Of a stretch of DNA of 64,000 bases, positions 1 to 64,000 are shown in pieces (position 1 is the stretch's first letter; each line of letters starts with the position of its first letter). Origin of the DNA: Peptoniphilus phoceensis (GTDB lineage Bacteria > Bacillota > Clostridia > Tissierellales > Peptoniphilaceae). Under the pieces are notes generated by a model, which saw only the letters and a program-made list of their open reading frames with translations, ran no database searches and was not told where the DNA came from. Made by a program: the position numbers and the translations under genes. The stretch covers positions 1 through 64,000 of the forward strand of contig NZ_LN999806.1 in the NCBI RefSeq assembly GCF_001517665.2, read 5' to 3'.

Positions 1-55
1 AAAATTCAGCTTCCTTAACTAAATTTGCATTAATATTTATCATTTCTCTATCCAT
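1..55 (-). CDS. Start of an unidentified gene, cut by the window edge
   Basis: An ATG at 55 reading leftwards gives 18 residues beginning MDREMININ before the window ends. A good ribosome binding site (AAGGAG) lies just upstream. It follows two terminator-like hairpins, so it probably has its own promoter. Too little is visible to name a family; position suggests another gene of the conjugative element. Confidence 0.5.
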   Translation of the reverse strand, partial: MDREMININANLVKEAEF

Positions 56-90
56 TAATTTCTTCTCCTTAATCTAAAAATTTCAATTAA

Positions 91-120
91 AAAAGCGACT
101 GAACTTATATTTCAATCGCT
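91..120 (-). terminator. Rho-independent terminator
   Basis: Read on the minus strand, a 10-bp stem (AGCGATTGAA with TTCAGTCGCT, one G-T pair) with a 7-nt loop is followed by a T-run. It lies between the small gene at 246-521 and the partial gene at 1-55, and would be the second of two stacked terminators. Confidence 0.6.
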
Positions 121-192
121 AAATGTCTTATATATTAAATTGTTTAAGTGGGACTTCTTATCCTTACCATTTTTACCTCCTGATTTTGAGTA

Positions 193-230
193 TAAAAAAA
201 AGACGATAGTGATTTTAATTTCTATCGTCT
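193..230 (-). terminator. Rho-independent terminator
   Basis: A perfect 9-bp stem (AGACGATAG with CTATCGTCT) followed by eight Ts on the minus strand lies 16 bp after the stop of the gene at 246-521. The same stem sequence recurs in the terminator at 5158-5191. Confidence 0.75.
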
Positions 231-245
231 GTTAATACCTTATTT

Positions 246-521
246 CTAGTCTTCTAAAATCGATACTTCAAGGTCTATCGCTTTAAATGTAACAATTATT
301 CCTACTTCTTCTTTTACTGTTTTTTCAAATAGCTCAGCTATATCATATGGGGACATATCGTATATATCTTCGTACCATTCATTACTTTCATCGTACATTG
401 CCTCACATATTGCTTCAATATAATTTTTCTTATTCATAGTGAGTTCTGTATCACTTTCTAAAATAAACTGCTCTCCATTTATATTTAATATAATTAAAGA
501 TGATTTTCTATTTTCACACAT
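246..521 (-). CDS. Small hypothetical protein of the conjugative element
   Basis: A 91-residue acidic protein with no membrane segment or signal peptide. The start has a GGAGAAAG ribosome binding site. It follows the VirD4 gene by 18 bp, so it is probably the last gene of the repA-dnaC-pcfB-antirepressor-virD4 operon, and a strong terminator follows it. The sequence has an N-terminal beta-rich stretch and a central DESNEWYEDIYDMSPYD segment. I do not recognise a family. Small acidic proteins in this place are common in conjugative elements, but that says nothing certain about function. Confidence 0.65.
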   Translation of the reverse strand: MCENRKSSLIILNINGEQFILESDTELTMNKKNYIEAICEAMYDESNEWYEDIYDMSPYDIAELFEKTVKEEVGIIVTFKAIDLEVSILED

Positions 522-539
522 TTTGCTTTCTCCATAAAC

Positions 540-2336
540 TCAAATATTTAACCTATTTATTTTATAACTTGATTTTAACTTTACCTTATCTCTATTTGTT
601 AAATACTCTTCCACATCAAATAAATTCTTCTTATCATAATCTTCCAATAACTTGTAATTCTTATGCTTTGTAATATCGAATTTATCTGACAAGAAAGGTC
701 TTACTCCTCTTAGTTGGTATATACACTTACCGCCATCCATTACAGTTATTTCATCTTGGCTCATAAGTTCCTTGCCAGTCTTTTGATAATTTAGTCCAAA
801 AGATTTTTGGTTGGATCTTGTTTCTGATGTGTTATATAGGTCTATGGTTTCTTTTCCTAAGGTTTCTGATAATTCTTTTACTGTTGTTTTTTCTTTTCCT
901 CCTAGAAAAAGTGTAGAGTCGCAGTTACCAACTATTGTATCTGCATGATCTTTATAGATTGCTTTTAATTGAGATTGTGCTTGCAATATTATGCTTGCTG
1001 ATATTTCTCTTGAACGAATTGTCGCTATTAGTTTCTCAAATTTAGGAATTAAGCCTATATTTGCAAACTCATCAAGTAGACACCTAACATGAACTGGAAG
1101 TCTTCCACCATACACATCATCTGCCTTATCACATAGTAGATTAAATAATTGAGAATACATTATTGAAACTACAAAGTTAAAGGTATCATCTGTATCTGAT
1201 ATTATTACAAATAATGCAGTTTTTCTATCTCCAATTTTATCGAGTTCTAGTTCATCTTCACTCATTAGTTCTCTAAGCTCTCTTATATCAAAGGGTGCTA
1301 GTCTTGCTCCACATGATATTAGAATTGACTTGGCAGTTTTTCCTGCTGCCAGCTTATATTTCTTGTATTGCTTAACTGCAAAATGAGTAGGGTCTTTCTT
1401 TTCAAGAGCTTCAAAGAGCCTATCAATTGGGTTCATGTAGGTTTCGTCATCTTCCCTGACTTCGCTTGCATCAATCATATCCAAAAGTGTCTTAAAATTC
1501 TTTTCTTCTTCTGGTGCTTCATAATAGATATAACCGATAAGGGCAGTGTAATATAACTTCTCAGCCTTTACCCAGAAATCTTCTCCTGCCTTTTCTCCAT
1601 CTCCCTTGGTGTTGGCAATTATGGTTTGAACAAGCTTTAAAATATCTTTTTCACTTCTCAAATAGGCAAATGGATTGTATTTCATAGATTTTTTAAAGTT
1701 TATTGTGTTTAAAATCTTTATGTCATATCCATTTTCATAAAGCATTTTTCCACACTCTAACACAAGCGTGCCTTTAGGGTCTGTTACTACATAGGAAGAG
1801 TGCATTTGCATTAGGTTTGGCTTTACATAAAATCTTGTCTTTCCTGATCCAGAACCACCTATTACTAATACATTTTTATTTCTGGAATATTTAGGATTTT
1901 TAGGTCTTGAGTTCATTGTTAGTCTTTCAGTATTAGTTATTAGTACATTATTTTCAAACTTCGGATCAATGTATGGAGCAATATCCTTGCTTTCTCCCCA
2001 TCTTGCAGATCCATATTCTTTGCCTTGCCTATATTTCTTTTTATTTTTTCCTTTGCTATAAACGATTAGCTTAACAAGAGCAGCAACTAAAACACCTACT
2101 AATAAGTCCCTTGGATTAAGGCTTGGTATATAAGATAAAGTTCCTATATCAGAAATTCCCACCATTATTCTATCAATAATATCTCCTCCTACATAAGAAT
2201 TGATGTGCTTAGAAAAAATATTGCCAATATAGAAGAATGCTAAATAGGGAATGTTTGCTAATATAAATTTCTTTGGGTTGTCTATTTTAATTAGGTTTTT
2301 AATATCAGAAAGAATGGCTTCTAATATCTTATTCAT
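540..2336 (-). CDS. VirD4/TraG-type conjugative coupling protein
   Basis: The type IV coupling ATPase brings the relaxase-DNA complex to the conjugation channel at the membrane. About 598 residues. Two N-terminal membrane stretches lie near residues 25-45 and 80-95. A Walker A motif (GGSGSGKTRF) follows near residue 160, a VTDPKGTL motif soon after, and a Walker B with LLDEFANIG near residue 420, all characteristic of the family. A longer frame opens with GTG at 2351, but the ATG at 2336 has a GAAGG site eight bases upstream and is preferred. The gene overlaps the antirepressor gene by 8 bp, so it is translationally coupled. It corresponds to PcfC/TcpA-type proteins of Gram-positive elements. 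Confidence 0.93.
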   Translation of the reverse strand: MNKILEAILSDIKNLIKIDNPKKFILANIPYLAFFYIGNIFSKHINSYVGGDIIDRIMVGISDIGTLSYIPSLNPRDLLVGVLVAALVKLIVYSKGKNKKKYRQGKEYGSARWGESKDIAPYIDPKFENNVLITNTERLTMNSRPKNPKYSRNKNVLVIGGSGSGKTRFYVKPNLMQMHSSYVVTDPKGTLVLECGKMLYENGYDIKILNTINFKKSMKYNPFAYLRSEKDILKLVQTIIANTKGDGEKAGEDFWVKAEKLYYTALIGYIYYEAPEEEKNFKTLLDMIDASEVREDDETYMNPIDRLFEALEKKDPTHFAVKQYKKYKLAAGKTAKSILISCGARLAPFDIRELRELMSEDELELDKIGDRKTALFVIISDTDDTFNFVVSIMYSQLFNLLCDKADDVYGGRLPVHVRCLLDEFANIGLIPKFEKLIATIRSREISASIILQAQSQLKAIYKDHADTIVGNCDSTLFLGGKEKTTVKELSETLGKETIDLYNTSETRSNQKSFGLNYQKTGKELMSQDEITVMDGGKCIYQLRGVRPFLSDKFDITKHKNYKLLEDYDKKNLFDVEEYLTNRDKVKLKSSYKINRLNI

Positions 2337-3063
2337 CGTAGAAACCTTCACTATCTAATAAAATTAGTAGGTAGTGTCTTCCTTTTGGTGTTATAAATGT
2401 TTGTATTCCTACAAGTGTGCCTAGTGGACCAACCCATTCTTTTACTTCAAAATATCCCTTGTTCTTATCTGCATAAGGTAAGAGTTTCTTTTTTTTATCT
2501 CTGTAAATTAATCCCTTATCCATTAGAAAACTTATAAACTGATTTTGTGGTATTCCTAACTCTTTAGCAGTATTTCTAAAGTTTGTAAGTAGATTATAAT
2601 CTACTAATTTGTCATAATAGTCTGCCTTTGGTCTTAATTCTTCAATCTCTTCTTCTCTTTCGGCAATAATTCTATTGGCTACCAGAATTGCATCTGCAAG
2701 TAGCTCTTCGTTAGTTTTCTTTTCTTGCCCCGCTATATATCCTCCATTTTTTCTAATACTTGGTAAGACTTCTCTAGTTACCCAAGCTTTGAATATTTTT
2801 GCTTGTGGTAGTTTTGATGAAAGGATAAGTGAATACAATCCTGATTCGTTAATTATTGAAATATTCTGTATTCCTCCGGGGGTGTTCCATTTCGTTACAC
2901 CCTTATCTTCCTCATCTACATGGTCATAAATAGCTTTTCTTGGATTAACATAACCTAACATAGTTGCTACTTCATTTGCTATAAAGAAAAACTCACCGTC
3001 TTTTTCTATAACAGTGAGTTTCCCAAAATTCTTATTTTCAAATGTTTTTAAATTACTTATCAT
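2329..3063 (-). CDS. Phage-type antirepressor, Bro-N plus KilAC domains
   Basis: 244 residues. The N-terminal Bro domain covers roughly residues 1-110 (FFIANEVATMLGYVNPRKAI is typical), and a KilAC-like C-terminal domain follows. In phages such proteins counter repressors; in conjugative elements of this type a copy sits regularly between the PcfB and VirD4 genes. A good AAGGAG site precedes the ATG. It overlaps pcfB by 4 bp and virD4 by 8 bp. A role in switching the transfer operon is plausible but is an inference from the family. Confidence 0.88.
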   Translation of the reverse strand: MISNLKTFENKNFGKLTVIEKDGEFFFIANEVATMLGYVNPRKAIYDHVDEEDKGVTKWNTPGGIQNISIINESGLYSLILSSKLPQAKIFKAWVTREVLPSIRKNGGYIAGQEKKTNEELLADAILVANRIIAEREEEIEELRPKADYYDKLVDYNLLTNFRNTAKELGIPQNQFISFLMDKGLIYRDKKKKLLPYADKNKGYFEVKEWVGPLGTLVGIQTFITPKGRHYLLILLDSEGFYDE

Positions 3064-3545
3064 AAGCTTTGCTCCTTATGTTTATTTTTAACTTTATCTT
3101 TACTGATGGTGTCCTTAGCCATATCTTTAAACTTATTTATAGTCTTCGTTATTGAATCTTTTCTATCGGCCTTTCTTTCAGAAGTCTTAACTGCTTTTTT
3201 AAAGGCGTGTTCCATTACTTTTATATCCTTAGATTGAAAAAACACAGAGTGGTTGCCAGTTTCCTTATCTTTCATAACAGAAAACTTCACTCCGTGTTTG
3301 TTTAAAATTTTCTTTAGTTCTTTTAACTCAGGATCTTTTAGATTAATTTCTTCTAACTGTCCCTTTTTAACCATATCTTTTAGTTTTACTTCTTCTCCAT
3401 TATTTTTTATTACATTTTTCAAACCTCCTTGTTCTTCTATTTGCTTGTGAACTTTCTTTAAGGCATCAAGAATTGCTTTACTTGTTGCTTTTGCAAGCCT
3501 TACTTCAAGATTAAGGCTCGACCTAGATACTTCTTCATTAATCAT
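3060..3545 (-). CDS. PcfB-like conjugation protein (DUF3801)
   Basis: 161 residues, rich in lysine and glutamate, mostly helical, with an N-terminal conserved stretch and a basic tail. PcfB of the Enterococcus pheromone plasmids works with the coupling protein PcfC in bringing relaxase to the channel; members of this family lie next to VirD4 genes in many Firmicute elements. The ATG overlaps the stop of the DnaC-like gene and has a GGAGGTGG site. Family assignment rests on sequence character and position. Confidence 0.8.
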   Translation of the reverse strand: MINEEVSRSSLNLEVRLAKATSKAILDALKKVHKQIEEQGGLKNVIKNNGEEVKLKDMVKKGQLEEINLKDPELKELKKILNKHGVKFSVMKDKETGNHSVFFQSKDIKVMEHAFKKAVKTSERKADRKDSITKTINKFKDMAKDTISKDKVKNKHKEQSL

Positions 3546-4365
3546 CTATTCCACCTCCATATAAAAGTAACTCTTTGTATTTTCTTAACTTCTCTTGTTG
3601 AATTTTTCTTCTAAAATCTTCTCCTGTAACTTTAACTGGTATTGTCATTTCAAGTATTCTTGAATATATCCTCTGATACTCAAGTTCAATATTAGGATTT
3701 TGAATAATTTCCAATGATAAGTTTGTAGTAAAAATTGTCGGCCTACCCTTTAAGTATCTTGAGTTTATAATGTTATATACCTGTTCTCTTGCATAAGATG
3801 TATCCCTTTCAATTCCAAGGTCATCTAAAATTAACAATGGAATATTAGAGAGGTTACTTATAATTTCATTTGAATCTAACTTAAATGCTGATTTTTGTAT
3901 TTGGTTTATAATCTCAGATAAATTCATAATCTTAACTTTAACTTGTTTTCTTTCAATTAATTCATTTGCAATAGAACAAGCAAGATAAGTCTTTCCACTG
4001 CCAACATCTCCATAAAATAAAAGTCCAACATTATCTTCCTTCATTTGTTCAAAGCTTTTGGCGTAATTATAGGCAACCTTATAAGCTTGACCTTTTTCAT
4101 TTAAGAATTTCTCAAAAGTATATTGGTGCTGGAGTGGCGATGAAAAGCAATCTCTTTTTAGCGATGATATTCTCGTTAATATTTCTCTTTCTGCATTTTC
4201 CTTATCTCTTTTTATTTCACACTCACATTTAATTCTTGGAATAAACTTTGTAAATCCAAGGTCAACTAATTCTCCATCTACTCTTTTACCACAGACCTTG
4301 CAATAAATATGTCCATTTCTTTCAATATCATTTTCTCTTAATACAAAATCTTTTAAGTTCTTCAT
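3538..4365 (-). CDS. DnaC/IstB-like AAA ATPase, putative helicase loader
   Basis: 275 residues. An N-terminal zinc-binding region (CKVCG, later CEC) precedes an AAA domain with Walker A GDVGSGKTYLA near residue 120 and Walker B ILDDLG near residue 180. DnaC/DnaI-type proteins load the replicative helicase; beside a RepA-type initiator the protein probably supports replication of the excised element. The start overlaps the repA stop by 4 bp and has a GGAGAG site. Apart from the Zn motif it carries no transposase context, so an IstB role is unlikely. Confidence 0.88.
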   Translation of the reverse strand: MKNLKDFVLRENDIERNGHIYCKVCGKRVDGELVDLGFTKFIPRIKCECEIKRDKENAEREILTRISSLKRDCFSSPLQHQYTFEKFLNEKGQAYKVAYNYAKSFEQMKEDNVGLLFYGDVGSGKTYLACSIANELIERKQVKVKIMNLSEIINQIQKSAFKLDSNEIISNLSNIPLLILDDLGIERDTSYAREQVYNIINSRYLKGRPTIFTTNLSLEIIQNPNIELEYQRIYSRILEMTIPVKVTGEDFRRKIQQEKLRKYKELLLYGGGIDD

Positions 4366-5135
4366 AAACTCTCTCCTATATCGTAATTCATTTTCCTTGT
4401 TGTATTATCATTAATGTTTTTTGCCTGATCATTAAGATACCAATTGATTATCGTTGCCTTGTGGTCTTGATACTCTCTGTTATTTGCTTTCATATATGAC
4501 GACAATCTATCAATGTATTCATTAATTCTACTTCCTAACTCATTTGTTAAGTCCTTGTATTCTTCATCAGTCAAAAATATATTTTTATATATTCCATAAG
4601 GCTTTTGCCCTTTACTAAAATCATTATTTCTTAACTTATTATTACTAATATTGTTATAGTTACCTTCCGATTTTCGAAAATCTTGACTTTCGATATTCGA
4701 ATCTCTTGAATTTCGATTATCGAACTTCTGGAATTTTGTTTTTCGAACTTCTTGATTTTTTAATTCCATATTATTAAATATGCTCATAAAGTCTTTAACA
4801 TAAATTCTGTTAGGCTTTCCAAGTCCTTGTCTTTTCTTTTCAATCAGTCCTATACCTGATTTAATATCAAGTTCAGCTATTAATTTATTTGCTTTTTCAC
4901 TGGCACAATTAAATTGATCTTTTATACTTTCAATTGTGTAGTAAATAAAGACTTTTCCGTCTTCATCTATCCAGCCATTTTTATATGAAAGACCCATTCG
5001 ATTAAGCATATATGAATACAAAACTTTTGCTTCAATAGAAATACTCTCAAAAACTTCATCTTCCATTAATACCATAGGTAACCTAATGAAGTTATACATC
5101 TCAGATTGCCTATTATAAAAATAATCAAAATTCAT
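4362..5135 (-). CDS. RepA N-terminal-type replication initiator
   Basis: 257 residues. The N-terminus (FYNRQSEMYNFIRLP, then ALLEDEVF-like) matches the replication initiator A winged-helix domain of Firmicute plasmids and conjugative elements. A variable asparagine-rich linker (about 130-170) and a C-terminal domain with INEYIDRLSSYMKAN follow. It probably starts replication of the circular form. It is the first gene of the operon running to position 246, with an AAAGGAGG site. No origin iterons are visible upstream in the 76-bp gap. Confidence 0.85.
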   Translation of the reverse strand: MNFDYFYNRQSEMYNFIRLPMVLMEDEVFESISIEAKVLYSYMLNRMGLSYKNGWIDEDGKVFIYYTIESIKDQFNCASEKANKLIAELDIKSGIGLIEKKRQGLGKPNRIYVKDFMSIFNNMELKNQEVRKTKFQKFDNRNSRDSNIESQDFRKSEGNYNNISNNKLRNNDFSKGQKPYGIYKNIFLTDEEYKDLTNELGSRINEYIDRLSSYMKANNREYQDHKATIINWYLNDQAKNINDNTTRKMNYDIGESL

Positions 5136-5157
5136 CCCTACCTCCTTTCTTTAAAAT

Positions 5158-5191
5158 AAAAAAAGACGATAGATTTTTATTTTCTATCGCC
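5158..5191 (-). terminator. Rho-independent terminator of the ABC-3C operon
   Basis: On the minus strand a GCGATAG/CTATCGT stem with a T-run follows the stop of the ATPase gene by about 20 bp and precedes repA. Its right arm (CTATCGTC followed by Ts) is the same as in the terminator at 193-230. Confidence 0.75.
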
Positions 5192-5211
5192 TGATATTTC
5201 TATTACATTTA

Positions 5212-6927
5212 CTAGATATTGAAAAGTTTACTATTTTGAGATAACTCCACAACTATGTTTGAATTTTCAAGTAACTCTGTAGGTAATTTATCCTTAAGCA
5301 TAGATACTACTAATTGTATATTATTACTTTGAATAAATTCTGCAACTTTTATTAGTTGATTATCATGCATAAGTTCTTTCTTGTCATTCAACAAGAAATG
5401 TAGAGTTGGAATTCCTTCACTATCTGCAAATAAAATATATGCTAAATCAAAGCATAAAATTTCCCCTTGTTTTTTTCCAGAGCTCATATTTAAATTAAAA
5501 GAGCTGAATTTATACACTGGTTTACTTGTTTTTCTATTTATTTCTTTCTCAAACTTTAAAGCATATTTCTCTCCATATAGTTCGTTTGAAATTTCGGAAA
5601 AATACTTATTAAACTTACTCAATTGTTTTTTTAAATTTTCTTCAAACTCATTCGAATAAAGAATATTATCTATTTCACTTAATTTTGTTTCTAATTTATA
5701 TATATTATCAGATACTTCATTAATTTGTGAAATAATGCTCTCATATTCACCCTTTTGTCTATATTTTTCAGTTAAAATAGAAATTACTTTGTTCAATTCA
5801 TTAAAAGAATCGCTTTTTGATACCCTTTTTATCAATTCTTTTTCAATCTTTAAATTATTATTTAGGATTTCTTCTGTCTTACATATTTGACTTTCAATAT
5901 CTGGCAATTCTTTCGTTATAAACTTTATTTTTTCTATTATCATCTTATTATGGTATTGAACTAATTCATCAAAAGTTTTTGTAATTTCTTCTAAATTATG
6001 CTTAGCCTCACTATACAGAATTTTAATTTGTTTTATATCCATATTAGTGATACTTTGTTCCATTTCTTTTTTAGCCTCTAAAATTATATCTCTACGGATA
6101 GTCAACTTACTTATAAAAGAACTGTTTTTAGTTATTTCATACCTTACTCTATTTAATTTATTTAAATCAGATTCGAAATTTTTATTTATATTGAAAGAAG
6201 CTTTTGTTCTATTCAATTCATCTATTTCATTTTCAATTAAATCCAATGCAATCTCATAAGAGTTTTTAGTTTGTTTACTTTCTAATCTATCTTTATAATT
6301 TTTTTCTTGAGAAAGTTTAGCACTAATAGATTGTTTTTCATCTGCATCTTTAAAAGTACATCCTAATAAATATAAATATAAAGTTTCATATTCCACATCT
6401 TTAGTATATCTATTTAAAGTTTTTAAAGTATTGTTAATGCTTTCATCTTTATATCTAATATTATGAGAAATCAGTTGTCTTAATGAAGGCTTATCATTTT
6501 CTAAATTAGGAAACAGCATTTTTTTTAATTCTTGTTCAAATTCTTTTTGTAATACCTGCTCTCCATTTATTCTTCTTATAGAGTTTTTACCAGCCAAAAA
6601 ATCTCTTTCAATAACAATTGTTTTTGAATTTCTTTTATTTAAATCCTCTACAAGTGTCAATGTTATAAGAACTTCTTCATTAATAAGAAAATCTTTTACT
6701 TCTCTATATACATCTTTTTTATTTTCTGAATCTGTATATATTTCTTTTCCATCTCCTCCTAAACAATAACTTATAAGTTTTAGTACTGTTGTCTTTCCCA
6801 CATTATTTCCTGTTTGCTTTTGATCATCTGTAGGAGTATCATCAATAATTAAATTTAAACCAGTCTGAAAATTCATGTTTCTAATTATTTTACTATTTGT
6901 AGAAACTTTTAAGTTTTTTATAAACAT
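5212..6927 (-). CDS. ABC-3C system ATPase, DUF2326-type
   Basis: 571 residues. An SMC/RecN-like ATPase: Walker A GNNVGKTT at residues 40-47, a long coiled coil about 190-440, and a C-terminal half with a signature-like SSGKKQGEILCFDLAY at about 483-498 and a Walker B region before LNDKKELMHDN. The C-terminus fits the DUF2326 family. With the two genes upstream it makes a complete ABC-three-component system, a class recognised from comparative genomics of ABC ATPases in prokaryotic conflict systems. It probably senses DNA ends or invader DNA and controls the SMEK-domain partner. It overlaps the middle component by 10 bp and has a GAGGGGG ribosome site. Confidence 0.85.
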   Translation of the reverse strand: MFIKNLKVSTNSKIIRNMNFQTGLNLIIDDTPTDDQKQTGNNVGKTTVLKLISYCLGGDGKEIYTDSENKKDVYREVKDFLINEEVLITLTLVEDLNKRNSKTIVIERDFLAGKNSIRRINGEQVLQKEFEQELKKMLFPNLENDKPSLRQLISHNIRYKDESINNTLKTLNRYTKDVEYETLYLYLLGCTFKDADEKQSISAKLSQEKNYKDRLESKQTKNSYEIALDLIENEIDELNRTKASFNINKNFESDLNKLNRVRYEITKNSSFISKLTIRRDIILEAKKEMEQSITNMDIKQIKILYSEAKHNLEEITKTFDELVQYHNKMIIEKIKFITKELPDIESQICKTEEILNNNLKIEKELIKRVSKSDSFNELNKVISILTEKYRQKGEYESIISQINEVSDNIYKLETKLSEIDNILYSNEFEENLKKQLSKFNKYFSEISNELYGEKYALKFEKEINRKTSKPVYKFSSFNLNMSSGKKQGEILCFDLAYILFADSEGIPTLHFLLNDKKELMHDNQLIKVAEFIQSNNIQLVVSMLKDKLPTELLENSNIVVELSQNSKLFNI

Positions 6928-7145
6928 TTTCTAATGACCCCCTCTCCATCTATTTCAGCATAATCAATAATATATAGCCAGTCTATACTTAATACAAACA
7001 TCGAAAATGACATATCATACAATTCTTTTATATTTGTATATAACTCTAAGATCTTTTGATTGGGGTTCCTATTTATTTCATTTATAATAATTGAACCATT
7101 GTAATATATACTCAATTCAGGATGTACATTATCAGGTAATAACAT
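6918..7145 (-). CDS. ABC-3C system middle component, type 6-like
   Basis: 75 residues. Begins MLLPDNVHPELSIYYNG, the start expected of the middle component 6 family of ABC-three-component systems, and ends in a short helical region. These small proteins link the ABC ATPase to the effector/sensor subunit. It has a strong AGGAGG site and overlaps both neighbours (14 bp and 10 bp), which implies stoichiometric, coupled translation. Assignment depends partly on its place between a SMEK gene and a DUF2326 ATPase gene. Confidence 0.8.
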   Translation of the reverse strand: MLLPDNVHPELSIYYNGSIIINEINRNPNQKILELYTNIKELYDMSFSMFVLSIDWLYIIDYAEIDGEGVIRKCL

Positions 7146-8106
7146 AATTATATCCTCCTGGATTTTTAAATATTTTACATCTTACAAAAGCATCTACCAC
7201 AATAATGTCTATACAAAAATGTAATTCTTCAAAAGGTAATTCTTCATAATTACTACTTTTTCTAACTAATGAAATAAGTTCATCTATAATTGAATAAAAT
7301 ATTTCATCAGAAGATAATCCTTTATCTTTAAGCCTAATATAGCATCTCTTGATTTCCTGAAATACTGAAAAACTCTTATTTTGTCCCTGCTTGTCAAACT
7401 CACTATATATAGTATCTAACTTTTTATAAAAAATCTTATATTCATCAATAATATCCTTTGAATTTACTAATTTATTGAATTTTATTTTATCCTCTATAGC
7501 AAAGTCATTAATCTCTGGACAATCTAAATTAATATCAAGATTTTCTTCTGAAAGTATTTTAACTATTTTAGCAAGATTAGTATCAATTTTTAAAATATCA
7601 ACATCTTGACCAAGTTCGTTTTTTATAAACTCATAAAATTCTCTTAATTCTTCGATATCCATAGCTTGAATATGTTTTAATAAACTTATAGGATCCCATA
7701 TGTCATTTTGAGGATCAAATACTAGAGAATTGGGGTTCTTATACGTTTGTTTTTTAATACTGGTAGTAGCTTCTTTCGCAATTGATATAAACTTATAACT
7801 ATAACCACAATAATCTCTATAATCACTTTTATTCAAAGAATTCTGTATTTTTTTCTTAGTACAAGTTGAAGATACCTGTGCAAGGACATGATTTGAGTCA
7901 TCTATCAAGTCAATTCCTTCGATATTTTGTTTTATAGTATTTGCATTAACAAAATTTAAACTAAATATCCTATTACATAATTCAGCAAAAAAGTTTTCAG
8001 AATGTATGTTTAAATCTAATATATTAATTTTGCTTCTTCTCTGTATTCTTGTTGATAATATATTTATTTTTTCTTCTATATAATTAAAATATATCGAGCG
8101 ATTCAA
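7132..8106 (-). CDS. ABC-3C system SMEK-domain protein
   Basis: About 324 residues. The N-terminal half fits the SMEK domain of ABC-three-component systems: a helical start (YFNYIEEKINIL), then FFAELCNRIF and a core IEGIDLID...AQVSST at residues 62-80. That core looks like the D...QxS arrangement of restriction-endonuclease-like folds; this is my inference. The C-terminal half is helical. The ATG at 8124 overlaps the GAGGGGAG ribosome site, so a TTG start at 8106, eight bases after that site, is more likely. First gene of the three-gene system; repeat R1 lies just upstream and may hold its promoter. Confidence 0.8.
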   Translation of the reverse strand: MNRSIYFNYIEEKINILSTRIQRRSKINILDLNIHSENFFAELCNRIFSLNFVNANTIKQNIEGIDLIDDSNHVLAQVSSTCTKKKIQNSLNKSDYRDYCGYSYKFISIAKEATTSIKKQTYKNPNSLVFDPQNDIWDPISLLKHIQAMDIEELREFYEFIKNELGQDVDILKIDTNLAKIVKILSEENLDINLDCPEINDFAIEDKIKFNKLVNSKDIIDEYKIFYKKLDTIYSEFDKQGQNKSFSVFQEIKRCYIRLKDKGLSSDEIFYSIIDELISLVRKSSNYEELPFEELHFCIDIIVVDAFVRCKIFKNPGGYNYVIT

Positions 8107-8152
8107 ATATGACACTCCCCTCATAGTACTATTTTATAAAATTCAATTTTTT

Positions 8153-8330
8153 TCTGTTTTTTACAACTACTTATATTATAGTTCACTTTAAGCAGCACAC
8201 AAACTATTTATTTTTTGAGTTTTAAACTTTGATAGAAGGCTTGAACTCCTTATATTTACATAACTATTTGCCTCTATCACTATTATGACACGAAACCCGG
8301 GTTTTAAGTCTTATAGCAATATCAACACTT
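8153..8330 (-). repeat. Dispersed repeat R1
   Basis: One of three direct copies (others near 11,625-11,748 and 12,656-12,804). Shared blocks, read on the minus strand, are AGTGTTGATATTGCTATA, then GGGTTTCGTGTCATAAT, GGCAAATAGT and a downstream GTGTGCTG block. R1 and R3 share an exact 18-bp stretch (8281-8298). R1 lies between the GNAT pseudogene and the SMEK gene. It contains no gene of its own that I can support, though a short frame reading VII...ANS runs through all three copies. Confidence 0.75.
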
Positions 8331-8366
8331 ACAGATAGTAAATTTTCTATATATTCAGGTGGACTA

Positions 8367-8990
8367 TTAGTCTTTCTCCATAAGAATATGCCATAAAACT
8401 TTATCTTCGAAGCCACAACTTTCATATAGTTTTTCTGGCTTTGTTTTATTATTTATCCTTCCTGAAACTGTTACAAAGCTCGTCTTCTCTTTAAGTCTTC
8501 TCAACAGTTAATAAACAATAGCCTTGCCCAGACATTGCCTTCTATATTGTTCAGATACTTGAATCCAATCTAGGTAACCTTCTTTAATCTCATCATCAAA
8601 TTCAGCAATACCTGTAGCAACTATAGCATCATTTTTCTTATCATATAAACAGATCCGTAGCTCTTCATCATAAACTGGTTTCTTTTTATAGAATTCTAAT
8701 TCACTAACTGTTAATACCTCGTCCTCATGGCATGAATTTATGTGATTTACAAAATCCTCAGTGCTAGATTTTGCAAATATAAATTTATCAGAAATAATCT
8801 GTTTTTCTACATCATCTAGATAATGAACTAACTTAAAATATACTTCATCAGTATATGTTTCAACTAAAATCTGATTAAACTCATTTTCATTAAGAACTTT
8901 TATATGAGTAGGAGTTTTAAAGTTACATGTTTTCCAAAATTATAAAGCAAAAGCATCTGTTGGATTCTCTAAATATTCTTTTTTCTCCAT
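8367..8990 (-). pseudogene. GNAT-family N-acetyltransferase pseudogene
   Basis: A frame of 208 codons starts at an ATG with a GAGGTG site and is broken by two in-frame TAA stops at 8940-8942 and 8508-8510. The rest reads as a GNAT protein: YLDWIQVSEQYRRQCLGKAI is the acetyl-CoA binding motif region, followed by an AKLYESCGF-like stretch (KPEKLYESCGFED) and a terminal stop at 8367-8369. Both stops lie in otherwise intact sequence, so decay is recent or the sequence has errors. The native substrate cannot be told. Confidence 0.8.
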
Positions 8991-9000
8991 TTTCACCTCA

Positions 9001-10098
9001 CTAATTGATTTCTCCGGATAAAAAATTATAAAACGCATCTAATTCATCAGTAGCCAACTGAGTAATTTTGTGCTTAAAGAAGTTTTTCTCATTAATTTTA
9101 TACTTAGCGAGAGCATTAAACAGCTTATCGTTAAAATTATATATCTTATTTTTTTCAAGAAAATCCTCCAAACAAACACTAGAAAGTTTACTCTTATCAC
9201 AAAGTTTATAAACAACAAAACCAACATTCATCCTAAAGCGAAGCATTATGACATGTTCAATGTCAAGCATACTCTGAGACAGCATGGATATATAATGCAA
9301 AGAAACAGGATATCTAATATATGGGATACATTCGTATTCCACACATGATACAATGATATCTAGTGCTTGTTGTATAAATCCAAATACAAGCATAAAAAAG
9401 TTATATGAGTCTGGCCTATTAGGATCTACCATATATTTTGTATCTCTCAAAGCAATCCTAAATCTTTCTTTAAAATCTAGCATTACATCATCATCCTCAG
9501 AAAACATTACTAATCTTTCAATATCGTCACGAGCGAAATGAATAATATCATCAATACTCTTACATTTTTCAAAATATTCATTCAAACTATAAATGCCATT
9601 AAAAAGACTAACAAATGCTTGTTCTCCAGCTTTCTCAAAAACTTTTTGGTCATTCGATTGATTAAAAAGTCTCAATGGCAATATAAGAATTTCATTATGA
9701 ATATTTTCTAGCACCTTTAGATTATCTTCTGCAGTCACACTTATTTGTTTGTATAAGAAATCAGCATCCTTCCCTTCTGACATTTCGCTTCGTATTAATG
9801 AATATTTGCTCAGTGGATCATCTAGAATATGCTTATTCCCCATCAGAAGAAATGGTAAGTGCTCATTATCATCAAAATCCATGAACGTAGCAGCTGTGAA
9901 GACATAACTGTTTTTACCTGGGAACCAATTCTTTAGATACAGCTTTACCTCCTCTATACGTCGTAGCCAAAACAAATTTATTTCATCTAGTGCTTCTGGA
10001 GCATAGCCACTTTTAAATTTTGGTAAAAGTGATACAAGTAATTTCTTATATTCTATTTGAATTAAATGAATTTTATTTAATAATAGGTTTGAGTTCAT
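9001..10098 (-). CDS. Unknown protein, second gene of a two-gene cargo unit
   Basis: 365 residues, almost entirely helical by composition, no signal peptide, no convincing membrane segment and no motif I recognise. Segments such as DEINLFWLRRIEEVKLYLKN and SVSLHYISMLSQSM-like stretches suggest a helical bundle. The ATG lies 26 bp inside the upstream gene, with GAGG nine bases before it, so the two are translationally coupled and probably act together. The gene ends 11 bp before the start of the GNAT pseudogene. Its place among defence genes in a conjugative element makes a defence role possible, but no function can be read from the sequence. Confidence 0.7.
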   Translation of the reverse strand: MNSNLLLNKIHLIQIEYKKLLVSLLPKFKSGYAPEALDEINLFWLRRIEEVKLYLKNWFPGKNSYVFTAATFMDFDDNEHLPFLLMGNKHILDDPLSKYSLIRSEMSEGKDADFLYKQISVTAEDNLKVLENIHNEILILPLRLFNQSNDQKVFEKAGEQAFVSLFNGIYSLNEYFEKCKSIDDIIHFARDDIERLVMFSEDDDVMLDFKERFRIALRDTKYMVDPNRPDSYNFFMLVFGFIQQALDIIVSCVEYECIPYIRYPVSLHYISMLSQSMLDIEHVIMLRFRMNVGFVVYKLCDKSKLSSVCLEDFLEKNKIYNFNDKLFNALAKYKINEKNFFKHKITQLATDELDAFYNFLSGEIN

Positions 10099-11548
10099 AG
10101 TTTATAACCTCATTTAGTAGCTGTTCTGGTATACCATAAAGTTCATTTAGAAATAATATCGTTTTATTCATAATCATCACGCAATCTGGTAAAACAGTCT
10201 TTAGCACTATCTCATCTTCAATATCTGGAACACAATGATATTTATGAGCAGGATTATTACACTTTAAAAGCGATGATTCACGAATTGCTCCCCATAAGCC
10301 ATGTTCAAAAGAAGAGTCATAATCATAATATAGACCAAAAAGGCTCTTCTCATTAACACTTTCAGCCTTAGACCTTATATTTTGTTTATCAAAGTATCTT
10401 GTATCCATATTAATAAATTCCTCTCCCTTAAATTCATTAACTAGTGCCTCAATATATTTTTCATCAAAGTGAGATTCTTCCAAGCAGTCACTTTCTCTGT
10501 GTCTGGCCAAAACTAACTTGTACAATCCCATACCATATAACTGATAATCACGCCAGATATTTTCATGAAAGGCTTCATTTTTAATTAGATATTTCATCAT
10601 AATATAATCTTCTATTAAAACACGTACACAACTTCTTCCAGAGATGGAATTAAATAATTTATGTCTATATATTTCTTTTAAACGCTTATAAGAATATGTT
10701 GCTAGTCCAAGCAAAACCTTCATTTTTTCATCAAGCATATTAGATGCAATAAGCAATTCTGAAAGATAAACAAATACTTCATGCAAACTCTCCATGTATG
10801 CTGTTATACTTCTATTTTCCTCTGGAAAATTAATAACAAATATATCACATTCTGTCATTTCACTTACACACCTCCAAAAACCTGTTAAATACTCAGAATC
10901 GGTATTTTCAAAAGTTAAAATCATCATTTCTAAAGAACGAACTGTTGGGCGAGCCATCCGCATTATTTCATCAATGTGCTTTGATGCTGGATATGATATC
11001 AGTAGATTTACTTGTTCTTTCAATAGATGCATTTTCCCCGAAAGTAGATTGAAATATAATGCTACAAATCTTATATCAGTTGCTTCATTAGACTGATGAT
11101 TCATTATTTCACTCATAGTTTCAACTATTGCTTTACATCTGTCTCCAATACCTTGTTTAGAATTATAAAAGCATTTAGCAAAAACTGGGGCTTGACTATC
11201 TGTAAGAAAAATAGTTAACGGTGAAATTGCATCCTTAACTCCTAAAGAAATAATATATTCATAGATCTCCTCTTGTATATTCATATCTAGATTTAATATC
11301 TGTGACAATCTTACTGTGTATAAATCTGGAGCTACATTATGAATTTTAGAAATGATATAATATGATTTTTTCAACCCTTCTTCTCTACCAAAATATTTCA
11401 AAATCAGACCAATCCAAATATACTCAGGCATTCTACCATATGTCCATGATTTTTCATCCTCTAATTCTTGCATCATCGGCAAAGAATTTAATGGTGTTAT
11501 AAATCTCCCCTTGCTAAAAGTATGTTCAGATAATTTACTATTTCTCAT
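10073..11548 (-). CDS. Unknown helical protein, DUF5677-like, first gene of a two-gene unit
   Basis: 491 residues, helical, soluble. A stretch near residues 305-325 (RSCVRVLIEDYIMMKYL) and a later SSFEHG near 410-416 recall the R...E...YL and S..xH pattern of DUF5677-type proteins; this match is from memory and weak. The start has a GGAGGGAG ribosome site. It overlaps the following gene by 26 bp. The pair sits between repeats R1 and R2 together with the GNAT pseudogene. Nothing like it is found elsewhere in the window. A role as sensor or effector of a defence pair is conjecture. Confidence 0.7.
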   Translation of the reverse strand: MRNSKLSEHTFSKGRFITPLNSLPMMQELEDEKSWTYGRMPEYIWIGLILKYFGREEGLKKSYYIISKIHNVAPDLYTVRLSQILNLDMNIQEEIYEYIISLGVKDAISPLTIFLTDSQAPVFAKCFYNSKQGIGDRCKAIVETMSEIMNHQSNEATDIRFVALYFNLLSGKMHLLKEQVNLLISYPASKHIDEIMRMARPTVRSLEMMILTFENTDSEYLTGFWRCVSEMTECDIFVINFPEENRSITAYMESLHEVFVYLSELLIASNMLDEKMKVLLGLATYSYKRLKEIYRHKLFNSISGRSCVRVLIEDYIMMKYLIKNEAFHENIWRDYQLYGMGLYKLVLARHRESDCLEESHFDEKYIEALVNEFKGEEFINMDTRYFDKQNIRSKAESVNEKSLFGLYYDYDSSFEHGLWGAIRESSLLKCNNPAHKYHCVPDIEDEIVLKTVLPDCVMIMNKTILFLNELYGIPEQLLNEVINYELKPIIK

Positions 11549-11624
11549 AAATATGCTCTCTCCCTCCTTTCCAAATTTTAAATACTTTAATCAAAGATTA
11601 TATGCATAATTAACCTAAAAATAC

Positions 11625-11748
11625 ATCAATTCATGTTTTATTTCTCTAGTAGAGGGCTTAAAACCCCGTGTTCATTGCTACTATTTGCCACTGTCATAAT
11701 TATTACACTAGACCCAGGTCGAAAGTCGTATAGCAATATCAACACTTA
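11625..11748 (-). repeat. Dispersed repeat R2
   Basis: Second, more diverged copy of the repeat. It shares the exact 18-base AGTGTTGATATTGCTATA with R1 (11,730-11,747) and the TAATTATGACAGTGGCAAATAG region in altered form. It begins about 36 bp after the KilA-N gene and ends before the 491-residue gene, so it may supply promoter sequence for the two-gene unit. Confidence 0.7.
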
Positions 11749-11783
11749 TAAATCATAATTTATCTATTAATTACTTAAAATAA

Positions 11784-12629
11784 TTATTTCTTTCCCTCTA
11801 ATTTTTTAATACCACTATCACCAAGTTTTTCAAGTGATATCAATTGTGTTCTTGCAAGTTTTCTAAGTTCTATCATCCTTTCCTTTTGTTCCATACCTTT
11901 ACCGATAAGAATTGCATTATAGCTTTCCATATTGGCAAGCACCAGTAACTCATTCAGACTTGCATAGTCCCTCATATTACCTTTCAAATCTGGATTTTCT
12001 TCACGCCACTGTTTTGCTCGCTTATTAAATAAGGCAACATTGAGCATATCTGCTTCACTTGCATATTTATAGGATAACTGTTCGTTGGTAAGATCTTTTA
12101 ATAGATATTCTTTGATTGAATCTGTATGGATTTTATAGTTAATCTTAGAAATTTCTCTATTCAAATTCCAACCTAATGATAGCTTAGAATTTTCATCTGA
12201 CTTAAGCCTTTTGTAGTCTTGGATTAAATAGAGCTTAAACTCTGCTGAAATCCATGAAGCAAATTCCATTGCTATATCAGGATGAGCGAACGTTCCTCCG
12301 CCTCTCCCAGATTTAGAAACAATACCAATCGCATTTGTATTTTCAATCCATCTTTGAGGTGATAATGTAAATGCATTTGTTCCTGCTTCCTTTCTAAAGG
12401 AGTCGAATTCGACCCCTTTAAAATTAGGATTGTGAATAGTCTCCCAGAGACCAAGGAATTCAATTGTATCTCTTACTCTTAGCCAGTTTTTAACAACATC
12501 TTTAGGTTCATGCACATTTTTGTATCTTGCAATATCCGTTAGACTTATATAGTCATTTTTAAAGTCTTCAGTATAAATTTGAATAGCAAAACCTTTTGCT
12601 TCGATCGTGTCTTTTTTCACCTTAGACAT
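11784..12629 (-). CDS. KilA-N domain protein
   Basis: 281 residues. The N-terminal KilA-N DNA-binding domain spans about residues 10-120 (YISLTDIARYKN, NPNFKGVEF, RGGGTFAHPDIAMEFASWIS are typical). The C-terminal part is helical and ends in a basic tail. Free-standing KilA-N proteins of this length often occur beside restriction-modification genes and in mobile elements; their job is not known. Ribosome site AAGGAGG. It stands alone between repeats R2 and R3, and R3 covers its promoter region. Confidence 0.88.
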   Translation of the reverse strand: MSKVKKDTIEAKGFAIQIYTEDFKNDYISLTDIARYKNVHEPKDVVKNWLRVRDTIEFLGLWETIHNPNFKGVEFDSFRKEAGTNAFTLSPQRWIENTNAIGIVSKSGRGGGTFAHPDIAMEFASWISAEFKLYLIQDYKRLKSDENSKLSLGWNLNREISKINYKIHTDSIKEYLLKDLTNEQLSYKYASEADMLNVALFNKRAKQWREENPDLKGNMRDYASLNELLVLANMESYNAILIGKGMEQKERMIELRKLARTQLISLEKLGDSGIKKLEGKK

Positions 12630-12655
12630 GTGAGTTCCTCCTTTATGCTGATGTA

Positions 12656-12804
12656 CTGTTTACAACATTTATTTTCGTAATAACTGCTCTAAACAGCACA
12701 CCAACAATTCATTTTTTTGATTTTAAGCTTTGGTAGAAGCTCTAAAACCCTTGTATTTACTTGACTATTTGCCTGTGTCATTATTATGACACGAAACCCA
12801 CAGG
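12656..12804 (-). repeat. Dispersed repeat R3
   Basis: Third copy. It contains GTGTCAT-AATA-ATGACAC, an inverted repeat with a 4-nt centre, and shares with R1 the exact 18 bp at 12,782-12,799 plus the GTGTGCTG block. Its upstream edge falls inside the truncated methylase gene, directly after the codons for the DGTCG motif, so the repeat replaces the rest of that gene. Confidence 0.75.
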
Positions 12805-13775
12805 TGCCATCGAAAACTCTTTTATTTCTATCAACTTCAGTCACCCTGCACATAAATTCAGTGATATGGTCTGGAGTAAAGGCTTGATTTCTATCAGCTT
12901 TTCCAGTGTATTTATTAAATGCAATAAAAAATAAATTTAATATGGCCTTGCCCCTCATCAGAATCTTCATCAATATAAGCGTAAATATTCTTTAGAATAA
13001 AAGATAAAATTTCGTCCCATTCTCTTATATTTAATGATTTTATTTTCTGATTATTTAGTACATTTTTTTGTAATAATTCTACTTTTTTTATTTTATTATC
13101 TGAACCATCTAATAACTCATCAAGAGTTGTTTTTATAGCTGTTATAATTGTAGCGAGTTTATTAGCAGACCAAAAACTTGAGAGTTCACCGACTGATTTA
13201 TCATCAATTGTAATATATCCTCTTCTTTTTACCTCGTCTTTAATATAGAGTAAAGAAGTTCCTACGAATTGACTTCTAAGTTTCTCTGGAATATCTTTTT
13301 TATGTAGTAATTCATTGAGAGCATAAGTATTTTTCAATACTTTTTCTCTGTCATTTTGCTTACTAGCATTAAATAAGGAAGTGTAATACTCCATTGTGTC
13401 AATTACATTCTCATTTTGAAGTAGTGTTTCATCTGAAATTTTATTTTTCCATATTTTAAATTTATCGTTATTTGTATTTGCTAGTATAGCGATGATTTTT
13501 TTAGTTTTAAATAAGACTTTTTCCTCATCTACATATTGCCCCAATTGTTCTTTATCAACTTCAATAAAATTTTGTTTCGTTTCAACAAGTACTACAACAT
13601 CTCTTTCTTTATTTTCAAACCTAATATCAACTTTAAAATGATCAGGATTGTAACCTAAAAGATTACCTAAATTTTCTTTAGAGTTTGCTGCTTGTACATA
13701 AGAAAATTCTCCTCCTTCGATATTAGAAGTCCTAAATTTATTTCCTATTCTGTTTACAATATCATCTCTTTGCAT
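12805..13775 (-). pseudogene. N-6 DNA methylase (HsdM-like) pseudogene, frameshifted and truncated
   Basis: The first 275 or so codons (ATG at 13,775 with a GGAG site) encode a type I or type IIG style N-terminal domain, including DVVVLVETKQNF near residues 59-70, a nuclease- or R-protein-like stretch. Near 12,946 one extra base shifts the frame; the other frame continues with NLFFIAFNKYTGKADRN, QAFTPDHITEFM and the methylase motif I start RVFDGTCG. The gene then runs into repeat R3, so motifs I (end) to VIII and any specificity part are lost. A functional protein is very unlikely. It was probably part of a restriction-modification system carried by the element. Confidence 0.82.
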
Positions 13776-13780
13776 CACTT

Positions 13781-13879
13781 TTACTCCATCATATACTTCA
13801 ATACTTTCGATATATCACTTTTAAAATAACTACAATTTCTATCAATTAATTCTAAGCTTACATTTTCGTTTTTTTTCAT
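13781..13879 (-). CDS. Possible 32-residue peptide upstream of the methylase pseudogene
   Basis: ATG at 13,879 to TAA at 13,781-13,783 reads MKKNENVSLELIDRNC and on to KYMME. The stop lies three bases before the methylase GTG codon and its last codons hold the GGAG site of that gene, which suggests coupling. The ribosome site of the peptide itself is weak. It may be a leader peptide, a remnant, or chance. Confidence 0.3.
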   Translation of the reverse strand: MKKNENVSLELIDRNCSYFKSDISKVLKYMME

Positions 13880-14093
13880 CTATTAGTTTTTTCCGCAATT
13901 TGTCGTAGCAGAATGTCTTAACCCACTTTAAATTAATCTTCTACTTTGTACAATTTATTTATCTTATTATAGCACATACTAGGAAGTGGACTTTATGATT
14001 TTACTCGCAGAAATTTAATTCATTTTTTTCTACACTTCCTATTTAAAAAATTTTTTTATCTCATAAGTCTCTTTCATCTCAAAAGTTCCCACT

Positions 14094-14127
14094 AAAAAAG
14101 CAAGTGCCATTTAACACTTGCTTTTTG
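14094..14127 (-). terminator. Terminator after the exporter operon
   Basis: An 11-bp perfect stem (AAAAGCAAGTG with CACTTGCTTTT) with an 8-nt loop and flanking A and T runs can act in both directions. It lies 45 bp after the permease stop. The stretch 13,880-14,093 between it and the methylase remnant holds no gene that I can support. Confidence 0.8.
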
Positions 14128-14172
14128 TTTATCAGATTTTATTTTCAAATCTTAAATCTTAAATCATAAACT

Positions 14173-17100
14173 TTATTCGTTAGATTTTAGTGCATCTAGG
14201 GCATTTATTTTCTTTATTCTAAAGTGGAATATAATCATTATTATTGTGTTTACAAGGGCTGTTATTATTCCCGCCAAGATAAAAGGTCTTGGACTCAAGT
14301 CTTCTGGCAGCATAGCCATAAATGGAACGACTATCTGAAGGACGCTGTAGTGGAGGACTTTCCCCACAAAGAGTCCAATAAATATTCCAATTATTGCCAG
14401 AATATAGGTTTCTTTGTAGATATATGATGTTGTTTCTTTTGGATAAAAGCCAAGGACTTTTATCGTGGAAACTTCTCTTATTCTTTCTTCTATATTTATG
14501 TTTGTAAGGTTATAGAGGACTACAACTTCCAATATTGTTGTCACTATTAATATAATTAATTCTACTTGGGTTATTGAATATAAAAATTGGTTTAAGACAT
14601 CTTTCATGTCATCGACATTTGCTATGTTAAAGACTGATTTATTTTCTATGCTTGTTTTTATGAATTTGTCTTTGTCAAAGTTTTTAGGCACTTTTATTAA
14701 ATGGGTATTTGATTTAAAATCAGAGCCTGTCACTTTTTCAAAATAGTCTTTATCCATATAAATGTTGTGACCCAAATAAAACTCGCTAATCCCTGCTACT
14801 TCTACTTCAAATTCATTGCCATAGACATCTCTTATTTCTAGAGGATCTCCTACTTTTAGTTTTTTGAGTTTGGATAATTTTTCTGTTATTATCACTCCTC
14901 TTTGTGGAAGTTCTAATTCTTTTCCACTGTCTTTGTCAAATAGTGAAACATAATTTTTAAATTCTTTCTTGTCACTTGGGACTATTACATTAACTGACTG
15001 GTCGATTTCATCGTAATCAACTGTAAATAATTCTTCATAGGCTTCAGTGTAATTTATGTTCTTGTCTTTAAGAGAATTTTTATATTTTTCATAGGCTTCT
15101 TCGTCTAAGTCGCTGTCATATAAGACAGATAAGTCGTATTTTAAAATATTTTTAAATTGTAAGTTTTCTACATCTCTTACTGATTCTGATATTCCAAATC
15201 CTAAAACTAAAAGAGCTGCACAACCGAGAACTCCCACTACTGTCATGAACATTCTCTTTTTTGATAAGAAGAGATTTCTAGCTGTTACTTTAGATAAAAA
15301 GCTCATTTTATTCCAAATAAAAGGGATTTTTTCCAATAATATTCTATTTCCCTTAGCTGGAACTTTCCCCCTAAGCAGGTAAGCTGTTTTTTCTTTCAAG
15401 TTTTTATTCACAGTTATCATGGCTGCTACACTGGTGAATAAAAATCCTATTGCTATGGCGAAAATTATCCTAAGTGGAAAAATGTTTATTATTAATTTAT
15501 CTTGGAATATTGTTTTAGTGGAGTAGGCATTTCCTATGATGTAGGTCAAGATATAGGAGCCTGATATTGCACCTATTAGTCCACCAATCAGTGATGCTAA
15601 AGATCCATAAAGGAAAAACTTTTTGCCTATTTCTCTATTTGTATAACCCAATGCCTTGTAAGCTCCTATGACAAGTCTATTTTCATCAACCATCCTAGTC
15701 ATTGTTGTGAAGCAAACTAAAAGGGCTATGGCAAAGAAAAATATTGGAAATATAAAGGACAAGCCATCCACTCTTTTTGCATAATCCATATAGGTGTTTA
15801 TGTCAGTGGATAAATGTCTAGGTGTAATTGTGTAACGAGGTTGTTTTATCAAGCTGAGGTATTTTCTTCCATCATCGATTTTGTCTTTTGCATCAGCAAT
15901 TTTTTCGTCAGCTTCTTTGGATTTATCCTCGTACTCACTTTCGCCCTTGTTTAGGTCTTTTTCTGCCTTGTAGAGTTTTGACTTTGCATCATTTAACTCA
16001 TCTTTACCAGATTTAAGTTCTTTATCTAGTCTCTCTTCTCCTCTTTTTAATTCCTCACTTCCAGATAAATATTTTTCTTTAGCTCTAGAAAGTTTTTCCC
16101 TGCCTTCAAAGTAATCATCGTATTTTTCATCATATTCTTTTTTCCCAGATTCATAATCGGCAGTTCCCTTATTTAATTTTTTTTCAGATTCATCTAGTTT
16201 ATCTTTTGCATTAGCTAATTCTATTCTTGCATCTTCAAGTTTCTTTTTATTTTCTTCTATTTCTTCTTTGCTTTTTGCGTATTCTGCTTCTCCCTTTTCT
16301 GCCTCAGCAATTCCTTCTTCAAGTTGGGCTTTCCCTTCTTCTATTTGCTTTTTGCTGATATCAAGGCTTCCCCTAGCTTGTGCAAGTTTCTTTTCGTTTT
16401 CAGAAATATCTTGGATTCCCTTTTTAGCTTCACTTAATTTTGCACTTAAATCAGCTAAATTTCCTGTGACTCCATCAGGTATTTCCTTGTTTATTTCTTC
16501 TATTGCCTTGTCAATTTCTTTTTTAGATTTATTTAGAATTTCTAATTTTTTATTTAAGTCAGCCTCATTTTTTTGAAGGGCAGATTTTTTTTCTTCAAGC
16601 CCCGCAATTTGCCCTTCTATATTTTTCTTTTCTTCATCAGAAATATTGGGATCCTTTAAGGATGATCTTAAACTTCCAATTTCAGAATCTATTCCTGAAA
16701 TTTCTCCCTCAAGATCTTTGATTTGTGCATTTGTCCTATTTATTTCTTCTTCAATAGTAGGAAGTTTCTTCACAACATCTCCTGCACTTGATAAAATTTT
16801 ATCTAGGGCATAGACTTTTTCCACAGCATCTTCATAAGACTTGGCTCCCATATTACTTGTTAATTCTCTTTTTCCATCTTCAAGCTTTTCTTTTCCCTCT
16901 TCATATTGTCTTTCGCCGTCTTCATATTTTTTTATGCCATCAGATAGTTTTTTTCTAGAATCTTCAATTTTTTGCCAAGCGTCATCTAATTTTTTCCTGC
17001 CATCAGCTAATTGGTCTTCTCCTTGTCTTAATGCTTTTTCTGAAGCTTCAAATTCTCCAAGACCTTTTTGGTATTTTTCTTTCCCTTGGCTTAATTCTTT

Positions 17101-18174
17101 TCTTCCAGAATTTAATTTGGATTTTGCATCATCAAGTTTTTTCTTTCCATCGCTTAACTTTTCATATCCATCTAGGAGTTTTTTCTCTCCGTCGTCTATT
17201 TCTACAGATGCCTTATAAAGTTTATCCCTATTTTTTGATATTTCTCTTTCAGCCTTGTCTTTTTCCTTATTGTATTTATCAAGACCTTCCTTGTAATCAG
17301 TCTTTCCCTTATTTAAATCTTCACGACCCTTTAGAAGTTTTTCCTTTGCATCAGTGAGCTTGTCCTCTGCATCAGAAATTTTATTTTCCGCCTTATCTAT
17401 TTCTCCAGAAATTTCTCCCTGAATAGATGCAAGTCTTTCCTTGGGTCTTGATTTTAGATCAATTTTTAAGGCTCTCATCTTCTTGTCCATGTAGTCAGTA
17501 TATTCTTTGTCAGAAGTCACAAGCCCCTCTGTTCCCAAAAATTTTATCTTTGCAAGAGTTGGATCTCCAGAGAAATTCCCATCGTCAATGTAGGCAAAAT
17601 ATGAAATTTGTCCGTAACCTCTTTCAGAATAAGTGGAATTATTTTCTTGAATAAAATCCAAAGAATTTGCAAAGCCCACTACTTTAAAGGAAAGCCTCTT
17701 TAAATCATTGTCCTCATCATCGTCATTGTCTTCCTTAAAAGTTATTGTGTCGCCAATTTTCTTGCCATCTTTTTTCATCCTTGAATCCAAAATTATTTCA
17801 TCAGGACTTTCTATATCCCTTCCTTCAACAATTTCTGGCTTTGAAATTTCATAGGGCATATTTAAAACTTTTATTACAGTTGGATCTCCTGCCAGAAAAA
17901 CGTCCTTGTCATATCCATACTCAAGTTCCTTTATGTCCTCTTGACTTTCAATAATTTCACGATCTTTTTCTTCTAGTCCAATGGGCACAGAAACTTTTAT
18001 ATCTTCTTGATTTAGTTCTCCTATTTTATTATTTATTGTATTTCTCATGACCTTGCCTGTGGAAATCAAACCAATTAAGACAAAGACACCTAAAAATACA
18101 ATTATCATAATTGAGATAAATCTTGGCAAAGTTTTTTTTATCTCCCTAAGATTATCTTTTTCGCGAGCTTTCAC
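14173..18174 (-). CDS. FtsX/MacB-type ABC permease with giant extracellular coiled coil
   Basis: 1333 residues, far above the usual 400-850 of FtsX-type permeases. One membrane segment at about 17-38, then a small MacB-like external domain to about 240, then some 500 residues of charged repeats built on an L..G...L..G pattern (DGEKKLLDGYEKLSDG and the like), then seven further membrane segments in two FtsX blocks near 790-920 and 990-1330. The coiled coil would stand outside the membrane. It starts 7 bp after the ATPase gene. Members of this class export or extrude lipids, peptides or toxins, but no substrate can be read here. Similar glycine-leucine repeats occur in YhgE/Pip proteins. Confidence 0.88.
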   Translation of the reverse strand: MKAREKDNLREIKKTLPRFISIMIIVFLGVFVLIGLISTGKVMRNTINNKIGELNQEDIKVSVPIGLEEKDREIIESQEDIKELEYGYDKDVFLAGDPTVIKVLNMPYEISKPEIVEGRDIESPDEIILDSRMKKDGKKIGDTITFKEDNDDDEDNDLKRLSFKVVGFANSLDFIQENNSTYSERGYGQISYFAYIDDGNFSGDPTLAKIKFLGTEGLVTSDKEYTDYMDKKMRALKIDLKSRPKERLASIQGEISGEIDKAENKISDAEDKLTDAKEKLLKGREDLNKGKTDYKEGLDKYNKEKDKAEREISKNRDKLYKASVEIDDGEKKLLDGYEKLSDGKKKLDDAKSKLNSGRKELSQGKEKYQKGLGEFEASEKALRQGEDQLADGRKKLDDAWQKIEDSRKKLSDGIKKYEDGERQYEEGKEKLEDGKRELTSNMGAKSYEDAVEKVYALDKILSSAGDVVKKLPTIEEEINRTNAQIKDLEGEISGIDSEIGSLRSSLKDPNISDEEKKNIEGQIAGLEEKKSALQKNEADLNKKLEILNKSKKEIDKAIEEINKEIPDGVTGNLADLSAKLSEAKKGIQDISENEKKLAQARGSLDISKKQIEEGKAQLEEGIAEAEKGEAEYAKSKEEIEENKKKLEDARIELANAKDKLDESEKKLNKGTADYESGKKEYDEKYDDYFEGREKLSRAKEKYLSGSEELKRGEERLDKELKSGKDELNDAKSKLYKAEKDLNKGESEYEDKSKEADEKIADAKDKIDDGRKYLSLIKQPRYTITPRHLSTDINTYMDYAKRVDGLSFIFPIFFFAIALLVCFTTMTRMVDENRLVIGAYKALGYTNREIGKKFFLYGSLASLIGGLIGAISGSYILTYIIGNAYSTKTIFQDKLIINIFPLRIIFAIAIGFLFTSVAAMITVNKNLKEKTAYLLRGKVPAKGNRILLEKIPFIWNKMSFLSKVTARNLFLSKKRMFMTVVGVLGCAALLVLGFGISESVRDVENLQFKNILKYDLSVLYDSDLDEEAYEKYKNSLKDKNINYTEAYEELFTVDYDEIDQSVNVIVPSDKKEFKNYVSLFDKDSGKELELPQRGVIITEKLSKLKKLKVGDPLEIRDVYGNEFEVEVAGISEFYLGHNIYMDKDYFEKVTGSDFKSNTHLIKVPKNFDKDKFIKTSIENKSVFNIANVDDMKDVLNQFLYSITQVELIILIVTTILEVVVLYNLTNINIEERIREVSTIKVLGFYPKETTSYIYKETYILAIIGIFIGLFVGKVLHYSVLQIVVPFMAMLPEDLSPRPFILAGIITALVNTIIMIIFHFRIKKINALDALKSNE

Positions 18175-18181
18175 TCTCCAC

Positions 18182-18883
18182 CTACCATTCTATTTCCATA
18201 ATATCCCTTGGATTTTTATTTATAAAAACATCTTTTACTTTGGCATCAGAAATTTCAATAAGTCTATCTGCAGAATCTTTTATTGCAGAGTTGTGAGTAA
18301 TTAAAACCACTGTAGTTTCTGTTGTTCTCGTTAAATCTTGAAGCAGTTTTAAGATTTGTTTACCTGTTTTATAGTCCAAAGCTCCTGTTGGTTCATCACA
18401 AAGAAGAAGTTTTGGATTTTTGGCAATGGCACGAGCTATTGAAACTCTCTGTTGTTCTCCACCTGATAGTTGTGATGGAAAATTGTCCATTCTCTCGCCC
18501 AAGCCCACAGATTTTAAAACTTCAACTGGATCTTTTGCATTTTTAACAATTTGACTTGCAAGCTCAACATTTTCAAGAGCTGTTAAGTTGGGAATTAAAT
18601 TATAAAATTGAAAGACAAAACCCATGTCGTATCTTCTGTAAGTCGTGAGTTCTCTTTCACTGTATTTTGCAATATCTTTCCCATCAACTAAAAGTTCACC
18701 ACTTGATGGAGTGTCAAGTCCTCCTAAGATATTTAAAAAAGTGGACTTGCCTGCGCCTGATGCTCCAAGGATTATTGCAAATTCATTTTTTTCTATTTCA
18801 AAATTTAATTTATCATTTGCCATTACTGATCTTTCGCCAATTCTATACTCTTTTGAAAGATTCTTAACTTCGATAAAAGACAT
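18182..18883 (-). CDS. ABC transporter ATPase, LolD/MacB type
   Basis: 233 residues with all expected motifs: Walker [10 protein letters not shown] near 40, Q-loop in GFVFQFYN, signature LSGGEQQR near 138, Walker [13 protein letters not shown] near 158, H-loop ITHNS. It belongs to the MacB/LolD/FtsE family that pairs with FtsX-type permeases, here the giant permease just downstream. It is the first gene of the two-gene operon with a clear promoter at 18,901-18,929. Confidence 0.93.
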
Positions 18884-18900
18884 ATAATCACCTTTAGCTT

Positions 18901-18929
18901 ATTATACCAAAAATTAAAATTTCTTTTAA
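18901..18929 (-). promoter_or_regulatory. Sigma-A promoter for the exporter operon
   Basis: TATAAT (minus strand) at 18,901-18,906 and TTAAAA at 18,924-18,929, with 17 bp between. The start codon follows 17 bp after the -10. Confidence 0.55.
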
Positions 18930-19003
18930 TCAATTACTAGTAGATTTAAAGTTTTTTAGATGAATCTAATTTTCCCTTTCCTTTATAAATTTTCTCTCTT
19001 TTA

Positions 19004-19032
19004 TTGCAAGAAATTATTTTATTTTGTATGAT
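19004..19032 (+). promoter_or_regulatory. Sigma-A promoter for the small membrane protein gene
   Basis: TTGCAA at 19,004-19,009 and TATGAT at 19,027-19,032, spacing 17 bp, about 50 bp before the start codon at 19,085. Confidence 0.55.
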
Positions 19033-19084
19033 TATATTATAAATAGAAGATGTCAAATGTAGTTTAAGGTTAGAAGGGATTTAT

Positions 19085-19459
19085 ATGAATGACAAAAGCA
19101 AAAAAATTTTAAAATATTTATCTATTTATTTAATAATCTATCTACTTTATAAAGTATCTTATTCAAGCATAATTCACATAGCTTTTAATGAATTTGACGG
19201 AAAAAATCATACTCTTAATTATTTCATAAGCTTACTTGCATTTAACATACTGGGAATATTTTTAATAAAAAAGTCTATAATAGGACATGATTTCTATATC
19301 ATCTTAATTTCATTTAATGTCATAGATGCAATAGCAACATCATCTGATATCGCTTATTCTTACATTGACAATTATTTATTTTTTATAATTCCATGTGTAT
19401 TTATCATCTTAGATTGTTTTCTATATTATAAAGAAAACAAAAAATTAAAATCAAAATAA
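19085..19459 (+). CDS. Small integral membrane protein, unknown
   Basis: 124 residues with four likely membrane segments (about 9-32, 44-62, 68-90, 97-115) and a lysine-rich C-terminal tail. Ribosome site AGAAGGG. It stands alone between the exporter operon and smpB, on the opposite strand to both. I recognise no family. Confidence 0.7.
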   Translation: MNDKSKKILKYLSIYLIIYLLYKVSYSSIIHIAFNEFDGKNHTLNYFISLLAFNILGIFLIKKSIIGHDFYIILISFNVIDAIATSSDIAYSYIDNYLFFIIPCVFIILDCFLYYKENKKLKSK

Positions 19460-19469
19460 ATTTTTATAA

Positions 19470-19499
19470 AAAACAAGCACTCAGTATTTGAGTGCTTGT
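19470..19499 (-). terminator. Terminator overlapping the end of smpB
   Basis: Perfect 11-bp stem (ACAAGCACTCA with TGAGTGCTTGT) with a 5-nt loop; its first arm contains the last smpB codons and a T-run follows on the minus strand. It would end the murF-ddl-rnr-smpB transcript and may also work weakly for the plus-strand gene. Confidence 0.75.
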
Positions 19500-19936
19500 C
19501 TTAGTTTCTTATCAACTTCTCTTTTTTTCATTGTCTCTCTCTTGTCCCAAAGCTTTTTACCCTTTGCCTTGGCGATTAAGACTTTTACTATCCCCTTTTT
19601 AAGATAAACTTTTAGGGGAATAATTGTATATCCATCTTGAGTTTTAACTTTTTCAAGTCTTAGGATTTCATTTTTGTGCATCAAAAGTTTTCTCTTTCTC
19701 ATGGGATCCACATTGTAAATATTTCCCTGTTCGTAAGGACTTATGTGCATTCCAGATACAAAAATTTCTCCCTTATTTATGTCACAATAAGCATCTTTTA
19801 TATTAACATGACCTGCTCTTATGGACTTTACTTCAGTCCCAACAAGTTCAATTCCCGCTTCATAAGTGTCTTCAATAAAATAAAGATGGCTGGCTTTTTT
19901 ATTATTTGCTATTGCATTGTTTTTTTCCTTACTCAT
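19481..19936 (-). CDS. smpB: SsrA-binding protein SmpB
   Basis: 151 residues from the ATG at 19,936, which has an AGGTGAT site; a longer frame upstream lies within rnr. The SmpB OB-fold with [28 protein letters not shown] and the basic tail [14 protein letters not shown] is clear. It binds tmRNA and brings it to stalled ribosomes. It overlaps the end of rnr by 8 bp, the usual rnr-smpB pairing. The tmRNA gene itself is not in the window. Confidence 0.97.
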
Positions 19937-22031
19937 CTTTATCACCTGCCATTTTAAAATCAATATTGCCCATATTTAAGTCGACATTAGTAACTTTTAT
20001 TGTTACATCGTCCCCAATATGGAATTCTTTTTTTGTATTATAGTCAATTGCCCTATAATGATCTTGGTCAAATTCATAGTAACCATCCATAGTCCTGTAA
20101 GCTACAAGACCTTCGATTAAGTTATCAAGTTCAACAAACATTCCAAAGTTTGTGATAGAAGATACTTTACCTTCATAAACTTCGCCAATTCGCTCTGACA
20201 TGTATTCTGCCATCTTAATGTCTTCAACTTGTCTTTCAGCTTCTTGGGCAACTTTTTCTGTTTTTGAAACTTGTTCTGCTATTTCAGGTAAAGTTACCTT
20301 TAGATTTTTTATATCTCCCTTAGATAAATTTCCTTCAATGTGTTTTTTTATTATTCTATGAATTGTAAGGTCTGCATATCTTCTTATTGGAGAAGTGAAG
20401 TGAGAATAATAGTCAAATGCCAAACCAAAGTGAATGTCATTTATTTCTGAATATCTAGCTTTTGCCATTGACCTTAGAGTCATAGTTGAAACAAACATCT
20501 CTTCCTTACTTCCCTTTGCTTTTTCAAGAACTTTTTGAACATCTCTTGGTTCAACTTTTTCATCAAAGTTTATCATATAACCAAGAGGTCTCAAGTAAGA
20601 GTTGAGTTCAGAAATTTTTTCATCCTTTGGTCTTTCGTGAATTCTATATAAAAATGGAATTTTATTAAAATAATATTCTTTTGCAACGCAGACATTTGCC
20701 ATTAACATAAAGTCTTCGATGAGTTTGTTGGCTGTTCTCCTATCTCTTTTGTGAATATTTTCTGGCCAACCTCTTTCGTCAACTTCTATTATAACTTCAG
20801 GAATATCAAAGTCTATTGCACCTTCTCTTTCCCTCTTATCTTGCAAAATCTTTGAAAGCTCATACATCTTGTCTAAGGTTTTTTCTAGACCCTTTAAAGA
20901 TTCGTGAACAATATTTTTTTCCAAATAATCTGACACATTTTCATAAACCAATCTTTTATTTGACCTGATTACAGATTCTACAATGTCATATTTTATTACT
21001 TCGCCATCTTTATTTATCTCTGCAATAACTGATAGAGTTAATCTGTCTACTCCCTCATTTAAAGAACAAATGCCATTGGAAAGTTCAAAGGGAAGCATTG
21101 GTATAACTTTATTTAATAGATAAACTGAATTGCCTCTTTCAAAAGCTTCTTCATCAAGGGGACTATATTCTTCTACATAGTGAGAAACATCTGCAATGTG
21201 AACACCTAAAATATAATTTCCATTTTTTGCCATTTCTAGTGAAATTGCATCATCAAAATCCTTTGAATCTGCTCCATCAATGGTAAAGGTCACAAGATTT
21301 CTTAAATCTCTTCTGTTTTTTATTTCTTCTTTAGTAACTTCTTGTGGAATATTTTTAGCTTGTGATAAAGAAGCCTTAGAAAATTCCATGGGAAGTTCAA
21401 GTCCAGCAGCCACAGAAAGAATGTCAACATGAGGATCATCAGGATAGCCCAAAATTTCTATTATTCTTCCTTCTGGTTTTTTGTTTGCTTCTGGCCACTT
21501 TTCAATTTTTACAAGAACCTTTTGTCCATTTTTTGCTCCATTTATTTTTTTCTTTGGAACGTAAATGTCCATTGCCATTTTTGCTTCATCAGAAATTACA
21601 AAGCCAAAATCCCTCTTATTTTGAAAGACTCCAACAAATTTTGTATTCCCTCTTTTTACAATGGAAAGCACCTTTCCTTCAGGTTTGTCGCCAGAAGTTT
21701 CTCTATATCTTCTGACAATAACTTCATCTCCATTTAGGGCTGAGTTTAGGTTGTTTTTTGATATATAAATATCTTCGTCAAGATTTTCAGTTATCAAAAA
21801 CCCAAATCCCTTGGCATTTGTTTGAAGTTTTCCAAAAAAGAATTTTTCATTATCCACAAGTCTGTATTTATTCCTGTGGTCCAAGAAAATAAGCCCTTCT
21901 CCCTCGAGTTCCTCGAGAATTTTTATAAATTCTTTTTTCTCTTTATTTTTAATTTTAAATGACCTGATAAGTTCATCTTTAGTCCTTGGCTTTGAGTTTT
22001 CGATAAGCTTTAAAATCTTTTCTTTAATCAT
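19929..22031 (-). CDS. rnr: Ribonuclease R
   Basis: 700 residues. N-terminal helix-turn-helix (about 1-65), two cold-shock domains, the RNB catalytic domain (about 235-560, with [20 protein letters not shown] carrying the metal-binding aspartates) and a C-terminal S1 domain. It degrades structured RNA in the 3'-to-5' direction and works with SmpB/tmRNA on non-stop messages. Its ATG overlaps the stop of ddl (TAATG), so it is coupled to it. Confidence 0.97.
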
Positions 22032-23203
22032 TAAATCTTTGCTCCATAACTTGTCATATTAAATAAATTGGAATCAATAGAATAGTTATTTTCTGATCTT
22101 TCATTAAATCTTTCATGACCAAGTTCAATTAATCTTGTGATTAAATCCTTAATCATAAGTCCATCTACCTCATAAAGATAAAAGGCAATAGAACCTGGAA
22201 GAGTGTTGATTTCGTTGACAAAAGATTTGTCGCCATCAACTAAAAAGTCAATTCTTGCAACTCCAGCACCATCAATTGCCCTAAAAGCTTTTTTTGCAAG
22301 CTCCTTTATTTCTTTTTCAAGACTTGGACTTAGTTCTGCAGGCAACTTTTTATTTTGATGTTTTTGTGATGATTTAGCTCCCTTTGAACCAGCGACATAC
22401 TTGTCTTCATATTTTAAAAGATCTTTAAATCCAAGAGGTTCTTCTGCTGCAGAAACTCTAAGGTCATTTTCATAACCTAGAACCGCAACATTAATTTCTC
22501 TAGGATTTACAACTGCTTCTTCCACAATAATTTTTCTATCGTAGTGAGCAGCAAGTTCAAGTGCCTTTGATAAATCAAGGGCATTTTCTACTCTTGAAAT
22601 ACCAATTGATGAACCCAAGTTAGCAGGTTTTACAAAAAGTGGGAAATTTAAGTCCTTGCACTTTTCAATAATACCCTTTAAGTTTTTAAGTTCATCTCTA
22701 TAGAAGTACTTGTATTTTGTCATTGGGATTTCTTCTGATTCGAAGACTTTTCTCATCACAACCTTGTCCATGCCAACAGCTGCAGACATAACTCCACAAC
22801 CTGTGTATGGCATTCCCATTAGTTCAAATAAACCTTGTGTACATCCATCTTCTCCAAAAGTACCGTGAAGAGCAAAAAATATTGCATCAATTTTTTCATA
22901 AACTTCTACTGAATCGTATTCTTGCTTAAATAATTTTTTTGGATTGTGTTTTACATAGTATAAATTTTTATTTCCAAACTCTGGCTTAAAAAATACTTCA
23001 ACTCCATCGTGAAAGTCTTGATCCTTGTATGCCTTAAAGTTTTTTAAGCTTTCACCTGACAAAAATTTGCCCTCTTTTGTAATATAAATAGGAATTGGAT
23101 TGTATTTAGTCTTATCCATATTTTCAATAATTTGCATTCCTGTAATTACAGAAACTTCGTGTTCAACGGATCTTCCTCCGAAGATTACACCAATATTTTC
23201 CAT
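22031..23203 (-). CDS. ddl: D-alanine--D-alanine ligase
   Basis: 390 residues from the ATG at 23,203, which has a GAGGAG site seven bases upstream; longer frames lie within murF. ATP-grasp fold with GVIFGGRSVEHEVSVITG at the start, HGTFGEDG near 115, KPANLGSSIGIS near 195 and the metal site VNEINTLPGS near 330. It makes the D-Ala-D-Ala dipeptide for peptidoglycan, which MurF, encoded next to it, then uses. The acceptor loop (KYEDKYVAGSKG) has the tyrosine expected for dipeptide rather than depsipeptide ligases. Confidence 0.97.
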   Translation of the reverse strand: MENIGVIFGGRSVEHEVSVITGMQIIENMDKTKYNPIPIYITKEGKFLSGESLKNFKAYKDQDFHDGVEVFFKPEFGNKNLYYVKHNPKKLFKQEYDSVEVYEKIDAIFFALHGTFGEDGCTQGLFELMGMPYTGCGVMSAAVGMDKVVMRKVFESEEIPMTKYKYFYRDELKNLKGIIEKCKDLNFPLFVKPANLGSSIGISRVENALDLSKALELAAHYDRKIIVEEAVVNPREINVAVLGYENDLRVSAAEEPLGFKDLLKYEDKYVAGSKGAKSSQKHQNKKLPAELSPSLEKEIKELAKKAFRAIDGAGVARIDFLVDGDKSFVNEINTLPGSIAFYLYEVDGLMIKDLITRLIELGHERFNERSENNYSIDSNLFNMTSYGAKI

Positions 23204-23207
23204 TTTT

Positions 23208-24761
23208 TCACTCCTCATTGTAATTGTCAGGTAGGTCATTTTCAAAGAGAACGACATCTCCTGGCATAGAAATCTTTGCTAAAACTTCAGTTGCCTCATT
23301 TAGTGAAGAAACTCTATAAATTTTTTCTTCGTCAAAGTTTTTATCTTTTAAGCCTTCATAAATTGGAAGAGTTCTCTTTTTGCCAACTAAAATTGCAAAA
23401 TCAAGAACATCTGCCATTACTTGACCTATTTTTCTATTTTCATCCTCTTCCATATCACCAAGTTCTACCATACCAGGTGTTATGATTATTTTTCTGTGGT
23501 CCTTAAATTCTCTCAACACATCAAGTGCAGCCCTAAAGCCCACTGGATTTGAGTTAAAAGCATCGTCAATAACTATGGTGTTATTAGATGATGGTATAAG
23601 TGAAAGTCTGTGTTCCACTGGCTCAACTTTTGAAATTCCTCTTTGAATTTCTTCTAAAGTAAGTCCCAAGACGTGAGCAGCTGTCGCAGATGCAAGTAAA
23701 TTTGAAATGTTGTGGATACCTAAAAGTTTAGTCGAGCATTTTATTTCTCCTGCTCCTTTTATGTGGAGGATAAATTCAGAACCTCGTTCATTTACCTTTA
23801 TGCCATCGGCATAGACATCTAATTTTTCAAAATCTTTAGTACCATACCTATAAGTTTTCTTTTTTGTCTTGTCTGCAAGTGGCTTGACATAGTCATTGTC
23901 ATAGTTAAAAATTGCAATCCCATCTTCTGGCAAGTCTTCGATTAATTCATACTTTGTCTTTTGAATATTTTCAATTGTCTTAAAAAGATGCATGTGAGTT
24001 GGTCCAATGGCTGTTATTATTCCAATATCAGGTTGGACAAGTTCTGCAACTTCGTGAATTTCTCCAGGAACTTTGGCACCAAGTTCTGCAATGAAAACTT
24101 CTCTATCTCTTTCAAGTTCGTTGTTGATTATCTTTGAAAGTCCCATTGGAGTGTTAAAGGAAGATGGAGTATTCTTAACTCTAAGTCCTTCAGATAAAAT
24201 TGTATCAGATATAAATTTTACAGAAGTCTTTCCAAAAGATCCTGTGATTCCAAGAACTTTTAAGCCTTCTTCTTTTTTATACTTTCTAATTTTTTCTTGA
24301 GCTGAAGTATAAAAACCCATATTAATTTTATCTTCAGTTGGCTTTGCCCACTTGTTTGATAATATCAAAAGTTTATATTGGTAAAAGTAAACTAAAAATG
24401 ATAAAACTAAAGTTGCTAGAATTGAAGCTACATAAGAGCCACTGCCATCGAATATAGCAATAGAAATTATCACTATAATTATAAAAGAAATATCATTTAC
24501 AAGTTTGTGCTTTTTCAAAAGTCTCTTTGCCCTGTCAGTCCAAACCAAAGGAGTCTTTTGATTTTTCTCAATCTTGTAAACTAGTTTATTCATCTTGTCC
24601 TTATTGTTTTTTAAAAAAGTCTTGTACTCATCATTGTCATAACCCTCTAATTGAAGCATGTGAATTGGATAGTTACATCTAATTAGAGAATAATAAAGAG
24701 CTAAGACTATTACTATAAAATTTATTATATAAATTGGTAGTCTTGCTAAAAAATATTCCAT
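23208..24761 (-). CDS. murF: MurF-type Mur ligase with N-terminal membrane region
   Basis: 517 residues. The Mur ligase ATPase domain (GITGSFGKTSVK near 170, TAIGPTHMHLF, YNYDNDYVKPLAD) and C-terminal domain (EPVEHRLSLI, VIDDAFNSNPVGF) fit MurF, which adds D-Ala-D-Ala to UDP-MurNAc-tripeptide. The first 160 residues are not the usual UDP-binding domain; they contain three membrane segments (about 5-25, 92-110, 112-132). The enzyme is therefore probably membrane-anchored. It lies 4 bp before ddl in the same operon. A different amide ligase role cannot be excluded. Confidence 0.85.
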   Translation of the reverse strand: MEYFLARLPIYIINFIVIVLALYYSLIRCNYPIHMLQLEGYDNDEYKTFLKNNKDKMNKLVYKIEKNQKTPLVWTDRAKRLLKKHKLVNDISFIIIVIISIAIFDGSGSYVASILATLVLSFLVYFYQYKLLILSNKWAKPTEDKINMGFYTSAQEKIRKYKKEEGLKVLGITGSFGKTSVKFISDTILSEGLRVKNTPSSFNTPMGLSKIINNELERDREVFIAELGAKVPGEIHEVAELVQPDIGIITAIGPTHMHLFKTIENIQKTKYELIEDLPEDGIAIFNYDNDYVKPLADKTKKKTYRYGTKDFEKLDVYADGIKVNERGSEFILHIKGAGEIKCSTKLLGIHNISNLLASATAAHVLGLTLEEIQRGISKVEPVEHRLSLIPSSNNTIVIDDAFNSNPVGFRAALDVLREFKDHRKIIITPGMVELGDMEEDENRKIGQVMADVLDFAILVGKKRTLPIYEGLKDKNFDEEKIYRVSSLNEATEVLAKISMPGDVVLFENDLPDNYNEE

Positions 24762-24770
24762 TAAAATCTC

Positions 24771-25547
24771 CTAACCTAAAAACGAATTAATAACTGCACT
24801 AAATTGATTAAACTTATCTAAGTAAGAATAGTGACCTGCATCTTCTAAGACAACAAGTCCAGAATTCTTTATTTCTTCTTCAAAAATCTTACCCATATAA
24901 AGAGGAGTTGCATCATCTTTATCTCCCCAAATGAGAAGAGTTTCTGCATCAATATTTTTAAATTCTTCTCTAGTGGATTCATTGACCACTTTTACAAAGC
25001 ATTTTCTCATAATTCCATCAGCAGCCTGATAATCATCTGACCCATGTTTTTTATAAAACTTTTCCAAGGCTTTTTCATCATTTCCATGACTTAATAGATA
25101 CATCTTTTTTGCTGCCTTGAAAGAATAAACCTTAGTGTAATAAGATAATTTTCTCTTTGGAAGAACTCCTGATGCATCAATTATAACTAACTTGTCGATT
25201 AAGTCCTTATTTCTTGATCCCAAAATTGTTAGAGTTTTTCCCCCAAAGGAATGGCCAATAAAAGTTGCCTTTTTAATTTCAAATTTATCCAAAAACTTTA
25301 GGAGAAATTCATAATAATCGTAAGTTCCCATAACTTCTTTTGGCTCTTCACTATCTCCAAAACCTGGTGCATCATAAGCATAGACTGTGTAATCTTTAGG
25401 TATGGCATTAAAAATCGGCATAATTGATTCAATATATGCACCCCAACCGTGGAGGATTACTACAATCTTTTCGCCGCCATCTCTTTTTATATATGCAGTT
25501 TTTATTCCATCTATTTCAACAAATTCTTTATTAACTTTCATCTTCAT
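24771..25547 (-). CDS. Alpha/beta hydrolase
   Basis: 258 residues. Oxyanion region HGWG near 33, nucleophile elbow GHSFGGKT near 97, acid in IWGDKDDATP near 206 and histidine in DAGHYSYLDK near 237 make a complete catalytic triad. The gene starts inside the end of the preceding gene and ends 9 bp before murF. Cell-wall gene context is suggestive, but the substrate is unknown. ATG at 25,541 is an equally good start. Confidence 0.88.
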   Translation of the reverse strand: MKMKVNKEFVEIDGIKTAYIKRDGGEKIVVILHGWGAYIESIMPIFNAIPKDYTVYAYDAPGFGDSEEPKEVMGTYDYYEFLLKFLDKFEIKKATFIGHSFGGKTLTILGSRNKDLIDKLVIIDASGVLPKRKLSYYTKVYSFKAAKKMYLLSHGNDEKALEKFYKKHGSDDYQAADGIMRKCFVKVVNESTREEFKNIDAETLLIWGDKDDATPLYMGKIFEEEIKNSGLVVLEDAGHYSYLDKFNQFSAVINSFLG

Positions 25548-25968
25548 CTTCTTTTATAAAAATTATTGAGTCCTTGTCATCTTCTCTTTCTAAATCGTCT
25601 TTTATAAAAATAGAAGTGGACTCACTTTTCCCTGAATTTTCTTTGCTATCAGTGAAATTTATATAAGACCTATTATCACTTAAATCAAGACCCATTTTTA
25701 GCGAAGAAATTCTTGACTTGTGCTTATCTATTTCTGATAAAGTTTTATCAATATCAAGCTGAGAATCTTCTCCTCTTATGAGTTTATATTGATGACGACC
25801 AAGGGCTTCAAAGAGTTCTGATATTTTTCTCTCTTCATTTAAAATTTCATATTTAAGTCTTGCCGTCTTTTTTATTTCTTGTGATTCACTAACAAGTTTT
25901 TTCTTGAGATAATTTAAATTTCCAGCAAGGTCATTTAAATTGCCATCGAGACTGTCTAAAAATCCCAC
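25531..25968 (-). CDS. Coiled-coil protein, unknown, first gene of the murF-ddl-rnr operon
   Basis: 145 residues, mainly charged helices (about 10-95) with a disordered acidic tail ending in DEDES. No membrane segment or signal. Ribosome site GAGGTGAT, promoter at 25,991-26,019. It overlaps the hydrolase gene. I recognise no family; coiled-coil proteins in cell-wall clusters are often scaffold or division factors, which here is only a guess. Confidence 0.7.
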   Translation of the reverse strand: MGFLDSLDGNLNDLAGNLNYLKKKLVSESQEIKKTARLKYEILNEERKISELFEALGRHQYKLIRGEDSQLDIDKTLSEIDKHKSRISSLKMGLDLSDNRSYINFTDSKENSGKSESTSIFIKDDLEREDDKDSIIFIKEDEDES

Positions 25969-25990
25969 ATAATCACCTCGAATCTATGTT

Positions 25991-26019
25991 ATTATACCAA
26001 AAAAGCTCTATTTTTTAAA
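25991..26019 (-). promoter_or_regulatory. Sigma-A promoter of the murF-ddl-rnr-smpB operon
   Basis: TATAAT (minus strand) at 25,991-25,996 and TTTAAA at 26,014-26,019, spacing 17 bp. The GGTATAATAA context is the same as in the exporter promoter at 18,901. Confidence 0.5.
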
Positions 26020-26074
26020 TACTAGCAGTGTTTTCTTTATTATAATTTGGGTAATAAAAGATTGGAGGGATAAT

Positions 26075-26314
26075 ATGGATAAATTAACATTATATGTAGG
26101 AACAACTTGCCCATTTTGTAAAAAAGTAGAAAGCTTTATGGAAGAAAAGGGCATTGATTCTGTAGAAATAAAAAATATAGACGAAGACAAAGAAGCTCGT
26201 GAATACCTAATAGAAAAGGGCGGCAAAAAACAAGTGCCTTGCCTATTCATTGGAGAAAAACCTCTTTATGAATCACTAGATATTATAAAATATTTAAATG
26301 ACAATGTAGCTTAA
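26075..26314 (+). CDS. Glutaredoxin-like protein
   Basis: 79 residues, a minimal thioredoxin fold with the dithiol motif CPFC at residues 11-14, the cis-proline region KQVPCLFIG near 52 and a GST-N-like end. It probably reduces disulfides or protein-glutathione/low-molecular thiol adducts. Ribosome site GGAGGG, TATAAT at 26,041-26,046. Single gene ended by a two-way terminator. Confidence 0.88.
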   Translation: MDKLTLYVGTTCPFCKKVESFMEEKGIDSVEIKNIDEDKEAREYLIEKGGKKQVPCLFIGEKPLYESLDIIKYLNDNVA

Positions 26315-26323
26315 TAGACAATA

Positions 26324-26369
26324 TAAAAAAGACAGGGATTACTCAGTGAGTTTAATCTCTGTCTTTTTT
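26324..26369. terminator. Two-way terminator
   Basis: A long stem (AAAAAAGACAGGGATT with AATCTCTGTCTTTTTT) serves the glutaredoxin gene on the plus strand and the converging membrane protein gene, whose last codons lie in the right arm. Confidence 0.8.
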
Positions 26370-27245
26370 GTTTTTTCTTCTGTTTTTTCTTCTCTTTTTT
26401 CTCGACAACAATATATTTTTTGATTTGGAAATAGTATAAGTATTTAAAATCAAATTAATTATATTACATAGAATTATAAATTTAATGGCAAAGACTCTTG
26501 GCATAAAATAGCTTGTCATGATAATAAGACTGAGTATGCTGAAAATATCTACAAAATATTCAACATACAATGTCCTTGATAGGATTGTATTTTCTGAAAA
26601 TTTTAGATTTGCAGAAAGCACATTTATAAAAAATAAAATCATGACAAAAGTGTAGGTAACTATTGAGATATTTATACTAGCTGTAAGTATATAAATTTGC
26701 AAAATAAAGTACATGGAAAATTTTACAATTAGAAGACCAATTTCATAGTTTTCTAACTTTAACTTTTTGGACTCATAGAGATTTTCTATGTCCCAATCCT
26801 CCATCAAAGCATTTAAAATCTTTGTGGTTTTTATTTTTTCACATATCCATGAAGGCAACACGCTAAGTACAAAAATACTTATTACAAGACTTTTTAATAC
26901 GTCAAATAAACTAGTCCCATGAAATCTACTAAAATAATTAAAGGTAAATAAAATTATTCCAATAAGAGCTGAAAGAGATAAAATCTTTAAAAAGGCTTGA
27001 AAAATTTCATAATTTTTCCCACTTAATAAAAAATTACCAGCTTCACTATAAGCTCCTGCAAATTCGTAGGGATTGCCCATCCTATTTAATTCTTTTTTTA
27101 TATCTTCTTCCGTATAAATTTCTGGAAGTCTATCTCCCAATATAGCTAAAACATCGTCCTTGGCATCCTTTTGCTTGTCATAAGGGATGTATCTTTGCAA
27201 ATAATAAATATATCTATCGACGAGTTCATGTTCAATTAATTTCAT
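26352..27245 (-). CDS. HAAS-domain membrane protein
   Basis: 297 residues. The N-terminal 75 residues (ELVDRYIYYLQRYIP, KKELNRMGNPYEFAGAYSEA) fit the HAAS domain, a helical module usually joined to membrane parts. About six membrane segments follow, then a tail of lysines and arginines. HAAS proteins often partner with PadR-type regulators; none is next to this gene. Function unknown. Confidence 0.75.
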   Translation of the reverse strand: MKLIEHELVDRYIYYLQRYIPYDKQKDAKDDVLAILGDRLPEIYTEEDIKKELNRMGNPYEFAGAYSEAGNFLLSGKNYEIFQAFLKILSLSALIGIILFTFNYFSRFHGTSLFDVLKSLVISIFVLSVLPSWICEKIKTTKILNALMEDWDIENLYESKKLKLENYEIGLLIVKFSMYFILQIYILTASINISIVTYTFVMILFFINVLSANLKFSENTILSRTLYVEYFVDIFSILSLIIMTSYFMPRVFAIKFIILCNIINLILNTYTISKSKNILLSRKKRRKNRRKNKKDRD

Positions 27246-27412
27246 AAAACCATCCTCATATATATTATAAGTTAAATGTAGGTTCTTTTAAATGAGTACT
27301 TGTTAATTTTAAAAATAATTTTGACATTATATTTACAAAATCTTTTCATTTTTTATAAATATAAAGACTTTTCTAAACTATTTTAATATAAGTCCTTCAA
27401 AAAAACCATAAA

Positions 27413-27437
27413 AAAAAGTCCTGTTTCCAGGACTCTA
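27413..27437 (-). terminator. Terminator of the 3D-domain protein gene
   Basis: AGTCCTG stem with a GAAA loop and CAGGACT followed by seven Ts directly after the stop codon (minus strand). Confidence 0.85.
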
Positions 27438-28424
27438 TTAATCAAGTACATAAACTTTTACATTTCTTCTTCCGAAATTATTTGCCTCGGCATTAGTGCT
27501 GTAGAATAAATCTATTCTGTTGCCCTTAATTGCTCCACCAGTATCTTCTGCTGTAGCATATCCATAACTTGCAAAGCCATCCATTGATTCGATATATAGT
27601 TTTGAACCTAGTGGAATAACTCTTGGGTCAACTGCAACTGCACCAACTCTTGCTCTAGTTCCCATAGCAGTTTTTGAACCTGCACTTGGATCATAAGCAG
27701 TAGCTTGCATAACAATTACCTTTTTAGCTGATTTTCCATTAGGAGCAGCACTTCCTTTTTTTGTGCCAACTTCTACAACTTCTTTTACAGCTTCCTTAGT
27801 AATTTCACTTTTAATAACTTCAGTTGATTCTAGATTTCCATTTACATAAGTGTTTTTTAAACTTTCAACTTTTTGTCCAACTTGACCTTTAGTGATTACC
27901 TTTTTGTCACCCTTAAACATTTCATTGTTTTCACGAGTTTCTGTTTCAAAAGGAATTTCAGTTTTGTTTTCTACAGTTTCTTGAGTTACTCTATCGATTT
28001 TAATTTCCATACCTTGTTTTGCGATTTCATCAAGTGGTAGAGAAACTCTATCAAGTTTATTTAACTTAATGTTTAAATTTTCAAGTACATCAGAAACAGT
28101 GTATCCATTAGCTTCAACTATTAGAGTTTTGTTGCCATCTTTTATATGGTAAGACTTTGGTGAAGTAATGACAATTTTTGTGTCCTTTGTAATTTCTTCA
28201 TCTAAACTTGGACTAACAAGATCCTTGTTCTTTAGTACTACGCCTTCTTTATCTAAGAAGTCCTTTACTGTCTTTTCATATGTAAAAACTGTTTTAGTCT
28301 TTCCATTGATATTTAATTCTACATCATTGCCAAGAGCTGTACTAAAACCCATTGTTAAGACAGATACCAAGGCAAGTGCGATTAATATAAATTTCGCATT
28401 CCTAAAAATGTTCTTATTATTCAA
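27438..28424 (-). CDS. YabE/RpfB-like cell-wall protein with DUF348, G5 and 3D domains
   Basis: 328 residues. A signal-anchor (about 8-27), two DUF348 ubiquitin-like repeats (about 30-145), a G5 domain (about 150-220) and a C-terminal 3D domain with the three aspartates in ATAYDPS, AVDPRVIP and EDTGGAIKGNRIDLF. The 3D domain is the lytic-transglycosylase-like fold of MltA/YabE/YuiC. It probably acts on peptidoglycan outside the membrane. The start is a TTG at 28,424 because GGAGGT lies at the right distance; an upstream TTG at 28,439 overlaps that site. Confidence 0.9.
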   Translation of the reverse strand: MNNKNIFRNAKFILIALALVSVLTMGFSTALGNDVELNINGKTKTVFTYEKTVKDFLDKEGVVLKNKDLVSPSLDEEITKDTKIVITSPKSYHIKDGNKTLIVEANGYTVSDVLENLNIKLNKLDRVSLPLDEIAKQGMEIKIDRVTQETVENKTEIPFETETRENNEMFKGDKKVITKGQVGQKVESLKNTYVNGNLESTEVIKSEITKEAVKEVVEVGTKKGSAAPNGKSAKKVIVMQATAYDPSAGSKTAMGTRARVGAVAVDPRVIPLGSKLYIESMDGFASYGYATAEDTGGAIKGNRIDLFYSTNAEANNFGRRNVKVYVLD

Positions 28425-28617
28425 AAATATAACCTCCAATAACGTTACAAGTTTGTAAATATTGTTACTCTTTTGTAACTTCTTCTAACCTCATAAAAGT
28501 ATATTAAAAAAAACTAAATTTGTCAATTTTTTTGTAACTTTTTTGTAAATAACATTGCGAAAGGCTAATTTTAGCCATTTTAAATTTTTAAAAAAATTAA
28601 TTTATTTTTCACAAAAA

Positions 28618-28656
28618 ATAAAAAAGCCCCTAAAGCTTGAAATTTAGGGCTTTTTA
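28618..28656 (-). terminator. Terminator after the Nudix gene
   Basis: Stem AAAAAGCCCTAAA with TTTAGGGGCTTTTT, flanked by A and T runs. It is 88 bp beyond the Nudix stop and would end the mscL-patatin-nudix transcript. The stretch 28,440-28,743 otherwise holds only the AT-rich promoter region of the 3D gene. Confidence 0.7.
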
Positions 28657-28743
28657 TTTAAATATTACATTTATATTACAAATTTTTAAATATTCTTGAA
28701 TAAATTATTAAAATATAAAATTTTCATAAGGAGATAAAATAAA

Positions 28744-29379
28744 TTAGGATCTTAAATTTTCAACAAACCTTCTAGCCATCTTTGCCGTAAAACCCCAAAT
28801 TATTTCTCCATTATATTCATAAAAAAGAACTTCTTCCTTACCTCTTTTGAATTTATAATTAACTCCATTAGGTATAAGGTGATAAGGAAATTCCTTATTT
28901 CTTTCCACTTTAAGATTTATCTTGTAAGACTTTGGATCAGTTTCCAAAAAGTAAGACAAGGGAATAGTAAAAACCTTCTCAACTTCATCTATTGATGGAG
29001 AAATTTCATCAAAATCTCTTTTTATCTCACCAATAAAAGTATGAATAATTGCAGCATAGGGATTGACCACAAAGTCACTTTCAGAATATATTTCTATCTC
29101 ATCTTCTGAAATCAAAAGTTCCTCTGAAGTTTCCCTTATTGCTGCTTCTAGTGGGCTTTCCTTACCCTCAATTCGTCCTCCTGGAAAGGAAATTTCACCT
29201 GGTTGATTTCTAAGAGTGAAGGCTCTCTTTTCAAAAAGAAGATGAATCTCGCCATCTTTTTTTATAAGTGGCAGCATCACTGAAAACCTATTTTTTACAT
29301 CAACGGGCATGGGCTTTTTATTCTGAAACTTAGATTTTATCTTTTCTAAAGAGTTATCAGCTTCAAAATCCATTTTCAA
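28744..29379 (-). CDS. Nudix hydrolase, CoA pyrophosphatase type
   Basis: 211 residues. The Nudix box is complete (GGRIEGKESPLEAAIRETSE then EL) near residues 67-89. Just before it, LRNQPGEISFPGG fits the extra motif of CoA-cleaving Nudix proteins (NudL/YeaB type). It probably splits coenzyme A or acyl-CoA into 3',5'-ADP and phosphopantetheine. It overlaps the patatin gene by 17 bp, so the two lipid/CoA enzymes are made together. Confidence 0.88.
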   Translation of the reverse strand: MKMDFEADNSLEKIKSKFQNKKPMPVDVKNRFSVMLPLIKKDGEIHLLFEKRAFTLRNQPGEISFPGGRIEGKESPLEAAIRETSEELLISEDEIEIYSESDFVVNPYAAIIHTFIGEIKRDFDEISPSIDEVEKVFTIPLSYFLETDPKSYKINLKVERNKEFPYHLIPNGVNYKFKRGKEEVLFYEYNGEIIWGFTAKMARRFVENLRS

Positions 29380-30397
29380 TCTCCCTCATAAATCCTTCTA
29401 CTGTATAAATCCTAAATCTATCAATTTTCTTTCTATTACCTTCTCTTTCAAGAAGCTTGTACAAGAGCTCATCATATTCAAAATTTTCTGACATTTCAAA
29501 TTCTTCTGCCAACTTAGGTGCATAATCTTCAAAAATTATCCTGGCAAGCTTTTTATCAGACCTTTCAACCTTATTTTTCAAAAGTCTGTAAATATACTTG
29601 AAACTCTCTTCTTCATCAACAGGCATTATATAAAAATCTTCTCCCTTTAAGCCTTTAACTTCTCTAAAAGCATCAAAGTATCCCATTTTTATAAGTTCAT
29701 CGGCCTTTTCCTTGTTAAAATCCATGCTTGATCCTAAGCTTTTATTTGGCTTTATTATATATTTAGCTTTAATTTCACTCCTAGGTGGATCCTTGTGAAG
29801 TCTTACTACAACAGCATCCATCTTGCCACTATCAATCATGTCTATAGGAGCAGGTGAAGCAAAACCTCCATCTATATAATACTTGCCATGAAGAGGTTTT
29901 AACTTAAAAACTGGCAGATAACAAGAAGCAATAATATAATCCTTTAAAAGTCCCTTTTCAATATCATTCTTACAAAGTTTTTCAACTTTAAGGTCTGATA
30001 CATTTACTGTGCACAAACCAAAATCCACATCAGACTCTCTAAGCTTATCTTCATCTATAAATTGATCAACTAACCTATAAAGAGGATTAGGCGATCTAGT
30101 AAATTCAGGAATTTTAATATCGTGCTGACGAAGTTTTTCTACAACTTTTGTCAAGAGATTCTCATCTTCTTGAACAATTTTTACTTCATTATCAAAGGCT
30201 GAAAAATCTAAACTCTTCCAAGCCTTAAAACATTCATAGGCATCCCCTTGGGCAAACATGGCCCCATTAAAGGCACCAATGCTAGTTCCGACTATTTTCG
30301 AAAAATCAAATCCCATTTCCATTAAGGCGAAGTAGGCTCCTACTTGGTAGGCGCCCTTAGCTCCTCCACCTTCGAGGACTAATGCCCACTTTTTCAT
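29363..30397 (-). CDS. Patatin-like phospholipase
   Basis: 344 residues. Oxyanion motif GGGAKGAYQVG at 9-19, nucleophile GTSIG near 38-42 and DGG near 187 give the Ser-Asp dyad of patatins. A C-terminal helical part of about 100 residues follows the catalytic domain. It probably hydrolyses membrane lipids or acyl esters in the cytoplasm; no secretion signal. Its ATG overlaps the mscL stop (4 bp). Confidence 0.9.
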   Translation of the reverse strand: MKKWALVLEGGGAKGAYQVGAYFALMEMGFDFSKIVGTSIGAFNGAMFAQGDAYECFKAWKSLDFSAFDNEVKIVQEDENLLTKVVEKLRQHDIKIPEFTRSPNPLYRLVDQFIDEDKLRESDVDFGLCTVNVSDLKVEKLCKNDIEKGLLKDYIIASCYLPVFKLKPLHGKYYIDGGFASPAPIDMIDSGKMDAVVVRLHKDPPRSEIKAKYIIKPNKSLGSSMDFNKEKADELIKMGYFDAFREVKGLKGEDFYIMPVDEEESFKYIYRLLKNKVERSDKKLARIIFEDYAPKLAEEFEMSENFEYDELLYKLLEREGNRKKIDRFRIYTVEGFMREIENGF

Positions 30398-30813
30398 TTT
30401 GCACTTCCTAATTCAGATGTACAGTGTGGACATCTTGTTGCATTAATATCAATTGTAGATTTACAGAAAGGACAAACTTTTTCAGTTGGTGCTGGTTCTT
30501 CCTCTTCTTTTTTGAATTTTTCAGAAACCTTAGCAATTTGCTTAATAATAATGAAAATAACTAAAGCAATAATCAAGAAATCAAAGACAGATTGTAAGAA
30601 AATACCATATTTAACTTCTGCACTACCTACAGTTACAGCTAGGTCTGAGAAATTTACTCCACCAAGTAAAATACCTATAAGCGGCATTAAAATATTTTCC
30701 ACAAGGCTTGAAACGATTTTACCAAAGGCACCACCTATGATAACACCTACAGCCATGTCCATTACATTTCCTCTAGCAATAAATTCCTTAAACTCTTCTA
30801 AAAAATTTTTCAT
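30394..30813 (-). CDS. mscL: Large-conductance mechanosensitive channel with C-terminal zinc ribbon
   Basis: 139 residues from the ATG at 30,813, which follows AAAGGAGG; the frame extends further upstream but over the ribosome site. Two membrane helices (about 14-45 and 65-95) with the MscL pore motif NVMDMAVGVIIGGAFGKIV. After the short charged segment KKEEEEPAPTEK the protein ends in a zinc ribbon, CPFC..CPHC, which ordinary MscL lacks. The channel releases solutes on hypo-osmotic shock. First gene of the mscL-patatin-nudix operon. Confidence 0.93.
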   Translation of the reverse strand: MKNFLEEFKEFIARGNVMDMAVGVIIGGAFGKIVSSLVENILMPLIGILLGGVNFSDLAVTVGSAEVKYGIFLQSVFDFLIIALVIFIIIKQIAKVSEKFKKEEEEPAPTEKVCPFCKSTIDINATRCPHCTSELGSAK

Positions 30814-30948
30814 TTTTCCTCCTTTTATTAAAAATTTATCCATAAATAAAATTAATATTGCTTACTAATATTAAATACCCACTATTTAAATAAAGTAACT
30901 TTATATAAAACAAGTATTAAAAATTTTTATTAAAAATTCACTTAATAA

Positions 30949-30998
30949 AAAAACTCAAGCTATTAGATTTTTCAATTTATAATCTAGCTTGAGTTTTT
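30949..30998. terminator. Terminator after the dCMP deaminase gene
   Basis: Long imperfect stem (AAAAAACTCAAGCT... with AATCTAGCTTGAGTTTTT) between the mscL promoter region and the deaminase stop; T-run on both strands. The remaining AT-rich sequence 30,814-31,055 shows no gene. Confidence 0.7.
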
Positions 30999-31055
30999 CT
31001 TCTGTATATTTTTCTTCTATATAATAGATTTAATTTTAAAATATTATATTTACTT

Positions 31056-31475
31056 TTAAATTTGTTTTAATAAAATCTTATTCTTTTTAAGTAACTCTAA
31101 TGCGTAGTCATCTATCCTATAAGCCTCGTGATAATTTATCTCACGAATGCCTGCTTGTATAAGTGCCTTTGTACAGTTAAGGCATGGAAAATGTGTAACA
31201 TAGGCCTTTGCTCCCTTTACAGAAATTCCTTCTTTTGCACAATATAAAAGTGCATTCATCTCTGCATGGATTGTAGCTATACAGTGCCCATCACGCATAG
31301 TGTGACCAACTTCGTCACAATGAGGATTTCCTGTAACTGATCCATTGTAACCTGTTGATATTATTCTATTGTCAGAATTAACGAGAACACAACCCACAAA
31401 AGCTCTGTCGCAAGTGGATCTTGTAGCCACCATTTCTGTTATCTCCATAAAATATTCATCCCAAGATTTTCTCAT
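31056..31475 (-). CDS. Deoxycytidylate deaminase (ComEB family)
   Basis: 139 residues. Zinc site HAEMNALL near 70-77 with PCLNC near 96-100 and the second zinc residues at the start ([10 protein letters not shown]) fit dCMP deaminases. It converts dCMP to dUMP for dTMP synthesis. It overlaps the RNase H gene by 4 bp. Confidence 0.93.
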
Positions 31476-32050
31476 TTTGCCTCCTTTGCAAGTTTATCCA
31501 CTAATTCATTGTACTCAACACCAGTGTGAGCCTCTACTTTTATAAATTTTACTTCCAATTTGTCTTTTATGGAATCATAAAATTTTTTATAATTAATAGT
31601 TCCTTCTTTATTTGTCTTCCAAAATCCAAGAGCCCAAGATCTTATGCCTTCGTAGTCATAGTGAAGATATATTTTTTTCTTGCCAAGTTTTGCTGCCTCT
31701 TCCATGGCACGCATGGCACCCTTGATTTCTCCAGACACATTTCTCATTTCTGAATCTTTAAAAAATCTCTTTGAATAAGTGTACTCTTCTTCATCATTGA
31801 ACATATAAACTCCATAAGAGTGAGATTTATCTTTATTCCTATAAGATCCATCAACATAGACAAGAAGTTCATCTTTTTCTGCTGATTCTTTCTTTTTTTC
31901 TTCTTTTTCATTTATAAAAGCCTTGGCATCTTCTAATGTAGAAAACTTTTTAAAGCTTGCTCCCTTAAAGCCCACAGTTTCTCTCTTGCACTCATCCCAA
32001 GTGTGATAGATGCCAGGTTTTCTTCCAACTCTTACTGCGTAATACTTCAT
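31472..32050 (-). CDS. Ribonuclease H with N-terminal viroplasmin domain
   Basis: 192 residues. The N-terminal 50 residues ([19 protein letters not shown]) form the caulimovirus viroplasmin/RNase H1 hybrid-binding domain. The catalytic domain has the acidic residues in [29 protein letters not shown] and [10 protein letters not shown]. It degrades RNA in RNA-DNA hybrids. The ATG at 32,050 has a GAGG site; a GTG two codons earlier lies in that site. It is the first gene before the deaminase. Confidence 0.92.
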
Positions 32051-32072
32051 ATTCACCTCAAAATTTTGTCAT

Positions 32073-32101
32073 TTGTCAACTTTGTCTACTTATTATATAA
32101 T
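32073..32101 (+). promoter_or_regulatory. Sigma-A promoter of the aldolase gene
   Basis: TTGTCA at 32,073-32,078 and TATAAT at 32,096-32,101, spacing 17 bp, 37 bp before the start codon. Confidence 0.7.
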
Positions 32102-32138
32102 TAGAAGTAATTAGAAGTCTAGACTTTTGGAGGTAAAA

Positions 32139-33029
32139 ATGAACAAAGAACAATTTGAAAGAATGAAAAATGGCAAAGGCTTTATTGCCGCTCTTGACCA
32201 ATCTGGTGGATCCACACCTAAAGCCCTATTAAATTATGGTGTAACTGAAGATGCTTATTCAAACGAAGAAGAAATGTTTGATAAAGTCCACGAAATGAGA
32301 AAGAGAATTATAAAGGACAAAGCTTTTACATCTGATAGAATTTTAGCTGCAATTTTATTTAAGGTTACTATGAATTCCAAAATTGATGGCAAATACACTG
32401 GAGATTATCTTTGGGAAGAAAAGGGCATAGTTCCAATCTTAAAAGTTGATGAAGGTCTTGATGTAGAAAAAGACGGTGCTAAACTTATGAAGCCTTTCAA
32501 GCATATTGACGAACTTCTTGAAAATGCTAAAGAAAGAAATATTTTTGGAACTAAGATGCGTTCTGTTGTAAAGGAACTTAATGAAGAGTCAATTAAAAAA
32601 GTTGTTGAACAACAATTTGACTACGCAAAGAAAATTTCTAAGGCAGGCTTTGTTCCTATTATCGAACCAGAAGTTGACATCCACGCTAAGGACAAGGCTG
32701 AAATCGAAGAAGTCCTTAAAAAATATCTTGTGGAAGAACTTAAAAAATTAGATAAGGAAACTTATGTAATGTTTAAGTTAACTCTTCCAGAAAAGGAAAA
32801 TCTTTACGAAGATCTTTATGACTTTGATCAAACTGTTAGGGTTGTTGCTCTTTCTGGTGGTTATTCAAGAGATGATGCCAACGAAAAACTTAGAAAAAAT
32901 AAAGGCGTAATTGCTTCTTACTCAAGAGCCTTAACTGAAGGACTTAATGTAAATCAAACAGACGAAGAATTTACAAAGATGCTTGACGACTCTATCGAAA
33001 AGAATTATTCAGCTTCAGTTGAAAAATAA
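32139..33029 (+). CDS. fda: Class I fructose-bisphosphate aldolase
   Basis: 296 residues from the ATG at 32,139 with GGAGG; a TTG twelve bases earlier is inside that site. The start [20 protein letters not shown] is typical of the Staphylococcus-type class I aldolase. The Schiff-base lysine probably lies in VMFKLTLP near 209. It splits fructose-1,6-bisphosphate in glycolysis. Single gene, own promoter and terminator. Confidence 0.95.
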
Positions 33030-33046
33030 ATATTTTAAATTTTTTT

Positions 33047-33075
33047 AAATCTCCATTTTTTGGGGATTTTTTATT
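33047..33075 (+). terminator. Terminator of the aldolase gene
   Basis: AAATCTCC pairs with GGGGATTT around a T-rich loop, followed by a T-run. Confidence 0.65.
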
Positions 33076-33135
33076 TTCTACTGTAAAACGATTTCATTAT
33101 TATTTTTTATTTTACTTCCTGCTTTTACAAGTTTA

Positions 33136-33164
33136 TTGACTTCTTTCTGCTAGTAATGTAAACT
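33136..33164 (+). promoter_or_regulatory. Probable sigma-A promoter of tnaA
   Basis: TTGACT at 33,136-33,141 and TAAACT at 33,159-33,164, spacing 17 bp. It would start the RNA near 33,171, directly before a hairpin (GATAAT-ACAT-ATTATC) and the tandem units. Confidence 0.5.
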
Positions 33165-33170
33165 ATTTCA

Positions 33171-33315
33171 TAGATAATACATATTATCTTGGAGTTCTGA
33201 CCGCTCATCAAGAAAGAAATTTTTAAAATTTTGATAACCGGGGTTCTCTATAGGATACTGTCCGCTAGTCGACTTTTGTCGATGACCGGGGTTCCTCTAT
33301 AACTTTTTTTATTTT
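33171..33315 (+). ncRNA. Tandem structured leader RNA of the tryptophanase operon, candidate riboswitch
   Basis: Two related units follow each other without a gap: 33,191-33,252 and 33,253-33,301. Both contain CCGCU, then an arm, a loop and the complementary arm, then ACCGGGGUUC and UCUAUA. The inner arms differ in sequence but each pairs (AUCAA with UUGAU; UCGAC with GUCGA). CCG can pair with CGG in both, and in unit 2 UAUAGGA pairs with UCCUCUAUA. A U-tract (33,304-33,310) follows unit 2, so it could work as a terminator. I cannot match it to a riboswitch class I know. Position predicts a ligand linked to aromatic amino acids, by inference. Confidence 0.6.
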
Positions 33316-33331
33316 TATATGGAGGTTTTTT

Positions 33332-34975
33332 ATGAAAAAGTATCAATTAGACGTACCTATACCACATTCCTACACTTATGTTACAAAGAATATTCCAAAT
33401 GTAACTGTGGAACAAAGAGAAAGAGCCCTAAAGGCTACTCACTACAATGAATTTGCTTTCCCTGCAGGAATGTTAACTATCGATATGTTATCTGACTCAG
33501 GAACTACTGCCATGACAGATGTTCAATGGTCTGCAATGTTTTTGGGTGATGAATCTTATGGAAGAAACAAGGGCTACTATGTTCTCTTAGATACCTTTAG
33601 AGATGTCTTTGAAAGAGGCGACGATCAAAAGAGAATTATTGACCTAGTTAGAACTGACTGCGACGATGTTGAAAAAATGATGAACGAAGTTTACCTTTGC
33701 GAATATGAAGGTGGACTATTTAACGGTGGCTCTGCACAAATGGAAAGACCTAATACTTTTATCATCCAACAAGGTCGTGCAGCAGAATCAGTTTTATTTG
33801 AACTTGTAAGAAATATTTTAAATGCAAGAGAACCAGGAAAGACTTATACTATTCCTTCAAATGGACACTTTGACACAACTGAAGGAAATATTAAACAAAT
33901 GGGATCTATCCCAAGAAACTTATACAATAAAGAACTTTTGTGGGAAGTTCCTGAAAATGGTCACTATGAAAAGAATCCATTTAAGGGCAACATGGACACA
34001 AAGAAATTGGAAGAATTAATTGAAAAATTAGGACCAGAAAATGTTCCTCTAATTTATACAACTATTACAAACAACACAGTTTGTGGTCAACCAGTTTCTA
34101 TGGCAAACATGAGAGAATGTTCAAGAATTGCTCACAAATATGAAATACCTTATATGTTTGATGCTGCAAGATGGGCAGAAAATGCTTACTTCATAAAAGT
34201 TAATGAAGAAGGCTACGCTGACAAATCAATCCCAGAAATTGCAAAGGAAATGTTCTCTTATTGTGACGGTTTTACTGCTTCTCTTAAAAAAGATGGACAC
34301 GCAAACATGGGTGGCGTTCTTGCCTTTAGAGATAAGGGATTATTCTGGAAGAAGTTCTCTGACTTTAACGAAGACGGATCAGTTAAAACTGATGTAGGTA
34401 TTTTATTAAAGGTTAAACAAATTTCTTCTTACGGAAATGACTCCTATGGTGGAATGAGTGGTAGAGATATTATGGCACTTGCTGCTGGTCTTTATGAAGC
34501 AGCTAAGTTTGATTATCTTGATGCCCGTGTTAAACAATGTGAATACCTTGCACAAGGATTTTACAAAGCTGGCGTAAAAGGCGTTGTACTTCCTGCTGGT
34601 GGCCACGGTGTTTACATCAACATGGACGAATTCTTCGACAATAAGAGAGCACCAGAAACTTTTGCTGGTCAAGGTTTCTCTGTTGAATTAATTAGACGTT
34701 ATGGAATTAGAACTGCAGAACTAGGCAACTATTCAATGGAATATGATTTAAAAACTCCAGAACAACAAGCTGAAGTGGCAAACGTAGTTCGTTTTGCAGT
34801 AAACAGAAGTCAACTTTCTAAGGAACACATGGATTATGTAATTGCAGCTGTAAAGGCTCTTTATGAAGATCGTGCTACTATTCCTAATATTAGAATAGTA
34901 AAGGGTAAAAACCTTCCAATGCGTCACTTCCACGCTTTCCTAGAAACTTATGAACCTTCTGAAGATGAAAAATAA
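33332..34975 (+). CDS. tnaA: Tryptophanase family lyase (tryptophanase or tyrosine phenol-lyase)
   Basis: 547 residues, PLP-dependent beta-eliminating lyase. The PLP lysine lies in SLKKDGHANMGG (K319/K320), preceded by FDAARWAENAYFI with the cofactor-binding aspartate and arginine. Typical neighbours are ITNNTVCGQPVSM and the C-terminal IRRYGIRTAELG. Family members are usually 455-475 residues; this one has about 75 extra, partly in the region around residues 75-140 and in the C-terminus. Tryptophanase is preferred because an NSS transporter of TnaT type follows; tyrosine phenol-lyase activity cannot be excluded. Ribosome site GGAGG. It yields indole, pyruvate and ammonia for energy. Confidence 0.88.
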   Translation: MKKYQLDVPIPHSYTYVTKNIPNVTVEQRERALKATHYNEFAFPAGMLTIDMLSDSGTTAMTDVQWSAMFLGDESYGRNKGYYVLLDTFRDVFERGDDQKRIIDLVRTDCDDVEKMMNEVYLCEYEGGLFNGGSAQMERPNTFIIQQGRAAESVLFELVRNILNAREPGKTYTIPSNGHFDTTEGNIKQMGSIPRNLYNKELLWEVPENGHYEKNPFKGNMDTKKLEELIEKLGPENVPLIYTTITNNTVCGQPVSMANMRECSRIAHKYEIPYMFDAARWAENAYFIKVNEEGYADKSIPEIAKEMFSYCDGFTASLKKDGHANMGGVLAFRDKGLFWKKFSDFNEDGSVKTDVGILLKVKQISSYGNDSYGGMSGRDIMALAAGLYEAAKFDYLDARVKQCEYLAQGFYKAGVKGVVLPAGGHGVYINMDEFFDNKRAPETFAGQGFSVELIRRYGIRTAELGNYSMEYDLKTPEQQAEVANVVRFAVNRSQLSKEHMDYVIAAVKALYEDRATIPNIRIVKGKNLPMRHFHAFLETYEPSEDEK

Positions 34976-35002
34976 TTTAGAGTAAAAGAAAAAACAAAAT
35001 TC

Positions 35003-35032
35003 AATTAGCCCCTTGAAATACAGGGGCAATTA
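35003..35032 (+). promoter_or_regulatory. Intergenic hairpin between tnaA and tnaT
   Basis: GCCCCT pairs with AGGGGC around an 8-nt loop, with flanking AATT arms, and no T-run follows. It may be a processing or stabilising element that sets different amounts of the two proteins, rather than a terminator. Confidence 0.45.
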
Positions 35033-35052
35033 CCCTATTAAGGAGAATAATT

Positions 35053-36393
35053 ATGGATAACAACTTGAAAACTCGTGATGGTTTTAAAAGCAAATGGGGC
35101 TTTATACTTGCTTGTATAGGCTCTGCAGTTGGAATGGGTAATATTTGGAGATTTCCTATAATGGTTTCTACCTATGGTGGCATGACTTTTTTGATCCCTT
35201 ACATAATATTTGTAACTCTTATAGGATCTACTGGAGTAATTTCTGAAATGGCACTTGGTAGATCAGCTGATGCTGGACCTGTTGGTGCCTTTGGAAAATG
35301 TACAGAACTAAGATGGAAAAATAGAAAACTTGGAGAAATAATTGGACTTATTCCAGTCCTTGGTTCCCTTGCCCTAGCAATAGGTTACACTTGTGTAATG
35401 GGATGGATTTTTAAATACACTTTCCTATCCCTATCAGGTGGACTTTATGCAATGGGTCAAGATATGGATGTAATTGGTGGAACTTTTGGACAAACAGCAT
35501 CTGCCTTTGGTGCAAATATCTGGATAATTATAGCTGTCCTTGCAAGTTTTGCTATTATGGTCATGGGAGTATCTGGTGGAATTGAAAAGGCAAATAAAAT
35601 TATGATGCCTATCCTCTTTATTTTATTTGTTGGACTTGGAATTTACATCTTTACTCTTCCTGGTGCAGCTAATGGATATAAATACATCTTTACAGTAAAC
35701 CCAGAAGGATTAAAGGATCCAAAAGTTTGGATTTTTGCCTTTGGACAAGCCTTTTTCTCCTTATCAGTTGCAGGAAATGGAACAGTAATTTATGGATCTT
35801 ATCTACCAAAAAACGAAAGCATTCCATCATCTGCGAGAAATGTAGCAGTTTTTGACACAATAGCAGCTCTACTTGCTGCCTTTGTTATTATCCCAGCAAT
35901 GGCAACAGCAAATGCACCACTTGATACTGGTGGTCCAGGACTTATGTTTATCTTCCTAGTAAATGTATTTAACGGAATGGCTGTTGGAAGAATCGTAGGA
36001 ATTATTTTCTACGTCTGTGTACTTTTCGCAGGTGTATCTTCAATAATAAATCTTTACGAAACACCAGTAGCTTACTTGCAAGAAAAATTTAATTTCTCAA
36101 GACCTATTGCAACAACAACTATTCATATAATTGGTTGTATAGTGGCAATATTTATCCAAGCAATAGTAAGTGGTTGGATGGATGTAGTTTCAATTTACAT
36201 TTGCCCACTAGGAGCAGCACTTGCTGGTATAATGTTCCTTTGGGTTGCAGGAAAGGATTATGCCCTTTCTGCAGTTAACCAAGGTGCATTAAAACCAATT
36301 GGATCTTGGTATTATCCACTTGCAAAATATGTATATGTGACAGCTGCCATAGTTGCCCTAATAGCAGGTGCAATGCTTGGTGGTATTGGTTGA
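35053..36393 (+). CDS. tnaT: Sodium-dependent amino acid transporter, NSS family (TnaT-like)
   Basis: 446 residues, about 11-12 membrane helices of LeuT fold. The first helix carries the family motif GSAVGMGNIWRFP (about 23-35). Further markers are GQAFFSLSVAGNGTVIYGSY in helix 6 and the SSARN region. TnaT of Symbiobacterium, a sodium-tryptophan symporter of this family, is encoded next to tryptophanase, so tryptophan uptake is the likely role. Ribosome site AAGGAG. It ends in a terminator at 36,415. Confidence 0.88.
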   Translation: MDNNLKTRDGFKSKWGFILACIGSAVGMGNIWRFPIMVSTYGGMTFLIPYIIFVTLIGSTGVISEMALGRSADAGPVGAFGKCTELRWKNRKLGEIIGLIPVLGSLALAIGYTCVMGWIFKYTFLSLSGGLYAMGQDMDVIGGTFGQTASAFGANIWIIIAVLASFAIMVMGVSGGIEKANKIMMPILFILFVGLGIYIFTLPGAANGYKYIFTVNPEGLKDPKVWIFAFGQAFFSLSVAGNGTVIYGSYLPKNESIPSSARNVAVFDTIAALLAAFVIIPAMATANAPLDTGGPGLMFIFLVNVFNGMAVGRIVGIIFYVCVLFAGVSSIINLYETPVAYLQEKFNFSRPIATTTIHIIGCIVAIFIQAIVSGWMDVVSIYICPLGAALAGIMFLWVAGKDYALSAVNQGALKPIGSWYYPLAKYVYVTAAIVALIAGAMLGGIG

Positions 36394-36414
36394 TAAAATT
36401 TAAAATAAAAATAG

Positions 36415-36453
36415 AAAAAGTGTTGGTTTTTACATTTGCCAATACTTTTTTTA
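36415..36453 (+). terminator. Terminator of the tnaA-tnaT operon
   Basis: AAAAAGTGTTGG pairs with CCAATACTTTTT (one G-T pair) and a T-run follows. Confidence 0.8.
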
Positions 36454-36574
36454 TCCTACAATTTATTTTATAATCTCTAAAATTTTTAAATTTTAAAAAA
36501 TATCCTCCTGTTTTTTTTGTATGATATTATGTTATTAAGATAAAGTATATTTTGTGAGACTAGGAGGCAAAATT

Positions 36575-37135
36575 ATGAAAAAGAAATATCTCATTATTTT
36601 ATTGACACTTCCCTTAATTTTTAGTGCTTGTAAAAAAACAAATAGCGAAAGTGTAAATTCTAACCAAGAAGCACAGAAAAATTCTATTCAAAGTGAAAAA
36701 GTTGAAACAGAAGAAAAACAAGATAATCAAATCGAAGAAAAATATAATATTGTGGCACTAACTAAAAATATTTCTATTATTTTAAAAGAAATTGGCTATG
36801 AAAATGTTGGTGGAACAGTAGAAGAAGCAAAAGATCTTTATCCCCAAGCAAAAATTATTGGAAGCGAAAAAAATCCAGATTCAGATTTAGTTTTTGAAGT
36901 CTATCCAGACTTAATTATTACAGATTCCAATAACCACAGTGATTTTCTTTCAAAAATGGATGATTATAATTTTAAGAAACAACGTCGCTCTATGACTAAC
37001 CCTCTTTCCTCTGCACCTACTTTAGAAGAATATATTTACATTTTCTGCAAGGAAATAGATTATCCTAAGTATAGTGAAGAAAATCCTATACCAGAAGATT
37101 TGTTAAATAAAATAGAAAAAGAATTAAATCAATAA
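36575..37135 (+). CDS. Short lipoprotein related to siderophore-type binding proteins
   Basis: 186 residues from the ATG at 36,575 (GGAGG upstream). A lipobox FSAC lies near residue 18, followed by a serine/glutamine/glutamate-rich linker to about 60. The rest (VALTKNISIILKEIGYENVGG, then VFEVYPDLIITDSNNH) looks like the first lobe of a periplasmic-binding domain of the BtuF/FecB type and stops before a second lobe. It may be a truncated binding protein or a one-lobe protein of its own. No transporter genes are adjacent. Confidence 0.65.
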   Translation: MKKKYLIILLTLPLIFSACKKTNSESVNSNQEAQKNSIQSEKVETEEKQDNQIEEKYNIVALTKNISIILKEIGYENVGGTVEEAKDLYPQAKIIGSEKNPDSDLVFEVYPDLIITDSNNHSDFLSKMDDYNFKKQRRSMTNPLSSAPTLEEYIYIFCKEIDYPKYSEENPIPEDLLNKIEKELNQ

Positions 37136-37139
37136 AAAA

Positions 37140-37175
37140 TTAAGCTCTGGATCAGCTTATGACCCAGAGCTTTCT
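37140..37175. terminator. Two-way terminator
   Basis: AGCTCTGG pairs with CCAGAGCT around a 13-nt loop between two converging genes, with short A and T runs. Confidence 0.75.
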
Positions 37176-37177
37176 CT

Positions 37178-37867
37178 TTAAAAATTATCCTTTTTATTCC
37201 TGTATTGGATAAATTCATCTAAATCCCTAGCCAAAAAGAAGGGATTTATTTTTTTCTCTTTTTCTATTGTAGATGGAAGTGTTATTTTATCTTCTTCTCT
37301 AAGTTTTTTTACCCTCTCATATTCTCTGTCTAAGTCCTCATTAGAAATGACAGACTCTGCAAACTCTAAGTTGGCAAGAGAATATTCATGTGCAGGATAA
37401 ACTACTGTATCTTCAGCTAAATTTTTCAACTTATTTAAACCATCATAGGCTTTTTTGTAGTCATTAGTGAAGACCCTGCCACAGCCTGCAAGGAAAAGTG
37501 CATCTCCACAGAACAATTTATCGCCCATTAAATAAGAAATATGTTCTTCTGTGTGTCCTCCAGTTAAAATAACTTTAAAGTTTTCTCCAAAGATTTCAAA
37601 TTCGTCTCCGTCTTTTAAAGTTATGTCGTTATATTCATTTGTTTCAAGAGGACCAAAAACTTTTGCTCCGTATCTATCTTTAAGTTCCTCAACGCCGCCC
37701 ACATGGTCCATGTGCTTGTGAGTTAAAAGAATGTAGTCAAGATTTTTATTTTTTAAATAATCAATGACAGGACTAGCATCGCCAGGATCAACAACAAGAG
37801 TCTTGCCATCCTTTTCAATAGTCCAAATATAATTGTCATTAAAAGCTTTTATATAGTTAATATTCAT
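37178..37867 (-). CDS. Metallo-beta-lactamase fold hydrolase, glyoxalase II-like
   Basis: 229 residues. Metal site THKHMDHVGG near 50-59, further ligands at TGGHTEEH near 105 and FCGDALFLAGCGR near 119-131, PAHEYS near 159. The order of motifs and C-terminal part fit hydroxyacylglutathione hydrolase (GloB)-like proteins. In organisms without glutathione the thioester substrate is uncertain. Single gene with its own upstream region. Confidence 0.9.
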   Translation of the reverse strand: MNINYIKAFNDNYIWTIEKDGKTLVVDPGDASPVIDYLKNKNLDYILLTHKHMDHVGGVEELKDRYGAKVFGPLETNEYNDITLKDGDEFEIFGENFKVILTGGHTEEHISYLMGDKLFCGDALFLAGCGRVFTNDYKKAYDGLNKLKNLAEDTVVYPAHEYSLANLEFAESVISNEDLDREYERVKKLREEDKITLPSTIEKEKKINPFFLARDLDEFIQYRNKKDNF

Positions 37868-37988
37868 AAAACACCTCTTAATATTATTACTCTTATTGCT
37901 GGTATTTAAACAAGTATAGGTTTAAAAAGAAATGTTTCGTGATTTAATAATGTGCTATAATAAAATTATAAAATATTAGGAGGTCCAT

Positions 37989-38522
37989 ATGAAAAGATTT
38001 TTACTTGTTCTTGCTACAATATTTTTAATTGGTGGCCTAATGTATTTTTCACAAGATCACAATTTAAAAGATAATTCAACAAGTCCGAGAAAACTAAGTT
38101 CCGACACGAGAATATATAAAAGAGATAACAAGGGCGACTTTAAAATATACAAGGAAAAAAATTACCAAGATGGTCACTACTTATTGAAAAAAAGAATATT
38201 TTCTGAGAGTAAGTCTAATGATTTTGATTTGTGTCTAATTTTTGGTATAAAAAGCCAGAAAATAATTTCTGTGAAAGATGTCTCCTTAGAAACTGAAGGC
38301 AAGGGCTTCCAAGGAACTGTTCATGTAAAAATCGAAAGTGATGGAAAAAGTTTGTTCTACGATATTTATGGAGACTTAAATCAGGGGTCTTTGGAAAGAC
38401 CAATCTTAGATATAAAGGATATGGGAAGAAAGATTTATGCATCTTTTTCCTCTTTAAGTAAATCTAAATTCCTTGATCATGTGGACGAGACTGGTGCTAT
38501 ATTTTTACCTTGGATGTTTTAA
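37989..38522 (+). CDS. Secreted or membrane-anchored protein, unknown
   Basis: 177 residues. An N-terminal hydrophobic segment (about 4-20, FLLVLATIFLIGGLMYF) without a lipobox suggests a signal anchor. The rest is charged with beta-rich character. Ribosome site AGGAGG. It has its own strong terminator at 38,537. I recognise no family. Confidence 0.7.
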   Translation: MKRFLLVLATIFLIGGLMYFSQDHNLKDNSTSPRKLSSDTRIYKRDNKGDFKIYKEKNYQDGHYLLKKRIFSESKSNDFDLCLIFGIKSQKIISVKDVSLETEGKGFQGTVHVKIESDGKSLFYDIYGDLNQGSLERPILDIKDMGRKIYASFSSLSKSKFLDHVDETGAIFLPWMF

Positions 38523-38536
38523 AATTTATATGAAAG

Positions 38537-38580
38537 ATAAAGAAAGTAGTCTTGTGCTTTTAAGACTACTTTCTTTTTTT
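38537..38580 (+). terminator. Rho-independent terminator
   Basis: Perfect 15-bp stem (AAAGAAAGTAGTCTT with AAGACTACTTTCTTT), 8-nt loop, then seven Ts. Confidence 0.88.
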
Positions 38581-38588
38581 ATTTAATT

Positions 38589-39012
38589 TGTTTTAAGATA
38601 TCCGACTAGCTTGATTTCAGTGTGAAATCATTTAAAAAGACAGCCGTTTTATGGCTGTCTTTGTTTAGGTTTTTTCTTGATTTACAAGTCCGACTCGCTT
38701 AAAAATGCTCATTATTCATTCGCATTTTTTTCGCTCGCTGGATAAGCTTCAGTGTGAAGATAAAAAAAGACAGTCACTTTATGACTGCCTTTGCTAAAGT
38801 TTTCTCTATATATCCAAGTCCGACTCACTCGACAATGCTCCCTATTCGGTCGCATCGTCTTCGTTCGCTGGATAAGCTTCAGTGTGAAGATAAAATAAAA
38901 GACAGCCTTTTTTTTAGCTGTCTTTGATAAGGTTGTTTTTAGATTTACTAGTCCGACTCGCTTAAAAATGCTCATTATTCATTCGCATTTTTTTCGCTCG
39001 CTGGATAAGGTT
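38589..39012. repeat. Array of about 130-bp composite repeats
   Basis: Three core copies (about 38,687-38,759, 38,817-38,889 and 38,950-39,012) contain TCCGACTCRCT, then an inverted pair around ATGC...GCAT, then CGCTGGATAAG. They alternate with short hairpins of the form AAGACAGYC...GGCTGTCTT (38,636-38,664, 38,767-38,793, 38,899-38,924). The core recurs at 62,266 and 62,704. There is no gene in 38,523-39,096; the frame on the minus strand at 38,712-38,975 is read-through of repeats. Confidence 0.85.
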
Positions 39013-39057
39013 CTTCATAGCTTCAGGCTCCTTTCAGTCGCCTTCAGCTTGAAGACC

Positions 39058-39087
39058 GTCTCAATCGTGATTCGTCACGATTGAGAC
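39058..39087 (-). terminator. Hairpin after groEL
   Basis: Perfect 13-bp stem with a 4-nt loop (TTCG on the plus strand) starting 9 bp beyond the groEL stop. The T-run is missing, so it is an atypical terminator or a 3'-end stabiliser. Confidence 0.65.
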
Positions 39088-39096
39088 TACCATTAA

Positions 39097-40738
<1,642 letters not shown>

Positions 40739-40745
40739 TAAATTA

Positions 40746-41027
40746 TTATTCAATAACTGCCAAGATGTCTTGGAACTTAATTATAGTGTACTTTTCATCG
40801 TCAAGTTCAATATCATTTCCTGCATATTTTGAGAAAATAACTTTGTCTCCGACTTTTACAAGTCCCTTCATTTCTTCGTCTGTATCTAATTTATTACCTG
40901 TTGCAACAACTTCTGCAATATTAGATTCTTCCTTTGCTGATGATGGAAGAACAATACCTGAAGCAGTTGTTTCTTCTTTTTCAATTTTTTTGATGACAAT
41001 TTTGTCGTCAAGTGGTCTTAATTTCAT
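40746..41027 (-). CDS. groES: Co-chaperonin GroES
   Basis: 93 residues. Start LRPLDDKIVIKKIEKEE, mobile loop GIVLPSSAKEES near 24-35 and GDKVIFSKYAGNDIELD near 62-78 fit the family. It caps GroEL. Ribosome site AGGAGG. First gene of the operon. Confidence 0.98.
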   Translation of the reverse strand: MKLRPLDDKIVIKKIEKEETTASGIVLPSSAKEESNIAEVVATGNKLDTDEEMKGLVKVGDKVIFSKYAGNDIELDDEKYTIIKFQDILAVIE

Positions 41028-41059
41028 CTATATAAACCTCCTAAAATTTATCTATGTTT

Positions 41060-41086
41060 TTAGCACTCACTCATCTCTTCTGCTAA
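41060..41086 (-). promoter_or_regulatory. CIRCE-like HrcA operator, imperfect
   Basis: On the plus strand: TTAGCACTC, nine bases, TTCTGCTAA. The classic element is TTAGCACTC-N9-GAGTGCTAA, so one arm is perfect and six of nine bases of the other are kept. It lies 33 bp before the groES start, the usual place. Confidence 0.75.
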
Positions 41087-41156
41087 TATGTATATGATAA
41101 CTCAAAAGAAAAATTTTTTCAAGTCTTCTTTAAAGAGAAATCTTTAAAAAATTTTT

Positions 41157-41984
41157 TAAAAGCTGATGCTTTTATAATTGCTCTTGGAGTGGCTTATACC
41201 CATTCGGGTATGCAGGAGACATCGTGAAGTATTTTTTTAAAACTTCGTCTTTATGATTCTTTCTAAAGCCTAAGGCTTTAACTTTTCTTATGGAGGGGAC
41301 TTAGGGCGTTTCGATTCGCCCTTATCCCCTCCATACCTCCCCTTAACACCCCCAACGACCTGGCAGGGCCTTTGCCAACAACCCCGAGCGGCAAACAGCC
41401 TAAAATTCAAAACTCGTTAAGCTTAGGCATTAAAAAAATAAAAACTTCTCAGTCAAATAGGATTTAATAATAACCACTTCCAAATTCAATCGCTTAACTC
41501 AAACAGTTGAATTTTTTAACGGCTGTCTTGCCTTACGGGGTTTTACTAAGTTAGGCTACGGTTTTACCATTACATAATTTCAAACTTATGTGAAATTACT
41601 TAACAAAACCTAACAACAAAAATAAACTTTTTCATTAAAATAAGATTAATCTTTTGTTGATTAAGCTTATTTTTTTATTACTTTATCTTCTATTGTCACC
41701 TTGGCAATTATGCTCCAGCTTGTTGAAGTCTTATGAGTTTTTAAATTTTGCCAATAAACCGCAAACTAATGAGTTAGTAAGCAAAAAGTTCGGAGACGTT
41801 AAAAAAATTTCACTGTTTGAGCGAAGCGAGTTTGAAATTTTTAGTCGGAGAGCTTTTTGCGTATTAAAGGGTCGGGCCCCTGCCAGGGCGATGGGGTTTG
41901 GGGGGAGGTTTAAGGAGGGGGTCAGGGGCCTCGCCCGCCCCTAGCTCCCCCTCCTTATAAAGGATATAAAAGCGTCAGCTTTTA
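41157..41984. repeat. GC-rich element of about 830 bp with inverted ends
   Basis: The ends are TAAAAGCTGATGCTTTTA (41,157-41,174) and TAAAAGCGTCAGCTTTTA (41,967-41,984), inverse copies with 17 of 18 bases matching. Inside each lies a GC-rich block: 41,290-41,400 on the left (with a 10-bp hairpin at 41,290-41,334) and 41,870-41,960 on the right, which is a diverged inverse copy (CCTGGCAGGGCC against GGCCCCTGCCAGGGC). The middle is AT-rich. I support no gene in it; the 96-codon plus-strand frame at 41,654 has no good ribosome site and reads through the repeat. Confidence 0.65.
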
Positions 41985-42035
41985 ATAAAACTTTTAAAAA
42001 TAAAATTTTTTAATACAATTTTAAAAATCCTTTTT

Positions 42036-42563
42036 TTACTTTTTCCCTTCTAACTCCAATAACTTCCTCTTAACTTCAATTCCCCCAGCATATCCTCTTA
42101 AACTCCCATCACTTCCTATTACTCTGTGGCAAGGTATTATTAAGGAGATTGGATTGTGGCCTATTGCTCCTCCAACTTCCTGGTTGGATACTCTTTCATA
42201 TTTTCCACCTGCAAGTAAACTCTCTCCAACTTCTTTATAGGTCCAAGTCTTCCCATAGGGAATTTTTAATAAGATATCCCAGACATCTTTTCTAAATTCA
42301 CTTCCATAAACTTTTATTGCTGGAATAAATTCTGGGTCTTTACCAGAAAAATATATTTCAAGCCACTTTTCTATATCTTTTAAAATCTTATATTCTCCAG
42401 AAGAAATCTCTAAGTTTTCTCCATCAATAAATTTTATATCTTCATCTTTTAATTTATCTTCAAATTCTTTTTGATTCTCCAGATATAGTCCTAGTAAATA
42501 ATTTTTATCAAATATAAGTAATATTTTCCCAAAAGGGGAATGATATATTTTTTTGTAAGTCAT
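42036..42563 (-). CDS. ogt: Methylated-DNA--protein-cysteine methyltransferase
   Basis: 175 residues. Active-site motif IPCHRVIGSDGSLRGYAGG near 140-158 with the acceptor cysteine, and the helix-turn-helix region IPYGKTWTYKEVG near 100. It repairs O6-alkylguanine by taking the alkyl group itself. It stands behind the rplQ terminator as a separate gene. Confidence 0.95.
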   Translation of the reverse strand: MTYKKIYHSPFGKILLIFDKNYLLGLYLENQKEFEDKLKDEDIKFIDGENLEISSGEYKILKDIEKWLEIYFSGKDPEFIPAIKVYGSEFRKDVWDILLKIPYGKTWTYKEVGESLLAGGKYERVSNQEVGGAIGHNPISLIIPCHRVIGSDGSLRGYAGGIEVKRKLLELEGKK

Positions 42564-42582
42564 AAAAGCTCCAAATTTTTAT

Positions 42583-42613
42583 AAAAAAAAAGGAAACCCC
42601 ATTGGATTTCCTT
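42583..42613 (-). terminator. Terminator of the ribosomal protein operon
   Basis: GGAAATCC pairs with GGGTTTCC and nine Ts follow (minus strand), directly after the rplQ stop. Confidence 0.85.
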
Positions 42614-42953
42614 ATACTAATTCTATAATTGAAATTTCTGCGCCATCTCCACGTCTTGGACCTTTTTTAAGAACTCTAGTGTATCCACCGTTTCTATCAG
42701 CATATTTTTCTGCATATTCAGTAAATAGTTTTGTAACTACATCTTCTGAATAAATATATGCTAGAGCTTGTCTTCTTGCGTGAAGATCGCCTCTTTTTCC
42801 AAGTGTAATCATACGATCAGCAATTCTTTGAACTTCTTTCGCTCTTGTGTGAGTAGTTTCAATTCTACCTTCTTTTAAGAGAGAAGTAACAAGGTTTCTA
42901 AGCATTGCACGTCTATGGCTTGAATTACGGCCAAGTTTTCTTTGTTTTGCCAT
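42612..42953 (-). CDS. rplQ: Ribosomal protein L17
   Basis: 113 residues; the start [19 protein letters not shown] is diagnostic. Last gene of the S10-spc-alpha operon; starts 10 bp after rpoA. Confidence 0.98.
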
Positions 42954-42963
42954 AATATCCTCC

Positions 42964-43911
42964 TTATTCTTCTTCAGCTTTGAGTCCTAAACCTAACTCT
43001 TCAAGTTTTTCAGTTACTTCTTGTAGAGATTTTCTACCAAGATTTCTAACTTTCATCATTTCACTTTCAGTTTTATTAGTTAGTTCCTCAACGCTATTTA
43101 TGCCCGCTCTCTTTAGGCAGTTAAAAGATCTTACAGATAAGTCTAATTCTTCAACTGTCATTTCGAGAACTTTTTCTTTTTGATCCTCTTCTTTTTCAAC
43201 CATCAAATTAATTTCACTGACATGTTCTTTTAGGCCAATGAAGAGTTCAAGATGTTCTGTCAATATTTTTGCTGCAAGTGAAGTTGCTTCGTCAGCCTTC
43301 ATTGAACCATCTGTAGTAACTTCAAGAATTAATCTATCATAATCTGTTCTTTGTCCAACTCTTGTATTTTCAACTTTCCAGTTTACTTTTTCTACAGGAG
43401 TGAAGTTAGAATCCATAGGTATAATTCCAATTTCAGTTATTTCATCTTTTTTAAGTTCAGAAGGTTCATAGCCTCTTCCCTTTTCCACCATCATTTCAAG
43501 ATAAAATTCAGCATCATCATTTAGAGTTGCTATATGTTGATCTGGATTTATAACACTTACATGTGGTGCAAGCTCGATGTCAGAGGCCTTAATTTCTCCC
43601 TTGCCTTTTTTGTCTATTACTAGCTTAACAGGCTCATCTTCAGTCATCTTTAAAACTATAGATTTAATATTTAAAACTATTTCAGGTACATCTTCCAATA
43701 CCCCTGGAATTGTATCAAATTCATGTTCAACGCCACGTATATTGATAAATGATACTGCAGCGCCAGGTAGAGAGGAAAGTAACACTCTTCTTAAGGAATT
43801 TCCAATAGTGATACCAAATCCAGCTTCTAAAGGTTCAACGACAAATTTACCATATAAACCTGACTCATCTAATTCTTCAATACTAATTCTAGGTTTTTCA
43901 ATTTCAATCAT
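42964..43911 (-). CDS. rpoA: RNA polymerase alpha subunit
   Basis: 315 residues from the ATG at 43,911; AGAAGGAGG just upstream decides against the longer TTG frame. N-terminal dimerisation domain with [21 protein letters not shown]-terminal domain with helix-hairpin-helix [13 protein letters not shown]. It follows rpsK directly; rpsD, which usually lies between them in Clostridia, is not here. Confidence 0.98.
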
Positions 43912-43937
43912 GGGTACCCTCCTTCTCAATCAATAGT

Positions 43938-44333
43938 TTAGACTCTTCTACGTTTTGGTGGTCTACATCCATTGTGAGGAATTGGAGTAACATCTTTAAT
44001 CATAGTTACTTCAAGACCTGATGCTTGAAGAGATCTAATAGCAGCTTCTCTTCCAGAACCTGGACCCTTAACATATACATCAACGCTCTTTAGTCCGTGT
44101 TCTTTAGCTTTTTCAGCTGCTTCTTGTGCAGCTTCTTGTGCTGCAAAAGGAGTTGACTTTCTTGAACCTCTAAATCCAAGTTGTCCAGCACTAGCCCAAG
44201 ATATAACATTTCCGTTAATATCAGTAAGAGTAACCATAGTGTTGTTAAATGTTGAAGCTATATGTGCTTCTCCCTTTTCAATGTTTTTACGTACACGTCT
44301 TCTAGCACGTGTAGCTTTTTGTTTTTTAGCCAT
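43938..44333 (-). CDS. rpsK: Ribosomal protein S11
   Basis: 131 residues. [18 protein letters not shown] and the C-terminal [14 protein letters not shown] are typical. Basic N-terminus. Between rpsM (12 bp) and rpoA (26 bp). Confidence 0.99.
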
Positions 44334-44345
44334 CTAAGTCCCCCC

Positions 44346-44708
44346 TTACTTACTCTTAGAAACAAGTTTCTTAGGACCTTTTCTTGTCCTAGCATTTGTC
44401 TTAGTTTTTTGTCCTCTTACAGGAAGACCTGCTTTATGTCTTCTTCCACGATAACAGTTGATTTCACGAAGTCTTTTAATGTTCATTGCAACATCACGAC
44501 GTAAATCACCTTCAACGTGGTATTTATCAATTTCTTCTCTAATTTTAGCAAGTTCTGCTTCTGTTAAGTCTTTAACACGTGTGTCAAAGTCAATGCCAGC
44601 TGCAGTTAAAATTTCTTGAGATCTGGGTTTTCCAATACCGTAAATATAAGTGAGTCCTATTTCAACTCTCTTTTCTCTAGGTAAATCAACACCGGAAATT
44701 CTAGCCAT
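44346..44708 (-). CDS. rpsM: Ribosomal protein S13
   Basis: 120 residues. [19 protein letters not shown] at the start, helix-two-turn-helix near [11 protein letters not shown] and the basic end fit. It follows rpmJ by 11 bp. Confidence 0.99.
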
Positions 44709-44719
44709 AATTACCTCCC

Positions 44720-44833
44720 TTATCCCTGTCTTTGTTTATGTTTCGGATTTTCGCAAATTACCATTACTTTTCCGTTTCTTTTAATTATTTTGCACTTTTC
44801 GCACATCTTTTTTACAGATGGTCTTACTTTCAT
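44720..44833 (-). CDS. rpmJ: Ribosomal protein L36
   Basis: 37 residues, [19 protein letters not shown] to the end KHKQRQG. The zinc residues C11, C14, C27 and H32 are present, so it is the zinc-binding form. Good AGGAGG site. It lies between infA and rpsM. Confidence 0.97.
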
Positions 44834-44856
44834 TTAAATGCCTCCTGACTCTAGGA

Positions 44857-45075
44857 TTATTTCTTTCTCCAAGTTATTCTACCTCGTGTAAGATCATAAG
44901 GTGAAAGCTCAACTGTCACCTTATCACCAGGAAGAATTCTAATATAATTCATTCTCAATTTACCTGAAATATGAGCAAGTATGATATGTCCATTTTCAAG
45001 TTCAACCTTGAAATGAGTGTTAGGAAGAGCGTCTACAACAACGCCTTCAACTTCAATTACATCTTCTTTAGCCAT
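44857..45075 (-). CDS. infA: Translation initiation factor IF-1
   Basis: 72 residues with the OB fold: [39 protein letters not shown]. It binds the ribosomal A site in initiation. Between the KOW-protein gene and rpmJ. Confidence 0.99.
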
Positions 45076-45093
45076 ATTATTAAGGATCCTCCT

Positions 45094-45348
45094 TTAGCTA
45101 TAAGGTAATAGTTTCTTTCTAATATAGGTGTCATTAAATTCACTAACATTAGTATCGATGACATCCTTATATATATAAAGATGTTTTACCTTTTTTTTCT
45201 TTGGTCGATCTAGCTTTCTTAGTTTTCCATCAACGACGAAGAGAAAGTCATCATCAATAATATCAATTATGAGGTATACTTTTCCCTCATCCCTACCTTT
45301 TTTGGATCTTACAACTTGTCCTTTCAAAAGACTAAATGTATTATCCAT
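45094..45348 (-). CDS. KOW-domain RNA-binding protein
   Basis: 84 residues. KOW motif in KGQVVRSKKGRDEGKVYLII, then a short beta-barrel like that of the L14e/L6e/L27e group. Such a gene lies between map and infA in many Clostridia; here it follows adk directly because map is absent. Probably a ribosome- or RNA-associated factor, function unproven. Confidence 0.85.
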   Translation of the reverse strand: MDNTFSLLKGQVVRSKKGRDEGKVYLIIDIIDDDFLFVVDGKLRKLDRPKKKKVKHLYIYKDVIDTNVSEFNDTYIRKKLLPYS

Positions 45349-45351
45349 GAA

Positions 45352-45993
45352 CTATTCGAGACCAATAACTATATCGTCAAATACCTTGTCAATATCTTTA
45401 GCACCGTCAATATCTATTAGAAGATTTTGTGCTCTATAATAATCTATAAGAGGTGCTGTTTGATCAAAGTAAACAGAAATTCTAGTCTTTACAGTTTCTT
45501 CAGTATCGTCATCTCTTTGAATAAGCTTAGTACCATCCTTATCACAAATTCCTTCTTCCTTTGGAGGATTGAATTTTACATGATAAGTCATTCCACAAGT
45601 TTTACAAACACGTCTTCCAACAGCTCTTTCGATTAAAATTTCTGGATCAACAGAAATATTAATAACCTTAGTTAACTTGTCATCATTCTTGTCTAAGATT
45701 GAGTCAAGACTAACAGCTTGAGCTACAGTTCTTGGAAAACCATCTAGTAAAAATCCTTCTTTAGCATCGTCCTTGTTAAGTCTATCTTCAACAAGTGCAA
45801 TTACTAAATCATCTGGAACTAAAAGTCCCTTGTCCATATAAGACTTTGCTTCTTTACCAAGTTCTGTATTGTTTTTAATATTTTCTCTAAAGATATCTCC
45901 AGTTGAAATGTGTGGAATATTGTATTTTTCAACAATATATTCAGCTTGTGTGCCTTTTCCGGCCCCTGGAGGTCCCAATATAACTAATTTCAT
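45352..45993 (-). CDS. adk: Adenylate kinase
   Basis: 213 residues. P-loop GPPGAGKGTQAEYI, the long form with a zinc-type LID: CKTCG near 130 and a later CDKDG. It converts AMP and ATP to two ADP. Between secY (9 bp) and the KOW gene. Confidence 0.98.
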   Translation of the reverse strand: MKLVILGPPGAGKGTQAEYIVEKYNIPHISTGDIFRENIKNNTELGKEAKSYMDKGLLVPDDLVIALVEDRLNKDDAKEGFLLDGFPRTVAQAVSLDSILDKNDDKLTKVINISVDPEILIERAVGRRVCKTCGMTYHVKFNPPKEEGICDKDGTKLIQRDDDTEETVKTRISVYFDQTAPLIDYYRAQNLLIDIDGAKDIDKVFDDIVIGLE

Positions 45994-46002
45994 AATTACC
46001 TC

Positions 46003-47283
46003 CTACTTATTCTTTAAGAATCCACGATAGTTTCTCATGATTAATTGTTGTTCTAATACTCTATGAATTTCAAGTACAACTCCAACAACGATGATAATTG
46101 ATGTACCACCATAGTTAAATTGAAGTCCTGAAATTAGAGTTAGAATAGTTGGAAGAACTGCAAGTATAGAAAGTGCAATTGCTCCTGGCATTACTAATCT
46201 ATTTAAAGTTCTACCTAAATAATCACTTGTAGGTTTACCTGCTCTAATACCACTAATAAAACCACCATTAGCTTGTAGGTTTTTAGAGTATTCAACAGTG
46301 TTAAATTGGATTGTTGTGTAGAAGAATGTGAAGAATACAATAAGAATAACAGTAAATATTATATAAATCACAGCTCCAGGTCCTCCAGCAGGAGTTAACC
46401 ATTTTTGAATCCAATTTCTAGTTGATTCACTTGTGAACATAGCAATAGTTGCAGGAATAGCAAGTAGTGAGTTAGCGAAGATAATTGGCATAACACCAGT
46501 CATCAAAACCTTAATAGGAATGTGAGTGGATTGACCACCGTACATCTTTCTACCAACAACTCTCTTTGCATATTGTACAGGAATTCTTCTTTCACCTTCT
46601 GTAAGTGTTACTACAAATACAACAATTGCAATTGCAATTATTACAAATAGCACTAAGAAGATTGGGCTAGACTTACCTGCCTTAACAAGTGCAACTGATT
46701 GAGCTATATCAAGTGGAAATCTTGAAACGATACCTGCAAAAATTAATATTGAAATACCATTTCCAATTCCGTGTTCAGTTATTTGTTCTCCTATCCAAAT
46801 TAGTATTGCTGTACCTGCAACTATTGATAGGATAATAGTTACATATTCAATAGCGCTTGTAGCGTTAATAGCTTGTCTAAATAGACCAAAAGTATAACCA
46901 ATTGCTTGAACAAGAGCTATTACAATAGAAAGGTATCTTGTATATTTTGCAATTGCCTTTCTACCAGTTTCTCCTTCTTTTGCAAGAGATTCCAAAGATG
47001 GAATGGCAATTGTCAAAAGTTGAAGTATGATTGATGCTGTAACATATGGATAAATGTTAGCAGCAAATATAGTAAATCTTCTAAAGTTTCCTCCTGCCAT
47101 TAAGTCAAGGAAGGAGAAAATTGATCCGCCTGCTCCACTCATAAGTTGTGAAATCACTTGTGAGTTCATATATGGAACAGCGATGTGTGATCCAAGTCTA
47201 TATAATAGAAGCATGAAAAGAGTGAAAAGCATCTTCTTACGAAGAGATTCAACCTTCCACGCATTTCTAAAAGTGGAGAGCAT
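46003..47283 (-). CDS. secY: Protein translocase subunit SecY
   Basis: 426 residues, ten membrane helices. Starts at the ATG at 47,283, which overlaps the rplO stop (TAATG); a longer upstream frame lies within rplO. Typical stretches are PYVTASIILQLLTIAIPSLE and GERRIPVQYAKR. It is the channel of the Sec system. Confidence 0.98.
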   Translation of the reverse strand: MLSTFRNAWKVESLRKKMLFTLFMLLLYRLGSHIAVPYMNSQVISQLMSGAGGSIFSFLDLMAGGNFRRFTIFAANIYPYVTASIILQLLTIAIPSLESLAKEGETGRKAIAKYTRYLSIVIALVQAIGYTFGLFRQAINATSAIEYVTIILSIVAGTAILIWIGEQITEHGIGNGISILIFAGIVSRFPLDIAQSVALVKAGKSSPIFLVLFVIIAIAIVVFVVTLTEGERRIPVQYAKRVVGRKMYGGQSTHIPIKVLMTGVMPIIFANSLLAIPATIAMFTSESTRNWIQKWLTPAGGPGAVIYIIFTVILIVFFTFFYTTIQFNTVEYSKNLQANGGFISGIRAGKPTSDYLGRTLNRLVMPGAIALSILAVLPTILTLISGLQFNYGGTSIIIVVGVVLEIHRVLEQQLIMRNYRGFLKNK

Positions 47284-47732
47284 TAAATCACCTCGGCCTT
47301 TCCTCCGCAAGCCTCAATTTTTTCTATAGCAGATTTTGAGAAATGCTGAGCTTTAACAGTTAATTTAACATTTAATTCACCATCTCCCAAGATTCTAATT
47401 CCGTCTTTAGCCTTAGCAGCTTTGATATATTTATTTTCTATCAAGAATTCAGGAGTGATTTCAGTTCCTTCTTCAAATACATTAAGATCGCCAACATTTA
47501 ATACAGCGTATTCTTTCTTAAATATATTAGTAAATCCTCTCTTTGGAAGACGTCTAAATAGTGGCATTTGACCACCTTCAAATCCAGGTCTTACTCCACC
47601 GCCACTTCTAGCATTTTGTCCTTTGTGACCCTTGCCGGAAGTTTTACCAGTACCGGAACCAATTCCACGACCTACTCTTTTTCTAGCTTTAACTCCGCCA
47701 CCTTCGTTAGGTCTTAAGTCATGTAACTTCAT
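47283..47732 (-). CDS. rplO: Ribosomal protein L15
   Basis: 149 residues from the ATG at 47,732, three codons inside a longer GTG frame whose GTG is part of the AGGAGGTG site. [19 protein letters not shown] and [13 protein letters not shown] are typical. Coupled to secY. Confidence 0.98.
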
Positions 47733-47745
47733 TAGGTACACCTCC

Positions 47746-47922
47746 TTATTCTACTACTTCGACCATGTAGTCGACTTGTTTTAACATTCCTCTAATTTGA
47801 GGAGTGTCATTTTTTTCAATAACTTGATAAGTCTTTTTGAAACCAAGTGCTTGAATTGTTTTTCTGTGTTTAGGTACTTTCCCGATAGGACTTTTTACAA
47901 GTTTAATTTTAATTGTAGACAT
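47746..47922 (-). CDS. rpmD: Ribosomal protein L30
   Basis: 58 residues, [20 protein letters not shown] to DYMVEVVE; the single-domain bacterial form. AGGAGG site. It lies between rpsE and rplO. Confidence 0.97.
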
Positions 47923-47932
47923 GATTTTCCTC

Positions 47933-48439
47933 CTATCCTAAAATTTCTTCAACAGATTTATTTCTTAGTTTAGCAACAGATTCTGCAGTCTTTAGTGACT
48001 TTAGACCTTCCATTGTTGCATTAACAATATTTTTTGGGTTGTTTGTACCAATGTTTTTAGTACGAATATCAGAAATACCTGCAAGTTCACATACAGCACG
48101 TACTGCACCACCGGCAATAACTCCTGTACCTTCTCTTGCTGGTTTTAAGAAAACTCTACCTGCACCATAAATTCCAGTTACTTGATGAGGAATAGAAGTG
48201 TTTAGTAAGTTAATTCTTACAATATTCTTTCTAGCATCTTGTGTTGCTTTTCTTATAGCTTCAGGAACTTCAAGAGCTTTACCAGTACCTACACCAACAT
48301 GTCCGTTTCTATCGCCAACAACTACTAGAGCAGAGAATCTAAAATTTCTACCACCCTTAACTACTTTGGCAACTCTGTTTATAGATACAACTCTTTCTTC
48401 AAGATCAAGTTCTGCCGCATTTATTAATGAACGCTCCAT
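47933..48439 (-). CDS. rpsE: Ribosomal protein S5
   Basis: 168 residues. [20 protein letters not shown] and [20 protein letters not shown] are the S5 signature. It follows rplR by 13 bp. Confidence 0.99.
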
Positions 48440-48452
48440 TACTTCCTCCTTC

Positions 48453-48815
48453 TTAGAATTTTAGACCAGCTTCTCTAGCTGCATCAGCAAGTGCTTTGAT
48501 TTTACCGTGGTAAACATAACCACTTCTATCAAAGACAACTTCTTCAATTCCCTTTTCTTTTGCTTTTTTAGCAATAGATTCTCCAACAGATTTAGCTGCT
48601 TCAATATTTCCAGTGTTTTCTAAATTCAATCCCTTATCAAGTGTAGATGCACTTAGTAAAGTATTGCCAGCTTCATCATCAATTAGTTGAGCATAAATAT
48701 GTTTAGATGATCTGTAAACTGAAAGTCTAGGCTTAATAGAAGTACCGGAGATGTGATTTCTAATTCTTTTGTGTCTTTTAATTCTGTTTTCGTTTTTATT
48801 AATCTTTTTTAACAC
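48453..48815 (-). CDS. rplR: Ribosomal protein L18
   Basis: 120 residues. [19 protein letters not shown] and [20 protein letters not shown] are typical. It binds 5S rRNA with L5. Follows rplF by 15 bp. Confidence 0.98.
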
Positions 48816-48830
48816 TTAAATTCTCCTTTC

Positions 48831-49367
48831 TTACTTACCTGTCTTACCAACTTTACGTCTTACATGTTCATCAGTGTATCTAATTCCCTTACCTTTATAT
48901 GGTTCAGGTTCTCTGAAGCTTCTAATGTAAGCAGCATAAGCGCCAACTTGTTGTTTATCGCTACCCTTAATAATAATTGAGTTTGGAGCTGGAACTTCAA
49001 CTTCAATGCCTTCTGGATCTTCTAGATCAAGAGGGTGAGAGAAACCTAAGTTAAGAGAAAGAACTTTTCCCTTCTTTGCAGCTCTATATCCTGTACCGAT
49101 TATTTCAAGAGATTTTGAATAACCTTCTGTAACGCCAATTATCATGTTATCAATTAGAGTTCTTGTTAAACCGTGAAGTGCCTTAATTTTTTTAATATCA
49201 TTTGGTCTTTCTACAGTGAGAACTCCGTCATTTAATTCTATTTTTAAATCTTTATCGAAAGATTGTGTTAGTTCACCCTTAGCTCCCTTAACAGTAACTG
49301 TTTGACCGTCAACTTTAACATCAACGCCCTTTGGGATTTCAATAGGTTTTTTGCCAATTCTTGACAT
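48831..49367 (-). CDS. rplF: Ribosomal protein L6
   Basis: 178 residues. [17 protein letters not shown] at the start and [19 protein letters not shown] at the end identify it. Full length. Confidence 0.99.
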
Positions 49368-49381
49368 TTTTCACCTCCAAA

Positions 49382-49777
49382 TTACCAAACGTAGCAGATT
49401 ACCTCTCCGCCAACTTTTTCTTGTCTTGCCATTTTATCTGTAATTATTCCCTTAGATGTAGAGATAATTGCAATTCCTAGTCCGCCTAGAACTTTAGGAA
49501 CATCGTCGCACTTAACATAAACTCTAAGTCCCGGTTTTGATATTCTCTTTAATCCAGAGATAACTCTTTCACCGTCCCCTGAATATTTAAGATCTATTTT
49601 AATAATTCCTTGTTTGTCATCTTCAACAACGTCATATCCTTTAATATAACCTTCATCAAGAAGAATTTTTGCAATTTCTTTTTTGATGTTTGAGCAAGGA
49701 ATATCAACAGATTTATGTCTTGCATTATTTGCATTTCTAATTCTTGATAGCATATCTGCAATTGGGTCTGTCATCAT
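49382..49777 (-). CDS. rpsH: Ribosomal protein S8
   Basis: 131 residues. [16 protein letters not shown] and the C-terminal [20 protein letters not shown] are typical. Two ATGs in a row (49,777 and 49,774) can both serve as start. Confidence 0.98.
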
Positions 49778-49807
49778 ATCAGTTTGCCTCCTTTCATCTA
49801 AGGCTTA

Positions 49808-49993
49808 TTACCAGCTAGCTTTTCTTACGCCAGGGATTTGTCCTTTATACGCAAGTTCTCTAAAGCATATTCTACATATTCCATATTTTTGTAAAACTGA
49901 ATGTGGTCTTCCACAAATTTTACATCTAGTATATTCACGAGAAGAATACTTTTGTTTCCTCTTTTGTTTAGCAATCATTGATTTTTTAGCCAC
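49808..49993 (-). CDS. rpsN: Ribosomal protein S14, zinc type
   Basis: 61 residues, the short type Z form with CKICG and CRICF zinc ligands. This form is common in Gram-positive bacteria. Between rplE and rpsH. Confidence 0.98.
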
Positions 49994-50004
49994 TTTGTAC
50001 CTCC

Positions 50005-50550
50005 TTAAGCCTTAGCAAAAGGCATTCCCATTTTGTCTAGGAATTCTTTAGCCTCTTCATCAGTATTAGCTGTAGTTACTATATTGATGTCCATTCCTCT
50101 AATTGTTTCAACTTTATCGTATTCAATTTCAGGGAAGATAAGTTGTTCTTTAAGACCAAGAGCATAATTTCCTCTACCATCAAATGCAGTAGGCTTAACA
50201 CCTCTAAAGTCTCTTACTCTTGGAAGAGCAACGTTCATTAGCTTATCTAAGAAATCATACATTCTTTCGCCTCTAAGAGTAACCTTAACACCAACATTTT
50301 GACCTTCACGAAGTTTAAAGTTAGCTATAGATTTTCTAGCTCTTGTAACAATAGCCTTTTGACCAGAAATAAGAGTTAGCTCTTCAACAGCTGCTTCTAG
50401 AGCCTTGTGATTATCTTTAGCTTCGCCAAGACCAATATTAATAGTGATCTTTTCAAGTTTCGGTACTTCCATAACGCTTTTGTAATTGAAGCGTTCCATT
50501 AGGTGGCCCACAACTTCTGTCTTATATTTTTCTTGTAATCTTGAAGTCAT
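50005..50550 (-). CDS. rplE: Ribosomal protein L5
   Basis: 181 residues. [20 protein letters not shown] at the start, [20 protein letters not shown] at the end. 5S rRNA-binding, full length. Confidence 0.99.
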
Positions 50551-50561
50551 TATTCTACCCC

Positions 50562-50870
50562 CTACTTAATTGTCTTTCCGCTAGATTTAGCAAATCTAAC
50601 TTTTTTTCCATCTTCAAATTTATAACCAATTCTTGTAGCCTTTCCTGCTGCACTGTCAAAGTACATAACATTTGATACGTGAATTGGTGCTTCCATTTTT
50701 TCTATTCCACCTGGGTTTTGAGGTCCTCTTGGTTTAATGTGCTTAGTAACAACATTAACTTTTTCAACAACAACTAAGTCTTTCTTAGGAATTGTTCTTA
50801 GGACTTTACCAGTCTTGCCTTTATCTTTTCCGGCTATAACTTTTACGATGTCATCTCTTTTAATTTTCAT
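50562..50870 (-). CDS. rplX: Ribosomal protein L24
   Basis: 102 residues with the KOW motif [20 protein letters not shown]. Assembly-start protein of the large subunit. Confidence 0.99.
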
Positions 50871-50884
50871 ATTACACCTCCAAA

Positions 50885-51253
50885 TTATAGTACTTCCGGA
50901 GCTAGAGATATAATCTTCATAAAGTTTCCAGCTCTAAGTTCTCTAGTTACAGGTCCAAAAATACGAGTTCCAACTGGGCTTCTATCGTCTTTTATTACAA
51001 CAGCTGCATTATCATCGAAACTAATGTAAGATCCGTCTTTTCTGCTGATACCCTTGTTTGTTCTAACAATAACTGCTTTAACAACGGCACCCTTTTTAAC
51101 AACGCCACCGGGTGTTGCATGTTTTACAGAACACACTACAATATCGCCAATGTTAGCTGTTTTTCTATTAGTACCACCAAGGACTTTAACAACAGATAGT
51201 TCTCTTGCACCTGAATTGTCAGCAACACGTAATCTTGTTTCTTGTTGAATCAT
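50885..51253 (-). CDS. rplN: Ribosomal protein L14
   Basis: 122 residues. [20 protein letters not shown] and [20 protein letters not shown] are typical. Full length. Confidence 0.99.
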
Positions 51254-51276
51254 GTTATTCTCCTTTCAAGCCAAAA

Positions 51277-51531
51277 TTATTGAGCTTTTTCAATAATTTC
51301 TACAAGTCTCCATCTTTTATCTTTACTTAGTGGTCTAGTTTCCATAAGTCTTACGCGATCACCAATACCACATTCATTATTTTCATCATGAGCCTTGAAT
51401 TTAGTAGTTTTCTTAAATCTCTTCTTATAAATTGGATGAGTCTTTAAAGTCTCAATTTGAACTACAATAGTCTTATCCATCTTGTCGCTTACAACAATAC
51501 CTGTTAAAGTTTTTCTTGAATTTCTTTCCAT
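51277..51531 (-). CDS. rpsQ: Ribosomal protein S17
   Basis: 84 residues from the ATG at 51,531 with AGGAGG; a longer frame runs back into rpm[20 protein letters not shown] is the OB-fold start. Confidence 0.98.
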
Positions 51532-51535
51532 GAGA

Positions 51536-51742
51536 TTAAGCCTCCTTTCCAACTTCAAGTTCACGTTCTCTAATGATCGTTTTTACTCTTGCTATATCTC
51601 TTTTAACATTTTTAATACTTGATGGATTATCAAGTTGGCCAGTTGCCAATCTGAATCTCAAATTAAAAAGTTCATTTTTAAGTTCATTAACTTTATTATT
51701 TAAATCTTCGCTAGACATATTGCGGATTTCATTAGCCTTCAT
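51536..51742 (-). CDS. rpmC: Ribosomal protein L29
   Basis: 68 residues from the ATG at 51,742, which has GGTGA at a good distance; the ATG at 51,754 lacks space for a site. [16 protein letters not shown] is typical. It overlaps rplP by 11 bp. Confidence 0.97.
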
Positions 51743-52163
51743 TTGAGTCACCATCCTTATCTTTCATAACGAATTTTGTTCTTACAGGGAGTTTCATGGA
51801 TGCAAGTCTCATAGCTTCTCTTGCAACTTCTTCTGAAACACCACCCATTTCAAATAAAACTCTACCTGGTTTAACAACTGCTACCCAGTATTCTGGTGCA
51901 CCTTTACCGGAACCCATACGAGTTTCAGCAGGTTTTTCTGTAACAGGTTTGTCTGGGAAAATCTTAATCCAGATATTTCCACCTCTACGAATATATCTTG
52001 TCATAGCACGACGTGCCGCTTCTATTTGATTTGAAGTTATCCAACAAGGTTCTAAAGCTTTTATACCATATTCGCCGTATGCAAGCTCATTACCACGCAT
52101 AGCCTTGCCCTTCATTCTGCCTCTGTGAACTTTACGATATTTTACTCTCTTAGGCATCAACAT
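51732..52163 (-). CDS. rplP: Ribosomal protein L16
   Basis: 143 residues. [19 protein letters not shown] and [20 protein letters not shown] are typical. ATG at 52,163 is eight bases after a GGGGG site; ATG at 52,157 is an alternative. Confidence 0.98.
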
Positions 52164-52180
52164 GACTATTCCCCCCTTCT

Positions 52181-52936
52181 TTAAGACTCTTTATTTTTAT
52201 TGTCTCTTCTATTATTTCTATTAAAATTATTATTTCTGTTATCGCGTCTCTTGCGATTTCTGTTATCTCTATTATCTCTTGATCTTCTTCCCTTTTCTTC
52301 AGTTAATTCAGGAAGAACTTCACCTTTGTATAACCAAACCTTAACACCGATTTTACCATAAGTTGTATCAGCTTCAGCAAAACCATAGTCAATGTCAGCT
52401 CTTAAAGTTTGAAGAGGAATAGTTCCTTCAGAGTATCCTTCAGTTCTTGCCATATCAGCACCACCAAGACGGCCAGAAACAGAAGTCTTAATACCAAGTG
52501 CTCCTTGACGCATAGTTCTTTGGATTGCTTGTTTCATAGCACGTCTAAATGCAACTCTTCTTTCAAGTGCTTCAGCAATACCTTCAGCAACGATTTGTGC
52601 ATCTAGGTCTTGGTTTTTGATTTCTTCTACATTTATAACAACAGATTTATCTGTAAGTTTTTCAATTTCAGTTCTTAGTTCTTCAACGCCAGCACCACCA
52701 CGGCCAATTACCATACCTGGTTTTGCTGTATGAATAGAAATTTTAACTCTATTAGCAGCTCTTTCGATTTCGATCTTAGCAATACCTGCTGCATAAAGTT
52801 TTTTCTTAACATAATTTCTAATATTGTTGTCTTCAACTAAAAGATCGGCAAAATTTTTCTTATCAGCGTACCATTTTGAATCCCAATCTTTGATTACTCC
52901 AACACGAAGTCCATGTGGGTTTACTTTTTGACCCAT
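52181..52936 (-). CDS. rpsC: Ribosomal protein S3
   Basis: 251 residues. [22 protein letters not shown] domain near [15 protein letters not shown]. The last 40 residues are an unusual arginine/asparagine-rich tail ([16 protein letters not shown]) beyond the usual end, found in several Clostridia and likely disordered and RNA-binding. Confidence 0.98.
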
Positions 52937-52947
52937 TCTCTACCTCC

Positions 52948-53283
52948 TTACTCTCTTTCTGCTACTACAACGCCAATATGACTTGATCTTTTAAGAATTG
53001 GATAAGCCATACCCTTAGCCTTAGGATGGAATCTCTTCATAGTTGGGCCTTCATTAGCATAGGCCTTTTTAACATAAAGATCTCCTCTATCTAAATTAAG
53101 GTTGTTTTCAGCGTTTGCTACAGCTGAATTTAGTACCTTATAAAGTTCATGAGCTCCCCTTTTATTAGTAAACTTTAAAATAGAGAGGGCCTCATCAACG
53201 CTTTTTCCGCGTATTTCTGCGCATATATAGTTCACCTTTAGAGGTGATATTCTTACATATTTAGCAATTGCTTGTGCTTGCAT
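52948..53283 (-). CDS. rplV: Ribosomal protein L22
   Basis: 111 residues. [19 protein letters not shown] and [20 protein letters not shown] (tunnel loop) are typical. The loop is the place of macrolide-resistance changes; the sequence looks ordinary. Confidence 0.98.
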
Positions 53284-53294
53284 TATAACCCTCC

Positions 53295-53579
53295 TTATTT
53301 AAGTGTTGTGCTCTTTTCGCTCTTGGCACCATGGCCTCTATATGTTCTTGTTGGAACAAATTCACCTAATTTATGTCCTACCATGTCTTCAGTAATGTAT
53401 ACTGGCACATGTTTTCTGCCGTCGTGAACAGCAATTGTGTGTGAAACAAATTCAGGGAAAATAGTTGAGCGACGAGACCAAGTTTTAATTACTTTGTGTT
53501 CGTTCTTATCATTAAGCTCGTCAACCTTCTTTAGAAGGTGTTCATCAGCAAATGGTCCTTTTTTTATTGATCTACTCAT
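53295..53579 (-). CDS. rpsS: Ribosomal protein S19
   Basis: 94 residues. [18 protein letters not shown] and [20 protein letters not shown] are diagnostic. Confidence 0.99.
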
Positions 53580-53592
53580 TAATACCCTCCGA

Positions 53593-54423
53593 TTACTTAG
53601 TTCTTCTTCTTACAATATACATGTTAGATTTTTTAGATTTCTTTCTAGTCTTAAGTCCTAGAGCTTTCTTGCCCCAAGGAGTCATTGGTGAAGGTCTACC
53701 AACTGGAGTTCTACCTTCCCCACCACCATGAGGGTGATCAACAGGGTTCATTGCAGATCCTCTTACGTGAGGTCTATTTCCAAGATATCTGCTCTTACCT
53801 GCCTTACCTAGTGTGATAAGTTCATGAGAAATATTTCCAACTTGTCCAATTGTTGCCTTACATCTTTGGTTGATTAATCTAAATTCACCTGATGGAAGTC
53901 TAAGTTGAGCGTACTTGCCTTCTTTAGCCATAAGTTGTGCAGATGAACCAGCAGATCTTGCGATTTGACCACCTTTACCAGGAGTCATTTCAATGTTGTG
54001 AACAGTTGTACCAACAGGAATATCTGCTAGCATAAGTGCGTTACCAACTTTGATATCTGCGTCTGTTCCTGATTCAATTACATCTCCTACTTTTAAACCA
54101 TTTGGTTGAATGATGTATCTCTTTTCACCATCAGCATAGTTTAGAAGAGCAATGTAAGCTGTTCTATATGGATCATATTCAATAGCTGCTACTCTTGCAG
54201 GAATATTGTCTTTATCTCTCTTTAAATCTATAATTCTATATTTTCTTTTAACTCCGCCGCCTCTGTGTCTACTAGTAATTCTACCATGAGCATTTCTACC
54301 GGCAGTCTTATTAACTGTTGCTAAAAGAGATCTTTCAGGTGTAGTCTTAGTAATCTCTTCGAAAGAAGCAACTGTCATTTTTCTACGAGCAGGAGTTGTA
54401 GGTTTAAATCCTTTAATCGCCAT
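53593..54423 (-). CDS. rplB: Ribosomal protein L2
   Basis: 276 residues. [18 protein letters not shown] at the start and [20 protein letters not shown] near 220 identify it. Full length. Confidence 0.99.
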
Positions 54424-54441
54424 TATAATACCTCCCTACTA

Positions 54442-54729
54442 TCAAATAGAATCAAAAAATTCTATCGGCTCTGAGTCATCAGTAAGCTTAACTATCGCCT
54501 TTTTCCATGAAGGACGTCTTCCTTGATGAACTCCTTGTCTTTTAAGTTTACCACGCATATTCATTGTATATACTTTTTCAACCTTAACGCCGAAGATTTC
54601 TTCAACAGCTTCTCTGATTTCAGGTTTTGTAGCAGTTTTAACAACTTCGAAAGCATATTTGTTATCTGCCATCATGTCCATACTTTGTTCAGTGATTAAA
54701 GGTCTTTTTATAACGTCAAATTTATTCAT
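54442..54729 (-). CDS. rplW: Ribosomal protein L23
   Basis: 95 residues. [20 protein letters not shown] and [19 protein letters not shown] are typical. Its ATG overlaps the rplD stop. Confidence 0.98.
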
Positions 54730-55352
54730 CAGTTAAAAACCTCCTCAACAACATCAAGTGCAGACTTAGTAATAACAAGATTGTCGTATTTTAGTAAGTC
54801 ATATACATTTATATCAGTAGCTCTTGATGTTTTAACACCAGCGATGTTTCTTGCAGCTCTTTGAACATCTTTTTCGTCGTCATTAACAACAACAAGTGCT
54901 TTTTCACCAGCACCAATATTCTTTAAGATGTTAGCAAAAACTTTTGTCTTAACTTCTTCCATTTGGAAGTTATCTACAAGAATCATTTCGCCATCTTGTA
55001 ACTTGCTAGTAAGAACTGACTTTAGAGCAACTCTTCTAGTCTTCTTAGGAGTTGTGTAAGAGTAATCTCTTGGTTTCTTAGCGAAAACAACTCCGCCGCC
55101 TCTCCATTGAGGTGATCTAATAGAACCTTGTCTTGCACGACCAGTTCCCTTTTGTCTCCAAGGCTTTCTTCCGCCTCCACGAACTTCAGCACGTGTCTTA
55201 GCAGAGTGAGTACCTTGTCTTTTGTTAGCCAAAATATTTTTAACAACTAAATAAACAGCATGAGTGCTAACAGGAGCAGCAAATAGCCCTTCACTTAGTT
55301 CGACTTCTTCAACAGGATTTCCCTTAATGTCAATCATTTGAATCTTAGGCAT
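54729..55352 (-). CDS. rplD: Ribosomal protein L4
   Basis: 207 residues. [20 protein letters not shown] and [19 protein letters not shown] are the tunnel-loop signature. In some bacteria L4 represses its own operon through the leader; whether that holds here is open. Confidence 0.99.
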
Positions 55353-55369
55353 TTCTTAACCTCCCTATC

Positions 55370-56002
55370 TTATTTAGTCATTTTAACAGTGCTTTTAATT
55401 CTAACAGTTCCCTTCTTAGGTCCTGGAATAGCACCTTTTACTAAAATTAAATTTTTATCTGTATCTATTCTTACAATTTCAAGATTTTGTACAGTAACTC
55501 TTTCGTTACCCATTTTTCCAGCCATTCTGTGGTTTTTCCATACTCTTCCTGGATAAGAAGCAGCACCCATACCACCTGGCATTCTGTGGAATTTAGAACC
55601 GTGAGTTTCTCTACCACGTCCAAAATTGTGACGTTTAATAATACCAGCAGTTCCTTTACCCTTTGAAGTTCCTACAACATCAACATGTTCTCCAACTTCA
55701 AATAAATCTACTTTTATTTCATCGCCTAGATTGTAAGATTCTACATCATCAGTTCTAAATTCTGAAAGATGTTTTCTATATCCTACACCAGCTTTGTCTA
55801 AATGTCCCTTCTCAGGTTTGTTTAATTTCTTTTCCTTAACTTCATGTGTTGCAACTTGGATAGCATCGTATCCATCACTTTCAACAGTTTTCTTTTGCAC
55901 AACAACATTTGGTTCTACTTCAATAACTGAGACAGGAGTGACAGTACCCTCTTCGTCAAAAATTTGGGTCATGCCAATTTTTTTACCTACTAAATATTTC
56001 AT
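55370..56002 (-). CDS. rplC: Ribosomal protein L3
   Basis: 210 residues. [20 protein letters not shown] and the loop [20 protein letters not shown] identify it. The 60-bp gap to rpsJ holds a hairpin (56,028-56,047, GACTTCT with AGAAGTC) with no T-run. Confidence 0.99.
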
Positions 56003-56062
56003 GTTGCACCTCCTAATATTTACAGCGGACTTCTACTAAAAGAAGTCATATAAAGCAAAGTT

Positions 56063-56380
56063 TTAAAGTTTAATTTCAATATCTACACCAGCTGGTAGAT
56101 TTAACTTCATAAGTGAATCTACAGTTTTTTGTGTAGGATTAAGTATATCAATTAGTCTTTTGTGAGTTCTTTGCTCAAATTGTTCTCTTGAATCCTTGTA
56201 CTTGTGTACAGCTCTTATAATTGTGATGATTTCCTTTTCTGTTGGAAGAGGAATTGGTCCAGAAACTTCTGCACCGCTCTTTTTAGCAGCATCAACAATT
56301 CTTAGTGCTGAATTGTCAAGTAATTCATGATCATAAGCTTTAAGTTTAATTCTAATTTTTTGTTTGCCTTTGTTAGACAT
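56063..56380 (-). CDS. rpsJ: Ribosomal protein S10
   Basis: 105 residues. [20 protein letters not shown] and [20 protein letters not shown] are diagnostic. First gene of the operon of 29 genes that runs to rplQ. AGGAGG site. Confidence 0.99.
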
Positions 56381-56584
56381 ATTTACCTCCTATTCGCTAA
56401 AGCCTTACTTGCGAATGGGGTTATCGATACACGCACCCTGGTGTGTAAACAGGGCACATTTGAAAAAAATAACCCACGCCCAAGTCCAGCTTGGACTTCT
56501 CTGTCATAATTACCTTGAAACTCCTTTTTTTCAACAAAATTTCAAGCAACTTATGACTTCATCGCAACCTTCTTTTTTTTACGC
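56381..56584 (-). ncRNA. Structured leader of the S10 operon
   Basis: About 200 nt between the promoter and rpsJ. Two clear stem-loops on the minus strand: AAGTCCA with TGGACTT at 56,482-56,498, and an 8-bp stem GTGCCCTG with CAGGGTGC (two G-T pairs) at 56,433-56,457. There is no T-run before rpsJ, so control by translation or by antitermination is possible. It probably gives autoregulation by a ribosomal protein, as in other S10 operons; this is inference. Confidence 0.55.
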
Positions 56585-56590
56585 TCAGAT

Positions 56591-56619
56591 ATTATATAAT
56601 AAAAAACGCCAATTGTAAA
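56591..56619 (-). promoter_or_regulatory. Sigma-A promoter of the S10-spc-alpha operon
   Basis: TATAAT at 56,591-56,596 and TTTACA at 56,614-56,619 (minus strand), exactly 17 bp apart. Upstream A/T tracts may act as an UP element. The region 56,620-56,961 is very AT-rich and holds no gene that I can see. Confidence 0.8.
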
Positions 56620-56961
56620 GGATATTTACAGGTTTTTTTGAAATTTATGGGATTTTTTACTAAAAATATTCTTCTGAGGAAATTCCTCCTATATTTATAG
56701 GCGCTCTATCTAATATAGTCTAAAAAGATTATAATTGCAATTATTTATAAATATTTTTTAAAAATTCTAAAAATATTTTTATATTATAATTTTTTCTGTT
56801 ATAAAGATATTTATTTACACAATTATTTTTTTACAAATTTATTTTTCTTCTATAATAAAACTCTCTTAAATAAAACTCTCTTACAAATAAAAAAGCATGG
56901 CAGAAAACCACACTTTTATCACAGAATTTTTTTATAAAAAATAATTTAAACTTTCTACATA

Positions 56962-57771
56962 TTATATAGGATAATTTTTATCCCTTTCATCTAAGTCCAG
57001 AGGAATAATGCTATCATATTTTTTCCCCTCTACTTCTATTTCAGAAATATTTACATCAATAGAAAAGGACTTTTTTAAATTTTCTCTATTTAAAACTTCC
57101 CTAGTCCTTCCAAATTCATAAGTCTTGTCATAATTTAAAATAAGGCACTTGTTAGACCTTGCTAATGCATGCTCTGGATAATGAGTGTTCATGACTATTA
57201 TCACACCAGTCTTAGAAAGTTCTTTTAACAAGTCCAAGATTATCCTTTGATTTCTATAATCAAGACCACTTTCTGGCTCATCTAAAATAATTATTTTTGG
57301 ATCTTTCATAAGACTTCTTGCTATTAAAAGCATTTGGACTTCTCCACCACTCATTTGATCCGACTTTTTGTCCTTTAAATTATAAATTCCAACCATCTTC
57401 ATTATTTGACAGGCTTTTTTTATATGGCAAGCTCTTGGCCTTTCAAAAATTGACATAGAAGATTTCGCCCCAAAGAGAACCATGTCTAGTCCTGAATAAG
57501 AAAAAGTTGAATTTCTCTTTTGTGGTATATAAGAAAGCTTTGACCAAAATTCTTTATTATCTATAGAAGAAATATTCTTTCCATCTAAATAAGTTCCGCC
57601 CTTGTTCCACTGAAGAAGTCCAGTTAAACACCTTATTAGAGTTGTCTTTCCAACTCCGTTAGGTCCAAGTATTGAAAGGATATCAGAATCTTCTAGGGAA
57701 AAATTCATATCTTTTAAAATGTAATCTGTATTTTTAAATTTAAAAGACCCTCCCACAACTTCTAATTTCAT
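56962..57771 (-). CDS. ABC importer ATPase, siderophore/cobalamin type
   Basis: 269 residues. Walker A GPNGVGKTT near 34-42, signature MSGGEVQMLLIARS near 143, Walker B IIILDEPESGLD near 162, H-loop MNTHYPEH. FecE/BtuD-like. It overlaps the permease gene by 4 bp and is the last gene of the three-gene operon. Confidence 0.93.
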   Translation of the reverse strand: MKLEVVGGSFKFKNTDYILKDMNFSLEDSDILSILGPNGVGKTTLIRCLTGLLQWNKGGTYLDGKNISSIDNKEFWSKLSYIPQKRNSTFSYSGLDMVLFGAKSSMSIFERPRACHIKKACQIMKMVGIYNLKDKKSDQMSGGEVQMLLIARSLMKDPKIIILDEPESGLDYRNQRIILDLLKELSKTGVIIVMNTHYPEHALARSNKCLILNYDKTYEFGRTREVLNRENLKKSFSIDVNISEIEVEGKKYDSIIPLDLDERDKNYPI

Positions 57772-58796
57772 TTAAAGACACCTCCCGATTTTCTCATCAA
57801 GACTATAAAAATTGGTGCTCCAAGAATTGCAGTTAAAATTGAAATAGGAAGTTCAATAACAGAAACAGTCCTTGAAAAAGCTTCGATTAAAGCCATAAAT
57901 CCTGCCCCAAGACTTAGACCAAGAGGAAGAGTGTAAAGGTTATTAGCTCCCACAATTAATCTCACAAGATGAGGAATAATAAGTCCTATCCAGCCAATTT
58001 GACCACAAATAGAAACAGAAGATGCAGTTATTAGGGTTGAAGCAAAAATAAAAATCAACCTTGTCTTTTTGATATTAAGACCAAGAGAAATCGCCTCATC
58101 TTCAGATAAAGATAAAATATTAAGGCTCCATCTCATTTTATAAATTACAATAATAGAAATTATTATAAGCGGACCTGCTAAAAGTAGATTTTTATAGGAA
58201 GTTCTGCCAAAGGATCCCATTAGCCAATAGGTGATTTGTGGCAACTTGTCCATAGGATCAGCTGTGTATTTTAAAAGCGAACTTAGGGCATTGGCAAGGG
58301 AAGATACAATAATTCCTGCCAAGATCAGGCTCATCATAGAAGTTTCATCTTTTTTTACAATATTTATTGTTATAAAAATTGAAAAAAGCCCAGTCAAAAG
58401 TGCCAGCATTTGAATACCCATTGTGCCAAAGGACAAGAGAATCCCCAAAATTGCACCAAGAGATGCAGAAGAAGAAACTCCCAAAATATCTGGTGTTGCT
58501 AGAGGATTTGAAAATAAACTTTGAAAGCTAATGCCAGCTGCAGTAAGACCTGCCCCAACAAGAAGAGCTGTCAAAACTCTAGGAAGTCTTATATTAAAAA
58601 TTAGAGATTCCATCATTGGATCAAGTTCCCTTTTTAATATGAAATTTTTAAAAAGTAAAATTATTTCTGATATTTTAATATCCATCCTTCCCATAGAAAG
58701 GGAAATTATTCCACATAAAATTGGAAAGATAATTAAAATAAAATAAAGATAGGGATGAAATCTCCCATCATCCCTAATCCAAAAGTTTTTTGTCAT
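57768..58796 (-). CDS. FecCD-family ABC permease
   Basis: 342 residues, about nine to ten membrane helices. RLPRVLTALLVGAGLTAAGI near 70 and GWIGLIIPHLVRLIVG near 250 are family signatures. It takes up iron-siderophore, haem or cobalamin; the true ligand cannot be read from the sequence. It overlaps both neighbours by 4 bp. Confidence 0.95.
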   Translation of the reverse strand: MTKNFWIRDDGRFHPYLYFILIIFPILCGIISLSMGRMDIKISEIILLFKNFILKRELDPMMESLIFNIRLPRVLTALLVGAGLTAAGISFQSLFSNPLATPDILGVSSSASLGAILGILLSFGTMGIQMLALLTGLFSIFITINIVKKDETSMMSLILAGIIVSSLANALSSLLKYTADPMDKLPQITYWLMGSFGRTSYKNLLLAGPLIIISIIVIYKMRWSLNILSLSEDEAISLGLNIKKTRLIFIFASTLITASSVSICGQIGWIGLIIPHLVRLIVGANNLYTLPLGLSLGAGFMALIEAFSRTVSVIELPISILTAILGAPIFIVLMRKSGGVFK

Positions 58797-59935
58797 ATAT
58801 TAAACATGTCCTCGATTTGTTCATCAGAAAGCTCATAATTGTACCATTTAAGATAATAATCTTTGATTAACTTGTTTAAATCATAGTCTTGAAAGGCTTC
58901 TGGATAAGTTTCACTTGCAAGCCAAGCAAGGACTAGTGGTGCGTCTGGATTTGGTGTAAGCCAGTTCCACATACCTAACTTTGAATTGTAAACTCTCTTG
59001 TCCTTAACAGACTTTAAGTTTGAAAAATCAAATCCTTCAACAGAATTGTTGTAGACATCGCTTCTTTTAATATCCAATAGACCTGGTCCATCAAGATACA
59101 AAACATCAGGATTCCACTTGTAAATTTCTTCAACATTTACCTTGGCATAACCCTTGGCATCTTGTGCCACATTTTTTACTCCAAGTCTTTTTAACCAAAA
59201 GTCGCCAAAAGTTCCCTTTCCAGCAACAATTGGAGTTCCTTCGACATATTTCCAAAGAATCATAGCACTTGGTCTTTTATCTTCTGGCACAGTAGCAATT
59301 CTCTTTTCGACATCCTTTACAATATCGTCGCCAGCTCCTAAGAAGTCGTCCATCTTGCCCTTTTCATCAAAAACATCTTCCAAAAGTTTTAACCATTCGC
59401 CATATCTATTTATTGGATCAGCTGGACTGTCTGCACCCATAGTCACAAAACCAACACAAGGAACTCCAGTCTTTGCTAGTTTTTCATATCTGTCTTGATT
59501 TTTGGCATTGTAAAAAATTACATCTGGTTTTAACTTTATAATTTCTTCTACATTTATGTCTGATTGACCTTGAACTGTATTTGTCGTGTCTAAAAGTTCA
59601 GGTGCAATATCTTGAAGAACTGTATTAGATATAACTTGTTTAAGTGAACCAGCATAACCCACAATGTAAGGAGCCTTTCCTTCGTTATATGCCATATAAG
59701 TAGATAAAATTGGCACTTGATCAATTACAACTCTATCGATTTTGTCTGGAATTTCAAGTTCTCTACCTGCATGGTCAGTAATTTTGTGAGTCCCAGTTTT
59801 TTCTTCTGCAACTTTTGTTTCCTCTTTAGTAGAATTATTAAGTTCATCTTCAGTCTTATTGGCACAGCCTGTCAAAATTAAGCCAAGCATACTTGCCATT
59901 ATAATAAAGACCTTTAATTTTTTAAAATTTTTCAT
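58793..59935 (-). CDS. ABC importer substrate-binding lipoprotein
   Basis: 380 residues from the ATG at 59,935; a start eight codons earlier lacks a ribosome site, while this one has GAAGG about 12 bases away. Lipobox LTGC near residue 24, a charged linker to about 45, then a two-lobe binding fold with ITDHAGRELEIPDKIDRVV and KLKPDVIFYNAKN. Siderophore or cobalamin type by its partners. First gene of the operon. Confidence 0.92.
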   Translation of the reverse strand: MKNFKKLKVFIIMASMLGLILTGCANKTEDELNNSTKEETKVAEEKTGTHKITDHAGRELEIPDKIDRVVIDQVPILSTYMAYNEGKAPYIVGYAGSLKQVISNTVLQDIAPELLDTTNTVQGQSDINVEEIIKLKPDVIFYNAKNQDRYEKLAKTGVPCVGFVTMGADSPADPINRYGEWLKLLEDVFDEKGKMDDFLGAGDDIVKDVEKRIATVPEDKRPSAMILWKYVEGTPIVAGKGTFGDFWLKRLGVKNVAQDAKGYAKVNVEEIYKWNPDVLYLDGPGLLDIKRSDVYNNSVEGFDFSNLKSVKDKRVYNSKLGMWNWLTPNPDAPLVLAWLASETYPEAFQDYDLNKLIKDYYLKWYNYELSDEQIEDMFNI

Positions 59936-60084
59936 CTTCTTTTCTAAACCTTCTTTCATATATATAAATTAAAAATACTTCCACTTCCATTATAATACAA
60001 GTCGAGAAAAAATTAAGGATCTTGAAGAATAAAAAGAAATTCTTTAAAATTTTTTGATTATTTTTATCAATTGTGAAAATTATC

Positions 60085-60113
60085 TTAATACTTTCGGGAT
60101 TTTGGGGTATTAT
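60085..60113 (+). promoter_or_regulatory. Possible promoter of etfBA
   Basis: TTAATA at 60,085-60,090 and TATTAT at 60,108-60,113, spacing 17 bp, about 33 bp before the start codon. The match to consensus is moderate. The importer operon diverges from the same 190-bp gap and has a TATAAT at 59,989-59,994. Confidence 0.4.
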
Positions 60114-60146
60114 ATATGTATTGAGTAAAACAAAATAGGAGGAACT

Positions 60147-60944
60147 ATGAAAATATTATTATTAATGAAAATTGTTCCTGACACAACAAATGCAAAAATC
60201 GATCCAGAAACAAAAAACCTAAAGAGAGATGGAATTAAGACAATAATTAACCCATCTGATCTTTGTGGTTTAAAATTTGCACTAAATGTCAAAGAACAAA
60301 TGGAAGAAGATGTTCAAATTGATGTCCTAACTATGGGACCACCAGATGGAGAAAAATATTTGCGTGAATGTATCCAAATGGGAGCAGAAGAAGCTTACTT
60401 AGTAGAAGGCCTTGAATTTAAGGGCTCTGACACTTTTGCAACTTCTTATGCACTTGCAGAAGCTATAAAATCCATTGGCGATTACGATATAATCTTCACT
60501 GGAGATCAAACTATGGACGGAGATACAGGTCAAGTTTGTCCACAAATGGCTGAACGCCTTGGCATGAACCAAGTGACTTATGTTTCAGACATAAACTATA
60601 AAGACGGCGAATTTGAAGTAAAAAGAAAAGTTTCTGACGGAACTGAAACACTTTCTCTAAAAACACCTTTTGTTGCATCAGCACTAAAGGGTTCAGTTAA
60701 TAAACCATCAAAATTTGCCCTAAAGAGATCCAAAATTGCAAAAGAAAAAGAAATTCATGATATAACTGCAAAATCACTTGATCTTGACTTAGAAAAACTT
60801 GGACAAAAGGGATCTCTTACAATAGTAAAAGACCTTTCTGCTCCAGAAAAAAATGAAACAGGAAAAATCATTGACGAAGGTTCTGTTGATAAGAACATCG
60901 ATGCAGTTATGAATATTATCGAAGATATGAAAGTGTTAGTGTAG
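60147..60944 (+). CDS. etfB: Electron transfer flavoprotein beta subunit
   Basis: 265 residues. MKILLLMKIVPDTTNAKID at the start and DQTMDGDTGQVCPQMAERLG near 125 fit EtfB. With EtfA it carries electrons for acyl-CoA dehydrogenases or a bifurcating enzyme. No acyl-CoA dehydrogenase gene is adjacent. Ribosome site AGGAGG. 8 bp before etfA. Confidence 0.97.
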   Translation: MKILLLMKIVPDTTNAKIDPETKNLKRDGIKTIINPSDLCGLKFALNVKEQMEEDVQIDVLTMGPPDGEKYLRECIQMGAEEAYLVEGLEFKGSDTFATSYALAEAIKSIGDYDIIFTGDQTMDGDTGQVCPQMAERLGMNQVTYVSDINYKDGEFEVKRKVSDGTETLSLKTPFVASALKGSVNKPSKFALKRSKIAKEKEIHDITAKSLDLDLEKLGQKGSLTIVKDLSAPEKNETGKIIDEGSVDKNIDAVMNIIEDMKVLV

Positions 60945-60952
60945 GTGATAAA

Positions 60953-61948
60953 ATGAAAAACGGAAATATTTGGGTAATAAACGAAACTTCAGAAGGTTCA
61001 CTTTCACTTATAACTAAAGAAATGATGTCTATAGCTAGAGAACTTTCTGACGGTTTAGATAAAGAATTAGTAGCAGTAGAAATTGGTTTTGAAAATGACG
61101 AAAAAGCAAAACTATCAGGTCAACTTGGTGCAGACAAGGTAATCCAAGTAAATGACAAACTTCTAGAAAACTACAATACTTTGGCTTATGCTAAAGTCCT
61201 TGATGAGTTAATGGAAAAATATGACCCAGCAATAGTTATGCTTCCAGCAAGCCACAATGGTCGTGACCTTGCAGGTAGAGTTTCTGCAAAAAGAGAAATT
61301 GGACTTGTTGCCGACTGTTCAAATGTTGAACTTACAGAAGACAAAAGTGATATTAAATGGATAAGACCTTCCTTTGATGGAAAATTATTCTGCGATGTAA
61401 GAATTTTATCTGAAACTATGATGGCAACAATTGGCAGAGGCGGATTTGTTGAAGCTCCTTTAGATGAAAATAGAGAAGCAGAAATCATAAAAGAAGATAT
61501 TAAGATCACAGAAGAAGATGTTAAGACAAAATTCATAGATTTTGAAAAAGAAGAAGTAAATCCACTCCTTGACAAATTATTAAATGCAAAAGTTGTTGTG
61601 TCTGGTGGTAGAGGACTTGGCGGTCCAGAAAACTGGCATCTAGTAGAAGAACTTGCCGATGCACTTGGTGGTGCAGTTGGAGCAACAAAAGCTGTAGTTG
61701 ACCTTGGCTGGTGTGACAAAGACTTACAAGTTGGAGTAACAGGAGTTCAAGTAAAACCAGACTTATACATTGCCCTTGGAATTTCTGGAGCAATCCAACA
61801 CACTAAGGGAATGGAAGATTCCACAACAATAATTGCCATCAATAACGACCCTGACGCTCCTATCTTTAAGACAGCTCACTATGGTATTGTTGACGATTTA
61901 TTTAATGTAGTTCCAGACTTAATTAAAGAAATAAAGAATAGAAGATAA
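60953..61948 (+). CDS. etfA: Electron transfer flavoprotein alpha subunit
   Basis: 331 residues. The C-terminal FAD domain carries VVSGGRGLGGPENWHLVEEL, then VGATKAVVDLGW, GVTGVQVKPDLYIALGISGA and IQHTKGMEDS. No ferredoxin domain is fused. Ribosome site AGGTGAT. A strong terminator follows. Confidence 0.97.
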   Translation: MKNGNIWVINETSEGSLSLITKEMMSIARELSDGLDKELVAVEIGFENDEKAKLSGQLGADKVIQVNDKLLENYNTLAYAKVLDELMEKYDPAIVMLPASHNGRDLAGRVSAKREIGLVADCSNVELTEDKSDIKWIRPSFDGKLFCDVRILSETMMATIGRGGFVEAPLDENREAEIIKEDIKITEEDVKTKFIDFEKEEVNPLLDKLLNAKVVVSGGRGLGGPENWHLVEELADALGGAVGATKAVVDLGWCDKDLQVGVTGVQVKPDLYIALGISGAIQHTKGMEDSTTIIAINNDPDAPIFKTAHYGIVDDLFNVVPDLIKEIKNRR

Positions 61949-61973
61949 AATAATAGATAAAATAATATAATGA

Positions 61974-62015
61974 TAAAAAAGCTTGGTGAAATTATACTCT
62001 CACCAAGCTTTTTTA
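61974..62015. terminator. Terminator of etfBA
   Basis: AAAAAAGCTTGGTGA pairs with TCACCAAGCTTTTTT; T-run on both strands, so it also serves the small gene at 62,036 on the other strand. Confidence 0.85.
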
Positions 62016-62035
62016 ATATCTAATTTTAAGATTAC

Positions 62036-62158
62036 CTAATATTGTGAAACTATAATAGCTCCAGATACCGAATCTAACCCTTTAAATATACATACTCCTA
62101 TAATAATGCTCGAAATTATTATTGAAATTGCAATTATTATTGCTGACTTATTGTCCAT
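62036..62158 (-). CDS. 40-residue single-span membrane peptide
   Basis: ATG at 62,158 with GAGGTGAG seven bases upstream; TAG at 62,036-62,038. It reads MDNKSAIIIAISIIIS then SIIIGVCIF and ends VSQY. Residues 6-28 form one membrane helix made mostly of isoleucine, with a short charged start and a polar end. A shared terminator follows. The strong ribosome site, hydrophobic pattern and terminator support a real gene. Function unknown. Confidence 0.6.
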   Translation of the reverse strand: MDNKSAIIIAISIIISSIIIGVCIFKGLDSVSGAIIVSQY

Positions 62159-62265
62159 ACTCTCACCTCATATAACTCTTTGTGATTTACATTAGTATCT
62201 TTTATATGTATTTTACCCGTCTATAAATCCATAAAACTTAAATTTATTTTTTTGTCTATATCAAG

Positions 62266-62440
62266 AAATCCGACTCACTCGACAATGCTCCCTATTCGGT
62301 TGCATCGTCTTCCTTCGCTGGATAAGATTTTTCATCAGCTCATGCTTCGCTAAGGCTCGCATTTGCTGTGAAAACCAGAAAAACCGAGACTCATCTCTGT
62401 TTTTCTTATCATTAAAAAATCCTATTGAGGAGAATATCCT
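62266..62440. repeat. Dispersed repeat copy with extended right part
   Basis: The core TCCGACTCACTCGACAATGC to CGCTGGATAAG as in 38,817-38,889, followed by a block CATCAGCTCATGCTTCGCTA...GAAAACCAGAAAA..CTTATCATTAAAAA that recurs at 62,850-62,940. No gene between 62,159 and 63,001. Confidence 0.8.
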
Positions 62441-62487
62441 ATGAAAAAAATTGCAAAGATTTCAAATCGAAGAACTTCGACCAAAAT

Positions 62488-62520
62488 CGCACTGTTTGAG
62501 CGTAGCGAGTTTGCGATTTT
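62488..62520. repeat. Short repeat CACTGTTTGAGCG
   Basis: CACTGTTTGAGCGTAGCGAG matches, with one change, a stretch at 41,811-41,830 in the GC-rich element. Both contain GAGCG.AGCGAG. Confidence 0.6.
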
Positions 62521-62703
62521 AGAAGTTCAAGATTTAGAAAGCTTCAATTTTTGTAATGAGATATTCGACCAATAGGATTTTGTTATTTTAATATCATTAC
62601 TTCACAAATATTTTTTATAAATTTTATTAAAAAGTCTAAACATTAATCAATAAATTTCTAAGGCTATCTAAGGGCAGTCTTTTCTTTATGTTTTTTTATT
62701 TAT

Positions 62704-62960
62704 TTCAAGATATCCGACTCACTCGACAATGCTCCCTATTCGGTCAAAGGCTGAGACTTAATCAAATTTCTGCAAGAAATTTTGATAAGTCTGCCCGCAG
62801 ATTTTTGCTTGTCAAAAATCTGTGTTCCTTCATTATAGCTGGATAAGATTTTTCATCAGCTCATGCTTCGCTAAGGCTCGCATTTGCTGTGAAAACCAGA
62901 AAACAGAGACACATCTTTGTTTTTCTTATCATTAAAAAGGACCTATTGAGGGAGACAATA
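62704..62960. repeat. Dispersed repeat copy interrupted by about 90 bp
   Basis: The core starts as in the copy at 62,266 (TCCGACTCACTCGACAATGC...TATTCGGT) but is then replaced by about 90 bp (62,743-62,838) before GCTGGATAAG and the common right part. The inserted part includes an inverted pair (ATTTTTGCTTG...CAAAAATC). Confidence 0.75.
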
Positions 62961-63001
62961 GGTCTTTATATACAATATCTTTACTTATTCTTTATTTCAA
63001 A

Positions 63002-63694
63002 TCAAAATAACATTTCTATAACTTTCATTGCTACTGGCATTAGGATTACAGTCACAAGACCTGCCACTGCAATAGAAAGTCCACTCATGGCACCTTGGAT
63101 CTCTCCAAGCTTTCTCGCTTCAGAAGTACCAACTGCGTGAGAAGAAGTACCAATGGCAACTCCTTGTGCTGTTGGATCTTTTATTCTAAAGAGTTTCATA
63201 ATAAGTGGCGCAATTACTGCACCAGTAACTCCTCTTATAACTACAAGAACTGCAGTTATAGCAGAAGCTCCACCATACTCTTCAGAAAGAGAAATTGCAA
63301 TTGCTGTTGTAATCGATTGTGGAGTTGAGGATACCACAAGATTTTCGTCAATGCCTAAAAAGCTTGAGGCGAAAATAACAAAAAACATAGCAATCGCAGA
63401 GCCTAAAATTGTTCCAGACAAAATTGGAATTAAATTCTTTTTAAGTTCTGGGAGGTTTTCGTACAAATCAACTACCATGGCAACTGTGGCAGGAGCTATA
63501 AAAAACATTATAAAGTCCCCGCCTTGTTTATAATCTTCATAAGATATGCCAGTTAGCTTTAAAAATAATATACATAGGGCAATGGATATTAAAAGAGGAT
63601 TTGCCAAAGGAGTCTTTAGTTTTTTGCTTATCATCTTGCCTATTTCAAAAGTCGCAAAAGTCAAGATGATTCCAAAATATTTGTTACTAAACAT
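63002..63694 (-). CDS. lrgB: LrgB/CidB family membrane protein
   Basis: 230 residues, about six to seven membrane helices. SSTPQSITTAIAISLSEEYG near 127 and HAVGTSEARKLGEIQGAMSG near 187 are the family signature. LrgAB modulates murein hydrolase activity and cell death, and in some bacteria moves pyruvate or glycolate. It overlaps lrgA by 8 bp. Confidence 0.93.
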   Translation of the reverse strand: MFSNKYFGIILTFATFEIGKMISKKLKTPLANPLLISIALCILFLKLTGISYEDYKQGGDFIMFFIAPATVAMVVDLYENLPELKKNLIPILSGTILGSAIAMFFVIFASSFLGIDENLVVSSTPQSITTAIAISLSEEYGGASAITAVLVVIRGVTGAVIAPLIMKLFRIKDPTAQGVAIGTSSHAVGTSEARKLGEIQGAMSGLSIAVAGLVTVILMPVAMKVIEMLF

Positions 63695-64000
63695 CTTTCC
63701 TCCTTTGTAAAAGTTCTATAATTTTACCAGTAAGTCCCATAGTTATAGCAGTTCCAAGAACTACTAAAAGTACTAATAGACCAGCTTTTCCTTTTATCTC
63801 ATCATAAGAATTTATTATGCCTACACCAGCTGGCACAAATAAAATCGCCAAATTTTGCAAAATTCCATTGGAAGTTTCTTTGACATCATCGGGCTTTATA
63901 ATTCCAATAGAAAAGGCAATAAAGAGATAAATCATACCATAAACAGCTTCAGGTATTGGGAAATTTATCAAGTGTCTTGTCACCACTCCAAGCATTAAAC
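63687..64000 (-). CDS. lrgA: LrgA/CidA family holin-like protein, N-terminus outside window
   Basis: At least 102 residues with three or four membrane helices and a basic end (LLQRRKDV). IPEAVYGMIYLF is the family's PIPGSVIGM-like motif, which normally lies about 25-30 residues from the start, so the true N-terminus lies beyond position 64,000. It forms an operon with lrgB. Confidence 0.85.
   Translation of the reverse strand, partial: LMLGVVTRHLINFPIPEAVYGMIYLFIAFSIGIIKPDDVKETSNGILQNLAILFVPAGVGIINSYDEIKGKAGLLVLLVVLGTAITMGLTGKIIELLQRRKDV

What the first reader, a model, noticed from the sequence alone, without database searches (positions are those of the whole stretch)
33171..33315. Tandem conserved stem-loop units in the leader of the tryptophanase operon: candidate new riboswitch or attenuator
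Seen: two adjacent units (33,191-33,252 and 33,253-33,301) share CCGCU, ACCGGGGUUC and UCUAUA, while the arms between them differ in sequence but keep pairing (AUCAA/UUGAU against UCGAC/GUCGA). This is covariation inside one leader. A U-tract follows the second unit, and a -35/-10 pair places the RNA start just before a further hairpin at 33,173-33,188. Known: tandem aptamers occur in glycine and some guanidine riboswitches; tna control in E. coli uses a peptide, TnaC, and no such peptide is visible here. Inference: a tandem aptamer that senses tryptophan, indole, tyrosine or a related compound and controls termination or translation.
Basis: partly seen in the sequence, partly recalled or inferred. 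Interest (0 to 1): 0.87.

Follow-up and report, generated by a model that had tools for sequence, protein, structure and literature searches.

The report
Likely natural tryptophan riboswitch before tryptophanase
A small folded RNA at the start of the message for a tryptophan-degrading enzyme, found in dozens of anaerobic bacteria, looks like a natural tryptophan sensor, and its predicted binding pocket resembles one that chemists evolved in the test tube twenty years ago.

Summary
The two units are real. They belong to a structured RNA absent from Rfam whose confirmed members all precede tryptophanase genes (tnaA), apart from one locus with a tnaA remnant and one cut by a contig end. Model searches gave 28 of 249 order genomes at E<=0.01, all 28 before tnaA, and further tnaA leaders in the class and phylum. 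Of 80 listed pattern matches in named genomes, 50 precede tnaA and 1 a remnant. A second unit was seen in only 12 of 67 loci; the tandem is a lineage feature.

Core: two short helices round a bulged G, a 3x3 internal loop CYA/RAC, and a covarying stem. The following segment can pair with the Shine-Dalgarno site. Forming the aptamer raises predicted site exposure more than with shuffled linkers. Best reading: a translational ON riboswitch for L-tryptophan. Loop plus unpaired G match the in vitro selected L-Trp site of Majerfeld and Yarus, whose CYA/GAC consensus I recall and could only partly check.

Ligand binding is inferred, not shown. No natural tryptophan riboswitch was seen in the papers searched.

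The parts
33136..33164 (+). probable promoter: -35 TTGACT, 17 nt spacer, -10 TAAACT; RNA start expected near 33170
   Evidence: similar TTGAC...TAAACT seen by eye upstream of the Peptoniphilus and Anaerococcus relatives' units
33172..33189 (+). short 5' hairpin of the leader
   Evidence: predicted fold
33190..33252 (+). unit 1: aptamer-like unit with loop CUC/AAC (33204-33206 / 33236-33238), P2 CCG/CGG 33201-33203/33239-33241, P3 33207-33211/33231-33235
   Evidence: model R3 hit 33190-33250, E 8e-7
33253..33301 (+). unit 2: complete aptamer. P1 GGA/UCC + ACU/GGU (33253-33259 / 33290-33295), bulged G33260-U33261, P2 CCG/CGG 33262-33264/33287-33289, loop CUA/GAC 33265-33267/33284-33286, P3 33268-33273/33278-33283
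   Evidence: E 1.6e-24; E 6.3e-20; both models include this unit or close copies
33294..33301 (+). anti-Shine-Dalgarno CCUCUAUA; shares CC 33294-33295 with P1
33318..33325 (+). UAUGGAGG: Shine-Dalgarno region, pairs with 33294-33301 in the predicted unconstrained fold
33332..34975 (+). tryptophanase TnaA, long type (547 aa)
   Evidence: NF009709 610 bits; PDB 8sl7 'Tryptophanase' 1022 bits
35053..36393 (+). NSS-family sodium-dependent transporter, perhaps for tryptophan
   Evidence: NF037979, 71 bits; substrate inferred

Best explanation
The leader carries a riboswitch for L-tryptophan that switches on translation of tryptophanase. Without tryptophan the segment after unit 2 (CCUCUAUA) pairs with the Shine-Dalgarno region and hides it. 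Tryptophan binds in the 3x3 internal loop (CYA/RAC) with help of the nearby bulged G and stabilises the outer helix P1. P1 takes back the first bases of the anti-Shine-Dalgarno segment, so the ribosome site opens and TnaA, perhaps with the following transporter, is made. Shown by computation: the conserved structure, its linkage to tnaA, and the two competing predicted folds. Inferred: ligand identity, direct binding and direction of control. In Peptoniphilus and some Anaerococcus two units sit in tandem, perhaps for a steeper response (inference).
For: Location: 28 of 28 order genomes with E<=0.01 have it directly before tnaA. In the named-genome scan 50 of 80 listed matches precede tnaA and 1 precedes a tnaA remnant plus the transporter; 1 is cut by a contig end; for 28 no TnaA or NSS protein starts within 400 bases and they are taken as chance. 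It occurs before two very different TnaA types (long; short: L048, L049, L055, L242, L244). Enzyme: of 50 downstream TnaA proteins, 48 show Asp and 40 show Leu or Ile at sites where tyrosine phenol-lyase has Thr and Arg (site roles recalled), and 39 end in RHF where it has Phe; the rest are cut short or, once, my motif search landed elsewhere. Structure: 95.4% of cells paired, 59 double-change cells against 18.4 in shuffles, 0 of 500. Outer P1 pair 2 holds in 49 of 52, shuffle maximum 48; pair 3 in 43 of 52, reached by 28 of 1000 shuffles. Switch: the anti-SD/SD duplex beats 95% of shuffles in 39 of 65 leaders. Forcing the aptamer raises predicted SD exposure by more than 0.1 in 37 of 64 leaders and lowers it in 3. 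With the linker shuffled the mean gain falls from 0.178 to 0.034, and 56 of 64 leaders exceed the median gain of their own shuffles. Window: 0.01 to 0.35, a gain reached by 0 of 15 shuffles. Pocket: CYA/GAC in 56 of 74 and CYA/RAC in 65 of 74 aligned units, the bulged G in 74 of 74 (partly fixed by the search patterns). Among the 30 of these units not from the named-genome scan: CYA/GAC 15, CYA/AAC 8, CUC/AAC 7. Published descriptions of the selected Trp site: a required flanking G of variable position, and Trp anticodon triplets in Trp sites (PMC5492135, passages); a Trp riboswitch construct containing CG-CCA-stem-GAC-CG (PMC11126579, passages).
Against: No binding or expression data. 10 of 36 long tnaA leaders in the family lack the motif, as do the 27 fetched leaders (of 28) of short TnaA/TPL-type genes in the family. 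26 of 65 leaders do not pass the anti-SD test; L048, L049, L055, L104 and L109 show no convincing pairing, and L039, L040 and L048 go the wrong way in the accessibility test. Of the covariation measures, the number of pairs with a double change is not above shuffles (5 against 4.3, 185 of 500), and A4 was fitted to the structure. Unit 1 has CUC/AAC, not CYA/GAC. The published construct's minimum-energy fold (-14.0 kcal/mol) is not the CYA/GAC fold (-7.1), so the pocket match rests on sequence and on recalled literature.
Confidence: 0.75

Rival explanations
1. A riboswitch of the same architecture that senses another compound of the pathway: indole, tyrosine, an indole derivative or pyridoxal phosphate.
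For: Gene context does not single out tryptophan. Loop variants (CUC/AAC, CCU/GAC) could mean altered specificity.
Against: An ON switch before a catabolic gene fits the substrate better than the product. The pocket resembles a selected Trp site. PLP would be expected before other PLP genes too; confirmed members were only at tnaA or its remnant (some weak or unlisted hits were not inspected). The enzymes look tryptophanase-type, not TPL.
Confidence: 0.13
2. A binding site for a regulatory protein (antiterminator or translational regulator) rather than a metabolite aptamer.
For: Small hairpins with conserved internal loops, sometimes in tandem, are also protein targets (for example ribonucleic antiterminators; recalled).
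Against: No regulator gene was noticed next to tnaA in the window, where only four neighbours were identified by family. Conserved loop and helix bases plus a bulged G resemble a known small-molecule site. Protein partners were not searched for.
Confidence: 0.08
3. A TnaC-like leader-peptide or transcription-attenuation system in which the hairpins are only attenuator parts.
For: E. coli tna works by TnaC (described in PMC9071393, passages). A T-tract follows unit 2.
Against: No leader ORF of the window contains Trp (other leaders not checked). No terminator-like site at the T-tract. Conservation lies in RNA loops and a covarying stem.
Confidence: 0.04

Closest known systems
In vitro selected L-tryptophan RNA site (Majerfeld and Yarus 2005; Majerfeld et al. 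2010; neither paper held here)
   Same: 3x3 internal loop CYA/GAC closed by a CG pair, plus an essential unpaired G nearby (loop consensus recalled; required G and anticodon triplets read in PMC5492135; CCA...GAC sequence read in PMC11126579).
   Different: Natural and conserved; fixed bulged G three base pairs from the loop; near-invariant P2 CCG/CGG; tied to a predicted Shine-Dalgarno switch; variants AAC, CUC and CCU exist.
E. coli tna operon control by the TnaC peptide
   Same: Tryptophan-induced tryptophanase (proposed here).
   Different: No Trp-coding leader ORF in the window; RNA structure is what is conserved.
trpB motif riboswitch candidate SRC-39-1 (PMC11109978)
   Same: Orphan candidate in Firmicutes linked to tryptophan or amino acid genes.
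   Different: Described as at least two hairpins with a terminator, before trpB or an ABC transporter (passages); alignment not available to compare.
opuB motif riboswitch candidate (PMC11109978)
   [quoted passage not shown] passages).
   Different: Different gene association; its structure was not compared here.
Glycine riboswitch (tandem aptamers, ON switch for catabolic genes; recalled)
   Same: Amino-acid catabolism; tandem units in some species.
   Different: No RF00504 match at the motif; different core and single copies common.

Membership tests
riboswitch (general) | conserved structured RNA in the 5' leader of metabolic genes, with covariation | tested here: met
   covariation lies in P3 and outer P1, while P2 and inner P1 hardly vary
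riboswitch (general) | expression platform with mutually exclusive folds | tested here: met
   predicted only: and the linker-shuffle control (56 of 64 leaders above their own shuffles); not met in every leader
riboswitch (general) | direct, selective ligand binding and ligand-dependent gene control | not testable with these tools
   needs in-line probing, calorimetry, reporters
selected L-Trp aptamer (CYA/GAC + G) | symmetric internal loop CYA/GAC | tested here: met
   exact in 56 of 74 aligned units and in 15 of the 30 not from the named-genome scan; exact in window unit 2, not in unit 1; the consensus itself is recalled
selected L-Trp aptamer (CYA/GAC + G) | essential unpaired G near the loop | tested here: inconclusive
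   a G is conserved in 74 of 74 units and unpaired in the model; that it is the required G is inference
selected L-Trp aptamer (CYA/GAC + G) | binds L-Trp | not testable with these tools
   -
any Rfam 15 family | score at or above gathering threshold | tested here: not met
   0 in the window; in 12 relatives' loci only a glycine riboswitch away from the motif
TnaC-type leader peptide | leader ORF with Trp codon | tested here: not met
   5 possible starts in the window leader, none codes Trp
trpB motif (SRC-39-1) | two hairpins with intrinsic terminator before trpB or ABC transporter | tested here: inconclusive
   gene context differs; alignment not compared

The most novel reading that the evidence does not exclude
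The first natural tryptophan riboswitch class, whose pocket is the same CYA/GAC-plus-G site that in vitro selection gave as the simplest L-Trp binding RNA, including the CCA anticodon triplet of tryptophan in 30 of 74 aligned units. Nature and the test tube would have reached the same minimal amino-acid site, and cells still use it.
Probability: 0.65. Interest if true: 0.95.

Novelty: new variant of a known kind. Interest (0 to 1): 0.88.

Why it matters
I know of no published natural riboswitch for tryptophan (recall), and none was seen in the paper searches (open-licence PubMed Central only, listings mostly, passages of 14 papers). A sensor this small is easy to test and would explain how anaerobes that carry it (Oscillibacter, Flavonifractor, Agathobaculum, Dysosmobacter, Peptoniphilus and others) tune tryptophanase and so indole output. 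If the pocket equals the selected Trp site, it makes a long-argued question directly testable: whether simplest amino-acid sites with anticodon triplets occur and function in living cells.

Tried and rejected
Rfam class: none. The 7 weak hits (SpR08, rli60, snoZ101 and others) lie far below gathering scores, 5 of 7 on the other strand.

Transcription terminator after unit 2: not found by the simple scan.

Leader peptide: no Trp codon in the window leader ORFs.

Hits taken as chance after a look at their surroundings (no tnaA follows): L006 (left out), L052, L053, L056-L060, L243, L245-L248, L254 from viral contigs. Taken as chance by script only, not one by one: 28 of 80 loci. Not inspected: G088 and G207, the second hit of G109 (E 0.067), L249-L252, and the 38 stretches that were not listed. 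Plasmids: no match to the leader DNA.

Ribonucleic antiterminator (LicT/SacY type): a loose likeness from memory; not tested.

Rows and loci left out. Alignment A4 was made from 67 loci; same-species duplicates (for example L075, L077, L092, L094, L106, L111, L119, L122, L133, L136) were not given. A4 also lacks the unit 1 copies of the window, L009, L011, L013 and L017, which that search did not return; L011 unit 1 has a broken P2, so 'P2 in 74 of 74' leaves out a known exception. One search used 65 loci; L093 and L114 have no usable tnaA start. One search used 14 chosen loci for R2. A1 held 12 chosen units, and its structure was drawn from them.

Full report
Observation. The window leader contains two adjacent hairpin units as described. 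ACCGGGGTTC occurs only there in 64 kb. A promoter-like pair precedes them and tnaA starts at 33332. Folding energy alone is unremarkable (z -1.63), so the case rests on comparison.

Gene. The protein is a tryptophanase of the long type. Its best solved relative is 8sl7, 'Tryptophanase'. Where tyrosine phenol-lyase has Thr, Arg and Phe at three selectivity sites (recalled), this family has Asp, Leu/Ile and His. Of 50 downstream proteins, 48 show the Asp, 40 the Leu or Ile and 39 the final RHF; the others are cut by contig ends, except one (L118) where my search landed on an inner RHF. An NSS transporter follows in the window.

Distribution. An exact two-block pattern hit 16 of 130 family genomes: 15 are tnaA leaders, 14 of them with two units by eye, and G071 is not a leader. 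A covariance model (R1, 12 units) hit 32 of 249 order genomes at E<=0.1. The 28 genomes at E<=0.01 all have the motif directly before tnaA; of the four weaker ones two were looked at and are not leaders. A second model (R2) hit 12 of 391 class genomes: seven strong ones before tnaA, five weak ones not. A third (R3) hit 12 of 398 phylum genomes: the own genome and two of another family (L242, L244) before tnaA, one hit at E 1.4e-4 that is not before tnaA (L243), and eight weaker ones, of which the four looked at are not either. A search of 45 genomes of that other family found only those two. Of these 80, 50 precede tnaA, one (L093) precedes a tnaA remnant and the transporter, one (L114) is cut by the contig end, and for 28 no such gene follows. 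Genera include Peptoniphilus, Anaerococcus, Murdochiella, Levyella, Oscillibacter, Flavonifractor, Agathobaculum, Dysosmobacter, Butyricicoccus and [Clostridium] aminophilum. In the own genome R3 finds only these two units up to E 10.

Not universal. Of 36 long tnaA genes in the 130 family genomes, 26 carry the motif and 10 do not. The 27 fetched leaders (of 28) of short TnaA/TPL-type genes there lack it. With the full model and filters off the lowest E-value in these 37 loci was 1.8.

Anatomy. Aligned units (A4, 74 matches from 67 loci) share ACU-G-N-CCG, then C-Y-A, a variable stem, R-A-C, then CGG-GGU. P2 CCG/CGG is identical in 74 of 74, and the G after ACU is present in 74 of 74; one unit outside A4 (L011 unit 1) breaks P2. 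Stem P3 covaries: 59 cells with both sides changed against 18.4 in shuffles (0 of 500), and slid pairings fall to 54.7% paired or less. The count of pairs with any double change (5 against 4.3) is not above shuffles, and A4 was fitted to the structure. In the first, unfitted alignment the result was alike: 15 double-change cells against 5.1, 0 of 500; 3 pairs against 2.1, 152 of 500. Outer P1: pair 2 in 49 of 52 single-type units (shuffle maximum 48), pair 3 in 43 (28 of 1000 shuffles as high), pair 4 in 19 (not above chance). P2 and the inner P1 are supported by conservation only, apart from A-U to G-U changes and a U-G to C-G change in L242 and L244. Loop types: CCA/GAC 30, CUA/GAC 26, CUA/AAC 9, CUC/AAC 7, CCU/GAC 2. 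Part of this is fixed by the search patterns. In the 30 units not from the named-genome scan: CUA/GAC 12, CUA/AAC 8, CUC/AAC 7, CCA/GAC 3. A second unit was seen in 12 of the 67 loci; weak second units may be missed.

Switch. Directly after the aptamer comes a pyrimidine-rich segment (CCUCUAUA in the window) that can pair with the Shine-Dalgarno region. The duplex is better than 95% of shuffles in 39 of 65 leaders, mean z -2.07; leaders are related, so these are not 65 independent tests. Five leaders show no convincing pairing (L048, L049, L055, L104, L109). Forcing P1 and P2 raises predicted Shine-Dalgarno exposure by more than 0.1 in 37 of 64 leaders, lowers it in 3 (L039, L040, L048), and changes it little in 24; medians 0.04 and 0.21; median cost 4.0 kcal/mol, which a ligand could pay (inference). 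Control: with the linker between aptamer and Shine-Dalgarno shuffled (15 per leader) the median free exposure is 0.26 instead of 0.04 and the mean gain 0.034 instead of 0.178; 56 of 64 leaders gain more than the median of their own shuffles. In the window exposure goes from 0.01 to 0.35; none of 15 shuffles gains as much, though 3 of 15 are hidden as well. In the window's free fold P2 and P3 persist and P1 is lost to the anti-SD helix; in 17 of 64 leaders P2 too is predicted to be rarely formed (probability under 0.1). This points to translation turned on by ligand.

Ligand. Tryptophanase is catabolic, so an ON switch suggests its substrate. The internal loop matches the selected L-Trp site, which I recall as CYA/GAC with an essential unpaired G at flexible distance. 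The original papers were not held. What I could read: a required flanking G of variable position, and Trp anticodon triplets in Trp sites (PMC5492135, passages); a published tryptophan riboswitch construct with CG-CCA-stem-GAC-CG (PMC11126579, passages). Against over-reading: that construct's predicted fold differs from the loop form, and the second construct in the same paper does not show the signature by eye.

Prior reports. Searches for a tryptophan riboswitch or tnaA motif listed artificial riboswitches and other work; I opened passages of 14 papers. One of 2007 says that no tryptophan riboswitch was predicted in the bacteria it studied (PMC2245857, passage). The trpB motif of PMC11109978 differs in described structure and genes (passages). 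Subscription papers and preprints were not searched, so a report may exist.

Verdict. A genuine cis-regulatory RNA class of tryptophanase genes, new to Rfam, most likely an L-tryptophan riboswitch. Structure and linkage are well supported; ligand and direction are inferred.

Noticed in passing
L067 (reverse strand, match 1755-1815) and L121 5722-5783: Two Oscillibacter leaders carry an extra upstream copy with loop CCU/GAC followed directly by a T-tract, so its P1 could act as a terminator stem; possibly a second, opposite control.
   Followed up: partly
L002, L003, L008, L012, L014 (unit 1): Unit 1 of several Peptoniphilus and Anaerococcus leaders is 26-38 nt longer than the window's, with a similar stretch in its P3 arm (CUAAUYUACAAUCA or close) and, in some, a second copy of the UUGAUA arm that could compete for pairing.
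   Followed up: no
L093: Pseudoflavonifractor sp.: tnaA seems reduced to a short remnant between the motif and the NSS transporter.
   Followed up: partly
window 33332-34975: Long-type tryptophanase of 547 aa, 80 aa longer than the E. coli chain of 467.
   Followed up: partly
window 38705-39084: Two short ORFs with the same start (MLIIHSHFFRSLDK) about 260 bases apart: an intergenic repeat next to a GroEL-like gene.
   Followed up: no
L067 6756-6859 (-): A glycine riboswitch aptamer (RF00504) on the same contig as a tandem copy of the motif.
   Followed up: no
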